This document shows positions 1-64,000 of a stretch of DNA of 64,000 nucleotides, in pieces (position 1 is the stretch's first letter; every line of letters begins with the position of its first letter). A model generated the notes under the pieces. It was not told where the DNA came from. It saw only the letters and a program-made list of their open reading frames with translations, and did no database searches. The DNA comes from a candidate division FCPU426 bacterium (GTDB lineage Bacteria; Oederibacteriota; Muellerivitia; Muellerivitales; Muellerivitaceae). Location: the NCBI GenBank assembly GCA_027452205.1, contig DAIDGV010000003.1:265399-329398 (forward strand), given 5' to 3'. Position numbers and translations under genes: made by a program.

Positions 1-629
1 GCCTTCAGGACCGGGCCCCGGTGGGTCTGGATCTCGAACTTATAGTTCGCCCCCGCTTCAAGACCTGGGATGAATATCTCCCAGATCCCCGAATTGCCAA
101 AGGCCCGCATGATGTGCAGGCGTCCATCCCAACCATTGAAATCACCGACTACGCTCACGCTCCGGGCTCCGGGCGCCCAGACCGCGAAGGCATAACCGTC
201 CACTCCTTGCCAATTCTTGAAATGAGCGCCCAACTTCTCGTAGAGTCGCTCGTGATTGCCCTCCCCCACTAAATACAGGTCCACCTCGCCCAGCGTAGGC
301 CAAAAGGCATAGGGGTCCCAATAAGTAAAAGTGTTCTTATCCGGGTATTGGACCTTCACTTGGTAAGGACCGGCATGATGGTTATGTGGAAGGATCGCCT
401 CGAAAAGCCCCGCTTCATGGGCCGGGGTCAAAAGCGTTTCCTTGCCTTCGTAAAGAATGGAGACATTCTGGGCGTTAGGCCGGTAGACACGGATCACTTC
501 CGAGTCTCCTTGGGGATGGATCCCTAAAAAAGAATGGGGATCCCGGTGATGGAGCCCTAGCAGGCTGTCCCAGCCATCGTAAGAGAGCTTAAGCGGCGCT
601 GCGGGTACTTTTTTTTTGCGAGGCGCCAT
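1..629 (-). CDS. glgB: 1,4-alpha-glucan branching enzyme, N-terminal part (runs off window)
   Basis: Reading the minus strand from an ATG at 629 gives an open frame of about 209 residues to the window edge, so only the N-terminus is present. It reads LHHRDPHSFLGIHP near residue 25, then a glycogen-branching-enzyme N-domain, then a CBM48-type segment (YAFAVWAPGARSVSVVGDFN, then GWDGR). These are hallmark GlgB motifs; the catalytic GH13 barrel lies outside the window. The start is supported by GAGAAGG five bases upstream. It lies 50 bp downstream of the co-directional GH57 gene, which suggests a glycogen/alpha-glucan operon. GlgB makes alpha-1,6 branches in cytoplasmic glycogen. Confidence 0.93.
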   Translation of the reverse strand, partial: MAPRKKKVPAAPLKLSYDGWDSLLGLHHRDPHSFLGIHPQGDSEVIRVYRPNAQNVSILYEGKETLLTPAHEAGLFEAILPHNHHAGPYQVKVQYPDKNTFTYWDPYAFWPTLGEVDLYLVGEGNHERLYEKLGAHFKNWQGVDGYAFAVWAPGARSVSVVGDFNGWDGRLHIMRAFGNSGIWEIFIPGLEAGANYKFEIQTHRGPVLK

Positions 630-679
630 GGAAACCTTCTCGATCAAGACCTAGACCGCTCAGCGGCCTGGAAAACGGT

Positions 680-3142
680 TCAACCCACCAACCCATCAAA
701 GGTCTTTTTCTTCAAGACCTCGGCGTTCTTCTCCAACAAGTGATCGGTTTTCAACTGGAGCAGGTCCGACAATTCGACCATCTTGCTGAACTCAACAGGC
801 CTTTCAGCGGCCTTGAAAACGGCTTCTTGAGCCACATACATATTGGCCTCCAACCCCAGCTTTTTGGCCAATTGCACCACCGCGATGGAGGCCCGGATAT
901 TGTCGTCCGTTGGTTTTTCCATGGCCCCTTCAACGATCTCCGTGATGAGGTTCCGGAAGGTATGTTCCGCCGCGAACCGGTCGATATGGTACCCATACTG
1001 GGTCACTTCATCTGCGAGCTCGATCATATTGCGGTAAGCTTCGGGGTCCTTGAACCATTCCTTTTTCTGGATCTCTTCCTCAAATAATTTGCCGAAGGTA
1101 AATTCGGCCGCCGCTTTAATTTCCTTTGGTAATTCGAACCCGACCGCTTGGAGCATTTCCAGGTTGCGGCGGTTATCCTCATAAAGACGGACGTATTGTT
1201 CGGAAAAGTGGTCGACCAAGGACCCATAAATGTCCTTGAATATCTTTTGCTTGTTCTCAGGCAGCAGTTGCTCCACACCGAACTCCTCGGGTCCGAACTC
1301 TTCCTGCATCATCCGCAACAGTTTCGGCAAGGATATGGAATAGAACTGTTCCCACAGCTTTTGGGAGGACTTGTCGTAATTCTCTTTGCGGATGAAAGGC
1401 CGGATGGCCCCGTAAAAATCGATACCGCCCAAATGCAATGCGGCAAAAGCAAACCGGAAATGCTGTCGGGTCATGGCTTCTTGCAAGAACACGTGGCCGG
1501 TCATCATTTTAAAGCGGCCATGCTCTTCTTTCCGGGCGTCCTCGATCTGATAAAGGAATCCGCCGGCGCTGCCCTTCTCCAGGGTGTGGTTGACCAGGGA
1601 GGAAATGGCCAAATGGGCCACCACGCCTTGGGGACGGACCCGGGTGGTCTCGGTAAATCGGTGGAAGACGTCGGCGCCGGTGCCGAACTCAGGGATATTG
1701 CTTTTGGCCTCGGAAAGGATCTCAAGGAACGAATTCTCCGGCGAGGGAAATCCCAAGGTTTCCAAAAGGTCGAAGATACGGGCCGCGTAGCGCAACACCT
1801 GGGTGGTCTCGATGCCCGATATCTCGTTAAAGAACCAGGCACAACTGGTGTACATGAGCATGGCGTTATGCTGGATCTCCAATTGGGTCAGGGCCCGCAC
1901 CAATTCCAGTTCGGACAGTTCTCTGCCGGCTTGTCGCTGTAAAAATTCCTTCCGGGAAGCCTGTGGGTTCAAGATCAGCTCGATATAGTCGTTCCGCGCA
2001 GCCCAGGGATCGGTGAAAAGTTTGCCCCGCTCTTGCTCAAAATAATAGCTGACGGTGTCGCGAACATGGTCAAAAGCACGGCGCAAGGGTCCCCGCCAAG
2101 CTTGGTTCCAGCCTTCCCGCCCGCCCGTATGACAACCGCAATCCTTGTACCAACGGCCTACTCCATGGGCGCAGCTCCAGGCGGTCCCCGTTCCATCGGG
2201 GCCCAGTTTGATCTCGGCTTCCATGGTCGGCGGGAACTTCTCCAGATAAGCGGCGTAATTGGTCACCCAATAGCCTTTTTGGGGAGCTTCCGCTTCTAAG
2301 GCATAGGCCAAACTACGGTCGCCGAACTTGGTATGGTGCCCATAGCTTTCACCATCGGTAGCGGTTTGGATGATCCGTCCTTCCGGATGTCCGGCCCGCT
2401 CAATGCGGTCGATCAAGGATTGGCTTGAACTAAGCGCGCCCTCAAAGGCCACTCCCCGGGCAATGTCCTTGTTGTAGAAGAAGATATCAATGAAGCGGCC
2501 AGAACCATCCTTATGGAAATAGCGGTAGGGCACTTCGGTATCGATATTGCCGCTGGACACATCCTGCCAGTCCCCGCCGCCCAAAGGCCGCACCCTTTCC
2601 GCCTGTTCGGGCGAGAGGATGACATATTTCAGGCCTTCGTTGATGAGCACCGACATGGTGGCATCGTTACAGGCCGTCTCGGGCAGCCAAAGAGATTCCG
2701 GGGCCCGTTTGAAGCGGTGCTTAAAATCGGCCATCCCCCATTTGACCTGGGTCAGCCGGTCCGCGTCATTGCAAAGCGGAAGGATGGTGTGGTTATAACC
2801 CTGGGCGATAGCGTTTCCGTGACCATTGTTGCGGCCAGCGCTTTCTTTATCCGCTTCCAGGATGCGTTTATAGGTGCCGGGATGATAATCCTCCATCCAG
2901 GAAAGTAGCGTGGGACCTAAGTTGAAATTGATGTAGGCGTAATTGTTGATGATGCTTTCGATGAGGCCGGTTTTGAGGTCGAAAACTCGGGCAAAGGCAT
3001 TCGGACGGTAACATTCGTAATAGACGCGATCGTTCCAATTGGGATAAGGCTGGGCGCTAGGCTGGTCGTCGATGACGCCGGTCCAAGGGTTCTCGCGAGG
3101 CGGTTGGTAAAAGTGGCCGTGAATAACCAATGCGGTAGTCAT
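680..3142 (-). CDS. GH57-family glycoside hydrolase with DUF3536
   Basis: This 820-residue protein begins LVIHGHFYQPPRENPW, the typical start of GH57 alpha-amylase-like enzymes. It carries GYNHTILPL near residue 120, SLWLPETACN near 150 (position of the GH57 catalytic glutamate) and TDGESYGHH near 265 (position of the catalytic aspartate). The long helical C-terminal half matches the DUF3536 extension of this subfamily as I recall it. It probably cleaves or transfers alpha-1,4-glucan in the cytoplasm, since no signal peptide is seen. It precedes glgB on the same strand. The exact substrate (amylase, 4-alpha-glucanotransferase or branching activity) cannot be told from sequence. Confidence 0.9.
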   Translation of the reverse strand: MTTALVIHGHFYQPPRENPWTGVIDDQPSAQPYPNWNDRVYYECYRPNAFARVFDLKTGLIESIINNYAYINFNLGPTLLSWMEDYHPGTYKRILEADKESAGRNNGHGNAIAQGYNHTILPLCNDADRLTQVKWGMADFKHRFKRAPESLWLPETACNDATMSVLINEGLKYVILSPEQAERVRPLGGGDWQDVSSGNIDTEVPYRYFHKDGSGRFIDIFFYNKDIARGVAFEGALSSSQSLIDRIERAGHPEGRIIQTATDGESYGHHTKFGDRSLAYALEAEAPQKGYWVTNYAAYLEKFPPTMEAEIKLGPDGTGTAWSCAHGVGRWYKDCGCHTGGREGWNQAWRGPLRRAFDHVRDTVSYYFEQERGKLFTDPWAARNDYIELILNPQASRKEFLQRQAGRELSELELVRALTQLEIQHNAMLMYTSCAWFFNEISGIETTQVLRYAARIFDLLETLGFPSPENSFLEILSEAKSNIPEFGTGADVFHRFTETTRVRPQGVVAHLAISSLVNHTLEKGSAGGFLYQIEDARKEEHGRFKMMTGHVFLQEAMTRQHFRFAFAALHLGGIDFYGAIRPFIRKENYDKSSQKLWEQFYSISLPKLLRMMQEEFGPEEFGVEQLLPENKQKIFKDIYGSLVDHFSEQYVRLYEDNRRNLEMLQAVGFELPKEIKAAAEFTFGKLFEEEIQKKEWFKDPEAYRNMIELADEVTQYGYHIDRFAAEHTFRNLITEIVEGAMEKPTDDNIRASIAVVQLAKKLGLEANMYVAQEAVFKAAERPVEFSKMVELSDLLQLKTDHLLEKNAEVLKKKTFDGLVG

Positions 3143-3204
3143 AGGATTCCCTTACAACAATGTCACTTTGAGGATTTTAGTCATTATTGCCCCTCTTGGG
3201 TGAA

Positions 3205-4641
3205 CTATGTTTTGTTCGGCGAAAGCCAAACCCGTCCGTATTTCCGGATGGTCAAATGATAATTCGCGCGGATCGCGGCCACCACTATCTCCGGTAATAA
3301 ATATTGGCTAGGCAAGTCATACAATTCAATAGTGCCGAATTTTTTCGATTGAACGTCACGGATCAGCGGTTCTGAACTCCAAAAACCCAGATTTACCATC
3401 CGGGTATATTCATAGGGTTGGATCCATATCCTGCGTCCGCTCATGATCATCAGATCCGAGTCCAAGGCCAACGCGTCGCCTGGGGCGAAAAATCCCAAAG
3501 CATCCTGTTTCATCGTTACTTCAGCCTGCGAAGGCACAATAACCGTTCTGTCCATTCCATCTCGAACGATGCTCACGGCAAAAAGGAACAGACAAGCCCA
3601 TTGGAGCCTTTTTTCCCAAAGATCCGCCGTGAAACCTTTACGCCAGGGGGCCCAAAGACTTTCCAGAACGAAGAAAAGACCATAAAGAGAGAATCCCAGC
3701 CAGTAGTTCTCGGCCCCGCCTTGCCGGCCCAGTGAGAAAAGTTCCAGGGATACCAAACCCATTTGAAGTAACAAGAACAGCGGCTGTTCTTTGAGCACTG
3801 CCAAAAGCACGATCAGGGAAAGCAGCCAGCCGTTCTCGGCAAAAAAATCTCTCAACAACCAGTTTTTCAAAAGCGACCAGTCATAGCCGGTGTTCAACCA
3901 AGTGAACACATGTTTCAAGAATAAACCCTGGGTCACCCAAGTCTCTCCCAAGACCACCGTGGCCACAGGAACCAAACTAGACAAAAAGAAGACCGATGTC
4001 TTTTTCCAGTCCCGACGAAGCAAGCAGATCAGCAAATAGGACAAGGTCAATGTCAGCGATGTTTGTTTGATGAGGATGGAGATCGCGTTCAACGCTCCTG
4101 CCGCAGCCAACCAACCGTAACGAGGCGCAGCCGTTCGAATTTCACCGTAAAGGATCAAGAAGGCGGCGAAGTTGAAAAACAGAAAGAAGGTATCGGGCCT
4201 GTCCATCGTTCCCCATCGGCACCAAGCCGGTAAAAGCCAAAGCCCCAAGGCCCCCAGGCAACCCCATAACACACTTACTTCCCGGCCGATCCACCAACCC
4301 AACAAAAGACCGCATCCCAAATAACCGCCCAAAGCCAACAACCGTCCCGGGACCCAAGGGTTATGGATGAATTCGAGCAAGGCCGCTTCGCAGTAGAAAA
4401 AAACAGGCGGATAGGCGGTATAAAGATAAGGCCCGCCTTGGGTCGAGTCCGGATAAAGCTCATCCCCCCGCAAAAGGATGAGGGCCCTTTCCACATTGAT
4501 GGCGTCACTTTGTTGGAGTTGGACAGGACTGGTCAGTCGACCCCAAAGGACCGGGGTTTTCAAGGCAAAGAGAACTAAAGCGGACAATACCAAAAGAAGG
4601 GTCAACCATCGATATCTGGGAAGAAGGCCCAGATCAGTCAA
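3205..4641 (-). CDS. GT-C type membrane glycosyltransferase (ArnT/PMT-like)
   Basis: A 478-residue polytopic membrane protein with about ten hydrophobic segments. An acidic loop follows the first helix ([11 protein letters not shown], then [17 protein letters not shown]), and [15 protein letters not shown] lies further in. This is the layout of GT-C transferases that take polyprenyl-phosphate-linked sugars. The frame opens at a TTG overlapping the cysN stop by 8 nt, so it is probably translated with the cys genes, although no sulfur role is evident. Acceptor and sugar are unknown. It is distinct from the GT-C genes at 31.2 and 44.0 kb. Confidence 0.7.
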
Positions 4642-5902
4642 CGATCATCCCGGCCGCAACGGTGTTGTTTGTCAATTCATCCACCAGGATAAAATTGCCC
4701 GTATTACGGTTCTTGGAGTAGGGGTCAAAATAGAGAGGCTTCAAGGTCTGGATCTGGACCCTTGCGATGTCATTCAAATTGAGCGAATCGACCTTCTCTT
4801 TTTCCAGCGAATTGATATTGGTGCGGTATTCAATGCCCGTCACCATGGCTTTTACCATTTGGGTGGTGTGTTTGATGGAATATTTCTTTTTTAGGGTCAG
4901 GGGTTCGCTCACCATCCAGCAGATATCGGCGGTGAATTGGTTGGAAACCCTCGGTTCGTTTCCTGGATGGACCAGCATATCCCCGCGGGAGAGATCCACC
5001 TCATCGTTCAAACGCAGGGTCACCGACATCGGCGGAAAAGCCTCCGTCAATTCGCCATCAAAAACATCGATGGATTTGACGGTCGATTCAAACCCCGAGG
5101 GCAAGACCTTGACCTTATCGCCTTTCTTAACGACACCGGAGGCTACCCGGCCCGCGAAACCGCGGTAATCCAGGTTAGGACGCAGGACCGTTTGGACCGG
5201 AAAACGGAAATCAGACAAGTTCAGGTCGTGGCTGATCTCAACTGTTTCCAGATGTTCCAAGAGGGTCGGCCCCTTGTACCAATCCATGCTGGCGCTCTTC
5301 TCCACAACATTGTCGCCCTTGAGGGCCGAAATGGGGATGACCACCAGTTCTTTCGCGCCGATGCTTTTGCCAAAAATCTCATATTCTTTTTTGATCTTTT
5401 CAAATACTTCTTGGGAATAGTTCATCAGGTCCATCTTGTTGATGGCAACTACCAAATGGGGAATACCTAAAAGAGTGGCGATAAAACCATGGCGGCGGGA
5501 TTGGGTAACGACACCATTACGCGCGTCGATCAGGATGATGCCCAAATTGGCCGTCGAGGCTCCAGTCACCATGTTACGGGTGTATTGCTCGTGTCCAGGA
5601 GTGTCAGCAATGATGAACTTGCGCTTCGGAGTGGCAAAATAGCGGTAGGCTACGTCAATGGTAATGCCTTGTTCTCGTTCCGCGGCCAGACCATCCGTGA
5701 TCAAGGCCAGGTCGATGTCTTCCCCGCCTTTTTTTTGCGTGGTGCGGCGGATGGCTTCCAACTGGTCCTCAAAGACGCCTTTCGAATCGAACAAGAGACG
5801 ACCGATGAGCGTGGATTTTCCATCATCCACCGATCCCGCGGTGGTGAACCGCAAAAGCCCCATGTTGGCGTAGTCGATCTCCGCTTTGGTTTCGAGGGGC
5901 AT
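4634..5902 (-). CDS. cysN: Sulfate adenylyltransferase subunit 1 (GTPase)
   Basis: CysN is the regulatory GTPase of ATP sulfurylase, which activates sulfate to adenosine 5'-phosphosulfate. The GTP-binding motifs are plain: GSVDDGKST (P-loop), [12 protein letters not shown] (G3) and NKMDLM (G4), followed by EF-Tu-like beta-barrel domains. An open frame extends upstream to 6061, but the ATG at 5902 overlaps the cysD stop as TGATG and starts [15 protein letters not shown], so I chose it (422 residues). There is no C-terminal APS-kinase (CysC) fusion and no separate cysC or cysH in the window. Confidence 0.95.
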
Positions 5903-6819
5903 CAGAAATACCCTTCCTTTTTCTTTTGTTCCATTGAGCTGTCGGACCCATGGTCGATGATACGGTTCTCGCGTTCGCTCTTCCGGGTCAGGATGAGATC
6001 TTCCACAATATCCCGCACCGTATAAGCTTCGCTTTCGATGGCGCCCGTACAGGACATACAACCCAAAGACCGGAAACGCACCCGCATATCCTTCACCTCA
6101 TCTCCCGGCAGGATAGGGATATGTCCCACCCAGGGGATCAGGAGGTTTTTGCGCTTGATGATCTTGCGGGTATGGGTGAAATAGATGGGTACAACCGGGA
6201 TATTCTCCATCTCGATATAGAGCCAGATATCCAGCTCGGTCCAGTTGGACAGAGGGAAAACCCGGATCGACTCACCTTCGTTGATACGTGAGTTATAGAG
6301 GTCCCACAATTCGGGGCGCTGATTTTTGGGGTCCCATTGTCCAAAAGAGTCGCGGAAGGAATAGACCCTTTCTTTGGCCCGGGACTTTTCCTCTTCCCGG
6401 CGGGCCCCACCGAAAGCCGCGTCAAAGCCGTGCTTGGCCAAGCCATCCAAAAGTCCTTGGGTTTTCAATAAAGCACAGCACTTATCCACCCCAAACTTGA
6501 AGGGGCTGGACCCGGCCGTGATGGCCTCTTCGTTCCTTTCGACAAACAACTTGGCGCCGATATCAGCGATGAACTTGTCCCGGAATTCGTACATTTCGGG
6601 GAACTTATAGGAGGTGTCCACATGCATCAAAGAGAACGGAATCTTACCGGGAGCGAAGGCTTTTTGGGCCAAACGGACCATCACACTGGAGTCTTTCCCC
6701 ACCGAATAGAGCATGACCGGATTCTTGAACTCGGCCACAACTTCCCGGATGATAAAAATACTCTCGGCTTCCAGCTGTTTGAGATGGGATAAGGTTTTAG
6801 AGGATAAGGCGGTCGACAT
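5902..6819 (-). CDS. cysD: Sulfate adenylyltransferase subunit 2
   Basis: A 305-residue catalytic subunit of the CysDN ATP sulfurylase, transferring AMP to sulfate. The PP-loop motif reads [11 protein letters not shown] near residue 40, and [16 protein letters not shown] and [13 protein letters not shown] are family motifs. It is the first gene of a cysD-cysN-GT operon and overlaps cysN by one base. The 264-bp region upstream, shared with the divergent small gene at 7084, contains no copy of either riboswitch found elsewhere in the window. How it is switched on is therefore not visible. Confidence 0.96.
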
Positions 6820-7083
6820 GGTTCTCTCGTGTTTCTTTTAAACAATTATGGGTTTTGGCCCTATCAAAATCCAGGGAATGGGCCGCTTTGGGTCGAGGCT
6901 TCAAGCCACAGCCCATACTTTAAAGTGCCGTTTTTAACTAAACCGGTACGAAAGACCATTAAAACTACACAATTTCACTCATTTCCTCAACAGCAATATG
7001 GTCCCACTTATGACCGGGGTCATTGTATTAAACCCTAAAAGGATTAGCTTTGAATTAAGGATCAGAAGTATTGGAGGTGTCCC

Positions 7084-7269
7084 ATGGTCAAACGCAAAAC
7101 ACCCACCAAAACCAAGCCCACCGAAGAAAAGAAACCGATCTACGAGGCGAAGAGCTTGCACAATCCCAACTGGTCGAAAAGAGGACGCCTCATCCTTTCC
7201 GAAGAAGATGATTGGCTTGCGCCCGAGGAAGAACGCCGCAACATCATCGACATTGACCCTGAGATATAG
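7084..7269 (+). CDS. Small charged hypothetical protein
   Basis: A 61-residue protein, very rich in lysine, proline and threonine at its start and acidic at its end (LSEEDDWLAPEEER). The ATG has a good ribosome-binding site, GGAGGT, about five bases upstream, which argues that it is translated. It is divergent from cysD and ends two bases before the convergent TMEM175-like gene. I recognise no domain. Its low complexity and charge segregation suggest a soluble, partly disordered protein. Confidence 0.6.
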   Translation: MVKRKTPTKTKPTEEKKPIYEAKSLHNPNWSKRGRLILSEEDDWLAPEEERRNIIDIDPEI

Positions 7270-7271
7270 GG

Positions 7272-7847
7272 CTATTTTTGTAGAACGCGTTCGATCCGTC
7301 GGTCCGGCACTAGCCAGATGATGGAAACCAGCACATATCCGGCGCAAGCAACCAACGGCTGGTAAAAAGCCATTATCACTGATAAAGCATAGATCAACAT
7401 CGAAACATTGCCTTTTCGGTCATCCCCGATGGCCTTAGCCAAGGTCTGGTTATGCGCGTGGCAGCTGATCAGGCTACGAACCAAAATGGTGTAGGCGATG
7501 GCCGCGCAAAGCATGACCACCCCATAAAGAGCCACCGGAAGGGACGCAAACCCGTTCAAACCCACCCAGGCGGTCATAAAGGGTATCAAGGATAGCCAGA
7601 ACAATAAGTGCAGGTTGGCCCACAGCACCGGTCCGGTGATCCTTTCGACCGCTTGCATCATATGATGGTGATTGCTCCAGTAAATCCCGATGAAGATGAA
7701 GCTGAGGATATAACAGGTGAATTGGGGTAGGATCGGCCGAATGGCGGCCCAATCGGCGCCCATCGGTGCTTTCAACTCCAATACCATGATCGTAATAATG
7801 ACGGCCATTACCCCATCGCTAAAAGCTTCCAATCTCCCTTTTGTCAC
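7272..7847 (-). CDS. TMEM175-family (DUF1211) potassium channel-like membrane protein
   Basis: A 191-residue protein starting MTKGRLEAFSDGVMAVIITI. The FSDGV motif in the first helix is the signature and pore-lining element of bacterial TMEM175 channels. About six hydrophobic segments follow, including IYWSNHHHMMQAV, also typical. Bacterial members conduct K+ with modest selectivity. The gene stands alone between two convergent neighbours and no regulatory site is obvious. The length fits single-repeat bacterial members, which assemble as tetramers. Confidence 0.85.
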   Translation of the reverse strand: MTKGRLEAFSDGVMAVIITIMVLELKAPMGADWAAIRPILPQFTCYILSFIFIGIYWSNHHHMMQAVERITGPVLWANLHLLFWLSLIPFMTAWVGLNGFASLPVALYGVVMLCAAIAYTILVRSLISCHAHNQTLAKAIGDDRKGNVSMLIYALSVIMAFYQPLVACAGYVLVSIIWLVPDRRIERVLQK

Positions 7848-7958
7848 ACTTCCCCCTTAAAACCAGCTTTTCCAACTACCGGCAATGGTTTAAAATTGGT
7901 CGATTTTACCAGATGCCCACGGGCAACCGAACCCATTTCAATGAAGGGTGGACCTGAC

Positions 7959-8222
7959 ATGAATTATCTCGTTTTCGAGGTGGACGCTTACCCCGCCGAC
8001 ACCATCAAGGTAAATTTGGAACAACAAGCCAACGTTCGGTTAATGGACTATGCCAATTACCAACGCTACAAACTCGGCCAAACAAATGATTTTGTAGGCG
8101 GCCACGTGACTAAAACCCCCTTTCTGATCAAACCAACCAAGTTCGCCCATTGGTATGTGGTCATCGATCTGGGTGGAGCCGCGGGCAGCCTAAAAGCCGA
8201 CGTGGAATTGATAAAAGGGTAA
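7959..8222 (+). CDS. DUF1883-domain protein
   Basis: An 87-residue protein whose core reads QQANVRLMDYANYQRYKLG, then GGHVTKTPF and WYVVIDLGGAAG. That order and spacing match the DUF1883 family, whose members occur alone or joined to TIR-like domains and whose function is unknown. An upstream ATG at 7941 and a longer frame from 7896 exist, but only the ATG at 7959 has a purine-rich site (AAGGGTGG) at a proper distance. It ends 5 bp before a convergent gene. Confidence 0.78.
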   Translation: MNYLVFEVDAYPADTIKVNLEQQANVRLMDYANYQRYKLGQTNDFVGGHVTKTPFLIKPTKFAHWYVVIDLGGAAGSLKADVELIKG

Positions 8223-8227
8223 GTACT

Positions 8228-8539
8228 TTAAGCTTTCTTCGACCGGCTGGCCCTTACTGCCTTGACCTTGCCCGAACGAAGTTCCTCAAGGTCCTTCAGC
8301 ATTTCCTTCTCATCTTGATCGCCTGCGGGCTCAAAACGCAGCGGAAAATGCCGCAAGACCGCGGCGGTCACGGCTTGGACCATCTTTTCGGCGGGTGTTT
8401 TTGCGGATAGTTCGGACTGAAGCGTGGTGGAAACGGCATGTTCGATGAAAGCGTTGACGCTAGGATATTTCAGGGTCTTCACAGCGGCTTTTTCGAGGAA
8501 CTTCCGGTCGATCTTGGTGCGATAAGAAATAACGCTCAT
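8228..8539 (-). CDS. Small protein with antitoxin-like N-terminus, unknown function
   Basis: A 103-residue protein: MSVISYRTKIDRKFLEKAA, a short helical segment (VNAFIEHAVSTTL), an acidic helix and a very basic tail (VKAVRASRSKKA). The N-terminus resembles ribbon-helix-helix or antitoxin-type proteins, but I cannot name a family. It has its own AAGGAGG site and a strong promoter directly upstream overlapped by direct repeats, which suggests autoregulation. It lies 51 bp downstream of another small gene on the same strand, so the pair could be toxin-antitoxin-like. This is inference from size and layout only. Confidence 0.6.
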   Translation of the reverse strand: MSVISYRTKIDRKFLEKAAVKTLKYPSVNAFIEHAVSTTLQSELSAKTPAEKMVQAVTAAVLRHFPLRFEPAGDQDEKEMLKDLEELRSGKVKAVRASRSKKA

Positions 8540-8565
8540 CCCGCGCCTCCTTTACCAACCCCAAA

Positions 8566-8594
8566 ATTGTAGTCTTTTTGTAGTCTAGCGTCAA
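8566..8594 (-). promoter_or_regulatory. Sigma70-type promoter with overlapping direct repeats
   Basis: On the minus strand TTGACG (8589-8594) and TACAAT (8566-8571) are separated by exactly 17 bp. A 9-mer, AGACTACAA on the minus strand, occurs twice (8567-8575 and 8578-8586), 11 bp apart, with one copy in the spacer and one over the -10. Repeats one helical turn apart on a promoter are a common operator layout. The -35 box overlaps the end of the upstream gene. Confidence 0.6.
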
Positions 8595-8863
8595 GACAGG
8601 CGGCGGGTGAACTGCGTTACGTAAAGCCAGAGATGGTCGGCCTTGTCCTCCACCACGACCACCTTGATGACAAAGGGCGTATGGCGGTCCGAAACGAAAC
8701 AATCCTTGCCGAAATCCCTCCTTAGTTTGCCCCATTTTTCAGGCGGAAAATCAAACAACTCATCGTAATAGCGTTTGGCCATCCCTCCCCAGCGTTTGTC
8801 CGAGGAGAGCCGGCCATAACTTTCAAAGACGCTAGGTTTGAAGTCAATGACGACCTTTTTCAT
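8591..8863 (-). CDS. Small hypothetical protein
   Basis: A 90-residue basic protein beginning MKKVVIDFKPSVFESYGRLS and ending LYVTQFTRRLS, rich in aromatic and charged residues. A GTG at 8875 opens the frame earlier, but the ATG at 8863 has GAAGG five bases upstream and is preferred. No family recognised. It is followed on the same strand by the gene at 8228-8539, which has its own promoter. A toxin role is possible but unsupported by any catalytic motif I can see. Confidence 0.5.
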   Translation of the reverse strand: MKKVVIDFKPSVFESYGRLSSDKRWGGMAKRYYDELFDFPPEKWGKLRRDFGKDCFVSDRHTPFVIKVVVVEDKADHLWLYVTQFTRRLS

Positions 8864-8968
8864 GGATACCTTCACGGCTTAAGATCGGCGGGTTGCAGCC
8901 CACCAACAAGGTATACAAGCGTATTCCAAATAAGTCAAAAGAATAGTTGTTAAATCTGATAGTGAAAT

Positions 8969-10009
8969 TTATAGCGGGAAAACGTGATACGCGGTGATGG
9001 CGGCGTAAACATCCTGGTTCTCTTTGAAACCGCTGGCCAAGGCCACACCCTTCGGCACTTGGGCAAAGATGCTCTTGTCCTCGCCGATGTCCAAAAGATA
9101 TTCAATGACCGTTCCTTTAAAGCGCGTCTTCTTGATCCTGGCTTTGACCTGCAAGGTTTCGAAGGATTCGGTTACGTAAACGTCATGGGGACGGAAATAG
9201 ATACGTATCTTTTGATGCGGCGCGAACTTCGGATCGATCGAGAATCGAAAAGGACCCCAGACCGCTAGGCCTTTTTCGGTGACCTCGGTATCGATATAGT
9301 TGGTCTCCCCCACGAACTGGGCGATGAAGTGGGTCGCTGGATGGTCGAATATCTCGATGGGCGTTCCATCCTGTTCGATCTTGCCATTGTTCATGATGAG
9401 GATACGGCTGGCCACTTCCAGGGCCTCGTTCTGGTCATGGGTCACGAACAAGGTGGTGACATGGCTTTCCTCATGCAACCGCAGGATCCATTCCCGCAAT
9501 TCTTCCCGTACCTTGGCGTCCAGGGCACCAAAGGGTTCGTCCAACAAAAGGACCCCTGGCCTCGGTGCCAAAGCCCGGGCCACAGCCACCCGCTGTCTCT
9601 GACCGCCTGAAAGCTGGGATGGATAACGCTTGTCCAAGCCTGAGAGCTGAATAAGGCTCAATAATTCATGCACCCGGTCCCGGATCTGTTTTTCGCTCTG
9701 CTTGCGTACCCGCAACCCGAAAGCGATGTTCTCGAAGACCGTCATGTGCTTGAACAGGGCATAATGCTGGAACACGAAACCCACATTGCGTTCCTTTGCC
9801 GAAACATGGGTCGCTTCTCTGCCGGTCAGAAGGATCTCTCCGGTATCGGGTATCTCCAACCCGGCGATCATGCGAAGCAGCGTGCTCTTGCCCGAGCCTG
9901 AGGGACCAAGTAGGGCCACCAGCGAACCCGATTCCAGTTTCAAGCTGATGTTCTGGACCGCCTTGAACCCGTTGAAGGTCTTGTTCAGATTCTTGACTTC
10001 GATACTCAT
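8969..10009 (-). CDS. cysA: Sulfate/thiosulfate ABC transporter ATP-binding protein
   Basis: A 346-residue ABC ATPase that powers sulfate import. Walker A GPSGSGKST lies near residue 34, the signature LSGGQRQRVAVARAL near 132, Walker B LLLDEPFGALD near 153 and the H-loop in FVTHDQNEALEVA. A C-terminal regulatory OB-like domain (YFRPHDVYV) matches CysA/PotA-type ATPases. Its start overlaps the end of cysW by 4 nt, indicating translational coupling. It is the last gene of prx-cysT-cysW-cysA, and no sulfate-binding protein gene (sbp/cysP) lies in the operon. Confidence 0.93.
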   Translation of the reverse strand: MSIEVKNLNKTFNGFKAVQNISLKLESGSLVALLGPSGSGKSTLLRMIAGLEIPDTGEILLTGREATHVSAKERNVGFVFQHYALFKHMTVFENIAFGLRVRKQSEKQIRDRVHELLSLIQLSGLDKRYPSQLSGGQRQRVAVARALAPRPGVLLLDEPFGALDAKVREELREWILRLHEESHVTTLFVTHDQNEALEVASRILIMNNGKIEQDGTPIEIFDHPATHFIAQFVGETNYIDTEVTEKGLAVWGPFRFSIDPKFAPHQKIRIYFRPHDVYVTESFETLQVKARIKKTRFKGTVIEYLLDIGEDKSIFAQVPKGVALASGFKENQDVYAAITAYHVFPL

Positions 10010-10911
10010 ACCGTCCGCTCACTTTCCAGGCTGGTCGGGAGGACCTGCTTTTCCTGCTCATATTTGGCGCCTACCAGGGACTTGGCCACCAATGTCACAA
10101 TGGCCAAAAAGGTCAGCAAGGAGGCGACAGCGAAAGCCGCCGTGAAGTTGTATTCGTTGTAGAGGATCTCGACATGCAACGGCAATGTATCGGTCAGCCC
10201 CCGGATATGACCTGAAACGACCGAAACCGCGCCGAATTCCCCCATGGCCCGGGCATTGCAAAGAATAACGCCGTACAAAAGACCCCATTGGATATTGGGC
10301 AAAGTGACCTTCCAGAAGATCTGCCAACCACCCGCGCCCAGCACCAAAGCCGCTTCTTCTTCATCGCTTCCCTGTTCTTGCATGAGTGGGATCAGCTCCC
10401 GTGAAACAAAGGGAAAAGTCACAAAGATCGTCGCCAAAATGATACCTGGCACCGCGAAGATGACATGAATGTTATGGGCGGCGAGCCAAGGGCCCCAAAT
10501 TCCCTGCAGACCGAAGAGCAGGACATAGATCAACCCCGCGACGACCGGCGACACACTGAAAGGGATGTCTATCAAGGTAATGAGCAGGTTCTTCCCTGGG
10601 AACTGGAACTTCGTGATGGCCCAAGCCGAAGCCAGACCAAAGATCGTGTTAAGGACCACCGAAAAAAGAGCGCTGATCAACGTCAATTGGATGGCCGACA
10701 AGGCGACCGGGTCCCGGACAACGCTCAAGTAGTAAGTAAATCCTTTGTCAAAGGCCGCCGAAAAAACCTCCACCAAAGGCAACACGAGGAACAACCCAAC
10801 GAATAACAGCGCCAGACTGACCAGGGCCCAGCGCACCCAACGCGGTTCGGTCAGGGTCTTGGTCGGATCATTTGGCTTATCTTTAAAGGTCATTTTCAGT
10901 GTTTCTGGCAT
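10006..10911 (-). CDS. cysW: Sulfate ABC transporter permease CysW
   Basis: A 301-residue inner-membrane permease with about six transmembrane helices. The EAA loop that contacts CysA reads EEEAALVLGAGGWQIFWKVT, followed by LPN. CysW-type signatures include NARAMGEFGAVSVVSGHIRG, then LPLHVEILYNEYNF. It forms the channel with CysT. An internal ATG at residue 7 is an alternative start. The gene sits 7 bp after cysT and overlaps cysA by 4 nt. The C-terminal tail (EQEKQVLPTSLESERTV) is polar and unremarkable. Confidence 0.93.
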   Translation of the reverse strand: MPETLKMTFKDKPNDPTKTLTEPRWVRWALVSLALLFVGLFLVLPLVEVFSAAFDKGFTYYLSVVRDPVALSAIQLTLISALFSVVLNTIFGLASAWAITKFQFPGKNLLITLIDIPFSVSPVVAGLIYVLLFGLQGIWGPWLAAHNIHVIFAVPGIILATIFVTFPFVSRELIPLMQEQGSDEEEAALVLGAGGWQIFWKVTLPNIQWGLLYGVILCNARAMGEFGAVSVVSGHIRGLTDTLPLHVEILYNEYNFTAAFAVASLLTFLAIVTLVAKSLVGAKYEQEKQVLPTSLESERTV

Positions 10912-10918
10912 TTGTTCC

Positions 10919-11746
10919 TCAGTGAGCGCGGTATCGGCCCATGTGTTCCTGGACCCAATTAATGGTCAGCAAAAGACAGAAAGAAATGACCAGCATCACC
11001 AGACCAACCGCCGTAGCCCCGGCATAATCGTATTGCTCTAACTTGGTAATGATGATCAAAGGGGTTATTTCGGTCTTCATGGGCATATTGCCCGATATGA
11101 AGACCACCGACCCGTATTCCCCTACCGCCCGAGCGAAGGCCAGCGAGAACCCGGTGATCCAAGCGGGCAAGAGGCTGGGCAAGACCACGCGGGTCACGGT
11201 GTACCAGCGCGTCGCGCCCAAACTGACAGCGGCCTTTTCCATTTCTGGGTCCAGGGACTCCAAGACCGGCTGAAGAGTACGCACGACAAAGGGGAGACCA
11301 ATGAAAATAAGGGCCAAGGTAATGCCCAATGGGGTGTAAGCAATGGAGATACCTAAGGGCGCGAACAGTTTCCCTATCACACCGTTCGGCGCGTAAATGG
11401 CCGTTAAGGTAATACCCGCGACCGCCGTGGGCAAAGCAAAGGGCAGGTCGATCAAAGCATCCACCACTTGGCGTCCTGGAAAGTCGTAGCGCACCAACAC
11501 CCAAGCCAGCACCGCGCCAAAGACCGAATTACAGAGCGCCGCCACGAATGACGCGCCAAAGGTCAGTCGATAAGAGGCCATCACCCGGGGGCTAGCCACT
11601 TCTTGAACGAACTGACCCCAGCTGAGCGCGCTGGTCTTCAAGACCAACGCGGCCAAGGGGAAAAGAACGATCAGACATAAATAAGTCAGGGTAAGCCCCA
11701 TCGCCAAGCCGAAGCCGGGCAATACCCGTGATTTTTGAAAATTCAT
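10919..11746 (-). CDS. cysT: Sulfate ABC transporter permease CysT (CysU)
   Basis: A 275-residue permease partner of CysW. Key segments are DLPFALPTAVAGITLTAIY and the EAA loop EKAAVSLGATRWYTVTRVVL. FARAVGEYGSVVFISGNMP is the characteristic CysT motif. It begins 99 bp after the peroxiredoxin gene, with only a GC-rich hairpin between them, so it is probably reached by transcription from the riboswitch region further upstream. Confidence 0.93.
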   Translation of the reverse strand: MNFQKSRVLPGFGLAMGLTLTYLCLIVLFPLAALVLKTSALSWGQFVQEVASPRVMASYRLTFGASFVAALCNSVFGAVLAWVLVRYDFPGRQVVDALIDLPFALPTAVAGITLTAIYAPNGVIGKLFAPLGISIAYTPLGITLALIFIGLPFVVRTLQPVLESLDPEMEKAAVSLGATRWYTVTRVVLPSLLPAWITGFSLAFARAVGEYGSVVFISGNMPMKTEITPLIIITKLEQYDYAGATAVGLVMLVISFCLLLTINWVQEHMGRYRAH

Positions 11747-11787
11747 TCGACTACCTTTGATCCAATTTCAAAACACATAAGGCTCTT

Positions 11788-11817
11788 TTCCGGCCGCCGT
11801 TTGACCGGCGACCGGAA
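11788..11817 (-). other. GC-rich hairpin between prx and cysT
   Basis: Arms TTCCGG-CGCCG and CGGCG-CCGGAA form an approximately 11-bp stem with a six-base loop. On the minus strand it is followed by AAGAGCC, not a U-run, so it is not a standard intrinsic terminator. It may be a processing or stability element that sets different levels of prx and cysTWA mRNA (inference). Confidence 0.5.
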
Positions 11818-11845
11818 TGGCCGATAAACCTCATCTACAAAAGTC

Positions 11846-12484
11846 TTATTTATTCGGCTGTGGAGTAACGCGAAGGTAAGGCTTGATCACCTTATAACCC
11901 TTCGGGAACCGCTGCTTGAGTTCCGCTTCGTCTTTCAAAGCTGGAACGATGATCACATCATCCCCGTTCTTCCAATTAACCGGAGTTGCTACCTTGTAGT
12001 TATCGGTCAATTGTAGCGAGTCGATGACCCGCAGGATCTCATCGAAATTGCGGCCCGTTGAGGCCGGATAAGTAATGGTCGCCCGCACCTTTTTTCCCGG
12101 ATCGATGATGAACACCGAACGAACCGTCAAGTTGGCCAGCGCGTTGGGATGGATCATGTCATAAAGACCCGCCACCAACCGGTCGCTATCGGCCAGGATG
12201 GGAAAATTGACCGCGGTCGATTGGGTCTCATTGATGTCCGGGATCCAGCCCTTGTGGGACTCCACCGTATCCACCGAGACGGCGATGGGCTTCACGCCCC
12301 GCTTTTCGAACTCGGCCTTCAACTTGGCGGTATAACCCAATTCCGTGGTGCAAACCGGGGTAAAGTCCGCCGGGTGGGAGAAAAGGACCACCCAAGACTT
12401 GCCCGCCCATTCGTAAAAATGGATTTTCCCTTCATTGGATTCCTGCGTAAAATCCGGCGCCGTGTCGCCTAATCTGAGTGACAT
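11846..12484 (-). CDS. 1-Cys peroxiredoxin (Prx6/AhpC-TSA family)
   Basis: A 212-residue peroxidase reducing H2O2 and organic peroxides. The peroxidatic cysteine is C45 in HPADFTPVCTTELG. No other cysteine is present, so it is truly 1-Cys. The C-terminal domain motif WKNGDDVIIVP is typical of the Prx6 subgroup. It has a strong site (AAGGAGG) before the ATG. It is the first gene after two tandem attenuator units and lies directly upstream of cysTWA, linking peroxide defence to sulfate uptake. The single cysteine means an external thiol must recycle the sulfenate. Confidence 0.92.
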   Translation of the reverse strand: MSLRLGDTAPDFTQESNEGKIHFYEWAGKSWVVLFSHPADFTPVCTTELGYTAKLKAEFEKRGVKPIAVSVDTVESHKGWIPDINETQSTAVNFPILADSDRLVAGLYDMIHPNALANLTVRSVFIIDPGKKVRATITYPASTGRNFDEILRVIDSLQLTDNYKVATPVNWKNGDDVIIVPALKDEAELKQRFPKGYKVIKPYLRVTPQPNK

Positions 12485-12515
12485 AGCCTGCCTCCTTGTT
12501 TGTTTTTCGGGTCAA

Positions 12516-12551
12516 AAAGAAAAACCCGATACCGTTTAGGCGGCTCGGGTT
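12516..12551 (-). terminator. Intrinsic terminator of attenuator unit 2
   Basis: AACCCGA and TCGGGTT arms with an inner CCG/CGG pairing form a hairpin, followed on the minus strand by TTTTTCTTTTT. It lies between the second aptamer-like element and the prx start. The 5' arm (GAGCCGC on the minus strand) can instead pair with the conserved GCGGC of the aptamer 3' end, a plausible antiterminator. Confidence 0.8.
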
Positions 12552-12572
12552 TCCGCGTTGGGAAATCAGGCG

Positions 12573-12653
12573 CCGCTTTAGCTCCCTGTTCAAAGTCCCC
12601 TAGATAAAAACTAAGGAAACCTTATGGCCGGGGCAAGTTGGTCAAAGCCCCCG
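12573..12653 (-). promoter_or_regulatory. Riboswitch-like element, unit 2 (SAM-II-like or unassigned)
   Basis: On the minus strand a stem GGGGC/GCCCC encloses CUUUGACCAACUU. A variable hairpin (AAGG/CCUU) follows, then the block GAACAGGGAGCTAAAGCGG. The same two conserved blocks occur in unit 1. A GCUUU segment in the 5' stem-loop can pair with AAAGC in the 3' block, a pseudoknot as in SAM-II-type folds, where a GCUAAA element is also conserved. The downstream terminator and sulfur genes support a metabolite-sensing attenuator. The class assignment is tentative. Confidence 0.6.
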
Positions 12654-12667
12654 AAGGGTCCTTGCTG

Positions 12668-12696
12668 GTATTTCCAGTTAAAGCCTCGCCAGTCAA
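12668..12696 (-). promoter_or_regulatory. Degenerate promoter of attenuator unit 2
   Basis: TTGACT (12691-12696) is followed, 17 bp on, by AAATAC (12668-12673), a poor -10 match. Its distance to the GGGCTTT block is nearly the same as in unit 1 (45 versus 46 nt), so it looks like a decayed duplicate promoter. Confidence 0.35.
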
Positions 12697-12712
12697 CAAA
12701 TGGCCCGAAAAC

Positions 12713-12745
12713 AAAAAACCCGGGCCGCTTTTCAGCGGTCCGGGT
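12713..12745 (-). terminator. Intrinsic terminator of attenuator unit 1
   Basis: A 12-bp stem (ACCCGG-G-CCGCT against AGCGG-T-CCGGGT, with one wobble) and a TTTC loop are followed by six U residues on the minus strand. Its 5' arm ACCGCT can pair with AGCGGT at the 3' end of aptamer 1, giving mutually exclusive folds. Confidence 0.88.
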
Positions 12746-12771
12746 TTAGGGATATCTCTAAATCTCGTTTA

Positions 12772-12834
12772 CCGCTTTAGCACCCTGTTCGATCTTTCGA
12801 CCACGCCGGGGCAAGTTGGAACTTAAAGCCCGCG
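12772..12834 (-). promoter_or_regulatory. Riboswitch-like element, unit 1 (SAM-II-like or unassigned)
   Basis: A 63-nt element begins about 15 nt after the -10 box. On the minus strand GGGC/GCCC with an inner AAGUU/AACUU helix is followed by a GGUC-GAAA-GAUC hairpin and then GAACAGGGTGCTAAAGCGG. The 19-nt 3' block differs from unit 2 at one position only. The linker between blocks differs in length and sequence but keeps a small hairpin, the covariation pattern expected of a structured RNA. Ligand unknown; SAM or another sulfur metabolite is the best guess from context. Confidence 0.62.
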
Positions 12835-12848
12835 TTACGACTGGAAAA

Positions 12849-12877
12849 ACTATAGGACGGATCCTTCCGAGTGTCAA
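12849..12877 (-). promoter_or_regulatory. Strong sigma70-type promoter of the prx-cysTWA leader
   Basis: A perfect TTGACA (12872-12877) and TATAGT (12849-12854) are separated by exactly 17 bp on the minus strand. It directly precedes riboswitch-like unit 1 and begins just after the stop of the ThiF-like gene at 12894. Confidence 0.85.
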
Positions 12878-12893
12878 CGGATTAAAAAAAGGC

Positions 12894-13622
12894 TCAAACC
12901 TCGCAACGAACCGCCATTTCCTTTTCAATCATTCCCTTGGAACAGGCCTCACACTCGGTATTGCGTGCCGGACGAATCGCCCGGGCTTCCCGCTTTTGAA
13001 TGTCCCATTTCCACAAAAAAAGTTCCTTGGAACCTCGAGCCAATTTCAATGTCTCAAATGCTTGCAAGTAACCGATAGCCTGCGAAAAGGAACCCAAAAC
13101 CCCCGCTTCACGACAAGTAGGCAAAGCAAAGGGTGGCGGGATTTTCGGCAGTAGGCAGCGTAAACAAGCGGTCACACTAGGTATGACGGGCATCACTTGA
13201 CCCTCGAACTTGACGACCCCGGCGTGAACGAAAGGTTTGTTGAATTTGACGCACCAGTCGTTCAGGACATATTTCTTTTCCAACCGATCCAGGCCATCCA
13301 CGATGATGTCATAGGATCGGAAAAGTTTTTCCGCGTTGGAACCACTAAACACTTCGGGATAAATGATGGTTTTTAACCCCGGGAAAAGTTGGGTCAGGCG
13401 TTCTCGGGCCGCTTCAACCTTCAATTGGCCAACATTCTCTTCGTTATAAAGGATCTGACGATGAAGATTGGAAAGCTCAACCCGGTCTGGATCGACCAGT
13501 CCTAAGGTCCCAACCCCCGCCTGGGCCAAAGCCAAAGAAGCAGGGCAGCCCAAACCACCTACACCCATTACTAAGATCTTCAAGTCTTGAAGGTCTTTCA
13601 CGTCATCCTCACTGAGAAACAC
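12894..13622 (-). CDS. ThiF/MoeB/HesA-family E1-like adenylyltransferase
   Basis: A 242-residue enzyme that should adenylate the C-terminal glycine of a ubiquitin-like sulfur carrier. It has the nucleotide loop VMGVGGLGCPAS near residue 18 and ELSNLHRQILY. Zinc ligands CLRCLLP and CEAC are present, as is the family segment CREAGVLGSFSQAIGYLQAF. The usual N-terminal RYSRQ segment, which contributes an arginine across the dimer, is missing; a stop lies directly upstream of the GTG at 13622. A GTG at 13601, preceded by GAGGA, is an alternative start. It overlaps the upstream gene by 14 nt. The carrier at 20230 is the best candidate partner. Confidence 0.82.
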   Translation of the reverse strand: MFLSEDDVKDLQDLKILVMGVGGLGCPASLALAQAGVGTLGLVDPDRVELSNLHRQILYNEENVGQLKVEAARERLTQLFPGLKTIIYPEVFSGSNAEKLFRSYDIIVDGLDRLEKKYVLNDWCVKFNKPFVHAGVVKFEGQVMPVIPSVTACLRCLLPKIPPPFALPTCREAGVLGSFSQAIGYLQAFETLKLARGSKELFLWKWDIQKREARAIRPARNTECEACSKGMIEKEMAVRCEV

Positions 13623-14871
13623 GCCTTAAAATAATCTTTTGCAAAAGGGTGCCTTCTTTGGTGCAAAGAATATAGTACTTCCCCTCAGGCACAGTTTGTC
13701 CCCCGTCGGTCTTCCCGTCCCAAGACAACCACATTTCCGAAGAACCCATGATGTGTTGATTCAAAAGGGTTTTCAAGTGGCGGTATTGATCATCCACCGC
13801 TTCCACTTTGTAGTAACCAGGGCCATCTCCCAAGATGACCAGGATATTGGCGCTCGATTGGCCAAAAAGAATGGCTCCATCATCTTGAATGATGGGGGTC
13901 GGTACAGTAAACGCGGGAGCTGCCGGGGATGAGACGGCCTGGATAACCGGCGGAACCGTTGGTGCCACGGTTGGTATCCAAGGCGTAAGGGTTGGCGTCG
14001 GCAACAAAAAGACCTCAGTCGGCGTCCACGTTGGCGGAGGCAAATAGGCTTTTTTCCGGATAACCGGTCGGCTACGACCCAATTGGGGGACTGCAGCCAA
14101 CGGTTCCTTGCGGGCAGGTAACACGACCGGCGTCAAAGAACTTAACCCTGCTGGCGTTTTTCGAGGGACAACTCGGATATGCTTGGGTTGGACCTGTGGA
14201 ATGGTCGAAATGTCCAAATGAAACCGGCGGCGAAAGAGTTGCTTCTCACCCGGGAACTTCGCGAAATAACCGTCGGTCGTTGCCGAAATAAAACCAACCG
14301 TCCGCCCAAAATTGCCACCCATCAAATCGCCTGTATCGGGAATCCGGTTGCCAACGGATTGAGCGACCACCCACGCGCTATCATCAAAATCTGGGGATTG
14401 CCAATTAGCCGGTTCCTCGACTTCCCGGTGTGGAATGTAGAACGACCGGTGCTCACCCGCGTCCGAGCTGTCCAAGATCAGTGTGGAACCATTTGAAAAG
14501 CGAAGGAACATGAAATAAGCCAACCCAACATACCGTTCTTTCGCCGGTTGCTTGGATGCTTGGATTGAAATGGCCAGGACATTCTCGGTCGAGAAGTAAT
14601 GAAGACTGTCTGAACGCGCTTGCAAGATCCGGTACGCGACATCCGCGGGATTATGCTTGAAATGACCCAAGTGGTAGCCGTTCAACCAAAGATCAGCGTC
14701 ATCATCGATGGAAAAATTGATGGTCGCCGAAACAAGGTAAGGTTTAGGAGCCTGATAAACTTGGGCCCCAACCTCCATGCGGATACCAAAACAGAAAAAG
14801 AGGAGAAGAAGGATGGAACGATTGAACAAAAGACCCTCGAAAGATGGAATTAGCCCGAAACCATAGCACAC
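13609..14871 (-). CDS. Secreted protein with Pro/Thr-rich linker and FlgD-Ig-like C-terminus
   Basis: A 420-residue protein with a hydrophobic N-terminal signal (SILLLLFFCFGIR). A region resembling galactose-binding-like/carbohydrate-associated folds follows (FSIDDDADLWLNGYHLGHF, then WQSPDFDDSAW). Next comes a proline/threonine linker (TPTLTPWIPTVAPTVPP) and a C-terminal Ig-like module (SEMWLSWDGKTDGGQTVPEG, then KYYI) of the FlgD-Ig type. It is probably exported to the periplasm or cell surface. It is divergent from the FecR lipoprotein, with about 50 bp between them, and its end overlaps the ThiF-like gene. No enzymatic motif is seen. Confidence 0.72.
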   Translation of the reverse strand: MCYGFGLIPSFEGLLFNRSILLLLFFCFGIRMEVGAQVYQAPKPYLVSATINFSIDDDADLWLNGYHLGHFKHNPADVAYRILQARSDSLHYFSTENVLAISIQASKQPAKERYVGLAYFMFLRFSNGSTLILDSSDAGEHRSFYIPHREVEEPANWQSPDFDDSAWVVAQSVGNRIPDTGDLMGGNFGRTVGFISATTDGYFAKFPGEKQLFRRRFHLDISTIPQVQPKHIRVVPRKTPAGLSSLTPVVLPARKEPLAAVPQLGRSRPVIRKKAYLPPPTWTPTEVFLLPTPTLTPWIPTVAPTVPPVIQAVSSPAAPAFTVPTPIIQDDGAILFGQSSANILVILGDGPGYYKVEAVDDQYRHLKTLLNQHIMGSSEMWLSWDGKTDGGQTVPEGKYYILCTKEGTLLQKIILRRVSQ

Positions 14872-14922
14872 TCAGCGCTTTATTTTTAGTGATTTGGGAC
14901 CCATGCCTCTTAAAATAGCCGC

Positions 14923-15996
14923 ATGAAAAGAACGTTTTTAGTTCTACCTTTTTTGCTTTTTTTCACCGCGGCCTGCACTAAAAAATCGGCCGAGATCGAA
15001 ATGCAATTCCCTACCCCCACGCCAGCCTTTACTCCAACGGTCATCACAGGTCCGACTACAATGCCTTCCCCGAGCCCTACCGAAGAACCGAAGGTCGAAC
15101 TTCATTACCTGATCGAGGATATTCAAGGCACCGTACTGGTCCTTTCCGGGGACGCTACGGTCCCCGAATCCGCCGCCGAAGGCGAGACCGTTGAACCCGG
15201 TGATGAACTCATCACTAAGGACAATTCCGAAGCGACCCTCGCTTTGAATAGCGATACCATGGTCCATTTATCCGCGGACACCCAAATAAAGGTCGCCGAC
15301 CTGACGCCCAATGAGAACAACGGATTCAAGAGCCGGATAGAACTGTTGATCGGGAACATTCTTTCCGAGGTGGAAAAGCTTGGCCAAAGCCGATCGAGCT
15401 TTGAGATCGAGGCGGGTGGCGTTGTCTGCGCCGTGCGCGGGACCGCCTTCGAGGTCCAAAAGCAAGGCACGAACATCAGCACCAGCACTTTCCACGGCGT
15501 CGTCGAAATGCAAAAGGACGGTCATGTTCAAAAGGTCACCGAAAACCAGCATTCGACCTATTCCCTAAAAGCGTCTGGATTCTTGAAACAACGCCGGTTG
15601 AACGCAGCTGAAAAAAAACACTACCAGGTTTGGACCAAAAAAATGAAAGTCGTCCAGGCCAAGCGGGCGGCGCGAATGCCCAACCGCGCGCCTTTGAGGA
15701 CGAAAAGCGCGAAAGAACCGAAGGTCCGCGCGTCCAAAGCAAGACAAGCTCACCAGCATCAGTCCGCGGTCAGGAACAAGGGTGCTCACCACCCTGGTCA
15801 AAAACCGCAACCAAAGTCGAATTCCAAAAGGTCAGTAAGACCCATAATGAAAAAAGCTCCTGCTCCCACACCGGCCAAACGGATACAGCCTCAAAAAAAA
15901 CGCCGTCAAACCGTTCGGCCCGCTTTACAAAAACGACCTTCAAAACCGATCACTAAAAGACCGGTGAACGCCCGTAAAAAAACAAAAAAACGTTAA
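14923..15996 (+). CDS. FecR-domain lipoprotein with long basic tail
   Basis: A 357-residue lipoprotein. The signal peptide ends in the lipobox TAAC (residues 15-18). A Pro/Thr linker follows (TPTPAFTPTVITGPTTMPS), then a FecR domain at about residues 75-200 (GDELITKDNSEATLALN, later VVCAVRGTAFEV). The last 140 residues are dominated by K, R, Q, H, P and S with almost no acidic residues, resembling a histone-H1-like tail. FecR domains here more likely scaffold cell-envelope structures than regulate iron, since no sigma factor is adjacent. It converges on, and overlaps by 4 nt, the YihY gene. Confidence 0.82.
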   Translation: MKRTFLVLPFLLFFTAACTKKSAEIEMQFPTPTPAFTPTVITGPTTMPSPSPTEEPKVELHYLIEDIQGTVLVLSGDATVPESAAEGETVEPGDELITKDNSEATLALNSDTMVHLSADTQIKVADLTPNENNGFKSRIELLIGNILSEVEKLGQSRSSFEIEAGGVVCAVRGTAFEVQKQGTNISTSTFHGVVEMQKDGHVQKVTENQHSTYSLKASGFLKQRRLNAAEKKHYQVWTKKMKVVQAKRAARMPNRAPLRTKSAKEPKVRASKARQAHQHQSAVRNKGAHHPGQKPQPKSNSKRSVRPIMKKAPAPTPAKRIQPQKKRRQTVRPALQKRPSKPITKRPVNARKKTKKR

Positions 15997-16934
15997 ACCT
16001 TCTCTCTGTGTTTTTGAACAAAGAACGAAACTTCGGCCCCGAACAGAATGACCGTCCAAGAGACATAGAACCAAAGCAGGATCAGCGGTAACAGCCAAAG
16101 GGCTCCATAAACATGGGACCTCTCGAATATCTTGAGCGAGTACCAGTTCATCAGCCAACGGGCCACTTCCAACAAAAGGCTCACGAAAAGACCGCTCAAG
16201 ACCGCCGAATGGCGTTCTACCTTGGCATTCGGGATCAAAAGATACATCCAGGCGCAAGCCGCGCCCACCGCCAAGAAAGGCAAAAAGGTCACAAAGACCC
16301 AGCTATGGACCATGGGCCTTAAAAGATCCCATTGTGAAAACCATCCCTTGAGGACCAAAAGAAAGATAGCGATGACCGGCAGTCCGACAAAAAAGATCGT
16401 GTGCCGTACCATTTGGGCCAGGACCGGCCTGGGATTCTGAACACCCCATAGGAAATTGAAAGAGTTCTCGATGTCCCGCATCAGCAAAAAGACCACCACC
16501 AAAAAACCCAGGAAACCGAAAAGTCCCGCCTTACTGGAATAAGTGGCGAATTTTTTCATGGAGATGCGGATCTCCTGCTTCCCTACTTTATTGAGCTGCT
16601 TGAGGTTATTGGGTTCAGTGGGATCGAATATAGAATTGCTTCCCTGGGTCTGAACGGGATAGATCGCGTCCACCACTTGGTCCAGCAATTGTTCCCGCTT
16701 CTGGCTGAGCGCGTCATTGGCCAGGACCGCCATGACGATGGCAAGGGCCGGCACCAGGGCCATAATGGTCTTGAAAGCCAAGGAGCTGGCGAAAAGCCGT
16801 TTATGCCCTTTTTGGTGGCTCGGTGAGCGTTTGGACTTCAAAAAGACTTGGCCGGTGCCCCAGATCAGCGACCGCAAGTCCTCGATCAAGTCATCGAACC
16901 AGCCTTCTTTTTTACGCTGACGAAACCGCTCCAA
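15993..16934 (-). CDS. YihY/BrkB-family inner-membrane protein
   Basis: A 313-residue protein with about six hydrophobic segments. Family landmarks are LFASSLAFKTIMALVPALAI near residue 50, MRDIENSFNFLWGV in the middle, and AVLSGLFVSLLLEVARWLMN followed later by YGALWLLPLILLWFYVSW. This family was once annotated as ribonuclease BN but is now considered an uncharacterised transporter or envelope protein. The N-terminal cytoplasmic segment is basic. It is encoded alone and its promoter must lie in the short region shared with divergent miaE. Confidence 0.88.
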   Translation of the reverse strand: MERFRQRKKEGWFDDLIEDLRSLIWGTGQVFLKSKRSPSHQKGHKRLFASSLAFKTIMALVPALAIVMAVLANDALSQKREQLLDQVVDAIYPVQTQGSNSIFDPTEPNNLKQLNKVGKQEIRISMKKFATYSSKAGLFGFLGFLVVVFLLMRDIENSFNFLWGVQNPRPVLAQMVRHTIFFVGLPVIAIFLLVLKGWFSQWDLLRPMVHSWVFVTFLPFLAVGAACAWMYLLIPNAKVERHSAVLSGLFVSLLLEVARWLMNWYSLKIFERSHVYGALWLLPLILLWFYVSWTVILFGAEVSFFVQKHREKV

Positions 16935-17016
16935 AGAGTCCCCTTTGCCCTTAAAATGATCCCCATTCTAAATTAAAAAAACGCCTTCCGCGTTCCAAAT
17001 GATGAAGAAAGACACC

Positions 17017-17628
17017 ATGACCAACACTTTGCCCTTAAGGATCAAGACCCCCGCCCTTTGGGCCGAAGCGGTACTTGAAAACCCAAATGCCCTGCTCTCT
17101 GACCAGGTTTATCTGGAGAAAAAAGCCGCGAACAATGCCTTGGAATTCCTTAATTTATGGCCCGGGCCCCAAGCACCCGTCCATTGGCTTTCATCGGTTG
17201 CCTCGATCGCCCGGGACGAGACCCAACACATGCAGATGGTCCTTAAATTATTAGAGAAGAAAGGCGGGCGCTTGGAACCCGTCCACAAGAATCCCTACGC
17301 CAACGACCTGCGAACGCTCATCCGCAAAGGAAAGGGTCAACAAGACTTGGCGGACCGCTTGTTGGTCTCCGCCTTGATCGAGGCCCGTTCTTGCGAACGA
17401 TTCATTCGCCTTTCCGAAAGCGCGGCGGATATGGACTTAGCCCGGTTCTATAAAAGTTTGGTTTCTTCCGAGAATGGGCACTACAAGATGTTCGTCGAGA
17501 TGGCCAAAAAGGTATTGAAACCTAAAGAGGTTGAGGTCCGCTGGGACAAATTGCTGGATGAAGAAGCGGCCATCATCGAGAAGCAACCGGTTGGATTCAA
17601 GATCCATAGCGGCTGGCGCGCCGTTTAG
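17017..17628 (+). CDS. miaE: tRNA 2-methylthio-N6-isopentenyladenosine-37 hydroxylase-like protein
   Basis: A 203-residue non-heme diiron enzyme of the MiaE family, which hydroxylates the modified A37 of tRNAs reading UNN codons. The ferritin-like helices carry the expected ligands: EKKAANNALEFL, then ARDETQHMQMVLKLL, IEARSCERFIRLSE and ENGHYKMFVEMA. An ATG at 16999 opens the frame, but the ATG at 17017 has GAAGAAAG just upstream and is preferred. It overlaps the convergent DsbA-like gene by 4 nt. Confidence 0.88.
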   Translation: MTNTLPLRIKTPALWAEAVLENPNALLSDQVYLEKKAANNALEFLNLWPGPQAPVHWLSSVASIARDETQHMQMVLKLLEKKGGRLEPVHKNPYANDLRTLIRKGKGQQDLADRLLVSALIEARSCERFIRLSESAADMDLARFYKSLVSSENGHYKMFVEMAKKVLKPKEVEVRWDKLLDEEAAIIEKQPVGFKIHSGWRAV

Positions 17629-18266
17629 GCTTTTAGGTTTTCTTCATCGACCTTATTAAGAACTTCCAAAAAGGTCTCCACCGCTTGGGCGCCTGAAACC
17701 GCCACTTTATTGTTAAAAACAAAGAACGGAACGCCCGTAACACCCAGGTTGTATGCCTTCTCTTCCAGTGCGCGGACCTCTTCACTACCCTGTTCCGACT
17801 TGAGAAACGCTAAAATCTCGGTTTCATTCCAACCCCAAGTCGCGGCCAGTTTGGCCAGGCTTTCCGCATTACCCACATCCACTCCATCCGTGAAATATGC
17901 CTTGTGTAGATCGTTAACCGCTTTGAGACCGATCCCTTTTTGATCCGCTAACCAACCCAACCGATGAGCCAGAAAAGTGTTCGGGATGCGGGCGGCCTTG
18001 TCAAAGTCGAACTCAATTCCCGCTTCTTTCCCGAATTTTTTTAAACGTTCATCGGCAGATTTGATAGCCGAGCCATATTTACGTTCCAAATACTGTTTCC
18101 GGTCATAACCTTCTTCGGGCGTCGCTGGATTCAGTTCATAGGGCAAATAGCGAACCTCTACCTCAGAAGCTTTGGAATAAAGAGTTAAAGCTTTTTCCAA
18201 ACGAGCTTTCCCTAAGTAACACCAAGGGCAGATGACATCCGAATAAACATCGATTTGAATGGGCAT
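17625..18266 (-). CDS. DsbA-family FrnE-like thiol oxidoreductase
   Basis: A 213-residue cytoplasmic protein (no signal peptide) of the FrnE subgroup. The active site is C13-P-W-C16 in YSDVICPWCYLGK, and the cis-proline loop reads GVTGVPFFVFNNK. The helical insertion between them matches FrnE, linked in other bacteria to oxidative-stress tolerance. It lies downstream of the cysK operon with a 65-bp gap on the same strand, so it could be read from it. Substrate not predictable. Confidence 0.88.
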   Translation of the reverse strand: MPIQIDVYSDVICPWCYLGKARLEKALTLYSKASEVEVRYLPYELNPATPEEGYDRKQYLERKYGSAIKSADERLKKFGKEAGIEFDFDKAARIPNTFLAHRLGWLADQKGIGLKAVNDLHKAYFTDGVDVGNAESLAKLAATWGWNETEILAFLKSEQGSEEVRALEEKAYNLGVTGVPFFVFNNKVAVSGAQAVETFLEVLNKVDEENLKA

Positions 18267-18331
18267 GGGGAACTCCTTTGAATACTGTAGGAAACGAACG
18301 AATAGATGACAACTGATGACCGGCGGGTAAC

Positions 18332-19294
18332 TTAAAGGCCTGCGGAATTGAGTTCGTCCTCAAATTCGTCTTCTAAACTGAAATAACGTTCACCCATATC
18401 ACAGCAAATTGTGACCACCCTTGCCGACGAACCTAATCGGGCGCCGATCCTAAGGGCTGCCACCACATTTGCCCCCGAAGAGATTCCTAATAACAAGCCC
18501 TCTTCCCGGGCTAGCCGTTTGGTCATCTTGTAGGCTTCGTGGTCGGACACGGTCACGATCTCATCTAACACCGAACGGTTCAATACGGGCGGCACAAAGC
18601 CCGCGCCGATACCCTGGATGCGATGGGTTCCCGGTTTACCGCCGGACAGGACTGGCGAGGAGGCCGGTTCGACCCCAATGATCTTGATCGAGGGCGACTT
18701 CGCCTTGAAATATTCCCCTACTCCGGTGATGGTTCCACCCGTCCCGATACCTGCCACAAAAGCGTCGAACTTGCCTTGGGTATCCCGGTCGATCTCGGGA
18801 GCGGTCGTGCATTTGTGGGATTCGGGATTGGCCCGGTTCGCGAATTGCTCGGGCATGAAGTAACCCGGGTTCTGTTCTTTGATCTCTTTGGCCTTGCGCA
18901 CCGCTTCGGTCATCAGCCCGCTGGCAGGCGTCAGGACCAAATCAGCCCCATAAGCCTTCAGAAGCACTTTTCGTTCTTCGCTCATGTCTTCGGGCATGGT
19001 CAGGATGAGCTTATATCCCCGTTGCGCGCAAACCATCGCCAGACCGATACCCGTGTTACCACTGGTCGGTTCCACCAAAGTACCGCCAGGTTTAAGGACA
19101 CCCTTCTTTTCGGCGTCCATGATCATCGCCAATGCGATGCGGTCCTTCACACTGCCGCCCGGGTTATAAAATTCAAGTTTGCAAAGGATCTCTGCGCTTC
19201 CCTGCTCCGGGATTCGATGGAGTTTGAGTAAAGGCGTCTCGCCGATCAGACGGGTTACATCTTTCGCGACCGGATAGCGGTTATATTCACTCAC
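18332..19294 (-). CDS. cysK: Cysteine synthase (O-acetylserine sulfhydrylase A type)
   Basis: A 320-residue PLP enzyme that replaces the acetyl group of O-acetylserine (or phosphate of O-phosphoserine) with sulfide or a protein thiocarboxylate. The PLP lysine lies in YNPGGSVKDRIALAM, the asparagine/phosphate loop in EPTSGNTGIGLAMV, and GIGTGGTITGVGEY is the PLP-phosphate loop. It is the last gene of the SAM-riboswitch operon and overlaps the preceding gene as ATGA. Being next to a sulfur-carrier gene suggests that thiocarboxylate rather than free sulfide may be its donor, as in the mycobacterial CysM/CysO system. Confidence 0.92.
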   Translation of the reverse strand: MSEYNRYPVAKDVTRLIGETPLLKLHRIPEQGSAEILCKLEFYNPGGSVKDRIALAMIMDAEKKGVLKPGGTLVEPTSGNTGIGLAMVCAQRGYKLILTMPEDMSEERKVLLKAYGADLVLTPASGLMTEAVRKAKEIKEQNPGYFMPEQFANRANPESHKCTTAPEIDRDTQGKFDAFVAGIGTGGTITGVGEYFKAKSPSIKIIGVEPASSPVLSGGKPGTHRIQGIGAGFVPPVLNRSVLDEIVTVSDHEAYKMTKRLAREEGLLLGISSGANVVAALRIGARLGSSARVVTICCDMGERYFSLEDEFEDELNSAGL

Positions 19295-19953
19295 GGTGTC
19301 ACCGCCGCGCCCTCTTCAATCATCTTAGCGGGACATTTATAGGTCGGCATAACCTCGTGCTTATAGGAAGCTCCCGACCCCAACCCCGTGACCCAAACCT
19401 TGTTCTCGACTGGGGACCGACCGTTCAGGATCAATTCCAAAAGCTCCGAAGTTGCCATGGCACCCAAAAGCCGTTCAACTGAAGGCGACCCCTTGGAAAA
19501 GGCTTTGGGGTTCAATACCTCAAAACATTCCAAACAAGGGCAGCCTTTTTCATATCGGCTCGTAAAAAGCGCGTAGCCGCTGCCGGCGGGCCAGGCAAAG
19601 ACGGCCAATTGATGGTTCTCACGGAAAAGCCGGTTCAACTTCTTGCGCAACCGATGGTCCGGTGAGACCACCAAAGCGGCCGTATAGAGCGGCATTTTTT
19701 CGAGCAAAGGAATGGATTCCACGTTCAAGTCCCTGGGAGCAGAGACCAAGAAGGAGGGGTCAAAATCCTCGTGGATGAGGACCGTCGTGTGGGCAATACC
19801 TGAGGAGGAAAGGGCTTGGGCCGCGGCTTGCAGGGCGATACCATTTCCCGCCAACAAAACGCGGGCTTGGGCCCACTTCGCTTGGCCTTCAGCGCCCACC
19901 CCCGGCAGGATCACCTGCCGGCTGAATTTTTCGTTCGTTCCGGAAGATGTCAT
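19291..19953 (-). CDS. Degenerate ThiF/MoeB-like protein
   Basis: A 220-residue relative of E1-like enzymes. It keeps the N-terminal arginine-bearing segment (EKFSRQVILPGVGAEGQAKW) missing from the ThiF protein at 12894. Its nucleotide loop reads VLLAGNGIALQAAA instead of GxGGLG, and the Asp/Arg ATP-site residues are not evident. A zinc-like CPCLEC and a lone KCP remain. It probably binds the sulfur carrier without adenylating it. It sits between the NIL-domain gene (1 nt gap) and cysK (4-nt overlap), so translation is tightly coupled. Confidence 0.7.
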   Translation of the reverse strand: MTSSGTNEKFSRQVILPGVGAEGQAKWAQARVLLAGNGIALQAAAQALSSSGIAHTTVLIHEDFDPSFLVSAPRDLNVESIPLLEKMPLYTAALVVSPDHRLRKKLNRLFRENHQLAVFAWPAGSGYALFTSRYEKGCPCLECFEVLNPKAFSKGSPSVERLLGAMATSELLELILNGRSPVENKVWVTGLGSGASYKHEVMPTYKCPAKMIEEGAAVTP

Positions 19954-20202
19954 TTACGATTCAAGGACATCTTTTTCGATCGGGTTCACGTCGATACCCT
20001 TGGCGGTCAATTCCGCCAAGGCGCCCTTGACCTCTTTTTCATCCCCATCGATCTGCATTTGAACATAACCAAACCCTTTGGTGATGGAGGCCCGGCGCAA
20101 GTTCACGTTGATATCGTATTTCTTGATCAGGTTTGAAAGGACCGGTTCGGTGACCAGTTCACTGGGATAATCCAATTCGACGATTTTTTGAATGGTGGCC
20201 AC
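19954..20202 (-). CDS. NIL-domain protein
   Basis: An 82-residue protein matching the small NIL (ferredoxin-like fold) domain that occurs at the C-terminus of the methionine ABC ATPase and in NIL/ferredoxin proteins. It reads FVTEPVLSNLIKKYDINVNL in style (actual TEPVLSNLIKKYDINVNLRR), then TKGFGYVQMQIDG and KGIDVNPIE. NIL proteins have been tied to homocysteine formation in methanogens and some bacteria. Here it has no ferredoxin part. It lies between the sulfur carrier and the ThiF-like gene in the SAM-riboswitch operon. Confidence 0.82.
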   Translation of the reverse strand: MATIQKIVELDYPSELVTEPVLSNLIKKYDINVNLRRASITKGFGYVQMQIDGDEKEVKGALAELTAKGIDVNPIEKDVLES

Positions 20203-20229
20203 ATCAGCCTCCTGGACGGGATAAAAGCC

Positions 20230-20508
20230 TTATTTGCCGCCAGCGATGGCCGGAACGATGGAAATGGTATCCCCCGCCTTGACCGCGGTACCTTCCCCTT
20301 GCAGGAAACGGATATCCTCTTCGTTCAAATAAACGTTCACGAAGCGGCGAACCTTGCCGTTCTCGTCCACCAAACGATCCCGCAGACCGTTATGGTTCTT
20401 GCTCAGGTTATCGATGATCTCGCTGATGCTGTTACCTTCGGCGGAAACTTCCGCTTGGTTGTTGGTCAAATTGCGCAGAGGGGTCGGGATCAAGACTTTT
20501 ACGGCCAT
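20230..20508 (-). CDS. ThiS/MoaD-like sulfur carrier protein ending GGK
   Basis: A 92-residue beta-grasp protein: VKVLIPTPLRNLTNNQAEV, GNSISEIIDNLSKNHNGL, FVNVYLNEEDIRFLQGEGT and GDTISIVPAIAGGK. Sulfur carriers end in Gly-Gly, which is adenylated and converted to a thiocarboxylate; this one has an extra lysine after GG, so it should need trimming. It has a strong AGGAGG site. Neighbours (ThiF-like, NIL, cysK, ThrC-like) point to amino-acid sulfur transfer rather than thiamin or molybdopterin synthesis, as no thi or moa gene is nearby. Confidence 0.87.
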   Translation of the reverse strand: MAVKVLIPTPLRNLTNNQAEVSAEGNSISEIIDNLSKNHNGLRDRLVDENGKVRRFVNVYLNEEDIRFLQGEGTAVKAGDTISIVPAIAGGK

Positions 20509-20600
20509 GGATAAAGCCTCCTGGTGGAATGTGAAGCTGATTATGACCGAATGGGCCGCGGATTTGCCAGCCCTTTTTCGGTACCTTTTAAGCTAAGAAA

Positions 20601-21833
20601 TCAGGAAACAGCGGTCAACTGGGTGGCTTCGAAAGCTTCCAAGTTGGGTTGAATGACCTGGACCTGATTTAGGTGGTCCGCCACCGCTTCTTGGGTCTTA
20701 AGACCCGTGCCGGTGATATAGGCAACCGTTACTGCGTCCGGATCCAAAGCGCCCGACTCCGCCAGCTTCTTCAAACAAGCGACGGTCACGCCACCCGCCG
20801 TCTCGGCAAAAATACCTTCGGTGCGGGCCAGTAATTTGATCCCCTCAACGATCTCCTCGTCGCTGGCCATCTCGGCCCCGCCATTGGATTCATTGATGGT
20901 CTTCAAGGCATAGTACCCGTCCGCCGGGTTACCGATAGCCAGGGATTTGGCGATGGTATTGGGTTTCACTGGACGGAAAGTATCTGTCTTGGCCTTGTAA
21001 GCGGTCGTGATGGGCGAACAGCCGGTCGCTTGGGCGCCGAACATGCGCATTTTTTTATCGGCGATCAGGCCCACTTTTATGAATTCCTGGGTTCCCTTCC
21101 AGATCTTGGTCAAGAGGGACCCAGACGCCATCGGGACCACCACTTGATCCGGGGCTTTCCAACCCAACTGTTCCGCCGTCTCAAAACCCAGGGTCTTGGA
21201 CCCTTCAGCGTAATAGGGCCGCATGTTGATATTCACGAAAGCCCATTTGTATTTTCCAGCGATCTCACTACAAAGACGGTTCACATCGTCATAGTTACCG
21301 TTCACGCCGATCAACTTGGGGTCATAGATCAAAGAAGCGATGACCTTCCCTTTTTCAAGGTTCGAGGGAATGAAAACATAGCGTTTCATGCCGCCGCGGG
21401 CGCCGTAAGCGGCCACGGCATTGGCCAAGTTACCCGTAGAGGCGCAAGACAAAGTGTCAAAACCCAGTTCCAAAGCCCGGGTCGAGGCTACCGCCACCAC
21501 ACGATCCTTGAAGGAATGGGTCGGGTTCGCGCAGTCATTCTTGACGTAAAGATTCTTAAGCCCGAGTTCTTTACCCAGCCGGTCCGCCTTGATAAGGGGC
21601 GTATAGCCTTCTTCCAAGGTGTTATAGTTCGTGCCTTCCACCGGCAAAAGCTCCCGGTAGCGCCAGATGTTCAATGGGCGGGCAGCGATCTTCTCGCGGG
21701 AAATATCTTTCTTGATCTTGTCGTAATCGTAAGCCGCTTCAAGCGGTCCGAAGCAGAATTCGCAGACATATTTCGCGACCTTTTCATATTCTTGGCCACA
21801 TTCGCGGCATTTAAGGGCTTTGACGTAACTCAT
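20601..21833 (-). CDS. Threonine synthase-like PLP enzyme with N-terminal zinc ribbon
   Basis: A 410-residue fold-type II PLP enzyme. An N-terminal zinc ribbon has CxxC pairs at about residues 9/12 and 24/27 (LKCRECGQEY, then YVCEFCFGPL). The PLP lysine lies in NPTHSFKDRVVAVAS and the phosphate loop in CASTGNLANAVAAYGARGG. It resembles threonine synthase, which uses O-phosphohomoserine, but a conventional thrC lies at 28623 in the threonine cluster. This copy is first after a SAM-I riboswitch and leads a sulfur-carrier/NIL/cysK operon. I infer that it may make homocysteine, or another sulfur amino acid, from phosphohomoserine. The start has GAGGAG upstream. Confidence 0.83.
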   Translation of the reverse strand: MSYVKALKCRECGQEYEKVAKYVCEFCFGPLEAAYDYDKIKKDISREKIAARPLNIWRYRELLPVEGTNYNTLEEGYTPLIKADRLGKELGLKNLYVKNDCANPTHSFKDRVVAVASTRALELGFDTLSCASTGNLANAVAAYGARGGMKRYVFIPSNLEKGKVIASLIYDPKLIGVNGNYDDVNRLCSEIAGKYKWAFVNINMRPYYAEGSKTLGFETAEQLGWKAPDQVVVPMASGSLLTKIWKGTQEFIKVGLIADKKMRMFGAQATGCSPITTAYKAKTDTFRPVKPNTIAKSLAIGNPADGYYALKTINESNGGAEMASDEEIVEGIKLLARTEGIFAETAGGVTVACLKKLAESGALDPDAVTVAYITGTGLKTQEAVADHLNQVQVIQPNLEAFEATQLTAVS

Positions 21834-21875
21834 TTTTTCTCCTCAAGTCGCTCCCAGGAATGTTGCCTTTTTCAC

Positions 21876-21912
21876 AAAATAAAAAAGGCTTCCATGTGGA
21901 GATGGAAGCCTT
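21876..21912 (-). terminator. Expression-platform terminator of the SAM-I riboswitch
   Basis: Arms AAGGCTTCCAT and ATGGAAGCCTT (11 bp, perfect) with a six-base loop are followed on the minus strand by TTTTTTATTTT. It lies between the aptamer and the ThrC-like start, the standard off-switch layout for SAM-I. Confidence 0.93.
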
Positions 21913-21928
21913 GACTTGGGTTTTCCAT

Positions 21929-22053
21929 CTCTCATCTCACTTCGGTCGTTTACACTTTCCGAAGCAGGAATTGGCACCTAGCAATCTGGTTTTTCACCGG
22001 ATCCGGTTGCCGTGGCATCGTCGGGCCTGTCCCTCCGCCACTCTGGATAAGAG
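21929..22053 (-). promoter_or_regulatory. SAM-I (S-box) riboswitch aptamer
   Basis: On the minus strand P1 is CTCTTATC paired with GATGAGAG (8 bp). Canonical S-box blocks follow in order: CCAGAGTGGCGGAGGGAC, then AGGCCCGACGATGCC and ACGGCAACCGG, then GGTGCCAATTCCTGC. With the adjacent terminator it should switch off the downstream thrC-like/sulfur-carrier/NIL/thiF-like/cysK operon when SAM is plentiful. Confidence 0.95.
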
Positions 22054-22070
22054 CGTTAAATTGTGGATCG

Positions 22071-22099
22071 ATACTATAAAACCCGGCAAAGACTGTCAA
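22071..22099 (-). promoter_or_regulatory. Promoter of the SAM-I operon
   Basis: TTGACA (22094-22099) and TAGTAT (22071-22076) lie 17 bp apart on the minus strand, placing the transcript start roughly 10 nt before the P1 helix of the riboswitch. The -35 box lies just downstream of the greA stop. Confidence 0.8.
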
Positions 22100-22106
22100 T
22101 AGAGGC

Positions 22107-22586
22107 CTAATCCGCGGCAACCTCGATCTTAATTATCTCGTACTGCAGAACACCCGCGGGGACCTGGATATCCACCTTTTCCCCGATCTTTTTGCCCATC
22201 AATCCGCGGGCAATGGGGGTCCGGAGGGATATCTTATTCTTGGCGAAATCCGCCTCTTCCTCACCGACGATCCGGTAGATCTCGTTCTCTTTTGTCTTTA
22301 AGTCCTTCACCGTGACAACACAGCCGATCGAAACATGCTCGCCGGTGATGTTCTCATCTTCCAGCAGCCGGGCCCGGGCTAACTTATCCTCAATCTCCCG
22401 AATGCGGGCCTCTAACAGGCTTTGTTCCTGTTTCGCGGCGTCGTATTCGGCGTTCTCTTTCAGGTCTCCATGCGCCCTCGCTTCCGCCAACGCGGCGGCC
22501 ACCTGGGGGCGGCGGACCGTTTTCAGGGTCTTCAGCTCCTCTTGGAGTTTATCGCGCGTCGCTCGCGAGACGAGAAAGTCGGACAT
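22107..22586 (-). CDS. greA: Transcription elongation factor GreA
   Basis: A 159-residue protein with the GreA layout. An N-terminal coiled coil carries the acidic tip motif in LKENAEYDAAKQEQSLLEAR (the D and E that position Mg2+ in the polymerase channel), and the FKBP-like C-terminal domain contains TPIARGLMGKKIGEKVDIQV and ends YEIIKIE. It rescues backtracked RNA polymerase by stimulating transcript cleavage. It lies 13 bp downstream of the Fur-family gene and just before the SAM-operon promoter. Confidence 0.95.
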   Translation of the reverse strand: MSDFLVSRATRDKLQEELKTLKTVRRPQVAAALAEARAHGDLKENAEYDAAKQEQSLLEARIREIEDKLARARLLEDENITGEHVSIGCVVTVKDLKTKENEIYRIVGEEEADFAKNKISLRTPIARGLMGKKIGEKVDIQVPAGVLQYEIIKIEVAAD

Positions 22587-22599
22587 AAATGGCTCCTTG

Positions 22600-23058
22600 C
22601 TATTTCTTGGTCTTTTGGCACTTCTGACAAAGACCGTAAAGCTGCATTCGATGCGAGGTGATCTTGAAACCGTGTTGCTTGCTCACCTGGTCCTGCAACT
22701 CCTCGATCTGCGGGTTCAAGAACTCAATATAAGTACCGCATTGAGTGCAGATCATGTGGTCATGATGTTGACGGTCCAATTCCGGCTCGTATTGGATGCG
22801 CCCGTCGCCAAAATCCAGCTCCCGGGCCAATCCGCATTGGGTCATATGCTTCAAGGTCCGGTAAACCGTGGCAAAACCCACGTGAGCCTGTTTTTCCCGG
22901 GACTTTTGGAACAATTCCTCGGCCGAGATATGGCCGTGGTGCTTCAAAAAGGTCTCCAGGATCAATTCCCGCTGGGCGGTCAGCTTAAGTTCTTTGTCCT
23001 TTAAATACTGGCTGAAGACCTCGTATTCCCGGCCCTTTTCTTTCTTTTCCGTTTTCAT
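22600..23058 (-). CDS. Fur-family metal-dependent regulator
   Basis: A 152-residue Fur/PerR/Zur-type repressor. The winged-helix part reads LKLTAQRELILETFLKHHGH and SREKQAHVGFATVYRTLKHM; the dimer domain holds the metal site HHDHMICTQCGTYIEF. A second CxxC near the end (LCQKCQ) completes a structural zinc site. The N-terminal extension is very lysine/glutamate rich. Whether it senses iron, zinc or peroxide cannot be read directly. It lies upstream of greA on the same strand. Confidence 0.92.
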   Translation of the reverse strand: MKTEKKEKGREYEVFSQYLKDKELKLTAQRELILETFLKHHGHISAEELFQKSREKQAHVGFATVYRTLKHMTQCGLARELDFGDGRIQYEPELDRQHHDHMICTQCGTYIEFLNPQIEELQDQVSKQHGFKITSHRMQLYGLCQKCQKTKK

Positions 23059-23087
23059 GTAAGCGATTCCCCGTAGGCTCTTCCGCG

Positions 23088-23522
23088 TCAGTTCAACATG
23101 ACGGGCATCAAGACATTGGAACGGACCACGTGTTGGAAAGCGCCCGCAATGTTATCGATGGCATCGCTCATCGTTTGAAGGTAATCATCCTCTTCCTTGC
23201 CTGTCTCGACCAAAAAAGACGTCTTCAAAAGGACGGCTAACTGCCCCTTGACGACTTTTGAGACCCGGAGCATTTCATAGCGGAAATAATCCGGATGATT
23301 CCGTCGGGGACGCCGGGCGATCTTAGGGTTCGAATATTTTTTCATCCCGACCGCGATGACCGCGATCATCTGCGTCAAATGGTTCTCCAAAGTGACGCGG
23401 TCCACCCTTTGACCGTGGATCATCCCCTCGATGACCGTTTCTAGATAGGAAACATGGGAAAAAAGATCACGGTATAGCTCCAAAAAACCTTCTCGAACAT
23501 CGGTTTCCGGCGATAGGCCCAT
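23088..23522 (-). CDS. Helical hypothetical protein
   Basis: A 144-residue, mostly alpha-helical soluble protein with segments such as GFLELYRDLFSHVSYLETVI, RPRRNHPDYFRYEMLR and YLQTMSDAIDNIAGAF. An ATG at 23558 opens the frame, but the one at 23522 has GGGGGTG upstream and is preferred. I recognise no family. It sits 29 bp before the Fur-family gene on the same strand. Confidence 0.6.
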   Translation of the reverse strand: MGLSPETDVREGFLELYRDLFSHVSYLETVIEGMIHGQRVDRVTLENHLTQMIAVIAVGMKKYSNPKIARRPRRNHPDYFRYEMLRVSKVVKGQLAVLLKTSFLVETGKEEDDYLQTMSDAIDNIAGAFQHVVRSNVLMPVMLN

Positions 23523-23596
23523 GGCGCACCCCCGTCTTTCATTAAGTATATCGTTCATTGACTGGCCAAGCTAGTTCGCACATTTTATTAAAGCTA

Positions 23597-24109
23597 TTAT
23601 TCCGCCAACAACTTTTCAATGGTCCCCTGGATCTCAGCCTCAGGATGGACCCCCACAAAAACCGCTGCCACTTTCCCGGTTTTATCGATGAAATAAGTCG
23701 CCGGGATCGATGAGATGCCATATGCCCTGCTCGTGGCGGAGCTGGCGAAAGCCATTGGATAATTAATATTGAAGTTCTTTAAGAAATTTTGGAAATAGCC
23801 CTCGGGCTGGCTATTGGGCGCTTCCACAGTGAGGCCAATCATCTCCAAGCCCTTCGCGTGATAGACCGGGTAAAGCTTCACAAAACTAGGGATCTCCATC
23901 CGGCAAGGACCGCACCAAGTGGCCCAAAAATCCAGTATCACGACCTGGCCTTTCAGCTTGGCCAAGTTCACGCTGGGAGCGTTCATAAAACTCGCCTCGA
24001 TCTCGGTCGCCGGGCTCCGATCCCCTTTCGGTATCAGGTCCGGTCCGCCTTGGGAACGGCATCCCAAAAATCCGGCGGCCAACAGGCAAAAAAAGAGCAT
24101 TTTTTTCAT
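23597..24109 (-). CDS. TlpA-like thioredoxin-fold lipoprotein
   Basis: A 170-residue redoxin anchored as a lipoprotein (signal MKKMLFFCLLAAGFLGC, lipobox LGC). The thioredoxin fold has VVILDFWATWCGPCRMEIPS with the CGPC active site and ISSIPATYFIDKTG with the cis-proline. It probably keeps periplasmic cysteines reduced, for example during cytochrome maturation. The frame opens at 24118, but the ATG at 24109 has AAGGA at a proper distance. It is 35 bp downstream of the barrel protein gene and may share its transcript. Confidence 0.88.
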   Translation of the reverse strand: MKKMLFFCLLAAGFLGCRSQGGPDLIPKGDRSPATEIEASFMNAPSVNLAKLKGQVVILDFWATWCGPCRMEIPSFVKLYPVYHAKGLEMIGLTVEAPNSQPEGYFQNFLKNFNINYPMAFASSATSRAYGISSIPATYFIDKTGKVAAVFVGVHPEAEIQGTIEKLLAE

Positions 24110-24144
24110 GGCGGTCATTCCTTAACTTGGATTTGGACGAACGA

Positions 24145-24876
24145 TCAAAAGAAACCGGTGTACTGGATCCGGATGATGCGCGAAAACAGGCTGGGAGTAT
24201 TGATGTCGACGAAATCGAGACCCACCCTCAAGGGGTTATCGACATTGAAGAGAACGTTGGCGTTGAAGGCCCATTGAGTCGAGAAGATTTTATCAGCCTC
24301 TAAGTTAAAAACCAACGGTTTGGCAATAGCAAAGGAGGTTCCTAAAAAGCCTCCCAGATCTTGGCTTGCGTCAAAATTGTCGAACTCAACTAGGTTAACC
24401 CCGACATGGGTCTGCAGATAGCCCAATTCCGGGTATTCCCGGCTGATGACCGTATAAAAGCCTTTTTGGGTACCAGGCTCGAAGCGGTTATTCACAAAAG
24501 TACCGTACCCTCTATCATCCCATCCCAGCGCCCACGCAAAGGGATTCGTCGACTGGTCCAGTATTTTCAGTTTAAAGGCCAATTTCGGGGTTTGGATCTG
24601 AATGGTCCCACTCCCGATCAAATTAGTGCCATTGGCAGAGAAACCGAACATGAAGAAATTCTTGAATCCCACGTTTCCCCGCAGAAAAAGTCCGCCATTG
24701 TTATAGACCTGGGTCACTAGGTCGTAAGAGCCGTTCAGCAACACATAGGCCGTCGGGGCCTGTACCATCTCGTAATTCGACGGCATCGAAGCTGTTTCGT
24801 CGGCTGCTTTATCTGTGGCCCAAGTCTTACTGGCGAAGGATAACGTTAACAAGATCAAAAACAGGATCTTTTTCAT
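24145..24876 (-). CDS. Secreted, probable outer-membrane beta-barrel protein
   Basis: A 243-residue protein with a clean signal peptide (MKKILFLILLTLSFASKTWA) and a mature part of alternating polar/aromatic strands (GGLFLRGNVGFKNFFMFGFS, TIQIQTPKLAFKLKILD, RIIRIQYTGFF). It ends in phenylalanine, as outer-membrane barrels often do. The frame extends to 25023, but the ATG at 24876 has GAGAGG upstream and starts the signal peptide. It lies 10 bp after murI. No family recognised beyond the barrel look. Confidence 0.72.
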   Translation of the reverse strand: MKKILFLILLTLSFASKTWATDKAADETASMPSNYEMVQAPTAYVLLNGSYDLVTQVYNNGGLFLRGNVGFKNFFMFGFSANGTNLIGSGTIQIQTPKLAFKLKILDQSTNPFAWALGWDDRGYGTFVNNRFEPGTQKGFYTVISREYPELGYLQTHVGVNLVEFDNFDASQDLGGFLGTSFAIAKPLVFNLEADKIFSTQWAFNANVLFNVDNPLRVGLDFVDINTPSLFSRIIRIQYTGFF

Positions 24877-24886
24877 GGATGCCCTC

Positions 24887-25690
24887 TCAATATTTCTCAA
24901 TAAATACTTTATCGACTTGACCGATCGGACTACCCAAGAACCGCTGAGCGTTGACCTTGAATTTGCGAGAAAGATCGCTGACGTAATATTTTGCGCTCCC
25001 TGGGCCCGATAGTTCAACGCCATAAGTCTCCAGGTTGGTTCGCAAGACCCGGGCTGTCTCGTCAGCCGAATCCACGATCCTCACTTTCGGCCCAACGACT
25101 TTAGCGATGGTCTTCTTTAACAAGGGATAATGGGTACAGCCCAGTAAAAGCGTGTCGATCTTATCCTTCAGCAATGGTTTCAAGTACTCTTTGGCCACTT
25201 CCTCGGCGATGATCCCGGTCAACTTCCCTTCCTCGGCCAAGGGCACAAAAAGGGGACATGCCCGGCTAAAGACCCGGGCGGTAGGCATCAACCTCAAGAT
25301 CATATCCGGATAGGCTTCGGACTGGATGGTTCCCTCGGTGCCAATGACCCCGATGCGGCCATTGCGGGTCACTTCAACGGCGGCGCGGGCTCCGGGCTCG
25401 ATCACGCCCAAAATGGGTACCTTGAAGGTTTCCCGCATCGCCTTGAGTGCCCAAGCCGAGGAGGTATTGCAAGCGACCACTACTGCTTTGACCTTTTCCG
25501 TTTTGAGCAGGAACCGAACGATCTGTTTTGAGTACCGAACGATGGTATCCGGGCTTTTGGTGCCATACGGAATCCGGGCCGTATCGCCAAAATAGACCAG
25601 CCGCTCTTGCGGCAAGTCCCTTTGGATGGCCTTGACCACCGTCAACCCGCCGAGACCCGAATCAAAGATGCCGATCGGGCCGCGCTTCAA
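24887..25690 (-). CDS. murI: Glutamate racemase
   Basis: A 267-residue enzyme that supplies D-glutamate for peptidoglycan. It begins GPIGIFDSGLGGLTVVKAIQ. The two catalytic cysteines lie in VVVACNTSSAWAL and LLLGCTHYPLLK. Usual family length. The start overlaps the cimA stop by 4 nt, so it is translated with the aspartate-family operon, although it belongs to cell-wall synthesis. Confidence 0.95.
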   Translation of the reverse strand: MKRGPIGIFDSGLGGLTVVKAIQRDLPQERLVYFGDTARIPYGTKSPDTIVRYSKQIVRFLLKTEKVKAVVVACNTSSAWALKAMRETFKVPILGVIEPGARAAVEVTRNGRIGVIGTEGTIQSEAYPDMILRLMPTARVFSRACPLFVPLAEEGKLTGIIAEEVAKEYLKPLLKDKIDTLLLGCTHYPLLKKTIAKVVGPKVRIVDSADETARVLRTNLETYGVELSGPGSAKYYVSDLSRKFKVNAQRFLGSPIGQVDKVFIEKY

Positions 25691-27291
25691 CGAGATCCCT
25701 TTTTGCTCTTTTTACCCGTCTTGCGTTCGCTATCCTTGAGCAATTTGTAGTCGATGGAATCGACCAAAGCGTCCCATGAGGCGCCGATGCTGTTCTCGGA
25801 AACGCCGACCGTTCCCCAAGTGTCTTTCTTGTCCTTGCTCTCGATAAGTACACGGACCTTCGCGGCGGTCCCGTCCTTGGCGTCCAGAACACGTACTTTG
25901 TAATCGGTCAATTGAACGTCCTTAAGTTGCGGATAGAACTTCGTCAGGGCCTTACGTAAAGCGCTGTCCAAGGCGTTGACCGGACCGTTCCCCTCGCCTA
26001 CGGTGTTCTCCGTGATCCCGTTTACGTTCAATTTGATAGTGGCTTCGGAGATGAGTTTTCCATCGCCCCGGTTCTCGATGATGACGCGGAAACCTACCAA
26101 GTCAAAGAATCGGCGGTGATGCCCTAGCGCCTTCTTGAGTAGGATCTCGAACGAGGCCTCGGCATTCTCGAATTGATAGCCTTCGCTTTCCAACTGCTTC
26201 ACCTTATCGATAATGGCCTTGGATTCAGGCGAATCTTTATCCAGTTTGATCTTCTTGTGGTTGGCCTTGTTCAGAACGGCGGCAACCCCCGCTTGGTCTG
26301 ACAAGACCACTTTGCGGTTATTCCCAACCTTCTCCGGATCCAAATGCTCATAAGACGACACATATTTGCTAACAGCGGAAATGTGCATGCCACCCTTGTG
26401 TGTAAAAGCGCTTTGGCCCACATAGGGGGCGTTTTTACGCGGTTTAACATTGAGTATCTCGTCCACCCGGCGGGAAACCTCGGTCAAATTATTGATGTGG
26501 ACCGGACGGATGAAAGAAGCGTGTTTCTTGAATATCAGGTTCGGGATCAGCGAAGTAAGGTTCGTATTCCCCACCCTTTCCCCGTAACCATTCAAACAGC
26601 CTTGCACTTGGGTCGCGCCCGCTTCCAGAGCCGCTAAACTGTTGGCGACCGCCAGGTCCGAGTCATTGTGGCAATGGATACCCAAATGGGCTTCCGGGAA
26701 ACGCTGGCTGATACGGGTCACCGTCGCCTCGACATCTTCGGGCAGCGAGCCACCATTGGTATCGCACAACACCAAATAATCCGCGCCCGCCTGTAAGGCC
26801 GCTTCCAGGCACTTCAAGGCGAATTCGGGGTTCGAGTTGTAACCATCAAAGAAATGCTCGGCGTCGTAAAAGACCTCGTCGGTCTTGGACTTCAGGAATT
26901 TGACCGAGTCATAGATGAGTTCCAGGTTCTGTTCCAGGGTGATCCCCAAGGCTTTTTCGACCTGGATGTCCGAACTCTTGCCCACGACCGTGATGGTCGG
27001 GGTCTTAGCCGAAACAAGATTAAGGAGATTAACGTCCTCATGGGCCTTGTGACGCAACCGGCGGGTCATGCCGAAACAGGACAACCGGGCCTTGAGCTTG
27101 AGTTTGCGGGCTTCTTGGAAAAAAGCGGTGTCCTTGGGGTTGGCGCCGGGCCAACCGCCCTCGATGTAATGCATGCCAAGGGAATCCAACAACTCGAGGA
27201 TCTGCAACTTGTCCTTCACGGACATGTTGATACCCTCGGTCTGGGGACCTTCCCTTAGTAACGCGTCATAGAGGACTATTTTTTTACCCAC
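25687..27291 (-). CDS. cimA: (R)-citramalate synthase
   Basis: A 534-residue member of the isopropylmalate/citramalate synthase family. The N-terminal TIM barrel has LYDALLREGPQTEGINMSV, VLCDTNGGSLPEDV and the metal site HLGIHCHNDSDLAVANSL. The C-terminal LeuA-like regulatory domain (about 400-520) should bind isoleucine. CimA condenses pyruvate and acetyl-CoA to (R)-citramalate, a threonine-independent route to 2-oxobutyrate for isoleucine. The start overlaps lysC by 8 nt. The basic C-terminus (KTGKKSKKGSR) is unusual but short. Confidence 0.92.
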   Translation of the reverse strand: MGKKIVLYDALLREGPQTEGINMSVKDKLQILELLDSLGMHYIEGGWPGANPKDTAFFQEARKLKLKARLSCFGMTRRLRHKAHEDVNLLNLVSAKTPTITVVGKSSDIQVEKALGITLEQNLELIYDSVKFLKSKTDEVFYDAEHFFDGYNSNPEFALKCLEAALQAGADYLVLCDTNGGSLPEDVEATVTRISQRFPEAHLGIHCHNDSDLAVANSLAALEAGATQVQGCLNGYGERVGNTNLTSLIPNLIFKKHASFIRPVHINNLTEVSRRVDEILNVKPRKNAPYVGQSAFTHKGGMHISAVSKYVSSYEHLDPEKVGNNRKVVLSDQAGVAAVLNKANHKKIKLDKDSPESKAIIDKVKQLESEGYQFENAEASFEILLKKALGHHRRFFDLVGFRVIIENRGDGKLISEATIKLNVNGITENTVGEGNGPVNALDSALRKALTKFYPQLKDVQLTDYKVRVLDAKDGTAAKVRVLIESKDKKDTWGTVGVSENSIGASWDALVDSIDYKLLKDSERKTGKKSKKGSR

Positions 27292-28519
27292 GTTCGTTCG
27301 CCGCCTTTTTGCCCAACTTGAACTTCTCGTGGATGGCGTTCACCGCCTTGGCCACGTCCTTCTCGTTGATGACCACCGAGATCTTGATCTCCGAAGTGGA
27401 GATCATCAGGATGTTCACTTCATTCTCCGCCAAGGCCTGGAACATCTTGGCCGCCACGCCCGAGTGGCTCTTCATACCCACACCCACCACCGACACCTTG
27501 GCGATCTTCTCGTCCGAAATGACGCCAGCGGGTTTTAACGTCTTGGCGGCCTCGGTGACCACCTTCATGGTCTTCTTTAGCTCACCCCGGTTCACGGTAA
27601 AAGATACGTCCGAATGGCCTTTTTCCCCTACGTTCTGGATGATCATGTCCACATTCAAGCCCACTTTGGCCAGCTTGGAGAAAAGAATGGAAGCCACACC
27701 GGGCCGGTCGGGCACACCACGGACCGTCACCTTGGCCTCGTCCTTGTTATAGGTCACCCCGCTGATGACCTCTTTTTCCATCGCTTTGGTTTCTTGCATG
27801 ACGAAAGTCCCTTCTTTTTCGTTAAAGGTTGGACGAACATGGATCTTGATCCCGAAATTCTTGGCGAATTCCACCGAGCGGGCGTTCAAGACCTGGGCCC
27901 CCGCACTGGCCATCTCGAGCATCTCGTCGTAACTGACCGCGTTCAGTTTCCGGGCGTTCTTCACGATACCCGGATTGGCCGTGAACACACCATCCACATC
28001 TTTATAGAACTCGCAAACATCCGCCCCCAAAGCCGCCGCTATGGCTACCGCCGTCAGGTCGCTGCCGCCCCGTCCCAGGGTCGTGATCTCCTGGTCTTTG
28101 TTCATCCCTTGGAAACCGGCCACAATGACCACTTTACCCAGTTTCAAGGCGCCTTTGATCTTCGTGTCGCCCATCTTCACGATACGGGCTTTCGTATGCA
28201 CGTCATCGGTCACGATGCCCGCCTGGGGGCCCGTAAAGGAGATCGCGTCACAGCCCATGCTCTTCAAGGCGATGGCCAACAGCGCGATCGACTGCTGTTC
28301 ACCCGTGGCCAACAGCACGTCCATTTCCCGGTCATCGGGTTCTTCGGTGATCTTTTTGGCCATGGAAATGAGATCGTCGGTGGTATCGCCCGGGGCGGAG
28401 ACCACGACCACCACATCATTGCCCTGCTTGCGGTTCTTCACGATACGGCGGGCCACTTCCAGCATTTTGGAAGCGTCCGCCACCGACGAACCGCCGAATT
28501 TTTGAACGATCAAAGCCAT
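27284..28519 (-). CDS. lysC: Aspartate kinase
   Basis: A 411-residue monofunctional aspartokinase, first step of the lysine/threonine/methionine pathway. The kinase domain starts LIVQKFGGSSVADASKM and includes TTLGRGGSDLTAVAIAAALG. Two ACT domains follow (VPDRPGVASILFSKLAKVGL and VGVGMKSHSGVAAKMFQALA), so feedback inhibition is expected. It overlaps cimA and is separated from thrC by a 100-bp AT-rich repeat. Confidence 0.95.
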   Translation of the reverse strand: MALIVQKFGGSSVADASKMLEVARRIVKNRKQGNDVVVVVSAPGDTTDDLISMAKKITEEPDDREMDVLLATGEQQSIALLAIALKSMGCDAISFTGPQAGIVTDDVHTKARIVKMGDTKIKGALKLGKVVIVAGFQGMNKDQEITTLGRGGSDLTAVAIAAALGADVCEFYKDVDGVFTANPGIVKNARKLNAVSYDEMLEMASAGAQVLNARSVEFAKNFGIKIHVRPTFNEKEGTFVMQETKAMEKEVISGVTYNKDEAKVTVRGVPDRPGVASILFSKLAKVGLNVDMIIQNVGEKGHSDVSFTVNRGELKKTMKVVTEAAKTLKPAGVISDEKIAKVSVVGVGMKSHSGVAAKMFQALAENEVNILMISTSEIKISVVINEKDVAKAVNAIHEKFKLGKKAANERG

Positions 28520-28533
28520 TTTTCACCTTTGGT

Positions 28534-28617
28534 GAATTTTGAATTAATAATTAACAATGTTGAATTAAGGTCATTTTCGCAAGGCGAAAATGGACGATAA
28601 TTTAAAATTCAAAATTC
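28534..28617. repeat. AT-rich nested inverted repeat (MITE-like)
   Basis: Outer arms GAATTTTGAATTAATAATTA (28534-28553) and TAATTTAAAATTCAAAATTC (28598-28617) are inverted copies with about three mismatches. They flank an inner perfect hairpin, CATTTTCGC/GCGAAAATG with a three-base loop (28572-28592). The composition is far more AT-rich than the flanking genes and it fills almost the whole thrC-lysC gap, as a small inserted element would. Confidence 0.65.
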
Positions 28618-28622
28618 TAAAT

Positions 28623-29684
28623 TCATAATTGCAATACTTTTAGTATCGCGTCCAACTCCGGCTTCACCACATGGGGCTTGGTGCTCAAGGTCACCGCGCG
28701 GTCCGGATCTTTCAATCCGTGGCCGGTCAAGGTGCAGACCACCCGGCGTTCCCCATCCACAAAATAGTTCTGCTTATTCTTCTTGATGACACCCGCCAAG
28801 GACGCGGCCGAAGCCGGTTCGCAGAAAATTCCTTCTGTCGCCGCCAGTAACTGGTAGGCCTCTAAGATCTCTTCGTCCGTCACCGCTTCGATGATCCCGC
28901 CCGATTTGTCCCGGGCTTCCTCGGCGCTCTTCCACGAATAGGGATTGCCGATCTTGATGGCCGTCGCGATAGTCTGGGGGTCTTCAACAACGCGCCCCAA
29001 CACAATGGGTGCCGAACCCGCCGCTTGGAAACCGCACATCTTCGGCAGGTGCTTCGACATGCCCTTTTGGTGATACTCGTTATAGCCCTTCCAATAAGCG
29101 GTGATGTTGCCCGCGTTGCCCACCGGGATCGCGTGGTATTCAGGCGCGTCGCCCAAAGCGTCCACCACCTCAAAAGCCGCGGTCTTTTGCCCCTCGATAC
29201 GATAGGGGTTGTTGGAATTCACCATGGTGACCGGATACTTGTCCGCCAATTCCCGGGTCAGGGTCAAAGCCTTGTCAAAGCTTCCCTCGATGGCGATCAC
29301 CTTCGCGCCATAGATAAGCGATTGGGCCATCTTGCCCAAAGCGATCGAACCATGCGGCAAGAACACCGCGCAAGAAATGCCCGCGTGGGCCGCGTAAGCA
29401 GCGGCGGCAGCCGAAGTATTGCCCGTGGAGGCGCAGACAACTACCTTGGCGCCGTCTTCCATGGCCTTGGACATGGCCATGGTCATGCCACGGTCCTTGA
29501 AGGAACCGGTAGGGTTCAAACCTTCGAATTTAAAATGGAGCTTCAGCCCATTCCCGAGCTTCTTGGAAATATTCGGGCCATAGATCAGCGGTGTATCACC
29601 TTCTTTTAAGGTGATGACCGGGGTCTTGGCACTGACCGGCAAATAAGGCCGAAACTCTTCAATAACGCCTTTCCAAAAAGCCAT
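28623..29684 (-). CDS. thrC: Threonine synthase
   Basis: A 353-residue PLP enzyme converting O-phosphohomoserine to threonine. The PLP lysine is in GLNPTGSFKDRGMTMAMSKA and the phosphate-binding loop in CASTGNTSAAAAAYAAHAG. No N-terminal zinc ribbon, unlike the paralogue at 20601. It starts at the base after the hom stop, so the two are one translational unit. This copy is the housekeeping threonine enzyme by context. Confidence 0.94.
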   Translation of the reverse strand: MAFWKGVIEEFRPYLPVSAKTPVITLKEGDTPLIYGPNISKKLGNGLKLHFKFEGLNPTGSFKDRGMTMAMSKAMEDGAKVVVCASTGNTSAAAAAYAAHAGISCAVFLPHGSIALGKMAQSLIYGAKVIAIEGSFDKALTLTRELADKYPVTMVNSNNPYRIEGQKTAAFEVVDALGDAPEYHAIPVGNAGNITAYWKGYNEYHQKGMSKHLPKMCGFQAAGSAPIVLGRVVEDPQTIATAIKIGNPYSWKSAEEARDKSGGIIEAVTDEEILEAYQLLAATEGIFCEPASAASLAGVIKKNKQNYFVDGERRVVCTLTGHGLKDPDRAVTLSTKPHVVKPELDAILKVLQL

Positions 29685-31007
29685 TTATTCTCCCCGATCC
29701 ATACGGATTAACAGTGTTTCTTCCTTCACAAAGGGCAAGCCATTGATCTTCTTCAAGGCTTCTTGCACATCCTCTTCCTTGGCTTCGTAGGTCACGATAA
29801 CGACCGGCACCTTGTCACCCTTCCGTTGTTCTTTTTGGATGACCGAAGCGATGGAAATCCGGTGCTCACCCAGGATGCGCGAAATAGCCGAAAGCACCCC
29901 CGCTTGGTCCAGCACCGAGAACTTCAAGAAATAGCGGGATTTGATGTCACCCATCTTCTTGATACGCTTGATCTGTTGGTCATCATCCAGGAACCAGCAA
30001 TTGGAGATCTCACCGGCGATATTGTCGTGCACCGAACGTCCCACATAGATCAAATCGCTCATCACCGCCGAGGCCGTCGGCTTGGCGCCGGCCCCCAGAC
30101 CGTAATACATGGTGGTTCCCACGAAATCGCCGTTGATGAGCACGCCGTTATATTCCCCGTCCACTTTCGCCAACAAATGGTCTTCCGGGATCAGGGTCGG
30201 GTGCACGCGCACCTCTAATTCGTCGCCTTCCACTTCGGCGATGGCGAACAACTTGACCACACGCCCGAATTCTTCTTTGGCGATCTCGATATCCTGCACC
30301 GTAATGCGCTCGATACCTTCCACATAGATGTCTTCCACTTTGACCCGTTTGGAAAAGGCCAAAGAGCTGAGGATGGCCAGCTTGTGGGCCGCGTCCATAC
30401 CGTTGATGTCCAGCGTTGGATCCGCCTCGGCAAGACCTTTCTTCTGGGCCATCTGCAAAGCCTCTTTGTAGCTCTTCTTTTCCTCAGTCATCTTTTGAAG
30501 GATGAAATTGGTCGTGCCGTTCACAATGCCGTAGATGGACGTGATGTTATTGGCCGCCAACCCGTCGTTGAGGGCCTGGATGATGGGGATACCACCACAA
30601 ACCGCTGCCTCAAAGTAGATATCCACCTTGTTCGCCCGGGCGGTCTTGATGATCTCGTCCCAGTGCATGGAAAGAACGGCCTTATTGGCCGTCACGATAT
30701 GCTTGCCCTTTTTCATCGCGTCGAGCAAATAAGTGCGGGTGGGCTCATAGCCGCCCATCAATTCCAGGACGATGTCGATCTCGGGATCGTTCAGGATGTC
30801 TTCATAACTAGTGGTCAGCATTTCTTTGGGCAGGGCCACTTCCCGTTCTTTATTCAGGTCCCGCACCATGACACGCTTGATGGTCATTTTGGCGCCGATC
30901 TTGGACTCGATCAGCGAACGGTTCTTTTCCAATAAACGGTAAACGCCTTGGCCCACGTTGCCAAAGCCCAGCATCCCCACTTGTATGACTGCTTTGTTGT
31001 CGGCCAT
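29685..31007 (-). CDS. hom: Homoserine dehydrogenase
   Basis: A 440-residue monofunctional enzyme reducing aspartate semialdehyde to homoserine. The NAD(P)-binding loop reads VGMLGFGNVGQGVYRLL, the catalytic region includes NGTTNFILQKMTE, KKGLAEADPTLDINGMDAAH and FVGTTMYYGLGAGAKPTASA, and a C-terminal ACT domain (SVLDQAGVLSAISRILGEH) should give threonine feedback. It heads the hom-thrC-(repeat)-lysC-cimA-murI run. No homoserine kinase is visible in the window. Confidence 0.95.
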   Translation of the reverse strand: MADNKAVIQVGMLGFGNVGQGVYRLLEKNRSLIESKIGAKMTIKRVMVRDLNKEREVALPKEMLTTSYEDILNDPEIDIVLELMGGYEPTRTYLLDAMKKGKHIVTANKAVLSMHWDEIIKTARANKVDIYFEAAVCGGIPIIQALNDGLAANNITSIYGIVNGTTNFILQKMTEEKKSYKEALQMAQKKGLAEADPTLDINGMDAAHKLAILSSLAFSKRVKVEDIYVEGIERITVQDIEIAKEEFGRVVKLFAIAEVEGDELEVRVHPTLIPEDHLLAKVDGEYNGVLINGDFVGTTMYYGLGAGAKPTASAVMSDLIYVGRSVHDNIAGEISNCWFLDDDQQIKRIKKMGDIKSRYFLKFSVLDQAGVLSAISRILGEHRISIASVIQKEQRKGDKVPVVIVTYEAKEEDVQEALKKINGLPFVKEETLLIRMDRGE

Positions 31008-31060
31008 GCCAATCTCCCCAGGATCCGGATGTCATCCCAACGCTTTTAGGCCCATATAGC

Positions 31061-31091
31061 AAAAAAGCCCCGTTCACAAAAGGAACGGAGC
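31061..31091 (-). terminator. Intrinsic terminator upstream of hom
   Basis: On the minus strand GCUCCGUUC pairs with GAACGGGGC (one U-G wobble) and is followed by six U. It lies between the stop of the PIG-V-like gene and the hom start. A promoter candidate lies only 15 bp before it, so it could also act as an attenuator of hom. Confidence 0.85.
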
Positions 31092-31105
31092 GTCAAAGGA
31101 CGTAT

Positions 31106-31134
31106 AGAGTATCCAAAAGAATGGGGCGTTTCAA
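31106..31134 (-). promoter_or_regulatory. Promoter candidate for hom
   Basis: TTGAAA (31129-31134) and TACTCT (31106-31111) are separated by 17 bp on the minus strand. The predicted start lies a few bases before the terminator hairpin at 31061-31091. Confidence 0.5.
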
Positions 31135-31174
31135 CCAAAAGGCCTTGTTTTCAATGAAAAAACGGGGCAAAAAC

Positions 31175-32314
31175 CTAGGCCACCCATTCGTTGACCGAAT
31201 AAAGCAGCGTGAAAACCACCTGGGTCAGCCCGCAGAGGACCCAAACCCACCACCGGACCCCTTTCAGCTCCATCGCGAGCAAGATGAAGACCGGAAAGAG
31301 GCTCAACCAGTAACGCGGAAAGGACATCAGGTCTCCCGAAAAAGCCGAGGCAAACCCGATCACCAGCACATACAAGCAGAGGAAGAGCGGGATCTTTTGA
31401 GCACCCCGGAACAAAAGCACGATCAAAACAGCCAAAAAGATGCGGCTCAAAGCCCCATCCAGCGGGCCATTCCAGGTCCAATGCAAGTCGATGAAGTTCT
31501 TTTCAAACCATTGGACCGGATGAAAGAAAGAGAGGACCGAATATCCCGATTGGAAGTAATGTTGGGATAGGAACCCGCTCCAGTAATCCCCCGTCACTCT
31601 TTTCATGAAGAGCAGGTACAGGATGAACCCAAAAAGATTCGCCGAAACCGCCCCCAGGGCCATACCCAGCTTGGCGCGGTTCTCTTTCAAATAAAGGGCA
31701 CCCAAGATCACCACGCTCATCAATATCCCCACAGGCCGGGTCCAGGGCATCAAAAAAACCGTCCCATAGACCAAACCTTTTTCATCCTTGTTCCATCCAT
31801 AGAAAAAAGCGGTCGCCAACATGAAGAAAAGCGAATCGGCATATACAAAGCCCAAAAAGAACCCCATCGGAAAAGCCAGTAAGAGGACACAAACCTGGAA
31901 AGCCAAGGTACGGTCATAAAGATCGGCCACCAACTTATAAAGATAGATCATTCCAATGACCGTAAAGAAAGTGGAAAGGACCAGGGCCGTTAACAAGTGA
32001 TAGTCGCAAAAAAGGAACCCGACCCAACGGATCAAATAAGGGAACAAGGGATAAAAAGCGTCGCTGGGAAAGTTGGCTTGGTAGCCAAAATTGGCCAGAT
32101 AAAGGTAATGCTGGGCGTCCCAGGTCTTGAACCGGTTGAGGAACCCGGGAGCGTCCATCGGGGGGAAATGGAAATTCGCGAAGTAGTTGGCGTTGTTGAA
32201 AGGCAAAAAAAAGGCCCCGATCGCGACCACGATCAAGGCCAATAATTTAGCAGCTATCGTCAACAAAGCGATCTTCTTCACTTCTGGGTCCATCAGCCAC
32301 TTTTTGAGCCTCAT
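31175..32314 (-). CDS. PIG-V-like / GT-C mannosyltransferase-type membrane protein
   Basis: A 379-residue polytopic protein with about nine hydrophobic segments. The first luminal loop contains FKTWDAQHYLYLANFGYQ, the W-D-x-x-x-Y motif seen in PIG-V and related GT-C transferases, followed by AFYPLFPYLIRWVG. YADSLFFMLATAFFYG and PWTRPVGILM are further family features. It probably adds a sugar from a lipid-linked donor to an extracytoplasmic acceptor. It lies 15 bp downstream of aspC, likely cotranscribed by proximity only. Confidence 0.72.
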   Translation of the reverse strand: MRLKKWLMDPEVKKIALLTIAAKLLALIVVAIGAFFLPFNNANYFANFHFPPMDAPGFLNRFKTWDAQHYLYLANFGYQANFPSDAFYPLFPYLIRWVGFLFCDYHLLTALVLSTFFTVIGMIYLYKLVADLYDRTLAFQVCVLLLAFPMGFFLGFVYADSLFFMLATAFFYGWNKDEKGLVYGTVFLMPWTRPVGILMSVVILGALYLKENRAKLGMALGAVSANLFGFILYLLFMKRVTGDYWSGFLSQHYFQSGYSVLSFFHPVQWFEKNFIDLHWTWNGPLDGALSRIFLAVLIVLLFRGAQKIPLFLCLYVLVIGFASAFSGDLMSFPRYWLSLFPVFILLAMELKGVRWWVWVLCGLTQVVFTLLYSVNEWVA

Positions 32315-32329
32315 GGCATCCCTTCGGTA

Positions 32330-33493
32330 TTAGACCGCTTCTTTGATCCGCTTCAAACCCTCAAGGATATTCTTTTCGCTGGTAGCGTAAGAGATGCGCA
32401 AATAGCCCTCGGCGCCAAAAGCGCTGCCCGGCGTAATGGCGACCTTCGCCTTATCCAGCAGATATTCAGAAAGTTCCATGCTCGTCGCCCGGCCCGGCTT
32501 GAGCAGGCCCTTGACGTTGGGGAATACATAGAAAGCCCCCGCGGGTTTCAAACACTTGATCCCCGGAATGGCGTTGAGACCCTCCACGATGATATCCCGG
32601 CGTTTTTGGAATACGTCGACCATCTTTTGGATCTCCGAATCCGGCATGGCCAAGCCAGCCACCGAGGCCTTTTGGGCGATCGCGGTCGGGTTGGACGTCG
32701 AATGGCTCTGGAAATCGGCGATAGCCTTCATGATCTTGGACGGCCCCGCCGCGTAACCGATACGCCAGCCGGTCATGGCGAAAGCCTTGGACATCCCGTT
32801 AATGAGGATCGTCTGGGCGGCCACTTCTTTCGAAAGGCTTGGGAAGCAGACATGCTCCTCGCCATAGATGAGCTTGCTATAGATCTCATCCGAAATGACC
32901 CAGATCTTGTGTTTCAGTACCAGTTCGGCGATCCCTTCCATGGCCTTGCGCCCTACCACGGCCCCCGTCGGGTTGCTGGGCGAATTGAGGATGAGCACCT
33001 TGGTCTTGGGGGTGATCTTGGCGGCAATGGCTTCAGGCGTCAGTTTGAACTCGGTGGATTCGGGGCAGTCCACATAGACCGGCACCCCGCCCGCGAACTT
33101 CACTTGTTCCGGGTATGAGACCCAGAAAGGCGTCGGAATGAGCACCTCATCGCCCGGGTTCACCAGGGCCAGGAAGGCGTTATAGAGCGAGTGCTTCGCG
33201 CCGCCGGAAACGACGATGTCCCCCGCCGCGTACTTCACTTTATATTCACGGTCCAAATAAGCGCTGATGGCGTTACGCAGCTCTAAAGTGCCCGCCGCCG
33301 GGGTGTATTTATGGTGACCTTCGTCGATGGCCTTCTTGGCCGCGTCGCAAATGACCTGGGGAGTGTTGAAGTCGGGCTCCCCCACGCCGAAATTGAGGAT
33401 ATCTTGGCCTTCTTCTTTGAGTTTTTTCGCCTTGGCGTCGATGGCGAGGGTCGCCGAAGGCGTGATCTGGGTCATCCGATGGGCTAGATCCAT
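32330..33493 (-). CDS. aspC: Class I aspartate aminotransferase
   Basis: A 387-residue fold-type I PLP aminotransferase. Landmarks: LNFGVGEPDFNTPQ, HHKYTPAAGTLELRNAI, ILNSPSNPTGAVV, WVISDEIYSKLIYG, the PLP lysine in NGMSKAFAMTGWRIGYAAGP and the substrate arginine in EGYLRISYATSE. It matches the Bacillus/Thermus-type (subgroup Ib) aspartate aminotransferase, which interconverts aspartate and oxaloacetate. It has its own promoter and fits the adjacent aspartate-family cluster. Prephenate aminotransferase activity is an alternative in this subgroup. Confidence 0.88.
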   Translation of the reverse strand: MDLAHRMTQITPSATLAIDAKAKKLKEEGQDILNFGVGEPDFNTPQVICDAAKKAIDEGHHKYTPAAGTLELRNAISAYLDREYKVKYAAGDIVVSGGAKHSLYNAFLALVNPGDEVLIPTPFWVSYPEQVKFAGGVPVYVDCPESTEFKLTPEAIAAKITPKTKVLILNSPSNPTGAVVGRKAMEGIAELVLKHKIWVISDEIYSKLIYGEEHVCFPSLSKEVAAQTILINGMSKAFAMTGWRIGYAAGPSKIMKAIADFQSHSTSNPTAIAQKASVAGLAMPDSEIQKMVDVFQKRRDIIVEGLNAIPGIKCLKPAGAFYVFPNVKGLLKPGRATSMELSEYLLDKAKVAITPGSAFGAEGYLRISYATSEKNILEGLKRIKEAV

Positions 33494-33539
33494 GTTCTTT
33501 TCCTTTTGTCAGTGCTCAAGACCGAGCGATGTGGGGAAA

Positions 33540-33568
33540 AGTATAGGGATTGGGGGCTTTCAAAGCAA
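33540..33568 (-). promoter_or_regulatory. Promoter of aspC
   Basis: TTGCTT (33563-33568) and TATACT (33540-33545) lie 17 bp apart on the minus strand, 47 bp before the aspC ATG and just after the stop of the large surface protein gene. Confidence 0.6.
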
Positions 33569-33582
33569 CTTGCTAGCGAGGG

Positions 33583-36500
33583 TCAATGCATCACCAACAG
33601 CTTCAGGCATTGGCGGCCCACCAGTCCGCCTTCGGCGTCCCGCATCTGAACGACCGCTAAATAAAGACCGTTAGCCATACCCGTGGCGTCCCAGGTCGTG
33701 TCGGGTGAGCCCGAAGTCGAACTGCGCGTGGTCACCAATTGCCCGGCCAGGGTATAGACATTTACCTGGATCGAAGTGACCGTCGCCACCCCATCGGCGC
33801 TGAAACTGGCCGTCATACCATGGGCCTGGTCAAGCACGTTCGGCTCCGCGATCGCCTGGCCCACCGTTCCATAACCCGGCATCACCACGATCTCGCGCAC
33901 GATATCGGTGGTCTGGCCCTGCCCATTGTCCCAGTGGATCTCCACGGTATAAACACCCGGCGTCACCACCGTACCGCCATCGTTGGTGGCGTTCCAAACC
34001 AGGGTTACCGGCGTGCCGGAGGTCTGGATATAGATGGTGGCCACATTGGGCCCGCCCGTTTGGGTCGAGGGCCCGGAAAGGTTGGGCCTGACGGTGTTGG
34101 TGCTCAGGGTCAAGCCCAAGAGGTTCGCGGTGGGGTCGCCGACCACATGATAAAGACTGCGCACCCGTTCCCCGGCGGAGTTATAGATATTGGTCGCCAC
34201 GTTGGACAAGCTGCGGTTGACCACCGCGTTCTGGGACACGCTGGTCACCACGCCCGTGGGACTGGTGTTATCGACCTGGATCCGGTAATTACCGTTGGTG
34301 ACCGGCACCCCCTGGTTATTATCCCCGTCCCAGACGCCGATCATGGTTCCGCCATAGTAGATATTGACGCTGTTTCCAGGCCCATTCAACGAGGTGATCC
34401 GGTTGCTCGGCCCCAGGGTGATCCGGTCGATGGGGACCGAGAAGTTATGGATCGAAATGGTCCGCACGATCTCCCCCGCCTCGTTATAGACATTGATGCT
34501 GATGTTGTAATTCCCCGCCACGGTCGCCGGGGCGCTGGCGTTCAACGTGAACCCGCTGCCCGTCACCTGGGCGTGATTGACCAGCACCGAGTTGGACAAC
34601 ACCGTGGAGGCGACCTGCGCCTGATAGATCAATTGATAGGTCCCTATCGGCAGGGGCGAGGGCATGATCCAGCGCAGGCTATTGTTCGAGGCCGTATAAG
34701 TCCCCGTCACCAGGTTCGACGATGCGAAAGCGACGAAAGTCAGGTCGGATGGCATCAGATCGCTTACTACGAGCCCCACGGAAGGACCACCCGTCACCGT
34801 CACGCCAATGGAATAGCTGATGATATCCCCGCCATGGACCAGTTGATTGCTGACGATCTTACCCATGCTCACCACGCTGCCCGGGGTCGAGCTGGATGTC
34901 GCGGTAGCGGTCGAAGTATTGGTATTGACCATGGTATTCGTGCTGGTCTGCGTCGCGCTGGACGTATGCGTATTGGTCGCGGTGCTGGTATTGGTGACGG
35001 TCCGGGTACTGGTATGCGTATCGGTGACGGTGGCGGTATTGGTCACGGTGGGTGTATCCGTATTGGTGGCGGTATCACGCAGGGTCGCGGTGTTGGTGGC
35101 GGTCGAGGTGGGGGTAAAGGTATTGGTGCTGGTATGGGTGTTCAGGCCCGTCGCGGTATTGGTTTCCGTGTTCGTATTGGTGGGCGTGTTCGGGATGGTC
35201 GCCGTATTGGTCTGGGTGTTCGTATCCGTCGGCGTGTTCGTATTGGTGGCGGTGTCCACCAATGTTTCCGTGTTGGTGTTGGTTGCCGTGTTGGTATTCG
35301 TCACCGTCGGGGTGAAGCTCGGGGTATTGGTATTCGTGCGGGTATTGGTGACCGTATTCGTGTTGGTGATCGTATTGGTATCGGTGGATGTGTTCGTATT
35401 GATGATGGTGGGGGTATTGGTCGGCGTATTGGTGTTGGTGTTCGTGTAGGTGATCGTGACCGTGTTGGTATTGGTATGGGTGTTGGTGACCGTGTTCGTA
35501 TTGGTAGGCGTATTCGTGGGTGTATTCGTGTTTGTTTTGGTGACCGTATTCGTGTTGGTCGGACTGTTCGTGACCGTATTGGTATTCGTGGGTGTATGCG
35601 TATTCGTGGGAGTATTGGTCGAGGTATTGGTGTTCGTGGGCGTCGGCACCGAGGGATTGCAAGAGACCGAGTTCACCAGGGCGTTCAACCAAAGGGTCAC
35701 CTTGTAATCATTGGCGCTCTGGTCCAAAGCGTGCGACATCCAGTATTCCAGGGAAGTCGTTCCGGCGGTGACCACCGTGTTGGGCAAGGTGTAAGTGCTC
35801 ATGTCCGCCCAGGAAGGTCCCCCGCCAACCGCGTCGGTGGTGTCCCCCAGCACCGGCCCCCCAGGCTCGGTCAGGATGATCGACGGCGGATTGGTTCCCG
35901 GCACATCGAAGGTGTCATCCCCCTCCAAAATGGTCACCCCGTCGGTCACGATCTGGTTGCCGCCAAGGCGGGTGAACTTGTCCGTCACCGGATTGGCGGC
36001 GCAGCCGTTGCCGCAAAAGTTCATGTTCACCGGTTCAGGGGCGTCCCCCAGCCACAGGTAAGGCGCCGCGCCGTCCCCCGTTTGCCAGGCGAAAAGACCA
36101 TCCGCGATCTGCACCGACGTGGTCGTTGTCGAAGGCAAGGATTGGTAGACCACGATGATCGAACAGGTCAAAAGACCCCAGGGGTTGGAATTGGCGTTGT
36201 TGGTGATGACATAAGTGCCGTTACCCAAAGCGCTGACCGCCGGGGTGATATTGAACCGTTCGCTGCAAAGATAGTAATAGTTGCCGATGGACAGACTGGT
36301 CGTGTTATAGGCGGTGTTGTACCAATAAACGTCGAAATTGGCGTAACCGATGTTGTTGCCGGTATAACCCACGCCATTGACGTTGTAACCGTTGTAGCAC
36401 TGCCAGGGCGACGCTTCTTCCAATTGCACCGCTTCCAAGTAAGCGGCCACAATGGTCGCCCCCGGCGGGATACCCGCGATCACCACCGAGGAATTTCCCC

Positions 36501-36756
36501 CTCCGCTGTTGGTCGGCAACCAGGACGCCGTGCCCGCCACATAACCATAACCCGTGCCCACATATTGGACATATTGGCTGATCTGCATTTGATTGAGGTT
36601 GGTGGTCGGAACGTTGGAACAATTCGCGGCAAAAGTGGTCTCAACACCGTTTGCGGCCAAGGACTGGACACCCACGAAGAGACAGAGGATTAGGAAGGTT
36701 ATTACTTGAAAAATAACCCCGGAAGACCTGCATTTCTTTATCACAAAAACATTCAC
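33583..36756 (-). CDS. Large secreted surface protein with Thr-Asn repeat linker
   Basis: A 1057-residue protein starting at a GTG with AGGAG upstream. Order: signal peptide (ending near VGVQSLAA, residue 35); an N-terminal globular region (36-365) with several cysteines and many aromatic/Asn residues, loosely like DUF3344; a linker of about 275 residues built from T-N-T-x-T units (370-645); a DUF11-like module (GDIISYSIGVTVTGG, then VSDLMPSDL); then about three FlgD-Ig-like repeats (VWDGDNNQGVPVTNGNYRI; LVWNATNDGGTVVTPGVYTV; TTWDATGMANGLYLAVVQM). The C-terminus resembles type-IX-like sorting tails, although no T9SS gene is in view. It is probably exposed at the surface. Confidence 0.85.
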   Translation of the reverse strand: MNVFVIKKCRSSGVIFQVITFLILCLFVGVQSLAANGVETTFAANCSNVPTTNLNQMQISQYVQYVGTGYGYVAGTASWLPTNSGGGNSSVVIAGIPPGATIVAAYLEAVQLEEASPWQCYNGYNVNGVGYTGNNIGYANFDVYWYNTAYNTTSLSIGNYYYLCSERFNITPAVSALGNGTYVITNNANSNPWGLLTCSIIVVYQSLPSTTTTSVQIADGLFAWQTGDGAAPYLWLGDAPEPVNMNFCGNGCAANPVTDKFTRLGGNQIVTDGVTILEGDDTFDVPGTNPPSIILTEPGGPVLGDTTDAVGGGPSWADMSTYTLPNTVVTAGTTSLEYWMSHALDQSANDYKVTLWLNALVNSVSCNPSVPTPTNTNTSTNTPTNTHTPTNTNTVTNSPTNTNTVTKTNTNTPTNTPTNTNTVTNTHTNTNTVTITYTNTNTNTPTNTPTIINTNTSTDTNTITNTNTVTNTRTNTNTPSFTPTVTNTNTATNTNTETLVDTATNTNTPTDTNTQTNTATIPNTPTNTNTETNTATGLNTHTSTNTFTPTSTATNTATLRDTATNTDTPTVTNTATVTDTHTSTRTVTNTSTATNTHTSSATQTSTNTMVNTNTSTATATSSSTPGSVVSMGKIVSNQLVHGGDIISYSIGVTVTGGPSVGLVVSDLMPSDLTFVAFASSNLVTGTYTASNNSLRWIMPSPLPIGTYQLIYQAQVASTVLSNSVLVNHAQVTGSGFTLNASAPATVAGNYNISINVYNEAGEIVRTISIHNFSVPIDRITLGPSNRITSLNGPGNSVNIYYGGTMIGVWDGDNNQGVPVTNGNYRIQVDNTSPTGVVTSVSQNAVVNRSLSNVATNIYNSAGERVRSLYHVVGDPTANLLGLTLSTNTVRPNLSGPSTQTGGPNVATIYIQTSGTPVTLVWNATNDGGTVVTPGVYTVEIHWDNGQGQTTDIVREIVVMPGYGTVGQAIAEPNVLDQAHGMTASFSADGVATVTSIQVNVYTLAGQLVTTRSSTSGSPDTTWDATGMANGLYLAVVQMRDAEGGLVGRQCLKLLVMH
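34890..35650. repeat. Low-complexity DNA repeat encoding the Thr-Asn linker
   Basis: About 760 bp of imperfect 6- and 12-bp units (GTATTG/GTGTTC/GGTGTT variants on the plus strand) encode T-N-T, T-P-T-N and T-D-T units on the minus strand. It is in frame throughout and highly biased. It also creates long meaningless open frames on the opposite strand. Confidence 0.9.
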
Positions 36757-37072
36757 TTCTAACTCCTGCGGAAGTCATTCAGCGGAGCGTTGTTCGACAA
36801 GGCGTTGTGATAAATTGTTTAAATCGTTTTTAGTAAGAGGCAAAAATCTTCAAAAAGACCCTTGCCCCAAGTAGGCGCGGACTCTTTCACTTGGTTTTGA
36901 TCAATTATAAAGCTGTTTCTTCGGAGTAAGGACAACTTGTTTTCAGGGCCAGGTTCCTATTAGAAGATCATCCCTTAATTGACCTAAAAAAATGGTTTTT
37001 CATGAAAAAAGCCAAACAATAGACCCTGACAAATTTCAGTCAATCGGAAACCGTTTTACAGGAATCCACAGG
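36757..37072. other. 316-bp intergenic region upstream of the surface protein
   Basis: No gene seen. A short palindrome near 36991-37012 (minus GGCTTTTTTCATGAAAAACC followed by ATTTTTTT) could be a weak terminator for the gene at 37073. The rest should hold the promoter of the surface protein, but no convincing -35/-10 pair stands out. Confidence 0.4.
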
Positions 37073-37459
37073 CTATTCCGGGTGATTTGAATTTTTAAGC
37101 AGGCCATTCCACCATTTTTGATACTGCGATTGGATCTCTTGGGGTCCTTTAGGCCAGTGTTTCATTTGTTCCATACTTCCGAATTTCTGACCGGTGAGTT
37201 CATAAAGATCCGTATAAGCAAAAGAGCGGAGATAAGTGTCATCACTCGTCAAGCAACGAATGAGGTTGCTCATCATTTCGAGTTTCTTTGGCCAAGGAAG
37301 GGTAATGAAACTCTCCCGTTTCATTTGAACATCGGCAGGGAAAATCTTCATCGCTGACCCAAAATTGTCCGTTGTAGGCTTATCAAAATAAATCGCGTAA
37401 ACAAACCCTGAACCCGCGATCAAAAGGAAGAGAAGTGGAACAAGAAGGATGTCTTTCAA
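37073..37459 (-). CDS. Small membrane-anchored or secreted hypothetical protein
   Basis: A 128-residue protein with an N-terminal hydrophobic helix (ILLVPLLFLLIAGSGFVYAIYF) serving as signal anchor, then a soluble helical part with LTSDDTYLRSFAYTDLYELT and a Trp-rich end (QKWWNGLLKNSNHPE). No family recognised. It follows the aminotransferase gene by 19 bp on the same strand and is probably the last gene of that transcript. Confidence 0.65.
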   Translation of the reverse strand: MKDILLVPLLFLLIAGSGFVYAIYFDKPTTDNFGSAMKIFPADVQMKRESFITLPWPKKLEMMSNLIRCLTSDDTYLRSFAYTDLYELTGQKFGSMEQMKHWPKGPQEIQSQYQKWWNGLLKNSNHPE

Positions 37460-37478
37460 TTCCCTACCCCGCGAGTGA

Positions 37479-38657
37479 TTAAAAGAGCTTCTTCATGCTG
37501 CTTAGGGCTTGGCGGATACGGAACTTGTTCTCTACCAGGGCCATGCGCACATAACCCTCACCCAATTTGCCAAAGCCGGACCCCGGCGACATGGCGACAC
37601 CCGCTTTTTTGAGCATCATCATGGCAAAGTCCATCGACTTGAGTTTCTTGAATTTGTTCGGGATCTTGGCCCACAGATACATCGCCGCGCGGGGCTTGTC
37701 CACCGGCCAGCCCATGGCGTTCATGCCGTCCGCCATGATGTTGCGGCGTTCTTCGTAAACAGCGGCGAGCTTTCGCAAATTCTCTTCGGGGCTGTCCAAA
37801 GCCGTAATGGCCGCCACTTGGATGGGCGTAAAGATACCGTAATCCATATAGCTCTTGATCTTCGCCAAAGAACCAATGACATTGGGATTCCCCGCCGCGA
37901 ATCCGATACGCCAGCCCGCCATGTTGTAGGACTTGGACATCGTGAATACTTCCACGCCGATATCCTTCGCGCCCTTGGTCGCCAAGAAGCTGGGCGACTT
38001 GTAACCGTCAAATACGATATCCGCGTAAGCCAAATCGTGAACCACCATGACCTGGCGTTTCTTCGCCCAAGACACGACCTCTTTAAAGAACTCCGCTTCC
38101 ACTGAAATGGTCGTTGGGTTATGTGGGAAATTGATGATGAGGACCTTGGGTTTCGGACGGGCCTTGATGTAGGCCTTGTCCACATATTTTAAAAAGGCTT
38201 CAGGCCCCTCCAAAATAGGGATTGGGATCAATTTCCCGCCCGCGATGATGACGCTGTAATGGTGGATCGGATAGGTCGGGTCCGGCACTAAAACTTGGTC
38301 ACCCCGGTTCAAGACCGCCAAGGCCAAGTGGGCCAAGCCTTCTTTAGAACCGATGACGGAGACCGCCTCGGTCTTAGGGTCGATCGCCACGCCGTACTTG
38401 CGTTCGTACCAACGGGAAACCGCCTTCAGGAAAGCCGGAATACCCTTGGAAGTGGAATAACGGTGGGACTTTTTGTCCTGCACCACCTCAATGAGCTTGT
38501 CCACAATAGGCTGCGGGGTCGGGGTATCCGGGTTGCCCATGGTGAAATCGATCACGTCAATGCCCTTATGCCGGGCAGCCAGCTTTTCAGCGTTCAAACG
38601 GGCAAAAAGATAGGGCGGAAATTTTTTAATGAGGTTCGCGGCGGTTTGGATCGGCAT
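37479..38657 (-). CDS. AlaC/YfdZ-like class I aminotransferase
   Basis: A 392-residue PLP aminotransferase: IDFTMGNPDTPTPQPIVDKL, HRYSTSKGIPAFLKAV, the PLP lysine in FTMSKSYNMAGWRIGFAAGN, and GEGYVRMALVENKFRIRQA. This pattern is typical of the AlaC (glutamate-pyruvate transaminase) and LL-diaminopimelate aminotransferase-like group; AlaC fits best by the N-terminal FPPYLFARLNA motif. It would make alanine from pyruvate and glutamate. It sits between a PfkB kinase gene and a small protein gene on one strand. Confidence 0.82.
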   Translation of the reverse strand: MPIQTAANLIKKFPPYLFARLNAEKLAARHKGIDVIDFTMGNPDTPTPQPIVDKLIEVVQDKKSHRYSTSKGIPAFLKAVSRWYERKYGVAIDPKTEAVSVIGSKEGLAHLALAVLNRGDQVLVPDPTYPIHHYSVIIAGGKLIPIPILEGPEAFLKYVDKAYIKARPKPKVLIINFPHNPTTISVEAEFFKEVVSWAKKRQVMVVHDLAYADIVFDGYKSPSFLATKGAKDIGVEVFTMSKSYNMAGWRIGFAAGNPNVIGSLAKIKSYMDYGIFTPIQVAAITALDSPEENLRKLAAVYEERRNIMADGMNAMGWPVDKPRAAMYLWAKIPNKFKKLKSMDFAMMMLKKAGVAMSPGSGFGKLGEGYVRMALVENKFRIRQALSSMKKLF

Positions 38658-38700
38658 TTTTTGTCTCCTACATTTTGTACAGGTGAAACCCCTTACGGGG

Positions 38701-39618
38701 TTATAGGTTCACTTTGGGGATCGAGGCGAATTTGTGATACTCGGCGGCGCGTTTGCGCAAACTAGCTCGAGTCAATGCCGCGATGCTCTTCGTGCCAAAA
38801 CCCTGCACCGTATAGGAAGCCACTAAGTTACCGGCGATAACAGCCTTTTTCAGAACGTCCGGGGTGATCTTGTTCTGCTTGGCCAAATAGCCGATGAAAG
38901 CGCCCGCGAAGGTATCCCCCGCGCCCGTCGGATCGACCACATAATCCAAGGGAACCGCCGGCGACAAGAAGGTATAGCCTTGGCCGAACAACATGGCGCC
39001 GTGCTCCCCTTTCTTGACGATGACCGTCTTGGGACCCAGCTTTTGCAAAGCCCGGGCGCCCTTGAGCAAATGCATTTCGCCCGTCAACAAACGGGTCTCT
39101 TGGTCGTTCACCACGACCAGGTCGGTCTTCTTCAACACTTTCAACAAGGCTTTCTTGGTGATATTGATCCAAAGGTCCCGGGTATCCAAGACCACGTATT
39201 TAGGCTTGGTCATTTGGTTGAGCACATTTAGTTGCAGTTCGGGGTGGATGGCCGCCAAGAACACATAAGGCACTGTCCGGGCCTTGCCTGTGATATGCGG
39301 ATTAAAGGTCTCAAAAACGCCCAGGTCGATCTTCACCGTGTGGGCCAGGGCCATGTCATCCTCGTAATAGCCCTTCCAATAGAAGGTCTTCCCCTTCTCC
39401 CGGGTCACCAGGTCGGTGTTGATCTTGTGGCGGCGAAGCATCTGAAGTTCGGTCTCTTTGAAATCATCGCCCACCGGGCCCATCATCCGCACCGGCGTGA
39501 ATAACGAAGCCGCCAAGCTGGAATAGGTCGCCGCACCGCCCAGGGTCTTTGCGACCGATCCATAGGGGGTCTTCAGGCTGTCATAGGCGATGGAACCAAC
39601 GATCAGAACTTCGCTCAT
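38701..39618 (-). CDS. PfkB-family carbohydrate or nucleoside kinase
   Basis: A 305-residue ribokinase-like enzyme. The N-terminus VLIVGSIAYDSLKTPYG and LGGAATYSSLAASLF form the substrate side, and DPTGAGDTFAGAFIGYLAK is the PfkB signature 2 with the catalytic aspartate. The group with this N-terminus is often annotated as sugar kinase of the ribokinase family and the substrate is unclear (ribose, adenosine or inosine are possibilities). It is 43 bp upstream of the alaC-like gene. Confidence 0.85.
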   Translation of the reverse strand: MSEVLIVGSIAYDSLKTPYGSVAKTLGGAATYSSLAASLFTPVRMMGPVGDDFKETELQMLRRHKINTDLVTREKGKTFYWKGYYEDDMALAHTVKIDLGVFETFNPHITGKARTVPYVFLAAIHPELQLNVLNQMTKPKYVVLDTRDLWINITKKALLKVLKKTDLVVVNDQETRLLTGEMHLLKGARALQKLGPKTVIVKKGEHGAMLFGQGYTFLSPAVPLDYVVDPTGAGDTFAGAFIGYLAKQNKITPDVLKKAVIAGNLVASYTVQGFGTKSIAALTRASLRKRAAEYHKFASIPKVNL

Positions 39619-39643
39619 TTCTCTTTACCTTTCGTGCTGGAAC

Positions 39644-40090
39644 TCAGGCTTCGGACGGGGGAAACAGCACATAACCCCGAACCGAGCAAAAAACGATGAA
39701 AAGCAGAACGGCCAAAAGCAGGTCCCCGGTCAAACGCAGCACCAAGGGATTATCCTCGTGTTTATTGCACTTCACCCGCCAGCCATGGGCGGTCTCGCCG
39801 ACAAAGTAATAATGCAGGTTATGGTCATAGGTCAGGGGTTGTAGGAAGCCCGCTTTGACCAGGGCATCCTCATTGATCTCGTCATAAATGACTTGGTCCG
39901 GATGGGCTTGGTCCCATAGATCGACGGCCTTTTGCAAGGTCACCACCCGGGCGTAACAATCCAGCTCTTCTTTGGGGATAAGAACTTGGCGCAAGAAATA
40001 GACCGCCACCGCCGCGACCACGAAGCAGGCAAGGAAAATGACGGAGCCGCTTTTCCACGTGAGGGGAATGGTTTTTCGTTGGGATTCCAT
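39644..40090 (-). CDS. Hypothetical protein with two transmembrane segments
   Basis: A 148-residue protein with an N-terminal helix (GSVIFLACFVVAAVAVYFL), a soluble middle (EELDCYARVVTLQKAVDLWD, then YYFVGETAHGWRVKCNKHE) and a C-terminal helix (LTGDLLLAVLLFIVFCSVRG). The middle resembles type-II-secretion pseudopilin-like globular parts, such as those with a prepilin helix followed by LQKAVDLW, but lacks a clear prepilin cleavage site. The ATG has TAGGAG upstream. It is the first gene before the PfkB gene. Confidence 0.62.
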   Translation of the reverse strand: MESQRKTIPLTWKSGSVIFLACFVVAAVAVYFLRQVLIPKEELDCYARVVTLQKAVDLWDQAHPDQVIYDEINEDALVKAGFLQPLTYDHNLHYYFVGETAHGWRVKCNKHEDNPLVLRLTGDLLLAVLLFIVFCSVRGYVLFPPSEA

Positions 40091-40306
40091 GAAATTTCGC
40101 TCCTAATGGGCACCAGAGTGGACCGAGTATAGCAAAAAGAGCGTTTTAAATGGTTTTTTGAGGGAAAAAGTATGCGTTAGAATCTTGGCCTATTAGCTCT
40201 ACGAATATGCCAAAAACCCTGAAAAGAAAAACAAATTACCTATTACAGCACATGGCAAAGTTTGAAGGTTATCCGGATAACTTCCCCGCTCAGATGATTT
40301 TGGGGC

Positions 40307-41431
40307 TTAACTCAATCGCTTTCGGATCCAAAAATTCATAGGCATCTCAAATAACTTGAACGATCCATAGGCAACCAAGGTGGTCACAACTACAAAAATA
40401 AGAAAGCTGACCCAAACGCTTTGAAGTCTCAAAATATTCCAAGCAAAATATAGAACAAGGGGATGCAAAAGATACATTCCGTAGCTCAACCGTCCTGGCA
40501 GGGCCAGCAATTTTAGATACTTTGTTTCGAACCAGCGCTCCGACATGGCCCCCAGTAAAAACATGAAGGCTCCTACGCCCAGCAAAAAACGGCCGAACCA
40601 ATAGGACCATAGCTCCGGCCGGGGCGCGATATGGAAATAGATAAAAACTCCCAACAAAAGACCCGAACAACATAGAAAAAAACAAAAACCAGGACAACTT
40701 TTTATTACGCCACTCCATTTATTCCAAACCACAAAAAGCAAACAACCTAAAGCGATCATGTCGAAGTTTTGGAACGAATTATAGGACAGCATCTCGGGAT
40801 ACAAAAAGATATTGATCCCCCTTGTCACCAAACCAAAGACGATGAAAAAGAATAAAAATCCGATCAAAGCCGTTTCCTTTTTAATGCCTTTCAAAAGCAG
40901 CGGGTAGAACAAATAGAATTGTTCCTCGATCGAAAGCGACCAAAGGAGGTCCCATTGAAGGCCTTGGTAGGGATGCTTCGCGCAAAAGAGGGTGATATAC
41001 CAATTAAAACTGAACGTCGCAATGGACAACCAATGGGCCGGTCCCAATTTCGCGTCGGGAGACTTGAGACATTCTTGGTAAGCCGATGTTGGCGGCGCGT
41101 ACTGGATCAAAACAGCCCCCACCAAACAAACCAGCGTTAAAAGCGGTATCAACCGGCCGATCCGGCGGGCGTAAAAAAACCTGAAATCGGGATCCCAAAG
41201 ACCCTCAGGCTGTGAGGCGATCAACCGGGTGATCAAAAAACCGGATATTAAAAAGAAAACCGAAACGCCCAAATGACCGTTATTCGCGATCCTGTTCCAA
41301 AGACCGGCAGCCTCCGGGGTCAAGGTTTGTAACGGATAAATAAAAGTAAAATGATGCGCCATCACGGCAAGGATGGAAAAGCTTCGAACCAGATCGATCA
41401 CTTGAATGGTCGCGGCGCTTTGGGGTCTCAA
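40307..41431 (-). CDS. Acyltransferase family 3 (OafA/YrhL-type) membrane protein
   Basis: A 374-residue polytopic protein with about ten hydrophobic segments. Signature motifs: IDLVRSFSILAVMAHHF near residue 12, HLGVSVFFLISGFLITRLIA near 53, FYARRIGRLIPL near 85 and LWSLSIEEQFYLFYPLLL near 165. These enzymes transfer acetyl or other acyl groups to surface sugars. It follows the SGNH-like gene by 10 bp in a surface-polymer modification region. Acceptor unknown. Confidence 0.9.
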   Translation of the reverse strand: MRPQSAATIQVIDLVRSFSILAVMAHHFTFIYPLQTLTPEAAGLWNRIANNGHLGVSVFFLISGFLITRLIASQPEGLWDPDFRFFYARRIGRLIPLLTLVCLVGAVLIQYAPPTSAYQECLKSPDAKLGPAHWLSIATFSFNWYITLFCAKHPYQGLQWDLLWSLSIEEQFYLFYPLLLKGIKKETALIGFLFFFIVFGLVTRGINIFLYPEMLSYNSFQNFDMIALGCLLFVVWNKWSGVIKSCPGFCFFLCCSGLLLGVFIYFHIAPRPELWSYWFGRFLLGVGAFMFLLGAMSERWFETKYLKLLALPGRLSYGMYLLHPLVLYFAWNILRLQSVWVSFLIFVVVTTLVAYGSFKLFEMPMNFWIRKRLS

Positions 41432-41441
41432 AAAACCTCGA

Positions 41442-42506
41442 TCACCTTTTCTTTTTCAATAAAGCTTGGACTTCGGGCCTTTTTAAGAACTGGTCAAAGA
41501 ACAATTGACTGAATTTCATCCCGCTTTTTTCATCCAAATGTCGGCCATCCAAAGTGAACATCCCGTCCGGATCCACCTCGATCAACGGCAAACCCAATGC
41601 CCGAGCGGTCAGGTCCACGCGCGTATAATGCCCTTCCGCCAATGAGATCATGATCCTTTTTTCAGGGTCTTTCACCCATTTATCCAAATGATTCAATTCA
41701 TCCGTGCTATAGGGCACACTGGTCAAGATGATCTGGATGCCCCTCTCCCGCATATCCTTAACGAACTGAAGAGCGTTGTTCAGTTCATAAGGTTCCAGTA
41801 ATTCCTCCCCAACGGCATGACGCGCGACCGGCACCAAATTCTGCTCAAAGTTCTCGACGTCTAAGCATCCCGTTTTGACCGAACGATACATCACCACCGG
41901 CACGCTGCCGTATATTTTGCCCAATCCGAACCGGGGGAAAATTCGGTGCAATATCGGTTTTAAAAACCAGGTCATTTCGCTTTCCTTCACTTTAAGGAAC
42001 GCCCGAAGATAGCCTAATTGGACGGTCTCATCACGGTAACCCGAATCGATATTCCCAAAAAAATGATTTTCATCGATGATAATGATCGAGGGCGAGAGAT
42101 GATAATGATCTATTAAATACTCATCCATGGCCCAATCCGGCCCTAAACACAAACCTAAAAAAGCGATGCCCGTTTTATTCGCGGCCTTATGGACCGCTTT
42201 ATTACGAAAAGCGAAAAAAGGATGGGAACTACCCAGGATCAACACATCGGCCTTTTTGGCCCTTTTCATCAACTCGCCGATATCGTAGTACATTGAATAA
42301 AGGTCGTAAGCCTCATCGCTAAAAGCTTCCATGACCATGTAGGGATCATCAGTGCAAGGCGTCGGCATTTTCCCATTCCAAGCTTCACCTGAGAAACGAC
42401 TCGTTCCCAACAGGCCGGCCACGATACAAATCAAAAGGGTCAACCCAAAAGCCAGCATGGCTTTCCCAAGGGGCCTCGGATCAGAATTGGAAATAAAGGA
42501 ACGCAT
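41442..42506 (-). CDS. SGNH/DltD-like protein paired with MBOAT (copy 1)
   Basis: A 354-residue protein with one N-terminal membrane helix (LAFGLTLLICIVAGLLG). It carries ADVLILGSSHPFFAFRN near residue 95 (SGNH block I serine position) and DGRHLDEKSGMKFS near the end (the Asp/His block). Such proteins partner MBOAT acyltransferases in wall or exopolysaccharide acylation. A longer start at 42518 exists. I chose 42506 because the overlap with the MBOAT gene is then 26 nt, exactly as in copy 2, and the N-termini align (SFIS). Confidence 0.75.
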   Translation of the reverse strand: MRSFISNSDPRPLGKAMLAFGLTLLICIVAGLLGTSRFSGEAWNGKMPTPCTDDPYMVMEAFSDEAYDLYSMYYDIGELMKRAKKADVLILGSSHPFFAFRNKAVHKAANKTGIAFLGLCLGPDWAMDEYLIDHYHLSPSIIIIDENHFFGNIDSGYRDETVQLGYLRAFLKVKESEMTWFLKPILHRIFPRFGLGKIYGSVPVVMYRSVKTGCLDVENFEQNLVPVARHAVGEELLEPYELNNALQFVKDMRERGIQIILTSVPYSTDELNHLDKWVKDPEKRIMISLAEGHYTRVDLTARALGLPLIEVDPDGMFTLDGRHLDEKSGMKFSQLFFDQFLKRPEVQALLKKKR

Positions 42507-43896
42507 TGGCTTTTCCATAAAGGGTCAACACTCCATAAAGCATTAGTGCGCAAACAAAACCCTTTTCCATGACCGTCGGGACAGGCATCCAACCCCGTTC
42601 CACTAAAAAAGCCCGGCCATGCAATACAAGGACGGGCAGAACAAACCAAAGACCCGGCAAGACCGCCAGGGCGTTCGCGGGGTCATACCCGCCGTTGAAC
42701 AAATTATTGAATATCCGGAACGCTTGCGCCAAAGTTTCCGAACGAAAAAAGATCCAACCGATCAGCACTGTTCCCTGAACGATAAAGAACCAAAACAATT
42801 TCGCCAAAACCGATCTGGTCTCAAAAAAGCCATTGGTCCTCAAGACCCTCTCAAAAACTAAAGCGATCCCGTGGATCATTCCCCAGAAAACAAAGGTCAA
42901 AGCCGCCCCATGCCACAAGCCCGCCAAGAGCATGGTGACCATCAAGGCTGAAAAGACTTTTAATTGCGATCCGCGATTGCCGCCCAACGGGATATAGAGA
43001 TAATCCCTGATCCAAGTCGACAAGGTGATGTGCCACCGGGTCCAAAACTCGCGGAAAGAGCCGGCAATATAGGGATTATTAAAATTGAGGGGTAGTTTAA
43101 AACCTAAAAGATAGGCCGTTCCCATGGCGATCTGCGAATAGCCCAAAAAGTCGGAAAAGATCTGGCAAGAAAAAAGGACCGTCAAGCTCATCGGGACAAT
43201 GCCGGCCATATTGTCGGCGGCGCTATATTTCCAGAATTTATTGACGTAATCGCCGATATTGTCAGCCACGACCATTTTGAAGAACAGGCCGGAAATAATT
43301 AAATAAAACCCCTCCAAATACACCCTTAACCGCGCCCTTCTTTTTCGATCGAACTGATATAGCAATTCCTTGGCCCGCACGATCGGTCCGGAAATCAAAT
43401 GCGTAAAAAAACAAACAAAGAGCAGGAACCGCCAATAGCTTTTTTCAGGCTCTATCTTTTTTCTATATATATCGATCGTGTAACTCATGCTTTGAAAGGT
43501 GAAGAAGGAAATGCCGATCGGCAAAACGATATCCCATTTTGGCGGGACAAACCGAACATGGACCAAACTCAACGAGAGCCCCGTGAAGTTCAATATAAAA
43601 CCCAGATACTTGAAGGCGACCAACAGTCCTAAATTGGCGACCAAAGACAGCACCAAATAAAACTTTCGAGAAGCGACCGATTCACTCCGAGCTATTTCAT
43701 TCCCAACAAAATAATCAATGACCGTCGTAAAAAATAACAAAAGCAGGTACCAGGGAACATAGGACCCATAAAAGATCAGGCTCGCCACCAGCAACATCGC
43801 TAAATAGGATTTCTCGTTTTTTTGGCGCCCCAAGGTAAATCGGCCCGCCAGAACGAGGAGAAAGAAAAAAAGAAATGAAAAGGATATAAAGCTCAT
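42481..43896 (-). CDS. MBOAT-family O-acyltransferase (copy 1)
   Basis: A 471-residue AlgI/DltB-like membrane enzyme with about ten transmembrane segments. It includes ISFFTFQSMSYTIDIYRKKI, FSDFLGYSQIAMGTAYLLGF, NPYIAGSFREFWTRWHITLS and LAGLWHGAALTFVFWGMIHG, which contains the invariant MBOAT histidine. It moves acyl groups across the membrane to an extracellular polymer. Its end overlaps the SGNH-like gene. Clear paralogue of the protein at 47445 (same length, same motifs). Confidence 0.92.
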   Translation of the reverse strand: MSFISFSFLFFFLLVLAGRFTLGRQKNEKSYLAMLLVASLIFYGSYVPWYLLLLFFTTVIDYFVGNEIARSESVASRKFYLVLSLVANLGLLVAFKYLGFILNFTGLSLSLVHVRFVPPKWDIVLPIGISFFTFQSMSYTIDIYRKKIEPEKSYWRFLLFVCFFTHLISGPIVRAKELLYQFDRKRRARLRVYLEGFYLIISGLFFKMVVADNIGDYVNKFWKYSAADNMAGIVPMSLTVLFSCQIFSDFLGYSQIAMGTAYLLGFKLPLNFNNPYIAGSFREFWTRWHITLSTWIRDYLYIPLGGNRGSQLKVFSALMVTMLLAGLWHGAALTFVFWGMIHGIALVFERVLRTNGFFETRSVLAKLFWFFIVQGTVLIGWIFFRSETLAQAFRIFNNLFNGGYDPANALAVLPGLWFVLPVLVLHGRAFLVERGWMPVPTVMEKGFVCALMLYGVLTLYGKANAFLYFQF

Positions 43897-44031
43897 CGGT
43901 CAATAAGCTCCTAATGGATACCCGCGTGTGACCGATATTAGACCAGAAGCCACCTTATCCAAAAAGCTTCAAATGAGGCTCGCTGTCAACTCATCAAAAA
44001 CGGCTAACAGGGGCAACTCAAGTTTGTTAAA

Positions 44032-46140
44032 ATGCCGCATGTTCAACCGATCCAAGACCGTCCCCCGCGTCCAATGAAACTCTCATTCAAGCCTTGGATC
44101 TATTTCGGGTTATTTTTTATCTCCAACAGCCTCATCTCTTACTTTCCCATCGGTCTTTCCGCAAAGCTTTGGATCTTCACCTTTGGCGTTTTAGTGCCTT
44201 TTGGAATAGGGCTTTGGTCCGTTTTAGAGGTCGCGGAAAAAGATCCAACACCAACGATCCGCTGGTTCCCTCGATTCATCGACAACAAGAACGATCAAGG
44301 TATCCAGTGGTTCTATTGGGTCCTTTTTCTCGGCCTGATCGCTTTTACCCGCTTCTATCAATTGACCTCCATCCCCTTTTGGTTGATCAGTGACGAGGGC
44401 ATATACGCCACCATGTCCATGGCCTTGATGAAAAAATGGAATTGGTCCATTTTGTTGACCGAAGGCCGCATGGAACCCCTTTTGATCTGGTTGGGCGGTC
44501 TTTTTTTCCATGTGACCGGCCCCTCCCTCGTCTCTTTGCGTCTTTTTACGACGTTCGTTTCCATCGCCACCGTGCTTTCGGCTTATTTTTGCCTTCGTCC
44601 CTTTCTTCCACGCGTGACCGCTTTTGTTTATAGCTGGCTTTTCGCCTTTTCCTTCTGGGCCCTTTCTTTCATGCGGTTTTTCACTCACCAAGAACTTATT
44701 TTGCTTTTTGAAATGTGGACCATCGGCTGCCTGGGGCGTTTATTGACCGCGCAAGGCACCCGATCAAAATGGTTCTGGTTGACCGCCCTTATTCTTTGCA
44801 ATGTTTTGGGATTTTACTCTTATGTGAATTGGGCCGTCGTTTGGATCTTGATCGCGCTCTTGTTCCTGTTCTTATCGCCAAAGATCCCACAGGTCAAAAG
44901 CCACCTTCTTTACCTCACCCTTTTCACGGCGTTCTTCATATGGCCGATCGTTCTCGATCGATTCGCGCCCGGCGGGCTTTCTTATATGAAAAGCCTTTTT
45001 CAACTCAAAGATTTCCCGATCTCTTTTGCCGGTTACCTGTCGAATTTATTCTATGACAGTCGAACCAGTTACCCTTATAGCCCCGATTGGGGCGGAATGT
45101 TCGATCCCGTCACCGGCTCTTTCATCCTTTTGGGTTGCCTCTACGCGGTCAAGACACTCGACCGAAAACTGTCATTCGCGCTGGGCCTCGCGTTATTTCT
45201 GTGCCTGTTACCCGGCGTGGTGACGAACTACATTGAGCTTCACCGCGTCACGACTTCCTTCCCCTTCTGGATCCTGTTGGCCGCTTTCGGGGTTCAATCC
45301 CTGATCGAGGAACACGGCCTCATCAAAGCTCTCCTGCCGATCACACTTTTGGGCCTCTTAACCCTGGGCCTGAATTTTTATGATTTCATCGGCCCCTATG
45401 GTGATGTTCTGCGCGCGCCCAGCTTGCGTCAATGGCGTGGCGTTGAGTATGCCGAGGCCTACCAGATCTTAAAAACCCAAAGTGACGCGTCAGGCCCCAT
45501 CTATGTTTTTTCGGAATTCAACGCGGACTATGACAACAAAACCCTCGACATCGCCACTTATCCCTTCAATCCCCTTCAAAATCCGGCCCTTGCCGCAACG
45601 GGTTCCAAGTGGGCATGCCTTATCATCGACATCCATTACGCCCCTTATATCAAGAAACGCTATCCAGGCGCTTTGATCACGCTTTTGAGGACCGAAAAAA
45701 CAACGCCCAATGACAGGCCCCCCAGCGGGCTTTATCTCATCCCCCTCGCGCAGATAGCCCCGGATACTTTAAAAAATTGGGCCGCCATGGACGTTTGTTA
45801 CCGCAACTTGAATGTCGCCATCAAGAACAGAAGATCGACCCAAACTTGGAGCCAATTCTATCCCGCCTGCATCGACGAAAAGCTCGCCATGACCGATCCC
45901 CTTATGACCGCTATCTATTGGGAACAAAAGGGCATGTACGCTTTTTTTGATGGGGATTATCCGAGTGCCGTCAAGGCTTACCAAAACGCCATCGCTCACG
46001 GGGTCCCTGCGGCCCAACTTTATTACGGCTTGGGGGTCGCTTTACAGCGAATGAACAGGACGAGAGAAGCCGAAAAAGCGTTTCGGAATATGCCGGCGCT
46101 TCAAAAAGAAACGGCACCTTACACGCATGCCTTGAATTAA
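44032..46140 (+). CDS. GT-C (family 39-like) glycosyltransferase with TPR-like tail
   Basis: A 702-residue protein with about eleven hydrophobic segments. The first external loop reads FWLISDEGIYATMSMALMKK, the acidic motif of PMT/ArnT-like enzymes. The final 70 residues form TPR-like helices (AFFDGDYPSAVKAYQNAIAH, then YYGLGVALQRMNRTREAEKA). No good ribosome-binding site precedes the ATG at 44032 or the one at 44074, so the start is uncertain. It is the only plus-strand gene in this stretch, between the two MBOAT/SGNH pairs, suggesting a shared glycopolymer. Confidence 0.75.
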   Translation: MPHVQPIQDRPPRPMKLSFKPWIYFGLFFISNSLISYFPIGLSAKLWIFTFGVLVPFGIGLWSVLEVAEKDPTPTIRWFPRFIDNKNDQGIQWFYWVLFLGLIAFTRFYQLTSIPFWLISDEGIYATMSMALMKKWNWSILLTEGRMEPLLIWLGGLFFHVTGPSLVSLRLFTTFVSIATVLSAYFCLRPFLPRVTAFVYSWLFAFSFWALSFMRFFTHQELILLFEMWTIGCLGRLLTAQGTRSKWFWLTALILCNVLGFYSYVNWAVVWILIALLFLFLSPKIPQVKSHLLYLTLFTAFFIWPIVLDRFAPGGLSYMKSLFQLKDFPISFAGYLSNLFYDSRTSYPYSPDWGGMFDPVTGSFILLGCLYAVKTLDRKLSFALGLALFLCLLPGVVTNYIELHRVTTSFPFWILLAAFGVQSLIEEHGLIKALLPITLLGLLTLGLNFYDFIGPYGDVLRAPSLRQWRGVEYAEAYQILKTQSDASGPIYVFSEFNADYDNKTLDIATYPFNPLQNPALAATGSKWACLIIDIHYAPYIKKRYPGALITLLRTEKTTPNDRPPSGLYLIPLAQIAPDTLKNWAAMDVCYRNLNVAIKNRRSTQTWSQFYPACIDEKLAMTDPLMTAIYWEQKGMYAFFDGDYPSAVKAYQNAIAHGVPAAQLYYGLGVALQRMNRTREAEKAFRNMPALQKETAPYTHALN

Positions 46141-46468
46141 GGGAATTACATATTTAAGTCCCTTACGGCAAAGCAACCGCCGATAAAGCTGAATAGCCTA
46201 TTCCATATCGGCGTCCATTTGCGTTTATCGGCGGCTAAAAGATCCGTTTTTGACGTTGTTTGTTGCTGGAGGGAGTAAGTCTATAAATCCCCTTCAAAAG
46301 AAACCCGTTATATCATCAGGGTCTCAACGCCATTCCTTCCCAGCGCCAGAAATAGCCCGAAGAAGTCCCAGGGGCAAAATAGTCCGCCGAAGAGGTTAGG
46401 CGGACTTCTTAATTTCAATTATTGAGAGAAAAAATGGCCTTTTGAATATTTGCATCATAAGGGCCTCG
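46141..46468. other. 328-bp intergenic region with two inverted repeats
   Basis: Between convergent genes. CCGCCGATAAA (46177-46187) and TTTATCGGCGG (46224-46234) are perfect 11-bp arms 36 nt apart. AGTCCGCC/GGCGGACT (46381-46406, 8 bp, 10-nt loop), followed by TTCTTAATTTC on the plus strand and ATTTTGCC on the minus, may terminate transcripts from both sides. No gene seen. Confidence 0.55.
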
Positions 46469-47470
46469 TCACTTGCGCGAATTCCTAAGTTTTCGAATCT
46501 CTGGTAATTTAAAGAAAACTTCAAAAAAAGAATCAGAGAACTTTTCGGCGCTTTCCGGGGTCAAATGCATTCCATCGAACGTTTCAAGACCATTCACGGT
46601 CGGCAGAACGCATCCAACACCCAATCGCCTTGCTTCTTCTTTCACGACCGCCGGGTTTTCGCCATAAGGAACGAACGTCAAGATCACCTCGGTCCCCCGT
46701 TTGCGCATTACATTCACAAAATCTTTCGCCCGGCTCAAATAAAGGGGATCAAGCAGCCGCGGTTTTGGTTTGATCCGGATCGGATAATGTAACCCTGACA
46801 TGTTCTCGCTAAACAAGAAACCATTTTCCGGGGACAAAAACTCTTTGTTTTCTTTTCCTTGGTTCGGTTTGAAGAATAGGAACCTAGGAATCAAACTTCT
46901 CACACAATAGTTCAAGACCCAACGGCCATAGTTCGAATAGATTTTGGACCAGCTATGCCACCAAGACCCGCTCATCGCCTCTTTTTGGAAAGGCCATAAT
47001 TTTGGATTAAAAAAATCGTCTTCGTTGACGATCAAAAACTTCGGGTGAAGATCGTTTCGGAGAAGGATATCTTCCGAAAAAGCGGCGTTATCACCGGGCC
47101 CGGACAAGCCGAAGAACGTCAACCCATTTTCTTTTTCAGCTTTTTGAACGGCGTCCTCTCGAAAAGCGAAAAGTGGTCTTGAGTTCCCTAGGATCAATAC
47201 ATCGGCCTGCCTAGCCCGGGCGATCATGGGACCAATGTCATAGTAAAGCGCCTCGGTGACATCGAAGGGCCCTTCGGCCTCAAACAATGAGAAGGTGTCC
47301 CAATTACGGTAATTGAACGGCAACGGTTCTTGCCCGACCTCCTGCGGCAGGCAAGAAGCCAGCCACTGCCCCCCCGCCAACAATAAAAACATCCACAGGA
47401 ACCAAAGGCCCCAAGTCTTGGCCAATTGGCGGTTTCGGGATGTCTTAAAAATGGAAATAAATGAAAGCAC
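46469..47470 (-). CDS. SGNH/DltD-like protein paired with MBOAT (copy 2)
   Basis: A 333-residue relative of the protein at 41442, with an N-terminal helix (LWFLWMFLLLAGGQWLA), ADVLILGNSRPLFAFRED (GNS instead of GSS) and a late DGMHLTPESAEKFSDS block. The GTG at 47470 is preferred over an ATG at 47500: it gives a 26-nt overlap with the MBOAT gene and the aligned N-terminus LSFIS, matching copy 1. It is likely the acyl-transfer or esterase partner of the adjacent MBOAT. Confidence 0.74.
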   Translation of the reverse strand: MLSFISIFKTSRNRQLAKTWGLWFLWMFLLLAGGQWLASCLPQEVGQEPLPFNYRNWDTFSLFEAEGPFDVTEALYYDIGPMIARARQADVLILGNSRPLFAFREDAVQKAEKENGLTFFGLSGPGDNAAFSEDILLRNDLHPKFLIVNEDDFFNPKLWPFQKEAMSGSWWHSWSKIYSNYGRWVLNYCVRSLIPRFLFFKPNQGKENKEFLSPENGFLFSENMSGLHYPIRIKPKPRLLDPLYLSRAKDFVNVMRKRGTEVILTFVPYGENPAVVKEEARRLGVGCVLPTVNGLETFDGMHLTPESAEKFSDSFFEVFFKLPEIRKLRNSRK

Positions 47471-48860
47471 TGTTTTTCCCCGAAATTGAAAGGATCGCAT
47501 ATAGCATCAAAGCGCTCCAAAAAACCTTTTCCAACCACTCCGGTTTTCTAAACCATTGCCTCTCCATCAAAAACCCCCGCAAATGCATCAGCACGATCGG
47601 TGCCGTAAAGGCCAGGCCAGGCACTAGCTTCATCACAATGTCCCGGTCCCACTTTCCGTTGAAGCAAGCCTGGATAAGATCGACCGCTTGTTCTGCGCTG
47701 TCCGCCCTAAAGTAAATCCACCCGAGCAAAACAACCCCTTGAACCACCCCGAACCAAAAGACCTTTACCAAAAAGGGTTTGTCAGTCGTCTTTTGAAAAC
47801 CTAAGACACGCTCAAGGACCAAGGCCGTCCCATGAAGAACTCCCCAAATGACAAAGGTCCAAGCCGCTCCATGCCAAAGACCGGCGATCGTCATCACCAG
47901 GAACAAGTTGAAATAAAAACGCCATTCAGGAACCCTATTTCCACCGATCGACACATAAAAATAATCTCGGATCCAGGTCGATAACGTGATGTGCCACCTT
48001 GTCCAGAAATCCCGGAAAGAAGTGGCCAGATAGGGAAAATTAAAGTTCAGGGGCAAACGGAAGCCCAACAAATAAGCCGAGCCCCTGGCAATGCTGGTAT
48101 AGCCCTCGAAATCCGCGAATATCTGGCACCCAAAAAAGAAAGCCAGCATCCATGCACCCAGCGAGGGGCACACCGCGATAAAATCGTCGCGCCAGTAGTT
48201 ATTGACGTATTCCGCCAAATTATCCGCTACGACACATTTCAAGAAAAAACCCCTCACGATCAAATAAAGCCCTTCCGTCACAACAGCGGGCCAAGCCTTT
48301 CTTTTCCTGTCGAATTGGTAGACCAACTCTCTGGCCCGAACAATGGGTCCCGACACCAAATGAGTGAAAAAGCTTACGAATAGCAAAAAACGCCAATAAC
48401 GCTTTTCGGGCCGGATCACGCCCCGGTAGACATCGATGGTGTAACTCATACTTTGAAAGGTGAAAAATGATATTCCCAAAGGCAGGGCAATGTTCAATTG
48501 GGTCGTTTGAAAGATCGGATGGTCAAAAATATACGAAAGCACTTTGACCGTATCGACAAAGAACTGGGAATATTTATAAAAAGCCAATATCCCTAAATTC
48601 GAAACGATCGATATCGCCAAATAGAACCGTTTCGCGTTCAGATTACCCGCTTCGTCTATTTTACGTCCCACCACGAAGTCGATCAGGGTGATCCCCAGCA
48701 GTAAAAAAATAAATCGCGGGATGTAAGAAACATAAAAAATCAAACTGGCCAAAAGCAAAAACAAAAGATAGCCATTTTTGTTGGCGGTCGTGTTAAAGAT
48801 CAGCCTCGTCAAGAAAACAAAAAAGAGCAGGACGAGGTAAGAAATGGAAATAAAACTCAT
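47445..48860 (-). CDS. MBOAT-family O-acyltransferase (copy 2)
   Basis: A 471-residue paralogue of the protein at 42481. It has ISFFTFQSMSYTIDVYRGVI, FADFEGYTSIARGSAYLLGF, TSFRDFWTRWHITLSTWIRD and IAGLWHGAAWTFVIWGVLHG with the conserved histidine. The two copies have identical length but differ at many residues, so the duplication is old, or each copy was acquired separately. It is followed by its SGNH-like partner with a 26-nt overlap. Confidence 0.92.
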   Translation of the reverse strand: MSFISISYLVLLFFVFLTRLIFNTTANKNGYLLFLLLASLIFYVSYIPRFIFLLLGITLIDFVVGRKIDEAGNLNAKRFYLAISIVSNLGILAFYKYSQFFVDTVKVLSYIFDHPIFQTTQLNIALPLGISFFTFQSMSYTIDVYRGVIRPEKRYWRFLLFVSFFTHLVSGPIVRARELVYQFDRKRKAWPAVVTEGLYLIVRGFFLKCVVADNLAEYVNNYWRDDFIAVCPSLGAWMLAFFFGCQIFADFEGYTSIARGSAYLLGFRLPLNFNFPYLATSFRDFWTRWHITLSTWIRDYFYVSIGGNRVPEWRFYFNLFLVMTIAGLWHGAAWTFVIWGVLHGTALVLERVLGFQKTTDKPFLVKVFWFGVVQGVVLLGWIYFRADSAEQAVDLIQACFNGKWDRDIVMKLVPGLAFTAPIVLMHLRGFLMERQWFRKPEWLEKVFWSALMLYAILSISGKNSAFIYFHF

Positions 48861-49037
48861 TGGATTGCCAGGTTTTCTTGAATTAGCGAATAGACACTGG
48901 TATTAAACCAGCAACAAAGACTTAGGCCAACATTCAACTCGATTATTTCACAGACAAAACTAGGAACGAAGTGGTCAAGCTGGAGTTCACTGCTTCGTTT
49001 TAGACTTATCTCGAGTGTTCGCTTTTTCGGGGAAAGG

Positions 49038-50078
49038 TCATGGGTAGCTGATCTGGGTCAAATTGGACGTAGTGCTGTCATAGGTATACCCAAACGAACC
49101 CAAGGGGTTCGTCACGTTGACCAACTCGTCATTGGTATAACCATAGCTTTCGCTATTACTGTCGATGGCACGATTGCTCGTACGCCCATCCGCATCATAA
49201 GTGTATGTAATGTTCGCTGTGGTCGAACCAACTGGACTTACCACCGTTTCCACATGCCCACCTCCAACGGAACCGATGGGGTAATAGCTGTAACTGGTCG
49301 TGCCTGTCCCGTCTTCCATGCTCGTCAGCCGGGGCAAGACCGGGTCATAGCCGAAACCCACGTTCGCCGTCCCCGTCACCGGCCCGCTGTAGGCCACATC
49401 CGTCAATTCATCGTCCAGGTCATAGGTATAGCTCGTCGTTTCGTTCCGCGCGTCCCTCACGGACAACAACTGGCTTCCGTTCGGGTCGTAGGTGTAATTG
49501 ACCGTCGAACTGTCCGGGTAGATCTTTTGCGTCACCCGGCCCTCAAAGTCCCTATGCCACTGGGTCTGGTTCCCCTTCGGGTCCGTCATGCTCGCCAAAG
49601 ACCCGCATGAACACCACCCGAACTGGGTCGTCTGCGTCTTCGGGTCCGTCACGCTGGTCATGTGCCTGTCCGCGTCGTAGGTATAGGTCGTATTCCGTGT
49701 TTGACGGTCCGTATATCCCGTCAGGTCCAAGTTGGTGTAATCGAAGGATTCATGCGTTCCGTCCGGATAATTGACGGTCTTCACCCGGTCCAGGTTGTCA
49801 TAGGTGTAGCTCAGGGTGCCGTGCGCCGTGTCCGTCTTGGTTTTGACCCGTCCCACGTTGTCATAGGTATAGCTCACCGTGCTTCCCGGCTGTGGGGGGA
49901 CCACCGACGTCAAATAACCGTTGCCGTCGTAGTTGTAATGGGTCGTCTCGCCCATTGGGGCCGAAACGCTGGTAACCTCCCCGGCCGCGTTGTAGCTGTA
50001 GTGCCAGGTCTGCCCCGACGCGTCCGTGTAGCTCAAGGGATCGTGCGCGTTGTCGTAGGCCGTGTCAAAACACCCCAA
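49038..50078 (-). pseudogene. RHS/YD-repeat protein fragment, truncated at both ends
   Basis: 346 codons of YD repeats (SYTYDNLDRVKTVNYPDG, TYTYDADRHMTSVTDP, FGYDPVLPRLTSMEDGTG) without signal peptide, RHS core or C-terminal toxin. The 5' end starts abruptly: a TAA lies four codons upstream of the first possible start and RHS similarity begins at FDTAYDNAHDP. The 3' end stops at LTQISYP, a point where YD repeats normally continue (compare NETLPNGASVTYSYD in the RHS protein at 51309). It is the middle of a broken RHS gene and lies on the downstream side of the toxin-bearing RHS gene, so the order is scrambled. Confidence 0.8.
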
Positions 50079-50091
50079 ATTCCCTTATTTG

Positions 50092-50353
50092 AATTGTTTG
50101 CATTGCAAACAATTACTCCTGGCCGGGCCCATCTTGCGTCCAATTTCGGCCAGAGTCTGGAAAGAATTGGACGTGAGAGTAGCTAGTTTTACCAACGGTT
50201 GGTAAAAACCGGGGGGTGTCTAGGGGGACGTTTTTGAAAATTTTTCAAAATAAGGTCTTGGGGGGTGGGCTTACGAAACTTTCGTAAACCCAGGGGCTAG
50301 GTTTTACCAACGGTTGGTAAAACCGGGGTTCAAAAGTTACGGCCCGTAACTTT
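50092..50353. repeat. Cluster of six odd-length perfect palindromes
   Basis: Six palindromes, each with one central base: 50092-50114 (arm AATTGTTTGCA), 50187-50207 (arm TTTTACCAAC), 50232-50250 (arm TTTTGAAAA), 50271-50287 (arm TTACGAAA), 50300-50324 (arm GGTTTTACCAAC, same core as the second) and 50333-50353 (arm AAAGTTACGG). Interleaved are CTGGCCG/CGGCCAG (50119-50153) and CGTCCAATT/AATTGGACG (50137-50173). One-base centres cannot be tight RNA loops, so operator sites or cruciform-forming DNA are likelier. Confidence 0.85.
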
Positions 50354-50371
50354 CCAGGTCAAAATCTTCAT

Positions 50372-50422
50372 AAAACCCTTATTTTGAACGCCCGGACTCC
50401 GGACTCAAAAAATAAGGGTTTT
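50372..50422. repeat. 14-bp perfect inverted repeat
   Basis: AAAACCCTTATTTT (50372-50385) and AAAATAAGGGTTTT (50409-50422) flank a 23-nt loop holding a direct repeat (CCGGACT twice). The string CCCTTATTTTGAA in the left arm recurs as CCCTTATTTGAA at 50082-50093, so the palindrome cluster is bracketed by related sequence. It may act as a terminator for the small gene at 50524. Confidence 0.75.
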
Positions 50423-50523
50423 TGAGGCCCCATGATCTAGGCCCCTGGGCACCACCCCAAGGGGTCTAGCCTTATCTTGTTTCACCTGTCAAAGAGCGAA
50501 CCAACCAGCCTTATCGAGACACC

Positions 50524-50847
50524 TCATTTGACCGGAATGGTCTTGGAGATCGCTTCGAGTTGTTGCGTCAAGGTATTGGCTTGGGTGTCAGTAAGAGTCT
50601 TCGACCCATTGGCCTTCACATAGGTCTTTTCCTGGGTCTGCACGGCTTTGACCTGGGCCATGAGGGCCTTCCCCTGGGCGGCGGTAAGCTTCTTGGCGTG
50701 AACGTCTTTATGTATCAGCTGGTACTCGGACACGATGTAACGGTGCACACGGTCGTAGGGCGTGTGGGTCACGGGCGTGGGGGCTGGGGTGGCTTGGGCC
50801 ACGGCGGGCATGACCAGTAGCGCTGACACTACTAGGACCCGCTTCAT
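50524..50847 (-). CDS. Small secreted hypothetical protein
   Basis: A 107-residue protein with a signal peptide (MKRVLVVSALLVMPAVAQA), a Pro/Thr stretch (TPAPTPVTHTPYDR) and a helical Lys/Gln-rich body (KKLTAAQGKALMAQVKAVQ). An earlier ATG at 50877 overlaps the upstream stop but would bury the signal peptide. Function unknown. It is the last of the co-directional genes that run from the primase. Confidence 0.62.
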   Translation of the reverse strand: MKRVLVVSALLVMPAVAQATPAPTPVTHTPYDRVHRYIVSEYQLIHKDVHAKKLTAAQGKALMAQVKAVQTQEKTYVKANGSKTLTDTQANTLTQQLEAISKTIPVK

Positions 50848-50873
50848 CTCTATGACAAGTCCAAATTTACTTT

Positions 50874-51308
50874 TCATAAAGTTTTTACCGACTTCACATT
50901 TATCAAAACGTCCGTATATTCGGCACCGGCGCTTTTTTCATGCAAAGTCCCCTTCACCACAACCTTCTTGTTCAAAAACTTTTTCACCCTAACCTTTGAA
51001 TCGAATATCTGTACTTCGGTAACCCCCTTAAAATCCATAGTGCTTATTTCATCCGCTTTATTTCCCTTTACATCAACCGGCTCGTCTAGTTTTAATAAAT
51101 ATATAGTCACTTTTTTTGAATTCGGTTTTTCTCCGTAGTCAGGCGGACCCCACACTTTTTTCGAAACAATAACCCCGCTCATTTCAACAACAGCAGGCTC
51201 CACCGAATACTCTTTAAGCTTCCCTGCTTTTTTCTCATCGCACAACGACATATCGACAATCGAAAAGAAAACAATCAACAACAAACCAACCTCAAGAAGT
51301 TTTTTCAT
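50874..51308 (-). CDS. Secreted DUF4431-like protein, candidate RHS immunity
   Basis: A 144-residue protein with a signal peptide (LLEVGLLLIVFFSIVDMSLC) and a single beta-rich domain. VWGPPDYGEKPNSKKVTIYL, later VTEVQIFDS and KKVVVKGTLHEKSAGAEYTD, match the DUF4431 pattern as I remember it. It starts at the base after the RHS stop, the usual place of an immunity gene. Export suggests that it acts in the periplasm, fitting a cell-wall-targeting toxin. The immunity role is inference from position. Confidence 0.65.
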   Translation of the reverse strand: MKKLLEVGLLLIVFFSIVDMSLCDEKKAGKLKEYSVEPAVVEMSGVIVSKKVWGPPDYGEKPNSKKVTIYLLKLDEPVDVKGNKADEISTMDFKGVTEVQIFDSKVRVKKFLNKKVVVKGTLHEKSAGAEYTDVLINVKSVKTL

Positions 51309-53000
51309 TTATCGCTCCTTACTTATAAAGGTATCCGAACGGTCCGGATCACTGTATGGATAAAACCCTTCTTCCTCTCTAATCGCCTCTTCAATATCTT
51401 GTATTTTTGACTCAGGTAACGTGTTCAACGTCACGCCAAGATCAATGCCAGTAGTCGCTTTGATATCAAGGTCATATTGATCTGCAACTCCCGGTTCCGG
51501 CGGTACATTCCAGTGGTTCAAAGCATCCAAGAGACTCTTGCTTTGATAAGTATGCGTATGAATTAAATCATCCATCGCCTTTAACCCCTGGTCTAAATAC
51601 GGAAATATCACATATGTTCCGCCTGGCGTAACATCCTTGCCAATATAACCATTCTTAGAGGCAATATCCAAATTGCCTGGAGTCACGTCACCAGGGTCAT
51701 TATCTCTCCACGCAATATTTCCATGCCTTAACTCTACTCTTCCATCAAACCAGTTGATTTGTGTAGTCCTTGATGTCGGCACTCCATAATGCATGCCTGT
51801 CGTTTTCGCAATTGACATTGAAGCATGAGCTTCGGAGATACTAAACGTATCTAAAGCAGCCACTGTTAACGCCACAAAAATAAAATCATCGTTACCGCTT
51901 GGGTCAATCCTATTCAAAGGATTATTCGACGCAAACGTATATTTGTGTATTGAGTGCAAGTTTCCCGTCTCCCCCTCATACGTATCCATATTCTGGAACC
52001 GTCCAATAGTCGGGTTCATATACCGTGCTCTCAGGTAATAGAATCCTGTACTGGGGTCTTGGTGTTCGCCGTCATACAAGAACTCGTTCTTGGTGGTGCC
52101 CGTCTTGTTGATGAGGTTCCCAAAGGCGTCATAGTCATAAGTGTCGGTCACGTTGCCATTGGCGTCCGTCAGGTAGCGAACGCTTCCTTGGCCGTCATAG
52201 CCGTAATAGCTCAACTGCCAGGCAGAGCCATTCCACTGGTCTTCGCTGATACGGTTCGTGCCGTAGGTGTAAACCTTGTTCACCCCACCGCCTTGCAGGG
52301 TCTCTAGCACTTGGGCATAGCCTGTCAGGTTGTTGCTGTCCACTAGCAGGCTGGTCGTGGTGCTATGGGTGTTGTCAATGACCTGTACCCGATTGCCGTC
52401 ACCGTCATAGACATACTGCACGTTGGTGCTGGGGCCCGTGACCTGGGTCAAACGGTCGAGGCCGTCGTAAGTGTAGGTGTTGGTACCGTCATTGAGCGTA
52501 TTCCCGTCGTTGTCATAGCTGTAGGTGCCACCTAAACGGTCATTGGCGTCATATTCCCCGCTGAAGTTCTGGGTGGTGATGGGGCTTAGGCTCGAATTGC
52601 GGGCATTGCGGTTGCCAACCGGGTCATAAACATAGCTGACTACCCCGTTGTAGGTCGGGTCATTGGTGACCGTCTCATTCGTTAACCGATAGAGGTCGTC
52701 ATAGCCGTAGTTGACCATGCGGCCGGCACCGCTAATCGGGTGATTCTCGATAACTTGGGTCCTGTTCCCCGCAGGGCCTAAGGTATAGGCATAACCCGCC
52801 ACCTGGCTGCTGTTCACCTTGGCCGTCATGCTGTTCAGGCGGTTCAGCACGTCGTAGCTATAAGTTACAGATGCACCATTAGGCAGGGTTTCATTATTGA
52901 GATTGCCAATGCTGTCATAGGCATAAGTGGTGGTGTTCACCCCACGGTGGCTATCCGTAACCGTGACTGGCCTATTGAGCGCTACAGTACAACTCGTCAT
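51309..53000 (-). CDS. RHS-core protein with C-terminal candidate toxin domain
   Basis: A 563-residue protein. YD repeats fill the first 280 residues (SYDVLNRLNSMTAK, TYTYDGLDRLTQVTGP). The RHS core follows (GFYYLRARYMNPTIGRFQN, then KYTFASNNPLNRIDPSG). The last 190 residues are unrelated to RHS. They contain a hydrophobic helix, then IAWRDNDPGDVTPGNLD, VIFPYLDQGLKAMDDLI, LDALNHWNVPPEPGVADQYD and IEEAIREEEGFYP, which resembles the NNPGNI...EGW domain seen at the end of several RHS and wall-active proteins. No signal or full RHS shell is present, so it may be a truncated or orphan cassette. ATG start with GAGG ten bases upstream. Confidence 0.8.
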   Translation of the reverse strand: MTSCTVALNRPVTVTDSHRGVNTTTYAYDSIGNLNNETLPNGASVTYSYDVLNRLNSMTAKVNSSQVAGYAYTLGPAGNRTQVIENHPISGAGRMVNYGYDDLYRLTNETVTNDPTYNGVVSYVYDPVGNRNARNSSLSPITTQNFSGEYDANDRLGGTYSYDNDGNTLNDGTNTYTYDGLDRLTQVTGPSTNVQYVYDGDGNRVQVIDNTHSTTTSLLVDSNNLTGYAQVLETLQGGGVNKVYTYGTNRISEDQWNGSAWQLSYYGYDGQGSVRYLTDANGNVTDTYDYDAFGNLINKTGTTKNEFLYDGEHQDPSTGFYYLRARYMNPTIGRFQNMDTYEGETGNLHSIHKYTFASNNPLNRIDPSGNDDFIFVALTVAALDTFSISEAHASMSIAKTTGMHYGVPTSRTTQINWFDGRVELRHGNIAWRDNDPGDVTPGNLDIASKNGYIGKDVTPGGTYVIFPYLDQGLKAMDDLIHTHTYQSKSLLDALNHWNVPPEPGVADQYDLDIKATTGIDLGVTLNTLPESKIQDIEEAIREEEGFYPYSDPDRSDTFISKER

Positions 53001-53020
53001 ACAATAAGAACCTCATAAAG

Positions 53021-53045
53021 TTGTTTTGTAGCCTCAACAAAACAA
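53021..53045. repeat. Short inverted repeat upstream of the RHS gene
   Basis: TTGTTTTGT (53021-53029) and ACAAAACAA (53037-53045) form 9-bp arms around a seven-base loop, about 20 bp before the RHS start. No U-run follows on the minus strand. It could be a regulator site. Confidence 0.4.
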
Positions 53046-53144
53046 ACTAAACCGAAATCGTGTCTTTAATATTTTTGAGATTTTTTAGAATTCCGTCGTG
53101 GTTGAAATTAAGAGATGGTGACGACGTTTCTGTCATACGTAAAG

Positions 53145-53444
53145 TTAGCGAAGTTCCGTCACCAGTTCAGGGTGGGATTTCAAAACACGGATAAGCTTAG
53201 CCGCTGACCCTCTGGGTGTTCTAATCCCCTGCTCCCAATGCCGAATAGCGCTAGGGCTTTCCCCAACCACCTGGGCAAAAACCTCTTGGGTTAAATGTAG
53301 TTCTTTACGGATTTTTTGAACTTCCTGGGCCGTAGCGGGCTTGGCTCGGTAGGTTACCTTCATGCCAGGCAATTTCTTGCCTTTCATAATCTCGCCCATT
53401 TGATTGACGCTCTTGAGGAGGTCATTAAAGTGTTCTTTTTTCAT
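53145..53444 (-). CDS. HigA-like XRE antitoxin
   Basis: A 99-residue protein with a C-terminal helix-turn-helix (VQKIRKELHLTQEVFAQVVG, then SPSAIRHWEQG). The layout, with an N-terminal tail and HTH near residues 42-95, matches HigA2/NadS-type antitoxins. Its ATG overlaps the toxin stop by 4 nt, so toxin precedes antitoxin as in higBA loci. It should neutralise the toxin and repress the operon. Confidence 0.85.
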   Translation of the reverse strand: MKKEHFNDLLKSVNQMGEIMKGKKLPGMKVTYRAKPATAQEVQKIRKELHLTQEVFAQVVGESPSAIRHWEQGIRTPRGSAAKLIRVLKSHPELVTELR

Positions 53445-53779
53445 TTCTTATCCTTCCCTAAAGCCTTTTTCAATTCCACGGCCAATATCTTCTCTTGTTG
53501 GGGTGTCAAATCACCTGCCACCCTTTTATCCAGCAAGAACAACAAATACACGTCCGCTGGTACGTCATGGTAGAACCAGACTCGGTATCCACCACTCTTT
53601 CCTGAAGCTCTCTGCGTTGGTGCTACCCGCAGTTTCCTCATCCCACCCTTTATTAGTGAACCGCCTTCAGGGTTGCGGATGATTTCCTCTTCAATCGCCT
53701 CTAAAAACCCTTCTTCTCCTGTTTTGTCCAGGAGCTGACTAAATAGAGGTGTTTGAATGAACTTATATAGCCGTTTCAA
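53441..53779 (-). CDS. RelE/HigB-2-like toxin
   Basis: A 112-residue protein beginning (from a TTG) KRLYKFIQTPLFSQLL, with the RelE-fold core MRKLRVAPTQRASGKSGGYR, VWFYHD and VYLLFLLDKRVAGDLTP. The K/R-rich strand and final helix fit HigB-2 ribosome-dependent mRNA interferases. A GTG at 53815 opens the frame earlier, inside the recombinase stop, but the TTG has AAAGG upstream and gives the usual family length. It is the first gene of a toxin-antitoxin pair downstream of two recombinases. Confidence 0.83.
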   Translation of the reverse strand: MKRLYKFIQTPLFSQLLDKTGEEGFLEAIEEEIIRNPEGGSLIKGGMRKLRVAPTQRASGKSGGYRVWFYHDVPADVYLLFLLDKRVAGDLTPQQEKILAVELKKALGKDKK

Positions 53780-53793
53780 TTTCAGCCTTTCTT

Positions 53794-54855
53794 TCAAGCT
53801 ACTACATTGTAGCACTCGTCCCCTGGGTCTTCCAGTGTTCTTTCAACCTCTGGAACAGGGGCTAAATCAGGTTTTTCGGCAACAGCTTGCTTAGCGACCG
53901 TCTTCTTCCCTGGCAAAGGCTCCTTCTCCCTAGGGTGGCAACGGTGGTGCGCTTCTTTTAGGTCCTCAATGCTGACCGATAGATAGGGCGTAAGACTCTC
54001 CATGCTGGCGTGTCCAAGTAGCTCCATCAGGTGTCTTGGGTGCATCTGTTCCTTACGACTTTTGCCCCGCAGACAGTGGGTGGCACAGGTGGCCCGTAAG
54101 CTGTGCGGTGTAATGTGCTTCTCGATTCCCGCCTTCTGGACGTGGCGTTTAATGCGGTCCCCTAGGGTGTTCCTGGCTATCCTTCTTCCTAATGCGCTTA
54201 AAAACAGGTAGTCAACTGTGGGGTCTTTTACCAACCTGGGGCGTACTTCGTCCAAGTAGTAGCGCAGGTACTTGATAGCCACCTTGCCAATAGGAATAAC
54301 TCGGTCTTTGCCCCCTTTGCCGTGGTTAATCCTCATTACCCCAGCGCTCAGGTCGATGTCTGTGACTCTAAGGTCCTGTAATTCTGCCTTGCGTAGTGCG
54401 CTCGAATAGAACACTTCCAGGATGACCCTATCTCTAAACCCAATGACCGTAGTCTTGTCGGGTGCCGCTAGTAGCTTCTTGACCTCAGGCCCACTCAAGA
54501 TGGTACGGGGTAGCCTCTTTGGTTCGATGGCGTAGGACACGTCCTTACTAGGGTCTTCGTCGATGACCTTCTCTTCCGCTAGGAACTTGAGGAACTGCTT
54601 AGCAACAATGAGCTGGTTATTCCTATAAGAAACGCTGTTCTGCTTGCCGTGCTTGTTCAGCTGGTCATACAGGAACTTCTGATAGCTCCTGACAACAGCA
54701 AAGGTAATACCCTTGGGGTCTTGCACCCCCTGGTTACGTAGATAGTTCAGGAACGGCTTCATCCGCCACCCGTGGCTTTCTATTGTCCCAGGGGAATAGT
54801 TCAAAACCCGCAGGTTCTGGAAATATCGTTCTTTAAGCTCTTCTAATACGTCCAT
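53794..54855 (-). CDS. Tyrosine recombinase (second of tandem pair)
   Basis: A 353-residue integrase. An N-terminal SAM-like core-binding domain (SPGTIESHGWRMKPFLNYL) precedes a catalytic domain with the R of SSALRKAELQDL, the K of HGKGGKDRVIP, HSLRATCATHCL, GHASME and the tyrosine of LTPYLSVS. After it comes DLKEAHHRCHPREKE, shared with the upstream recombinase, and a charged tail of about 50 residues. It overlaps the upstream recombinase gene by 23 nt. Likely integrates or excises the element together with its partner. Confidence 0.9.
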   Translation of the reverse strand: MDVLEELKERYFQNLRVLNYSPGTIESHGWRMKPFLNYLRNQGVQDPKGITFAVVRSYQKFLYDQLNKHGKQNSVSYRNNQLIVAKQFLKFLAEEKVIDEDPSKDVSYAIEPKRLPRTILSGPEVKKLLAAPDKTTVIGFRDRVILEVFYSSALRKAELQDLRVTDIDLSAGVMRINHGKGGKDRVIPIGKVAIKYLRYYLDEVRPRLVKDPTVDYLFLSALGRRIARNTLGDRIKRHVQKAGIEKHITPHSLRATCATHCLRGKSRKEQMHPRHLMELLGHASMESLTPYLSVSIEDLKEAHHRCHPREKEPLPGKKTVAKQAVAEKPDLAPVPEVERTLEDPGDECYNVVA

Positions 54856-55834
54856 CGGCTGCCTCTTTAAAGTTCACAATCTTGGGGGAAACATCTTCTG
54901 CGTCCTCGGTTTTTTCTTCATATCTGGGATGGCACTTCTTCAGGGCCTCTGTTAAGTCCACGCCTGACAACGTGAGATATCGAATTGTGCTCTGATTTTG
55001 ACTATGACCGAGTAGCTCTTTGACAGCCAAAAAGTCAGCTCCGTTGCGAATCATTTGAACCCCAACCGTACGCCTAAAAGAGTGCGGACTGACCTGCTTT
55101 TCAATACCCACCTTCTTCCTGAGGTAGCGAACCATGAAGATGATGTCCTGCTTAACCACAGGTAGGCCTCGACGGTTAAGCCAAAGACGGTCCGACACTG
55201 GCCCACCTTTCTTTGTCTGCTTCTCAGCCAGCAAAGGCCTTACCCTTTCCAGGTAGGTGTTGATAAAGAAGATGGCGTGTTGGCCTAGCGGTACTACCCT
55301 GTCCTTTCTTCCCTTTCCATCTCGTATAAACAGAAACCCTCTAGCTAGGTCCAAGTCACGTATTTCTAACGAGGCCGCTTCGGATACCCGAATCCCACAG
55401 GAATAAAAGGTTTCAAGTAGTGCTTTGTCTCGAATTCCCAATGGGGTTCGCAGGTCTGGAGCCCCTAACATCTTTGTTACCTCTTCCTGGGTTAAGGGCT
55501 GTAGGGGCAGTATGTTCTTCGTGTTGGGTGCCTTCAGTACCGTTGAAAAGTCGTAGAGGATATCCCCGTTCTTGACTAGGTAGCCGAAGAAGCGCTTCAA
55601 GACGTTGACGTTAGCGACAACGTAGTGGACAGAGAACTTAGGGTTCTGGCTTAGCACGTCGTAGTAATCCTTTAGCACTTGCCCATCGACCTTGGTGATA
55701 CTGGCAATCCCTTTCGCCTTGAGCCAGTCCAAAAACATCCTGACGCACCGCTGATACTTGGCAATTGATAGCGGGCTATAGTTATGGACTTCCATGTCCT
55801 TCAGGAAACCATCGTGTTCAGTTTGAAAACTCAT
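54833..55834 (-). CDS. Tyrosine recombinase (first of tandem pair)
   Basis: A 333-residue integrase with core-binding domain (SPLSIAKYQRCVRMFLDWL) and catalytic residues in YSCGIRVSEAASLEI (R), DGKGRKDRVVPLG (K), SPHSFRRTVGVQMI (H-x-x-R), LLGHSQNQST (H) and TIRYLTLS (Y). The C-terminus carries DLTEALKKCHPRYEE, homologous to the tail of its partner, so the two are ancient duplicates. Paired overlapping recombinases occur in Tn554-like and RIT-like elements. Here only two are adjacent. Confidence 0.9.
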   Translation of the reverse strand: MSFQTEHDGFLKDMEVHNYSPLSIAKYQRCVRMFLDWLKAKGIASITKVDGQVLKDYYDVLSQNPKFSVHYVVANVNVLKRFFGYLVKNGDILYDFSTVLKAPNTKNILPLQPLTQEEVTKMLGAPDLRTPLGIRDKALLETFYSCGIRVSEAASLEIRDLDLARGFLFIRDGKGRKDRVVPLGQHAIFFINTYLERVRPLLAEKQTKKGGPVSDRLWLNRRGLPVVKQDIIFMVRYLRKKVGIEKQVSPHSFRRTVGVQMIRNGADFLAVKELLGHSQNQSTIRYLTLSGVDLTEALKKCHPRYEEKTEDAEDVSPKIVNFKEAADGRIRRA

Positions 55835-55899
55835 TTTTAAAATCCTCCAAAGGTTTTTAGGTCAAATTTCATGAGATCAGTTTTGCAAGTGATCTCAAG

Positions 55900-56673
55900 T
55901 CATTTCTTTACGTCGTGTTCATTCAAAGACTGGGCTAGGTTTTTAGCGTTAATCTCAGCCTGAATAGCGGTCTCAGCCACCTGCACATAAAGCGGGTCAA
56001 TCTCACATCCAGCGAAACTCCGCCCGTGACGGACAGCGCAGATAGCGGTGGTGCCAGAACCTAAGAAACAATCCCCTACCAAATCGCCTGGGTTAGAGGT
56101 ACCCAAGATGAAACGCTCAACCATTTCCTCAGGGACCTGACATGGGTGTTTTCGCTTCTGCTTGCTGGTGTTCTTCACAGGCTCTAAGTCAATCCAGTCA
56201 TAACTGGCTGGTTTGAGGCCAGCCTCTATACGTTTCTTTATGCGATGGTCAGTTGGGTTGCGGTATTCGGTCTGAAAAGCTTCCTGATTGATGAGGGGCT
56301 TACCTTTGGAGAACCACAACCAAGCCCTGGAAGCTTTGCGAAGTGGGGTCCCTCTCACGTGGGCGTGTGGAGTCCAATTAATCCATTCAAAACGGTCTAG
56401 GAAATCCACTTCAGCCCAGATACGTGCCGCTGTCTCAGGGTAATTCAGGTAGAAAACAGAGCCGCCCGGCTTCAACAATCGCTGGCAGTGGGACAAAACG
56501 AGGAATTGCTCTATTAGGTACTGGTGCTGAGGCTTCGTGTCCTGATATTGGTTGTACTTGTAGCCAACGTTATAAGGTGGGTCGAGGATGATGAGCTGGA
56601 AGCTTTCTTCTTTTTGTGAAGTCAGCCAAGTCATACAATCTGCATTCTCTAAATTGATACCGTGGTCCTGCAT
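55900..56673 (-). CDS. Orphan beta-class DNA methyltransferase
   Basis: A 257-residue methyltransferase, N6-adenine or N4-cytosine type. The catalytic motif IV (ILDPPYNVGYKYNQ) lies near residue 30 and the SAM motif I (GDCFLGSGTTAICAV) near 205. Motif IV before motif I is the beta arrangement. No restriction endonuclease is adjacent; the Mrr-like gene 4 kb away is not in the same operon. It probably marks element DNA or protects it from host restriction. Target site not predictable. Confidence 0.88.
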   Translation of the reverse strand: MQDHGINLENADCMTWLTSQKEESFQLIILDPPYNVGYKYNQYQDTKPQHQYLIEQFLVLSHCQRLLKPGGSVFYLNYPETAARIWAEVDFLDRFEWINWTPHAHVRGTPLRKASRAWLWFSKGKPLINQEAFQTEYRNPTDHRIKKRIEAGLKPASYDWIDLEPVKNTSKQKRKHPCQVPEEMVERFILGTSNPGDLVGDCFLGSGTTAICAVRHGRSFAGCEIDPLYVQVAETAIQAEINAKNLAQSLNEHDVKK

Positions 56674-56827
56674 ACAACTCCTTAAACACTAATTGTTTTT
56701 ATGTAACTCATAAGGTTCCTCCATTTTTAAAATTCGAAAAAATCCATTTATCCAAAAATTCAACTAAAACCATCTACTACCTAAATTATGCGACCTTTCG
56801 AAGGTGTCCATACTATTCAACAACTAT

Positions 56828-59489
<2,662 letters not shown>

Positions 59490-59696
59490 CTACTTAAAGA
59501 ACTCTACAAAGTCTACTTTCAAATAATCAGCAATCTTCTCTAAAACAGTAATTGTCGGCATTCTTTTACCGGTTAAATAATGATGGATGGTAGCTTTGGA
59601 AATACCAGCGCCAAAAGCTACTTTTTCGGAGCTTTGCCCGCTAGCCACAATCATTTTCCGTAAGTTTTTAACCGCACGTTTTGCATAGATGGCCAT
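59490..59696 (-). CDS. Small XRE-family repressor
   Basis: A 68-residue helix-turn-helix protein: AVKNLRKMIVASGQSSEKVA, FGAGISKATIHHYLTGKRMP and VLEKIADYLKVDFVEFF. It is essentially one HTH_3 domain, the size of phage and element Cro/CI-like regulators. Two palindromic operators lie 34 and 63 bp upstream of its start, between it and the divergent lipoprotein gene, so it probably controls both. Confidence 0.87.
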   Translation of the reverse strand: MAIYAKRAVKNLRKMIVASGQSSEKVAFGAGISKATIHHYLTGKRMPTITVLEKIADYLKVDFVEFFK

Positions 59697-59729
59697 GCGG
59701 AAACTATATGGATTTGCTCCATTTCAAAC

Positions 59730-59774
59730 GTTCACACTCGTGAACTTTGTGATACCATGTTTACATTCGTGAAC
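59730..59774. promoter_or_regulatory. Paired palindromic operators
   Basis: GTTCACACTCGTGAAC (59730-59745) and GTTTACATTCGTGAAC (59759-59774) are two copies of GTTYAC-N4-GTGAAC with centres 29 bp apart, nearly three helical turns on one face. They sit in the divergent gap between the XRE gene and the lipoprotein gene. Confidence 0.82.
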
Positions 59775-59794
59775 TTCTCTACAAAGGATGGATT

Positions 59795-60376
59795 ATGTTC
59801 AAGTTATTAGCCCTTTCCTTGGCCGTTTTAACAGGCTCATTTATTGGATGTGGTTCTAATACGACATCCATCAATTCTCCCGTCCAATCCAATTCAACCG
59901 TCCAAACGCCCACTCGTACATCTACTGCTACAAACACAAGTACACCTTATATTTCAGCCACAGCTACAAAAACGGCCACAAGTAGCCCCACAAGCACAGC
60001 GACCAATTCACCAACCGCTACAATGACAGCAACAGCTATACAGACACCCGGCTCTGCGGACATCTTTTGGTATTACGGCGGCAATGCCCCTGCTAATCAG
60101 CCATTGACCTATGCATTTATTGGAACAAATGAGGATAATGTTTCGAATGAAAATGATACTTATCCAAACGTAACAGCAAGCGGATATACCCCACAATCGG
60201 CCCAACTCCACTTAAACAATGTAACTCCGTACATCTCCACATATAACGCTACTATCGAAGACGCTAGTTGTGGAGGCGTAACAATCCACATTGTCGAAAA
60301 TCCCTACGGTCACATCCCTATCACAATCAATTCCGTTATCGGGTCGTGTAGTGCTACCGTTTCTGGAAATTTTTGA
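59795..60376 (+). CDS. Thr/Ser-rich lipoprotein
   Basis: A 193-residue lipoprotein (signal MFKLLALSLAVLTGSFIGC, lipobox IGC) with a 60-residue Thr/Ser/Pro linker (TSTATNTSTPYISATATK) and a C-terminal beta-rich domain of about 110 residues (DIFWYYGGNAPANQPLTYAF, then HIVENPYGHIPITINS) with two cysteines that could pair. No family recognised. AAAGGA precedes the ATG. The linker resembles those of other surface proteins in this window. Expression is probably repressed through the paired operators upstream. Confidence 0.75.
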   Translation: MFKLLALSLAVLTGSFIGCGSNTTSINSPVQSNSTVQTPTRTSTATNTSTPYISATATKTATSSPTSTATNSPTATMTATAIQTPGSADIFWYYGGNAPANQPLTYAFIGTNEDNVSNENDTYPNVTASGYTPQSAQLHLNNVTPYISTYNATIEDASCGGVTIHIVENPYGHIPITINSVIGSCSATVSGNF

Positions 60377-60479
60377 AAAGGAATTTTCAAAGTAAAACGC
60401 CCATCAATTCTCAACCCAACTAAGATAATAAACCTCGGCGCTGATTAAATAATCATCACCGGCGTAGGCCCCTGAAAAC

Positions 60480-61232
60480 ATGAACCCCTATGGTCTATTA
60501 GAAGAAATTAAAAAGCATTCCCCTGATGCTTTTGAAAATCTAGTCCTTCAGTTCCTATTGAAAATGGAAAATTGTGAGCACGGCCAAGTTTTAGGTGGAA
60601 TAGGAGATGAAGGCGTCGATGGTTTTATCCGTCTAGACAACTTAGGACTAGGTGATATTTATTTTCAGGCAAAACGCTGGGACGAAACAACCATAGGCAG
60701 ACCGGAAATACAGAAATTTGTTGGCGCTTTGCACGGGAAGCGGGCGTCTCGAGGTGTCTTTGTAACAACATCAACTTTCACCAACGAAGCAAAAACGTAT
60801 GTAGAAAACTTGGACATTAAGGTCCGAATAATTGATGGCTTTGAATTGGCTGAATTGATTTTAAAAAATAAATCAGAACATCTAATACTTAATCCAACCA
60901 CCGGCTCGTCCCCAGCCGCCGATAGCCCCTCTTCGGAAATCAACGAAGTCATTATGAAAGGTTCTTCATCACTAAAAAAAGACATCAAATATGTCGGAAG
61001 TCACTCAAAAGAGTTTTATGAAAAAATAAGTTCTTCAAAATTTAATACCCTTTTTGAGGCCTACGAAAAACATTGGGTCGCCTTATTTGAATCAAATCCT
61101 GAAAAATGCTTTTTGGTATTTGATATAAACACCCTCAATTTCATTGCCCGAACAACCTCAAGGAAAGAAGCCATTTATTACTTGAGTGATTTTGTAAACG
61201 ATAGAGTTTTGATTTGGAGAGACCTGACTTAA
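60480..61232 (+). CDS. Mrr-like restriction endonuclease
   Basis: A 250-residue protein with an N-terminal PD-(D/E)xK nuclease fold of the Mrr_cat type. It reads SPDAFENLVLQFLLKM, then GGIGDEGVDGFIRLD and GDIYFQAKRW (D and QxK catalytic residues), then RPEIQKFVGALHGKRASRGV and FVTTSTFTNEAKTYVE. Mrr proteins cut modified DNA (type IV restriction). The C-terminal 110 residues are an unrelated helical domain instead of the usual N-terminal winged helix, so target recognition may differ. A terminator lies downstream. Confidence 0.85.
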   Translation: MNPYGLLEEIKKHSPDAFENLVLQFLLKMENCEHGQVLGGIGDEGVDGFIRLDNLGLGDIYFQAKRWDETTIGRPEIQKFVGALHGKRASRGVFVTTSTFTNEAKTYVENLDIKVRIIDGFELAELILKNKSEHLILNPTTGSSPAADSPSSEINEVIMKGSSSLKKDIKYVGSHSKEFYEKISSSKFNTLFEAYEKHWVALFESNPEKCFLVFDINTLNFIARTTSRKEAIYYLSDFVNDRVLIWRDLT

Positions 61233-61354
61233 ACGTTTTAGGACATCCAGATAACGTCTCTTGATGACAGGTTGAAATATGAGTGGAAACCGTAAGCCTC
61301 TATCCATAAGATAAAAATAGACGTTTATGGGCTACGTGGCTTGAAAAACAGCTA

Positions 61355-61393
61355 GGCGGGCATGACTTTTTTAAAGTCCTGTCTGCCTTTTTT
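61355..61393 (+). terminator. Intrinsic terminator downstream of the Mrr-like gene
   Basis: A near-perfect 15-bp stem (GGCGGGCATGACTTT against AAAGTCCTGTCTGCC, with one mismatch and two wobbles) is followed by TTTTTT. It separates the Mrr-like gene from the zinc-ribbon microprotein gene. Confidence 0.85.
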
Positions 61394-61437
61394 GTTATTA
61401 GGGCCCAATTTAAAAACATCACCAGGAAGGAAATGCC

Positions 61438-61617
61438 ATGAGATGCAATTTTTGTAATGAAGAATCTTTTTCGCTAATTTCTTTTTTCAACCCTCTACCA
61501 ATGGAGAAGGAGAAGCTAATTTATTTCTGCCCGGGCTGCGCCAGTGAATATATAGCACCTATTGTTTTTTTAAAGTTACAGCCGTGCCATTCAATGGAGC
61601 GGTCAAACTATCTTTAG
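61438..61617 (+). CDS. Zinc-ribbon microprotein (59 residues)
   Basis: An ATG at 61438 with AGGAAGG seven bases upstream opens a 59-codon frame ending in TAG at 61617. It starts MRCNFCNEESFSLISFF and has CPGCASEYIAPIVFL, so two CxxC pairs about 30 residues apart should bind one zinc, with a later cysteine and histidine (PCHS). No family recognised. Small zinc ribbons in mobile elements often bind DNA or partner proteins. It is preceded by a terminator and so presumably has its own promoter. Confidence 0.65.
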   Translation: MRCNFCNEESFSLISFFNPLPMEKEKLIYFCPGCASEYIAPIVFLKLQPCHSMERSNYL

Positions 61618-61783
61618 AGCAAGTGAACGAGTCTGGCTATGTGTCGCCAAGAAGTCCCGTTTCCTCTCTAACGTCCCTTAACATCTTTTTGGACTTCCTC
61701 TCCCCCGCCGACGCATCCGCTGCGACCCAGTGACAGCCCCTAAAGAGGACCCATCACCATAATTCCTGGGTCCCTTTGGCCCA

Positions 61784-61876
61784 TTGACAATCACTTCTGA
61801 ATACTATTTATCTTGAAAGTTTTAAACCGACCTGATCACATGATTTCAATGTCTGAAAAAGGATGTTTTCGGACAT
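61784..61876 (+). promoter_or_regulatory. Leader region of the minimal recombinase: -35 box and inverted repeat
   Basis: TTGACA (61784-61789) lies ahead of AT-rich candidates for a -10 (TATTTA at 15 bp or TTTATC at 17 bp). Further on, ATGTCTGAAAA and TTTTCGGACAT (61849-61876, 11 bp with one wobble) form an inverted repeat 27 bp before the recombinase start. It could be a recombinase-binding core site or an attenuator. The 286 bp between the microprotein and the recombinase hold no other gene. Confidence 0.45.
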
Positions 61877-61903
61877 TTGGTTATTTGATTATGGAGGTTT
61901 TTT

Positions 61904-62470
61904 ATGAAAGGCGCACGACCGCTGGCAGTAGAGGAAATCACGCAGGTATTAGACAACTGTTTGGAAACGAGAGAAGAATGTCTCGTGACCATTGGGCTCA
62001 ACCTTGGGCTTCGTGTGTCTGAGCTAGTTAGCTTACGCTGGCAGGACGTTCTACAGGGTTCGCAAGTCATCTCTGTTCTCTACCTTGACCACCACCGCAC
62101 CAAGGGCAAGAAACCACGGGCTATTCCAATTAACGATAGGGCTTCTAAATCAATACTGAACCTACACGCTCACCAAGGTCCTACTGCACCCGAAGCCTTC
62201 CTCTTCCCTGGTCGCAACAAAGGCCACTTGGGAGCCAGACAGGTCAACCGTCTATTGGATAAGGTATTTGCTGAAGCAGGGCTCACTGGCAAACTGTCCA
62301 GCCACAGCCTACGCAAGAGCTTTGGGACACTACTGAATGACAACGGGGCCAGCCTGCCAGTTATCCAAGAGCTTCTTGGTCATGCCGATATAAGTACGAC
62401 CCGCAAATATATTGGTGTCGGGATGGACTCAATGACCAGGGCGGTCAATGTGTTGGCGGGAGCTTACTGA
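61904..62470 (+). CDS. Catalytic-domain-only tyrosine recombinase
   Basis: A 188-residue recombinase with all catalytic residues: R in GLNLGLRVSELVSLRW, K in RTKGKKPRAIPIN, H-x-x-R in SSHSLRKSFGTLL, H in LLGHADISTT and Y in TRKYIGVG. It lacks the N-terminal core-binding domain of normal integrases. GGAGG six bases before the ATG supports this start, so it is not simply truncated by misannotation. It is on the opposite strand to, and only distantly similar to, the tandem pair at 54-56 kb. Confidence 0.88.
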   Translation: MKGARPLAVEEITQVLDNCLETREECLVTIGLNLGLRVSELVSLRWQDVLQGSQVISVLYLDHHRTKGKKPRAIPINDRASKSILNLHAHQGPTAPEAFLFPGRNKGHLGARQVNRLLDKVFAEAGLTGKLSSHSLRKSFGTLLNDNGASLPVIQELLGHADISTTRKYIGVGMDSMTRAVNVLAGAY

Positions 62471-62476
62471 GCAAAC

Positions 62477-63091
62477 TCACTCATCAGGCCCACGGTGTGA
62501 AATAGCGTCTTCATCCATCCAGTCTTCTTCAACGTGAGTCATGCCATTACGGCCTGGCACTTTACGGGTCGGCCCGCCCTTATAAAGCGCACAATTCTTA
62601 GGCCCATAACAGAAGGTTTCCCTGCGGTAGCGGCGGTTTGAAGGCTTCCAGTGGTCAACAATAATTTCCACGGCCATTTCACAGCCCCAGATACAAGTAG
62701 TGCATTTTGTTGAGTATATCTTGCTGTCTAAGCGGCGGTGACCACGTTCACGGTATGTTTCAAGAGACGGCGGGACGCCAATATAGGGCGGCACATCTAA
62801 AATAACTTCTTCACCACGGCTTACTTTAAGACCCTTCACCTTGTAAACATCAGCGGTTTCCGTCTTGGAATCCCCCACCGCTTCACCCTCGCCTGATACC
62901 TCGTCCCCTATACGGAATTGGTGCTTTTCGTGAGCCGCCTTACCCACACCAACCAGGAATTCTCTTTCCTGCCCGTCCAGTACACCGCCAACCCTGAGCA
63001 CATACCCCAGGTAACTATGAGAGCGCTCGTCAAAGCTTCTAAGTAATCGAATGCGGGGCTGAACCGCTAATACTCGACCTTGCCAATTCAT
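62477..63091 (-). CDS. Conserved hypothetical protein with cysteine cluster
   Basis: A 204-residue protein. The first half looks beta-rich (GRVLAVQPRIRLLRSFDERS, GYVLRVGGVLDG, FRIGDEVSGEGEAVGDSKTE), like an OB or S1-type fold. The second half has YSTKCTTCIWGCEMAVEIIV and FCYGPKNCALYKGGPTRKVP, whose five cysteines could bind zinc or an iron-sulfur cluster. I believe related proteins of unknown function occur in many bacteria, but I cannot name the family. Its start overlaps the preceding gene stop by 4 nt. Confidence 0.7.
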   Translation of the reverse strand: MNWQGRVLAVQPRIRLLRSFDERSHSYLGYVLRVGGVLDGQEREFLVGVGKAAHEKHQFRIGDEVSGEGEAVGDSKTETADVYKVKGLKVSRGEEVILDVPPYIGVPPSLETYRERGHRRLDSKIYSTKCTTCIWGCEMAVEIIVDHWKPSNRRYRRETFCYGPKNCALYKGGPTRKVPGRNGMTHVEEDWMDEDAISHRGPDE

Positions 63092-63729
63092 CTCTTGGCC
63101 TTTTTCCCTTTAAAGGTGTCAGCTAAAATCGAAAGCAATTCAGGGTCATAATTTTCATCATCAGGGCGTCGGTCAATACGTGAATGATATGCGTCTGAAT
63201 CAGAGCCCCAATCGAAGTAGACCCCCGCCATTTCCCTCTTCATTTCGCTTGCTTGTTGTTCAGTTAAAGAGACTTTGAGTTGCCATAACAACTCTGACTT
63301 GCTCGAATTAACCAGTTTGACGTAAACCTCTACCTGATAATCCCCAGCTAAGAACTCGTAATTCGTCCCATCCTCTTGCAGTAAAAAATGATGGTTATGG
63401 GCGACGCCTTCATGCCCCACAAACAACCCACTCCCTCTAACCAAGGATGAACCAGCGCCACCATAAACCCAGATATTAAAAGCTTGGATTGATTCACGTC
63501 GGCGGAGCCTAACAAACATGCTTTCAACTATCTGCCCACGCCGTGAAGTGCTGTAAAGAAGTGTCCGCAAGAAGACTTTCGGGTAACCCCGTTTTCCATC
63601 GGGACCAAAATAAACCACTGTGGGCTGAGTCATTTTGATGGCTCCCTTCCTCAGAAGGGTTAACCAAGCAGTAATAGCTGATATAAGAAGTGCCAGGCAG
63701 GAAATAACAACGCTAATCATTGGGGCCAT
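63088..63729 (-). CDS. Membrane-anchored hypothetical protein
   Basis: A 213-residue protein with one N-terminal membrane helix (MISVVISCLALLISAITAWL) and a soluble beta-rich domain (QPTVVYFGPDGKRGYPKVFL, FNIWVYGGAGSSLVRGSG, YQVEVYVKLVNSSKSELLW), ending in a basic tail. No family recognised. It lies between two other unknown genes with 1-nt and 4-nt junctions, so the three form an operon. Confidence 0.65.
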   Translation of the reverse strand: MAPMISVVISCLALLISAITAWLTLLRKGAIKMTQPTVVYFGPDGKRGYPKVFLRTLLYSTSRRGQIVESMFVRLRRRESIQAFNIWVYGGAGSSLVRGSGLFVGHEGVAHNHHFLLQEDGTNYEFLAGDYQVEVYVKLVNSSKSELLWQLKVSLTEQQASEMKREMAGVYFDWGSDSDAYHSRIDRRPDDENYDPELLSILADTFKGKKAKR

Positions 63730-63730
63730 A

Positions 63731-64000
63731 CTATGACTTCCCTAGTTCCCGTGTATCGACGCCCAAATCTTTCCGCATCTCTTCCAGAAGGTCATCTAAA
63801 GTTTTCTTGCGTTCAGCCGAACCAGGCTCGGTTTTCTTCATGAGCTTGGCGCACATCACTACTTCAGGCGAGCCAACCAAAACAGCCCTTATCTCCCAAA
63901 GACCATACTTTTTAGAGTTTGAATGGGAAAACTCAACTTCGAGTTGATACAACGCATCTATCAGCCCAACATACGCTTCCTTTTTCTCCTCAAAGGAACG
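63731..64000 (-). CDS. Helical hypothetical protein, partial (runs off window)
   Basis: The minus-strand frame is open to the window edge, giving at least 89 residues (FEEKKEAYVGLIDALYQLEV, YGLWEIRAVLVGSPEVV, DLLEEMRKDLGVDTRELGKS). A TTG at 63952 is only one possible start and the in-frame sequence upstream continues the same helical pattern, so the true start is outside the window. This helical pattern recurs in small proteins of unknown function in mobile elements, as far as I recall. First of a three-gene operon. Confidence 0.65.
   Translation of the reverse strand, partial: RSFEEKKEAYVGLIDALYQLEVEFSHSNSKKYGLWEIRAVLVGSPEVVMCAKLMKKTEPGSAERKKTLDDLLEEMRKDLGVDTRELGKS

Follow-up and report, generated by a model that had tools for sequence, protein, structure and literature searches.

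The window analyzed here, a 64-kb stretch of DNA on contig C3 of a candidate division FCPU426 genome (G000; 2.89 Mb in 28 contigs), carries a dense array of palindromes adjoining an RHS-repeat gene fragment (49038–50078, minus strand). Two further regions of the minus strand frame this locus. To the left, a duplicated gene pair encodes an MBOAT-like membrane O-acyltransferase and a partner of ~350 aa (41442–43896 and 46469–48860; two diverged copies, named by eye). To the right lies a likely mobile element (53145–56673) beside the RHS genes; it contains two neighboring tyrosine recombinase genes that adjoin a toxin-antitoxin-like pair (HTH antitoxin) and a DNA methylase.

The initial annotation described six perfect palindromes with the format arm-one base-arm and arms of 8 to 12 bp, and we recovered all six (arms of 11, 10, 9, 8, 12, and 10 bp from left to right). 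The first (AATTGTTTGCA-T-TGCAAACAATT, 50092–50114) forms a unit on the minus strand together with the conserved string CAAATAAGGGAATTTGGGG (“type A”, 50075–50120). Two palindromes are of type B, one with arms of 10 bp (TTTTACCAAC-G-GTTGGTAAAA, 50187–50207) and the other with arms of 12 bp (GGTTTTACCAAC-G-GTTGGTAAAACC, 50300–50324), and a type B variant has arms of 8 bp (TTACGAAA-C-TTTCGTAA, 50271–50287). The others are a palindrome with arms of 9 bp that continues into AAATAAGG (TTTTGAAAA-T-TTTTCAAAA, 50232–50250) and the type C palindrome with arms of 10 bp (AAAGTTACGG-C-CCGTAACTTT, 50333–50353). Two imperfect odd inverted repeats accompany this set: one of 74% around GCGTCCAATT...AATTGGACG (50132–50178), a type D motif that also occurs in other arrays, and one of 80% at 50372–50422 that is nested (50372–50396/50398–50422). 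The core said to occur twice, TTTTACCAACGGTTGGTAAAA, does so, and the related strings said to bracket the set are present as well (CCCTTATTTGAA-like at 50083 and 50377, inverted at 50410). The type A unit reads GVIVCNANNSNKGIWGV, comparable to RGLIVRNTNNSNKEIRGIS in the ParB-like gene of locus L102, while the right-hand unit (50362–50427, plus strand) reads QNLHKTLILNARTPDSKNKGF, comparable to ENLQKTLKNDDYDVITKNKGFSITE of the ParB-like gene on contig C9.

That chance would not suffice to explain such a density was borne out when the 331 bp were shuffled 20,000 times with dinucleotides preserved. The real sequence has six odd palindromes whose arms measure 8 bp or more; the shuffled maximum was two, seen in 8 of the 20,000; none reached three, and chance palindromes were therefore ruled out. 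Even palindromes with arms of at least 6 bp were absent from the 331 bp. Among palindromes with arms of 8 bp or more, the remainder of the window contained a single odd one and no even one. In 373 kb sampled from the genome there were nine odd palindromes of this kind (~1 per 40 kb), near the 6.0 obtained in simulated sequence, so that the palindrome density of the array is a local property.

Several origins were considered for the array and dismissed. Rfam gave no match up to E = 1 in the window between 49000 and 51500, which argues against a known RNA family, and in IMG/VR neither the array palindrome nor the ParB-like protein profile was found, which argues against a viral origin. A transposon or element end was rejected because the bracketing strings recur within arrays and correspond to ends of ParB-segment units. 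Of four exact pattern matches in named genomes, those in a Pedobacter, a Burkholderiales and a Magasanikbacteria comprised one palindrome each and were taken as chance, and the one in FCPU426 falls in a moeA-like gene. Possibly by chance, TTTTACCAACCGTTGGTAAAA occurs within a moeA-like gene of the relative G002 (L040:6368–6388), where it reads FYQPLVK; a copy with one mismatch lies at G007:C127:2165–2185.

Related arrays and the symmetry of their palindromes

A scan of the genome and its relatives, as proposed in the initial annotation, showed that the array in the window is not unique, since the same genome has five more. BLAST with the window array located arrays on contigs C2, C10, C23, and C26, and a second array on C23 was recognized on reading the contig. 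Similar units were found in three relatives of the same family (G001, G002, and G004), none being detected outside the family among the 59 genomes searched. In several family members, no full array could be recovered. Units occur in either orientation, singly or in tandem, and the type B palindrome is present in eight copies over four arrays of G000, two of the copies having one mismatch. Tandem palindromes of the sequence TTTTGAGAnTCTCAAAA, with a period of ~52 bp, were noted at L160:2437–2830 and L105:850–1180; those of L160 lie within a decayed ParB-like gene of G002 in which the turn segment is expanded.

The array in the window has a diverged duplicate on C2 (74% over 441 bp): the entire array block (50060–50505) is homologous, at 74% identity, to C2:36643–37030, which is likewise flanked directly by RHS-like sequence. 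The type B variant is missing from C2. Flanks of the palindromes are largely identical between the two arrays, yet three palindromes have different arms that are nevertheless symmetric.

We aligned 20 type A units. Of the cells in this alignment, 95.9% were paired and 43 had changed on both sides; the covariation score was 0.566, compared to 0.138 in shuffles and at most 0.12 when slid. Among 120 inner-arm pairs, 114 were Watson-Crick and only three were G-T, which means that RNA wobble intermediates are almost missing. Finally, in 50 of the 65 distinct palindromes that we collected from arrays and genes (77%; 25% expected by chance), the innermost pair, next to the single central base, was complementary.

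Inner stems that co-vary almost perfectly would be expected of hairpins in RNA or single-stranded DNA, such as a regulatory RNA or an attC-like or REP/RAYT-like element. Against this, the centre is odd throughout the window array and the symmetry reaches the innermost pair, which cannot form in a hairpin; in REP/RAYT or attC-like elements this pair would be unconstrained. In addition, G-U pairs are nearly absent, Rfam is without a match, and orientation relative to the nearby open reading frames that we read is not constant. We therefore give hairpins of any of these kinds, whether in RNA or in a single DNA strand, hardly any credence. The symmetry of the innermost pair and the near absence of G-U pairs also count against the cruciforms suggested in the initial annotation. 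Judged from the sequence, the strict odd centre, the symmetry of the innermost pair and the scarcity of G-U pairs favor a double-stranded site, read by a two-fold symmetric protein or dimer.

DNA shared between arrays and ParB-like genes

Four genes of relatives have, inside their reading frames, the unit that is best conserved among the arrays, in which CAAATAAGGGAATTTGGGG follows a palindrome. Within these ParB-like genes it has a constant position and reads LIVxxxxNNSNKGIWGIS. A perfect palindrome with a 3-nt centre and arms of 7 nt or longer was present in 15 of 17 family genes. In these it lies between the helix that follows the helix-turn-helix and the one after, and its end is mostly 0–5 nt ahead of the (S/K)NKG codons. 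The exceptions were G001:C109, whose palindrome has one mismatch, and G003:C329, which has none. The palindrome differs from one divergent gene to another and the encoded residues vary along with it. None of nine other ParB genes (three canonical chromosomal, two divergent relatives, and four plasmid genes) had a palindrome at this place.

The strongest single result for the link between genes and arrays is a reverse search, in which the segments of the five ParB-like genes of G000 were used as BLAST queries against its whole 2.89-Mb genome. The five genes themselves ranked first, then the arrays, then background. Array matches were obtained at C23:124549 (68 nt, 90%, E = 3e-19), C26:1899 (65 nt, 89%, E = 1e-17), and C23:127228 (E = 1e-15), with weaker ones at C23:126919, C2:36719, and C10:98923. 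The window's own unit was not significant in this search (E = 0.15); its type A unit was matched at E = 1e-8 by ParB-like gene segments of the relatives. Arrays and genes share DNA, and their palindromes co-vary symmetrically.

The genes and arrays also share individual palindromes. For four of the five gene palindromes of G000 there was an exact full- or near-full-arm partner (arms of 7–9) in the arrays of the same genome, which had been found without use of the genes: TTTACGCA in the C3 gene and the C10 array, CTTGTCTCC in the C24 gene and both C23 arrays, and TGATTAC in the closely paralogous genes of C9 and C23 and in the C26 array. About 0.01 such partners would be expected by chance (5 × 39/4^7). 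Two more gene-array pairs were seen in G002, their sites having been found with gene segments as bait, whereas in G001 and G004 no gene palindrome had a full exact array partner in its own genome. We saw no promoter-proximal or upstream copies near the ParB-like genes; the other exact copies lie far off in arrays.

The homology between genes and arrays spans 65–68 bp, which is more than a bare binding site needs, and we count this against a reading of the palindromes as sites. It could instead be speculated that they belong to a mobile element, MITE-like and in frame as in Rickettsia palindromic elements, which entered ParB-like genes and spread intergenically, its palindromes serving mobility and not binding. 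Unit limits common to the gene and two arrays (68 bp), outer inverted repeats (AAAACCCTTA...TAAGGGTTTT), the solitary and tandem units in both orientations, and the decayed G002 gene with its turn segment expanded into palindromes would all be consistent with such an element. However, the in-gene units are confined to one homologous position of one family, and the palindrome codons of the C3 gene align with the palindrome-free homologue L168 (IYRRLVG for LYASCVK, by eye), which indicates that there was no insertion in that gene. Neither a transposase nor a target duplication was seen, and a mobile element leaves the symmetric change of the inner arms within conserved flanks unexplained. We consider this explanation unlikely. 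Rickettsia palindromic elements and MITEs resemble the present case in placing palindromic DNA within reading frames, but they are inserted in many unrelated genes, while the FCPU426 palindromes occupy one position of one gene family.

Another possibility is that the arrays are a silent reservoir of cassettes, exchanging palindromes with the ParB-like genes by recombination and so diversifying both the site and the protein segment. Consistent with such exchange, three palindromes differ symmetrically between the arrays of C3 and C2 while the blocks around them are conserved, and genes and arrays have segments with exact arms in common. No recombinase is linked to them, however, and no gene was caught before and after an exchange; this possibility seems to us quite remote. 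More generally, the role in recombination or replication, or as an element junction, that the initial annotation had entertained was not found, although the units have been duplicated and shuffled.

The main weakness for the window itself is that none of its palindromes has a matching ParB-like gene in the G000 assembly; the exact partners of the gene palindromes sit in other arrays. Similarly, we found no gene that carries the commonest array palindrome (TTTTACCAACnGTTGGTAAAA, eight copies). The missing cognate genes, the broken reading frames and the incomplete recovery of arrays across the family might mean that the arrays are relics without a present function, left over from dead ParB-like genes and from sites since lost. 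This is improbable, as perfect palindromes with changed arms persist in non-coding DNA, where neutral decay would be expected to break the symmetry first.

ParB-like proteins as candidate readers

A profile of 12 family proteins matched Spo0J in the PDB (1vz0, E = 1.2e-27), and Noc (7ol9) and KorB (8qa8) were matched as well. The domain order, a ParB_N domain of CTPase fold followed by a ParB helix-turn-helix, is that of the ParB/Spo0J/Noc family. Scores with PF02195 lay above or below the cut-off depending on the member, those with TIGR00180 reached E = 5e-13 yet remained under the curated cut-off, and among the NCBIfam models some paralogues scored best with Noc. Eleven of the 12 proteins have a hydrophobic segment of membrane-spanning length, and in all eleven there is one C-terminal to the DNA-binding domain. 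G000 encodes five of these paralogues besides one canonical ParB. No obvious parA was present among the open reading frames that we read near the ParB-like genes of G000 and its relatives. The residues that set the specificity of ParB and Noc fall within residues 162–207 of Caulobacter ParB (PMC7383237), a region that by alignment includes the turn encoded by the palindrome.

Because the array is made of segments that are found inside ParB-like genes, its palindromes are most likely landing sites for ParB relatives. On sequence grounds, we think it rather probable that the array is a cluster of candidate double-stranded sites of the parS or KorB-operator type, with an odd dyad, for paralogous ParB-like proteins, most of which are predicted to be membrane-anchored. 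Two suggestions of the initial annotation survive here in altered form. Of its options, sites for dimeric proteins together with a hub of several different sites are the best supported, although the proposed proteins are ParB-like and not classical promoter repressors.

In the mechanism that we propose, every paralogue would recognize a palindrome of its own, of which its gene would carry a copy in the stretch that encodes the turn after the helix-turn-helix. The intergenic arrays would have arisen from these gene segments by duplication and rearrangement and would combine different palindromes, such that one array locus could load several ParB-like proteins. A C-terminal hydrophobic segment would anchor most of the paralogues in the membrane, and the loaded proteins may then silence the chromosomal region or dock it at the membrane. 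We infer binding and one-to-one specificity, as well as membrane docking or silencing, the last two from the anatomy of the proteins and the precedents of Noc and KorB. A further, rather doubtful extension is a coupled reader-address system, in which the DNA that encodes a segment of the DNA-binding domain would double as the address of the protein, the arrays would be a library of addresses, and reader and address could diversify or be exchanged together.

Known systems and other in-gene palindromes

The core of the KorB operator OB is an odd 13-bp palindrome; unlike the FCPU426 family, KorB is one protein with one operator type and no family of paralogues. Noc has an amphipathic helix and one conserved site (NBS), in contrast to the predicted transmembrane segment and divergent sites of the FCPU426 paralogues. 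KorB of RK2 is a ParB-family clamp that loads at dispersed OB operators and silences at a distance (PMC11790492), and Noc is a ParB-family protein that binds both the membrane and DNA sites (PMC8429893).

Further likenesses were found on plasmids. A Streptomyces linear plasmid, identified by protein similarity only, has TGATTAC-n3-GTAATCA eight times within 5 kb around parAB, including two copies inside parB and one inside parA, and another 50 kb of the same plasmid has none. Its arms, TGATTAC/GTAATCA, are identical to those of two G000 genes (C9 and C23). Other plasmids have the same design with different arms: GATAAC and TATTAC, where parB contains copies, and GTTGCT on a Pseudomonas plasmid, between parA and parB. 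On SCP1, two ParBs bind inverted repeats of 13 and 19 bp as parS without crosstalk (PMC13245405), and the parS of SCP2 is embedded in the ParT coding sequence (PMC12260392). Together, the plasmid loci and the published SCP1 and SCP2 systems show that odd, variable, in-gene sites are known behavior of ParB-like systems. The statement in the initial annotation that no equivalent had been described was therefore too strong, as both odd-length and in-gene parS are known on Streptomyces plasmids (PMC13245405, PMC12260392).

The parS of Streptomyces linear plasmids (SCP1 ParB1/ParB2; the parAB locus of NZ_CP109367.1) resembles the candidate FCPU426 sites in its odd inverted repeats, its several copies around the operon, its orthogonal specificities within one cell and, in the plasmids that we analyzed, its copies inside parB. 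These systems differ in being plasmid-borne, beside parA, and of one specificity per cluster, whereas the FCPU426 arrays are on chromosomal contigs, no parA was seen beside the genes, and we infer many specificities per cluster. The position of the in-gene site differs as well: in the FCPU426 genes it is in the DNA-binding domain and not in a C-terminal linker. ParT-parS of SCP2 also has its site inside the gene of its own DNA-binding protein, but ParT is without a CTPase domain, the site is 18 bp long, and there is no mixed array (PMC12260392). In a limited literature search we found no description of many specificities mixed in one chromosomal array, nor of a site within the DNA-binding-domain segment of its own presumed reader.

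If the reading as ParB-type sites is true, this lineage would have several separately addressed ParB-like proteins per chromosome and clusters where their addresses meet, a natural multiplex form of a system that normally comprises one protein and one site. Its natural protein-site pairs could serve for studying the evolution of ParB specificity and possibly as orthogonal pairs for DNA labelling. In-gene sites of this kind would also be discoverable from symmetry alone.

ORF6N (KilA-N-like) genes are perhaps a second DNA-binding family with the in-gene palindrome trait. Their palindromes, TTTGAxxTCxCAAnTTGxGAxxTCAAA, are likewise odd and perfect, with arms that are conserved on the outside and variable on the inside, and encode LRSQFVTSN (L191:1390–2013, reverse complement; L194:1656–1724; L192:1661–1689). 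No ORF6N gene was found in G000; in G002:C43, G002:C46, and G004:C60 such genes adjoin ParB-like genes or arrays. One ParB-like gene of G000 nevertheless has a solitary palindrome of the ORF6N type, TTTGAGGTCACAAATTGTGACCTCAAA, at its 3' end (contig C10; L151, 3885–3911, reverse complement).
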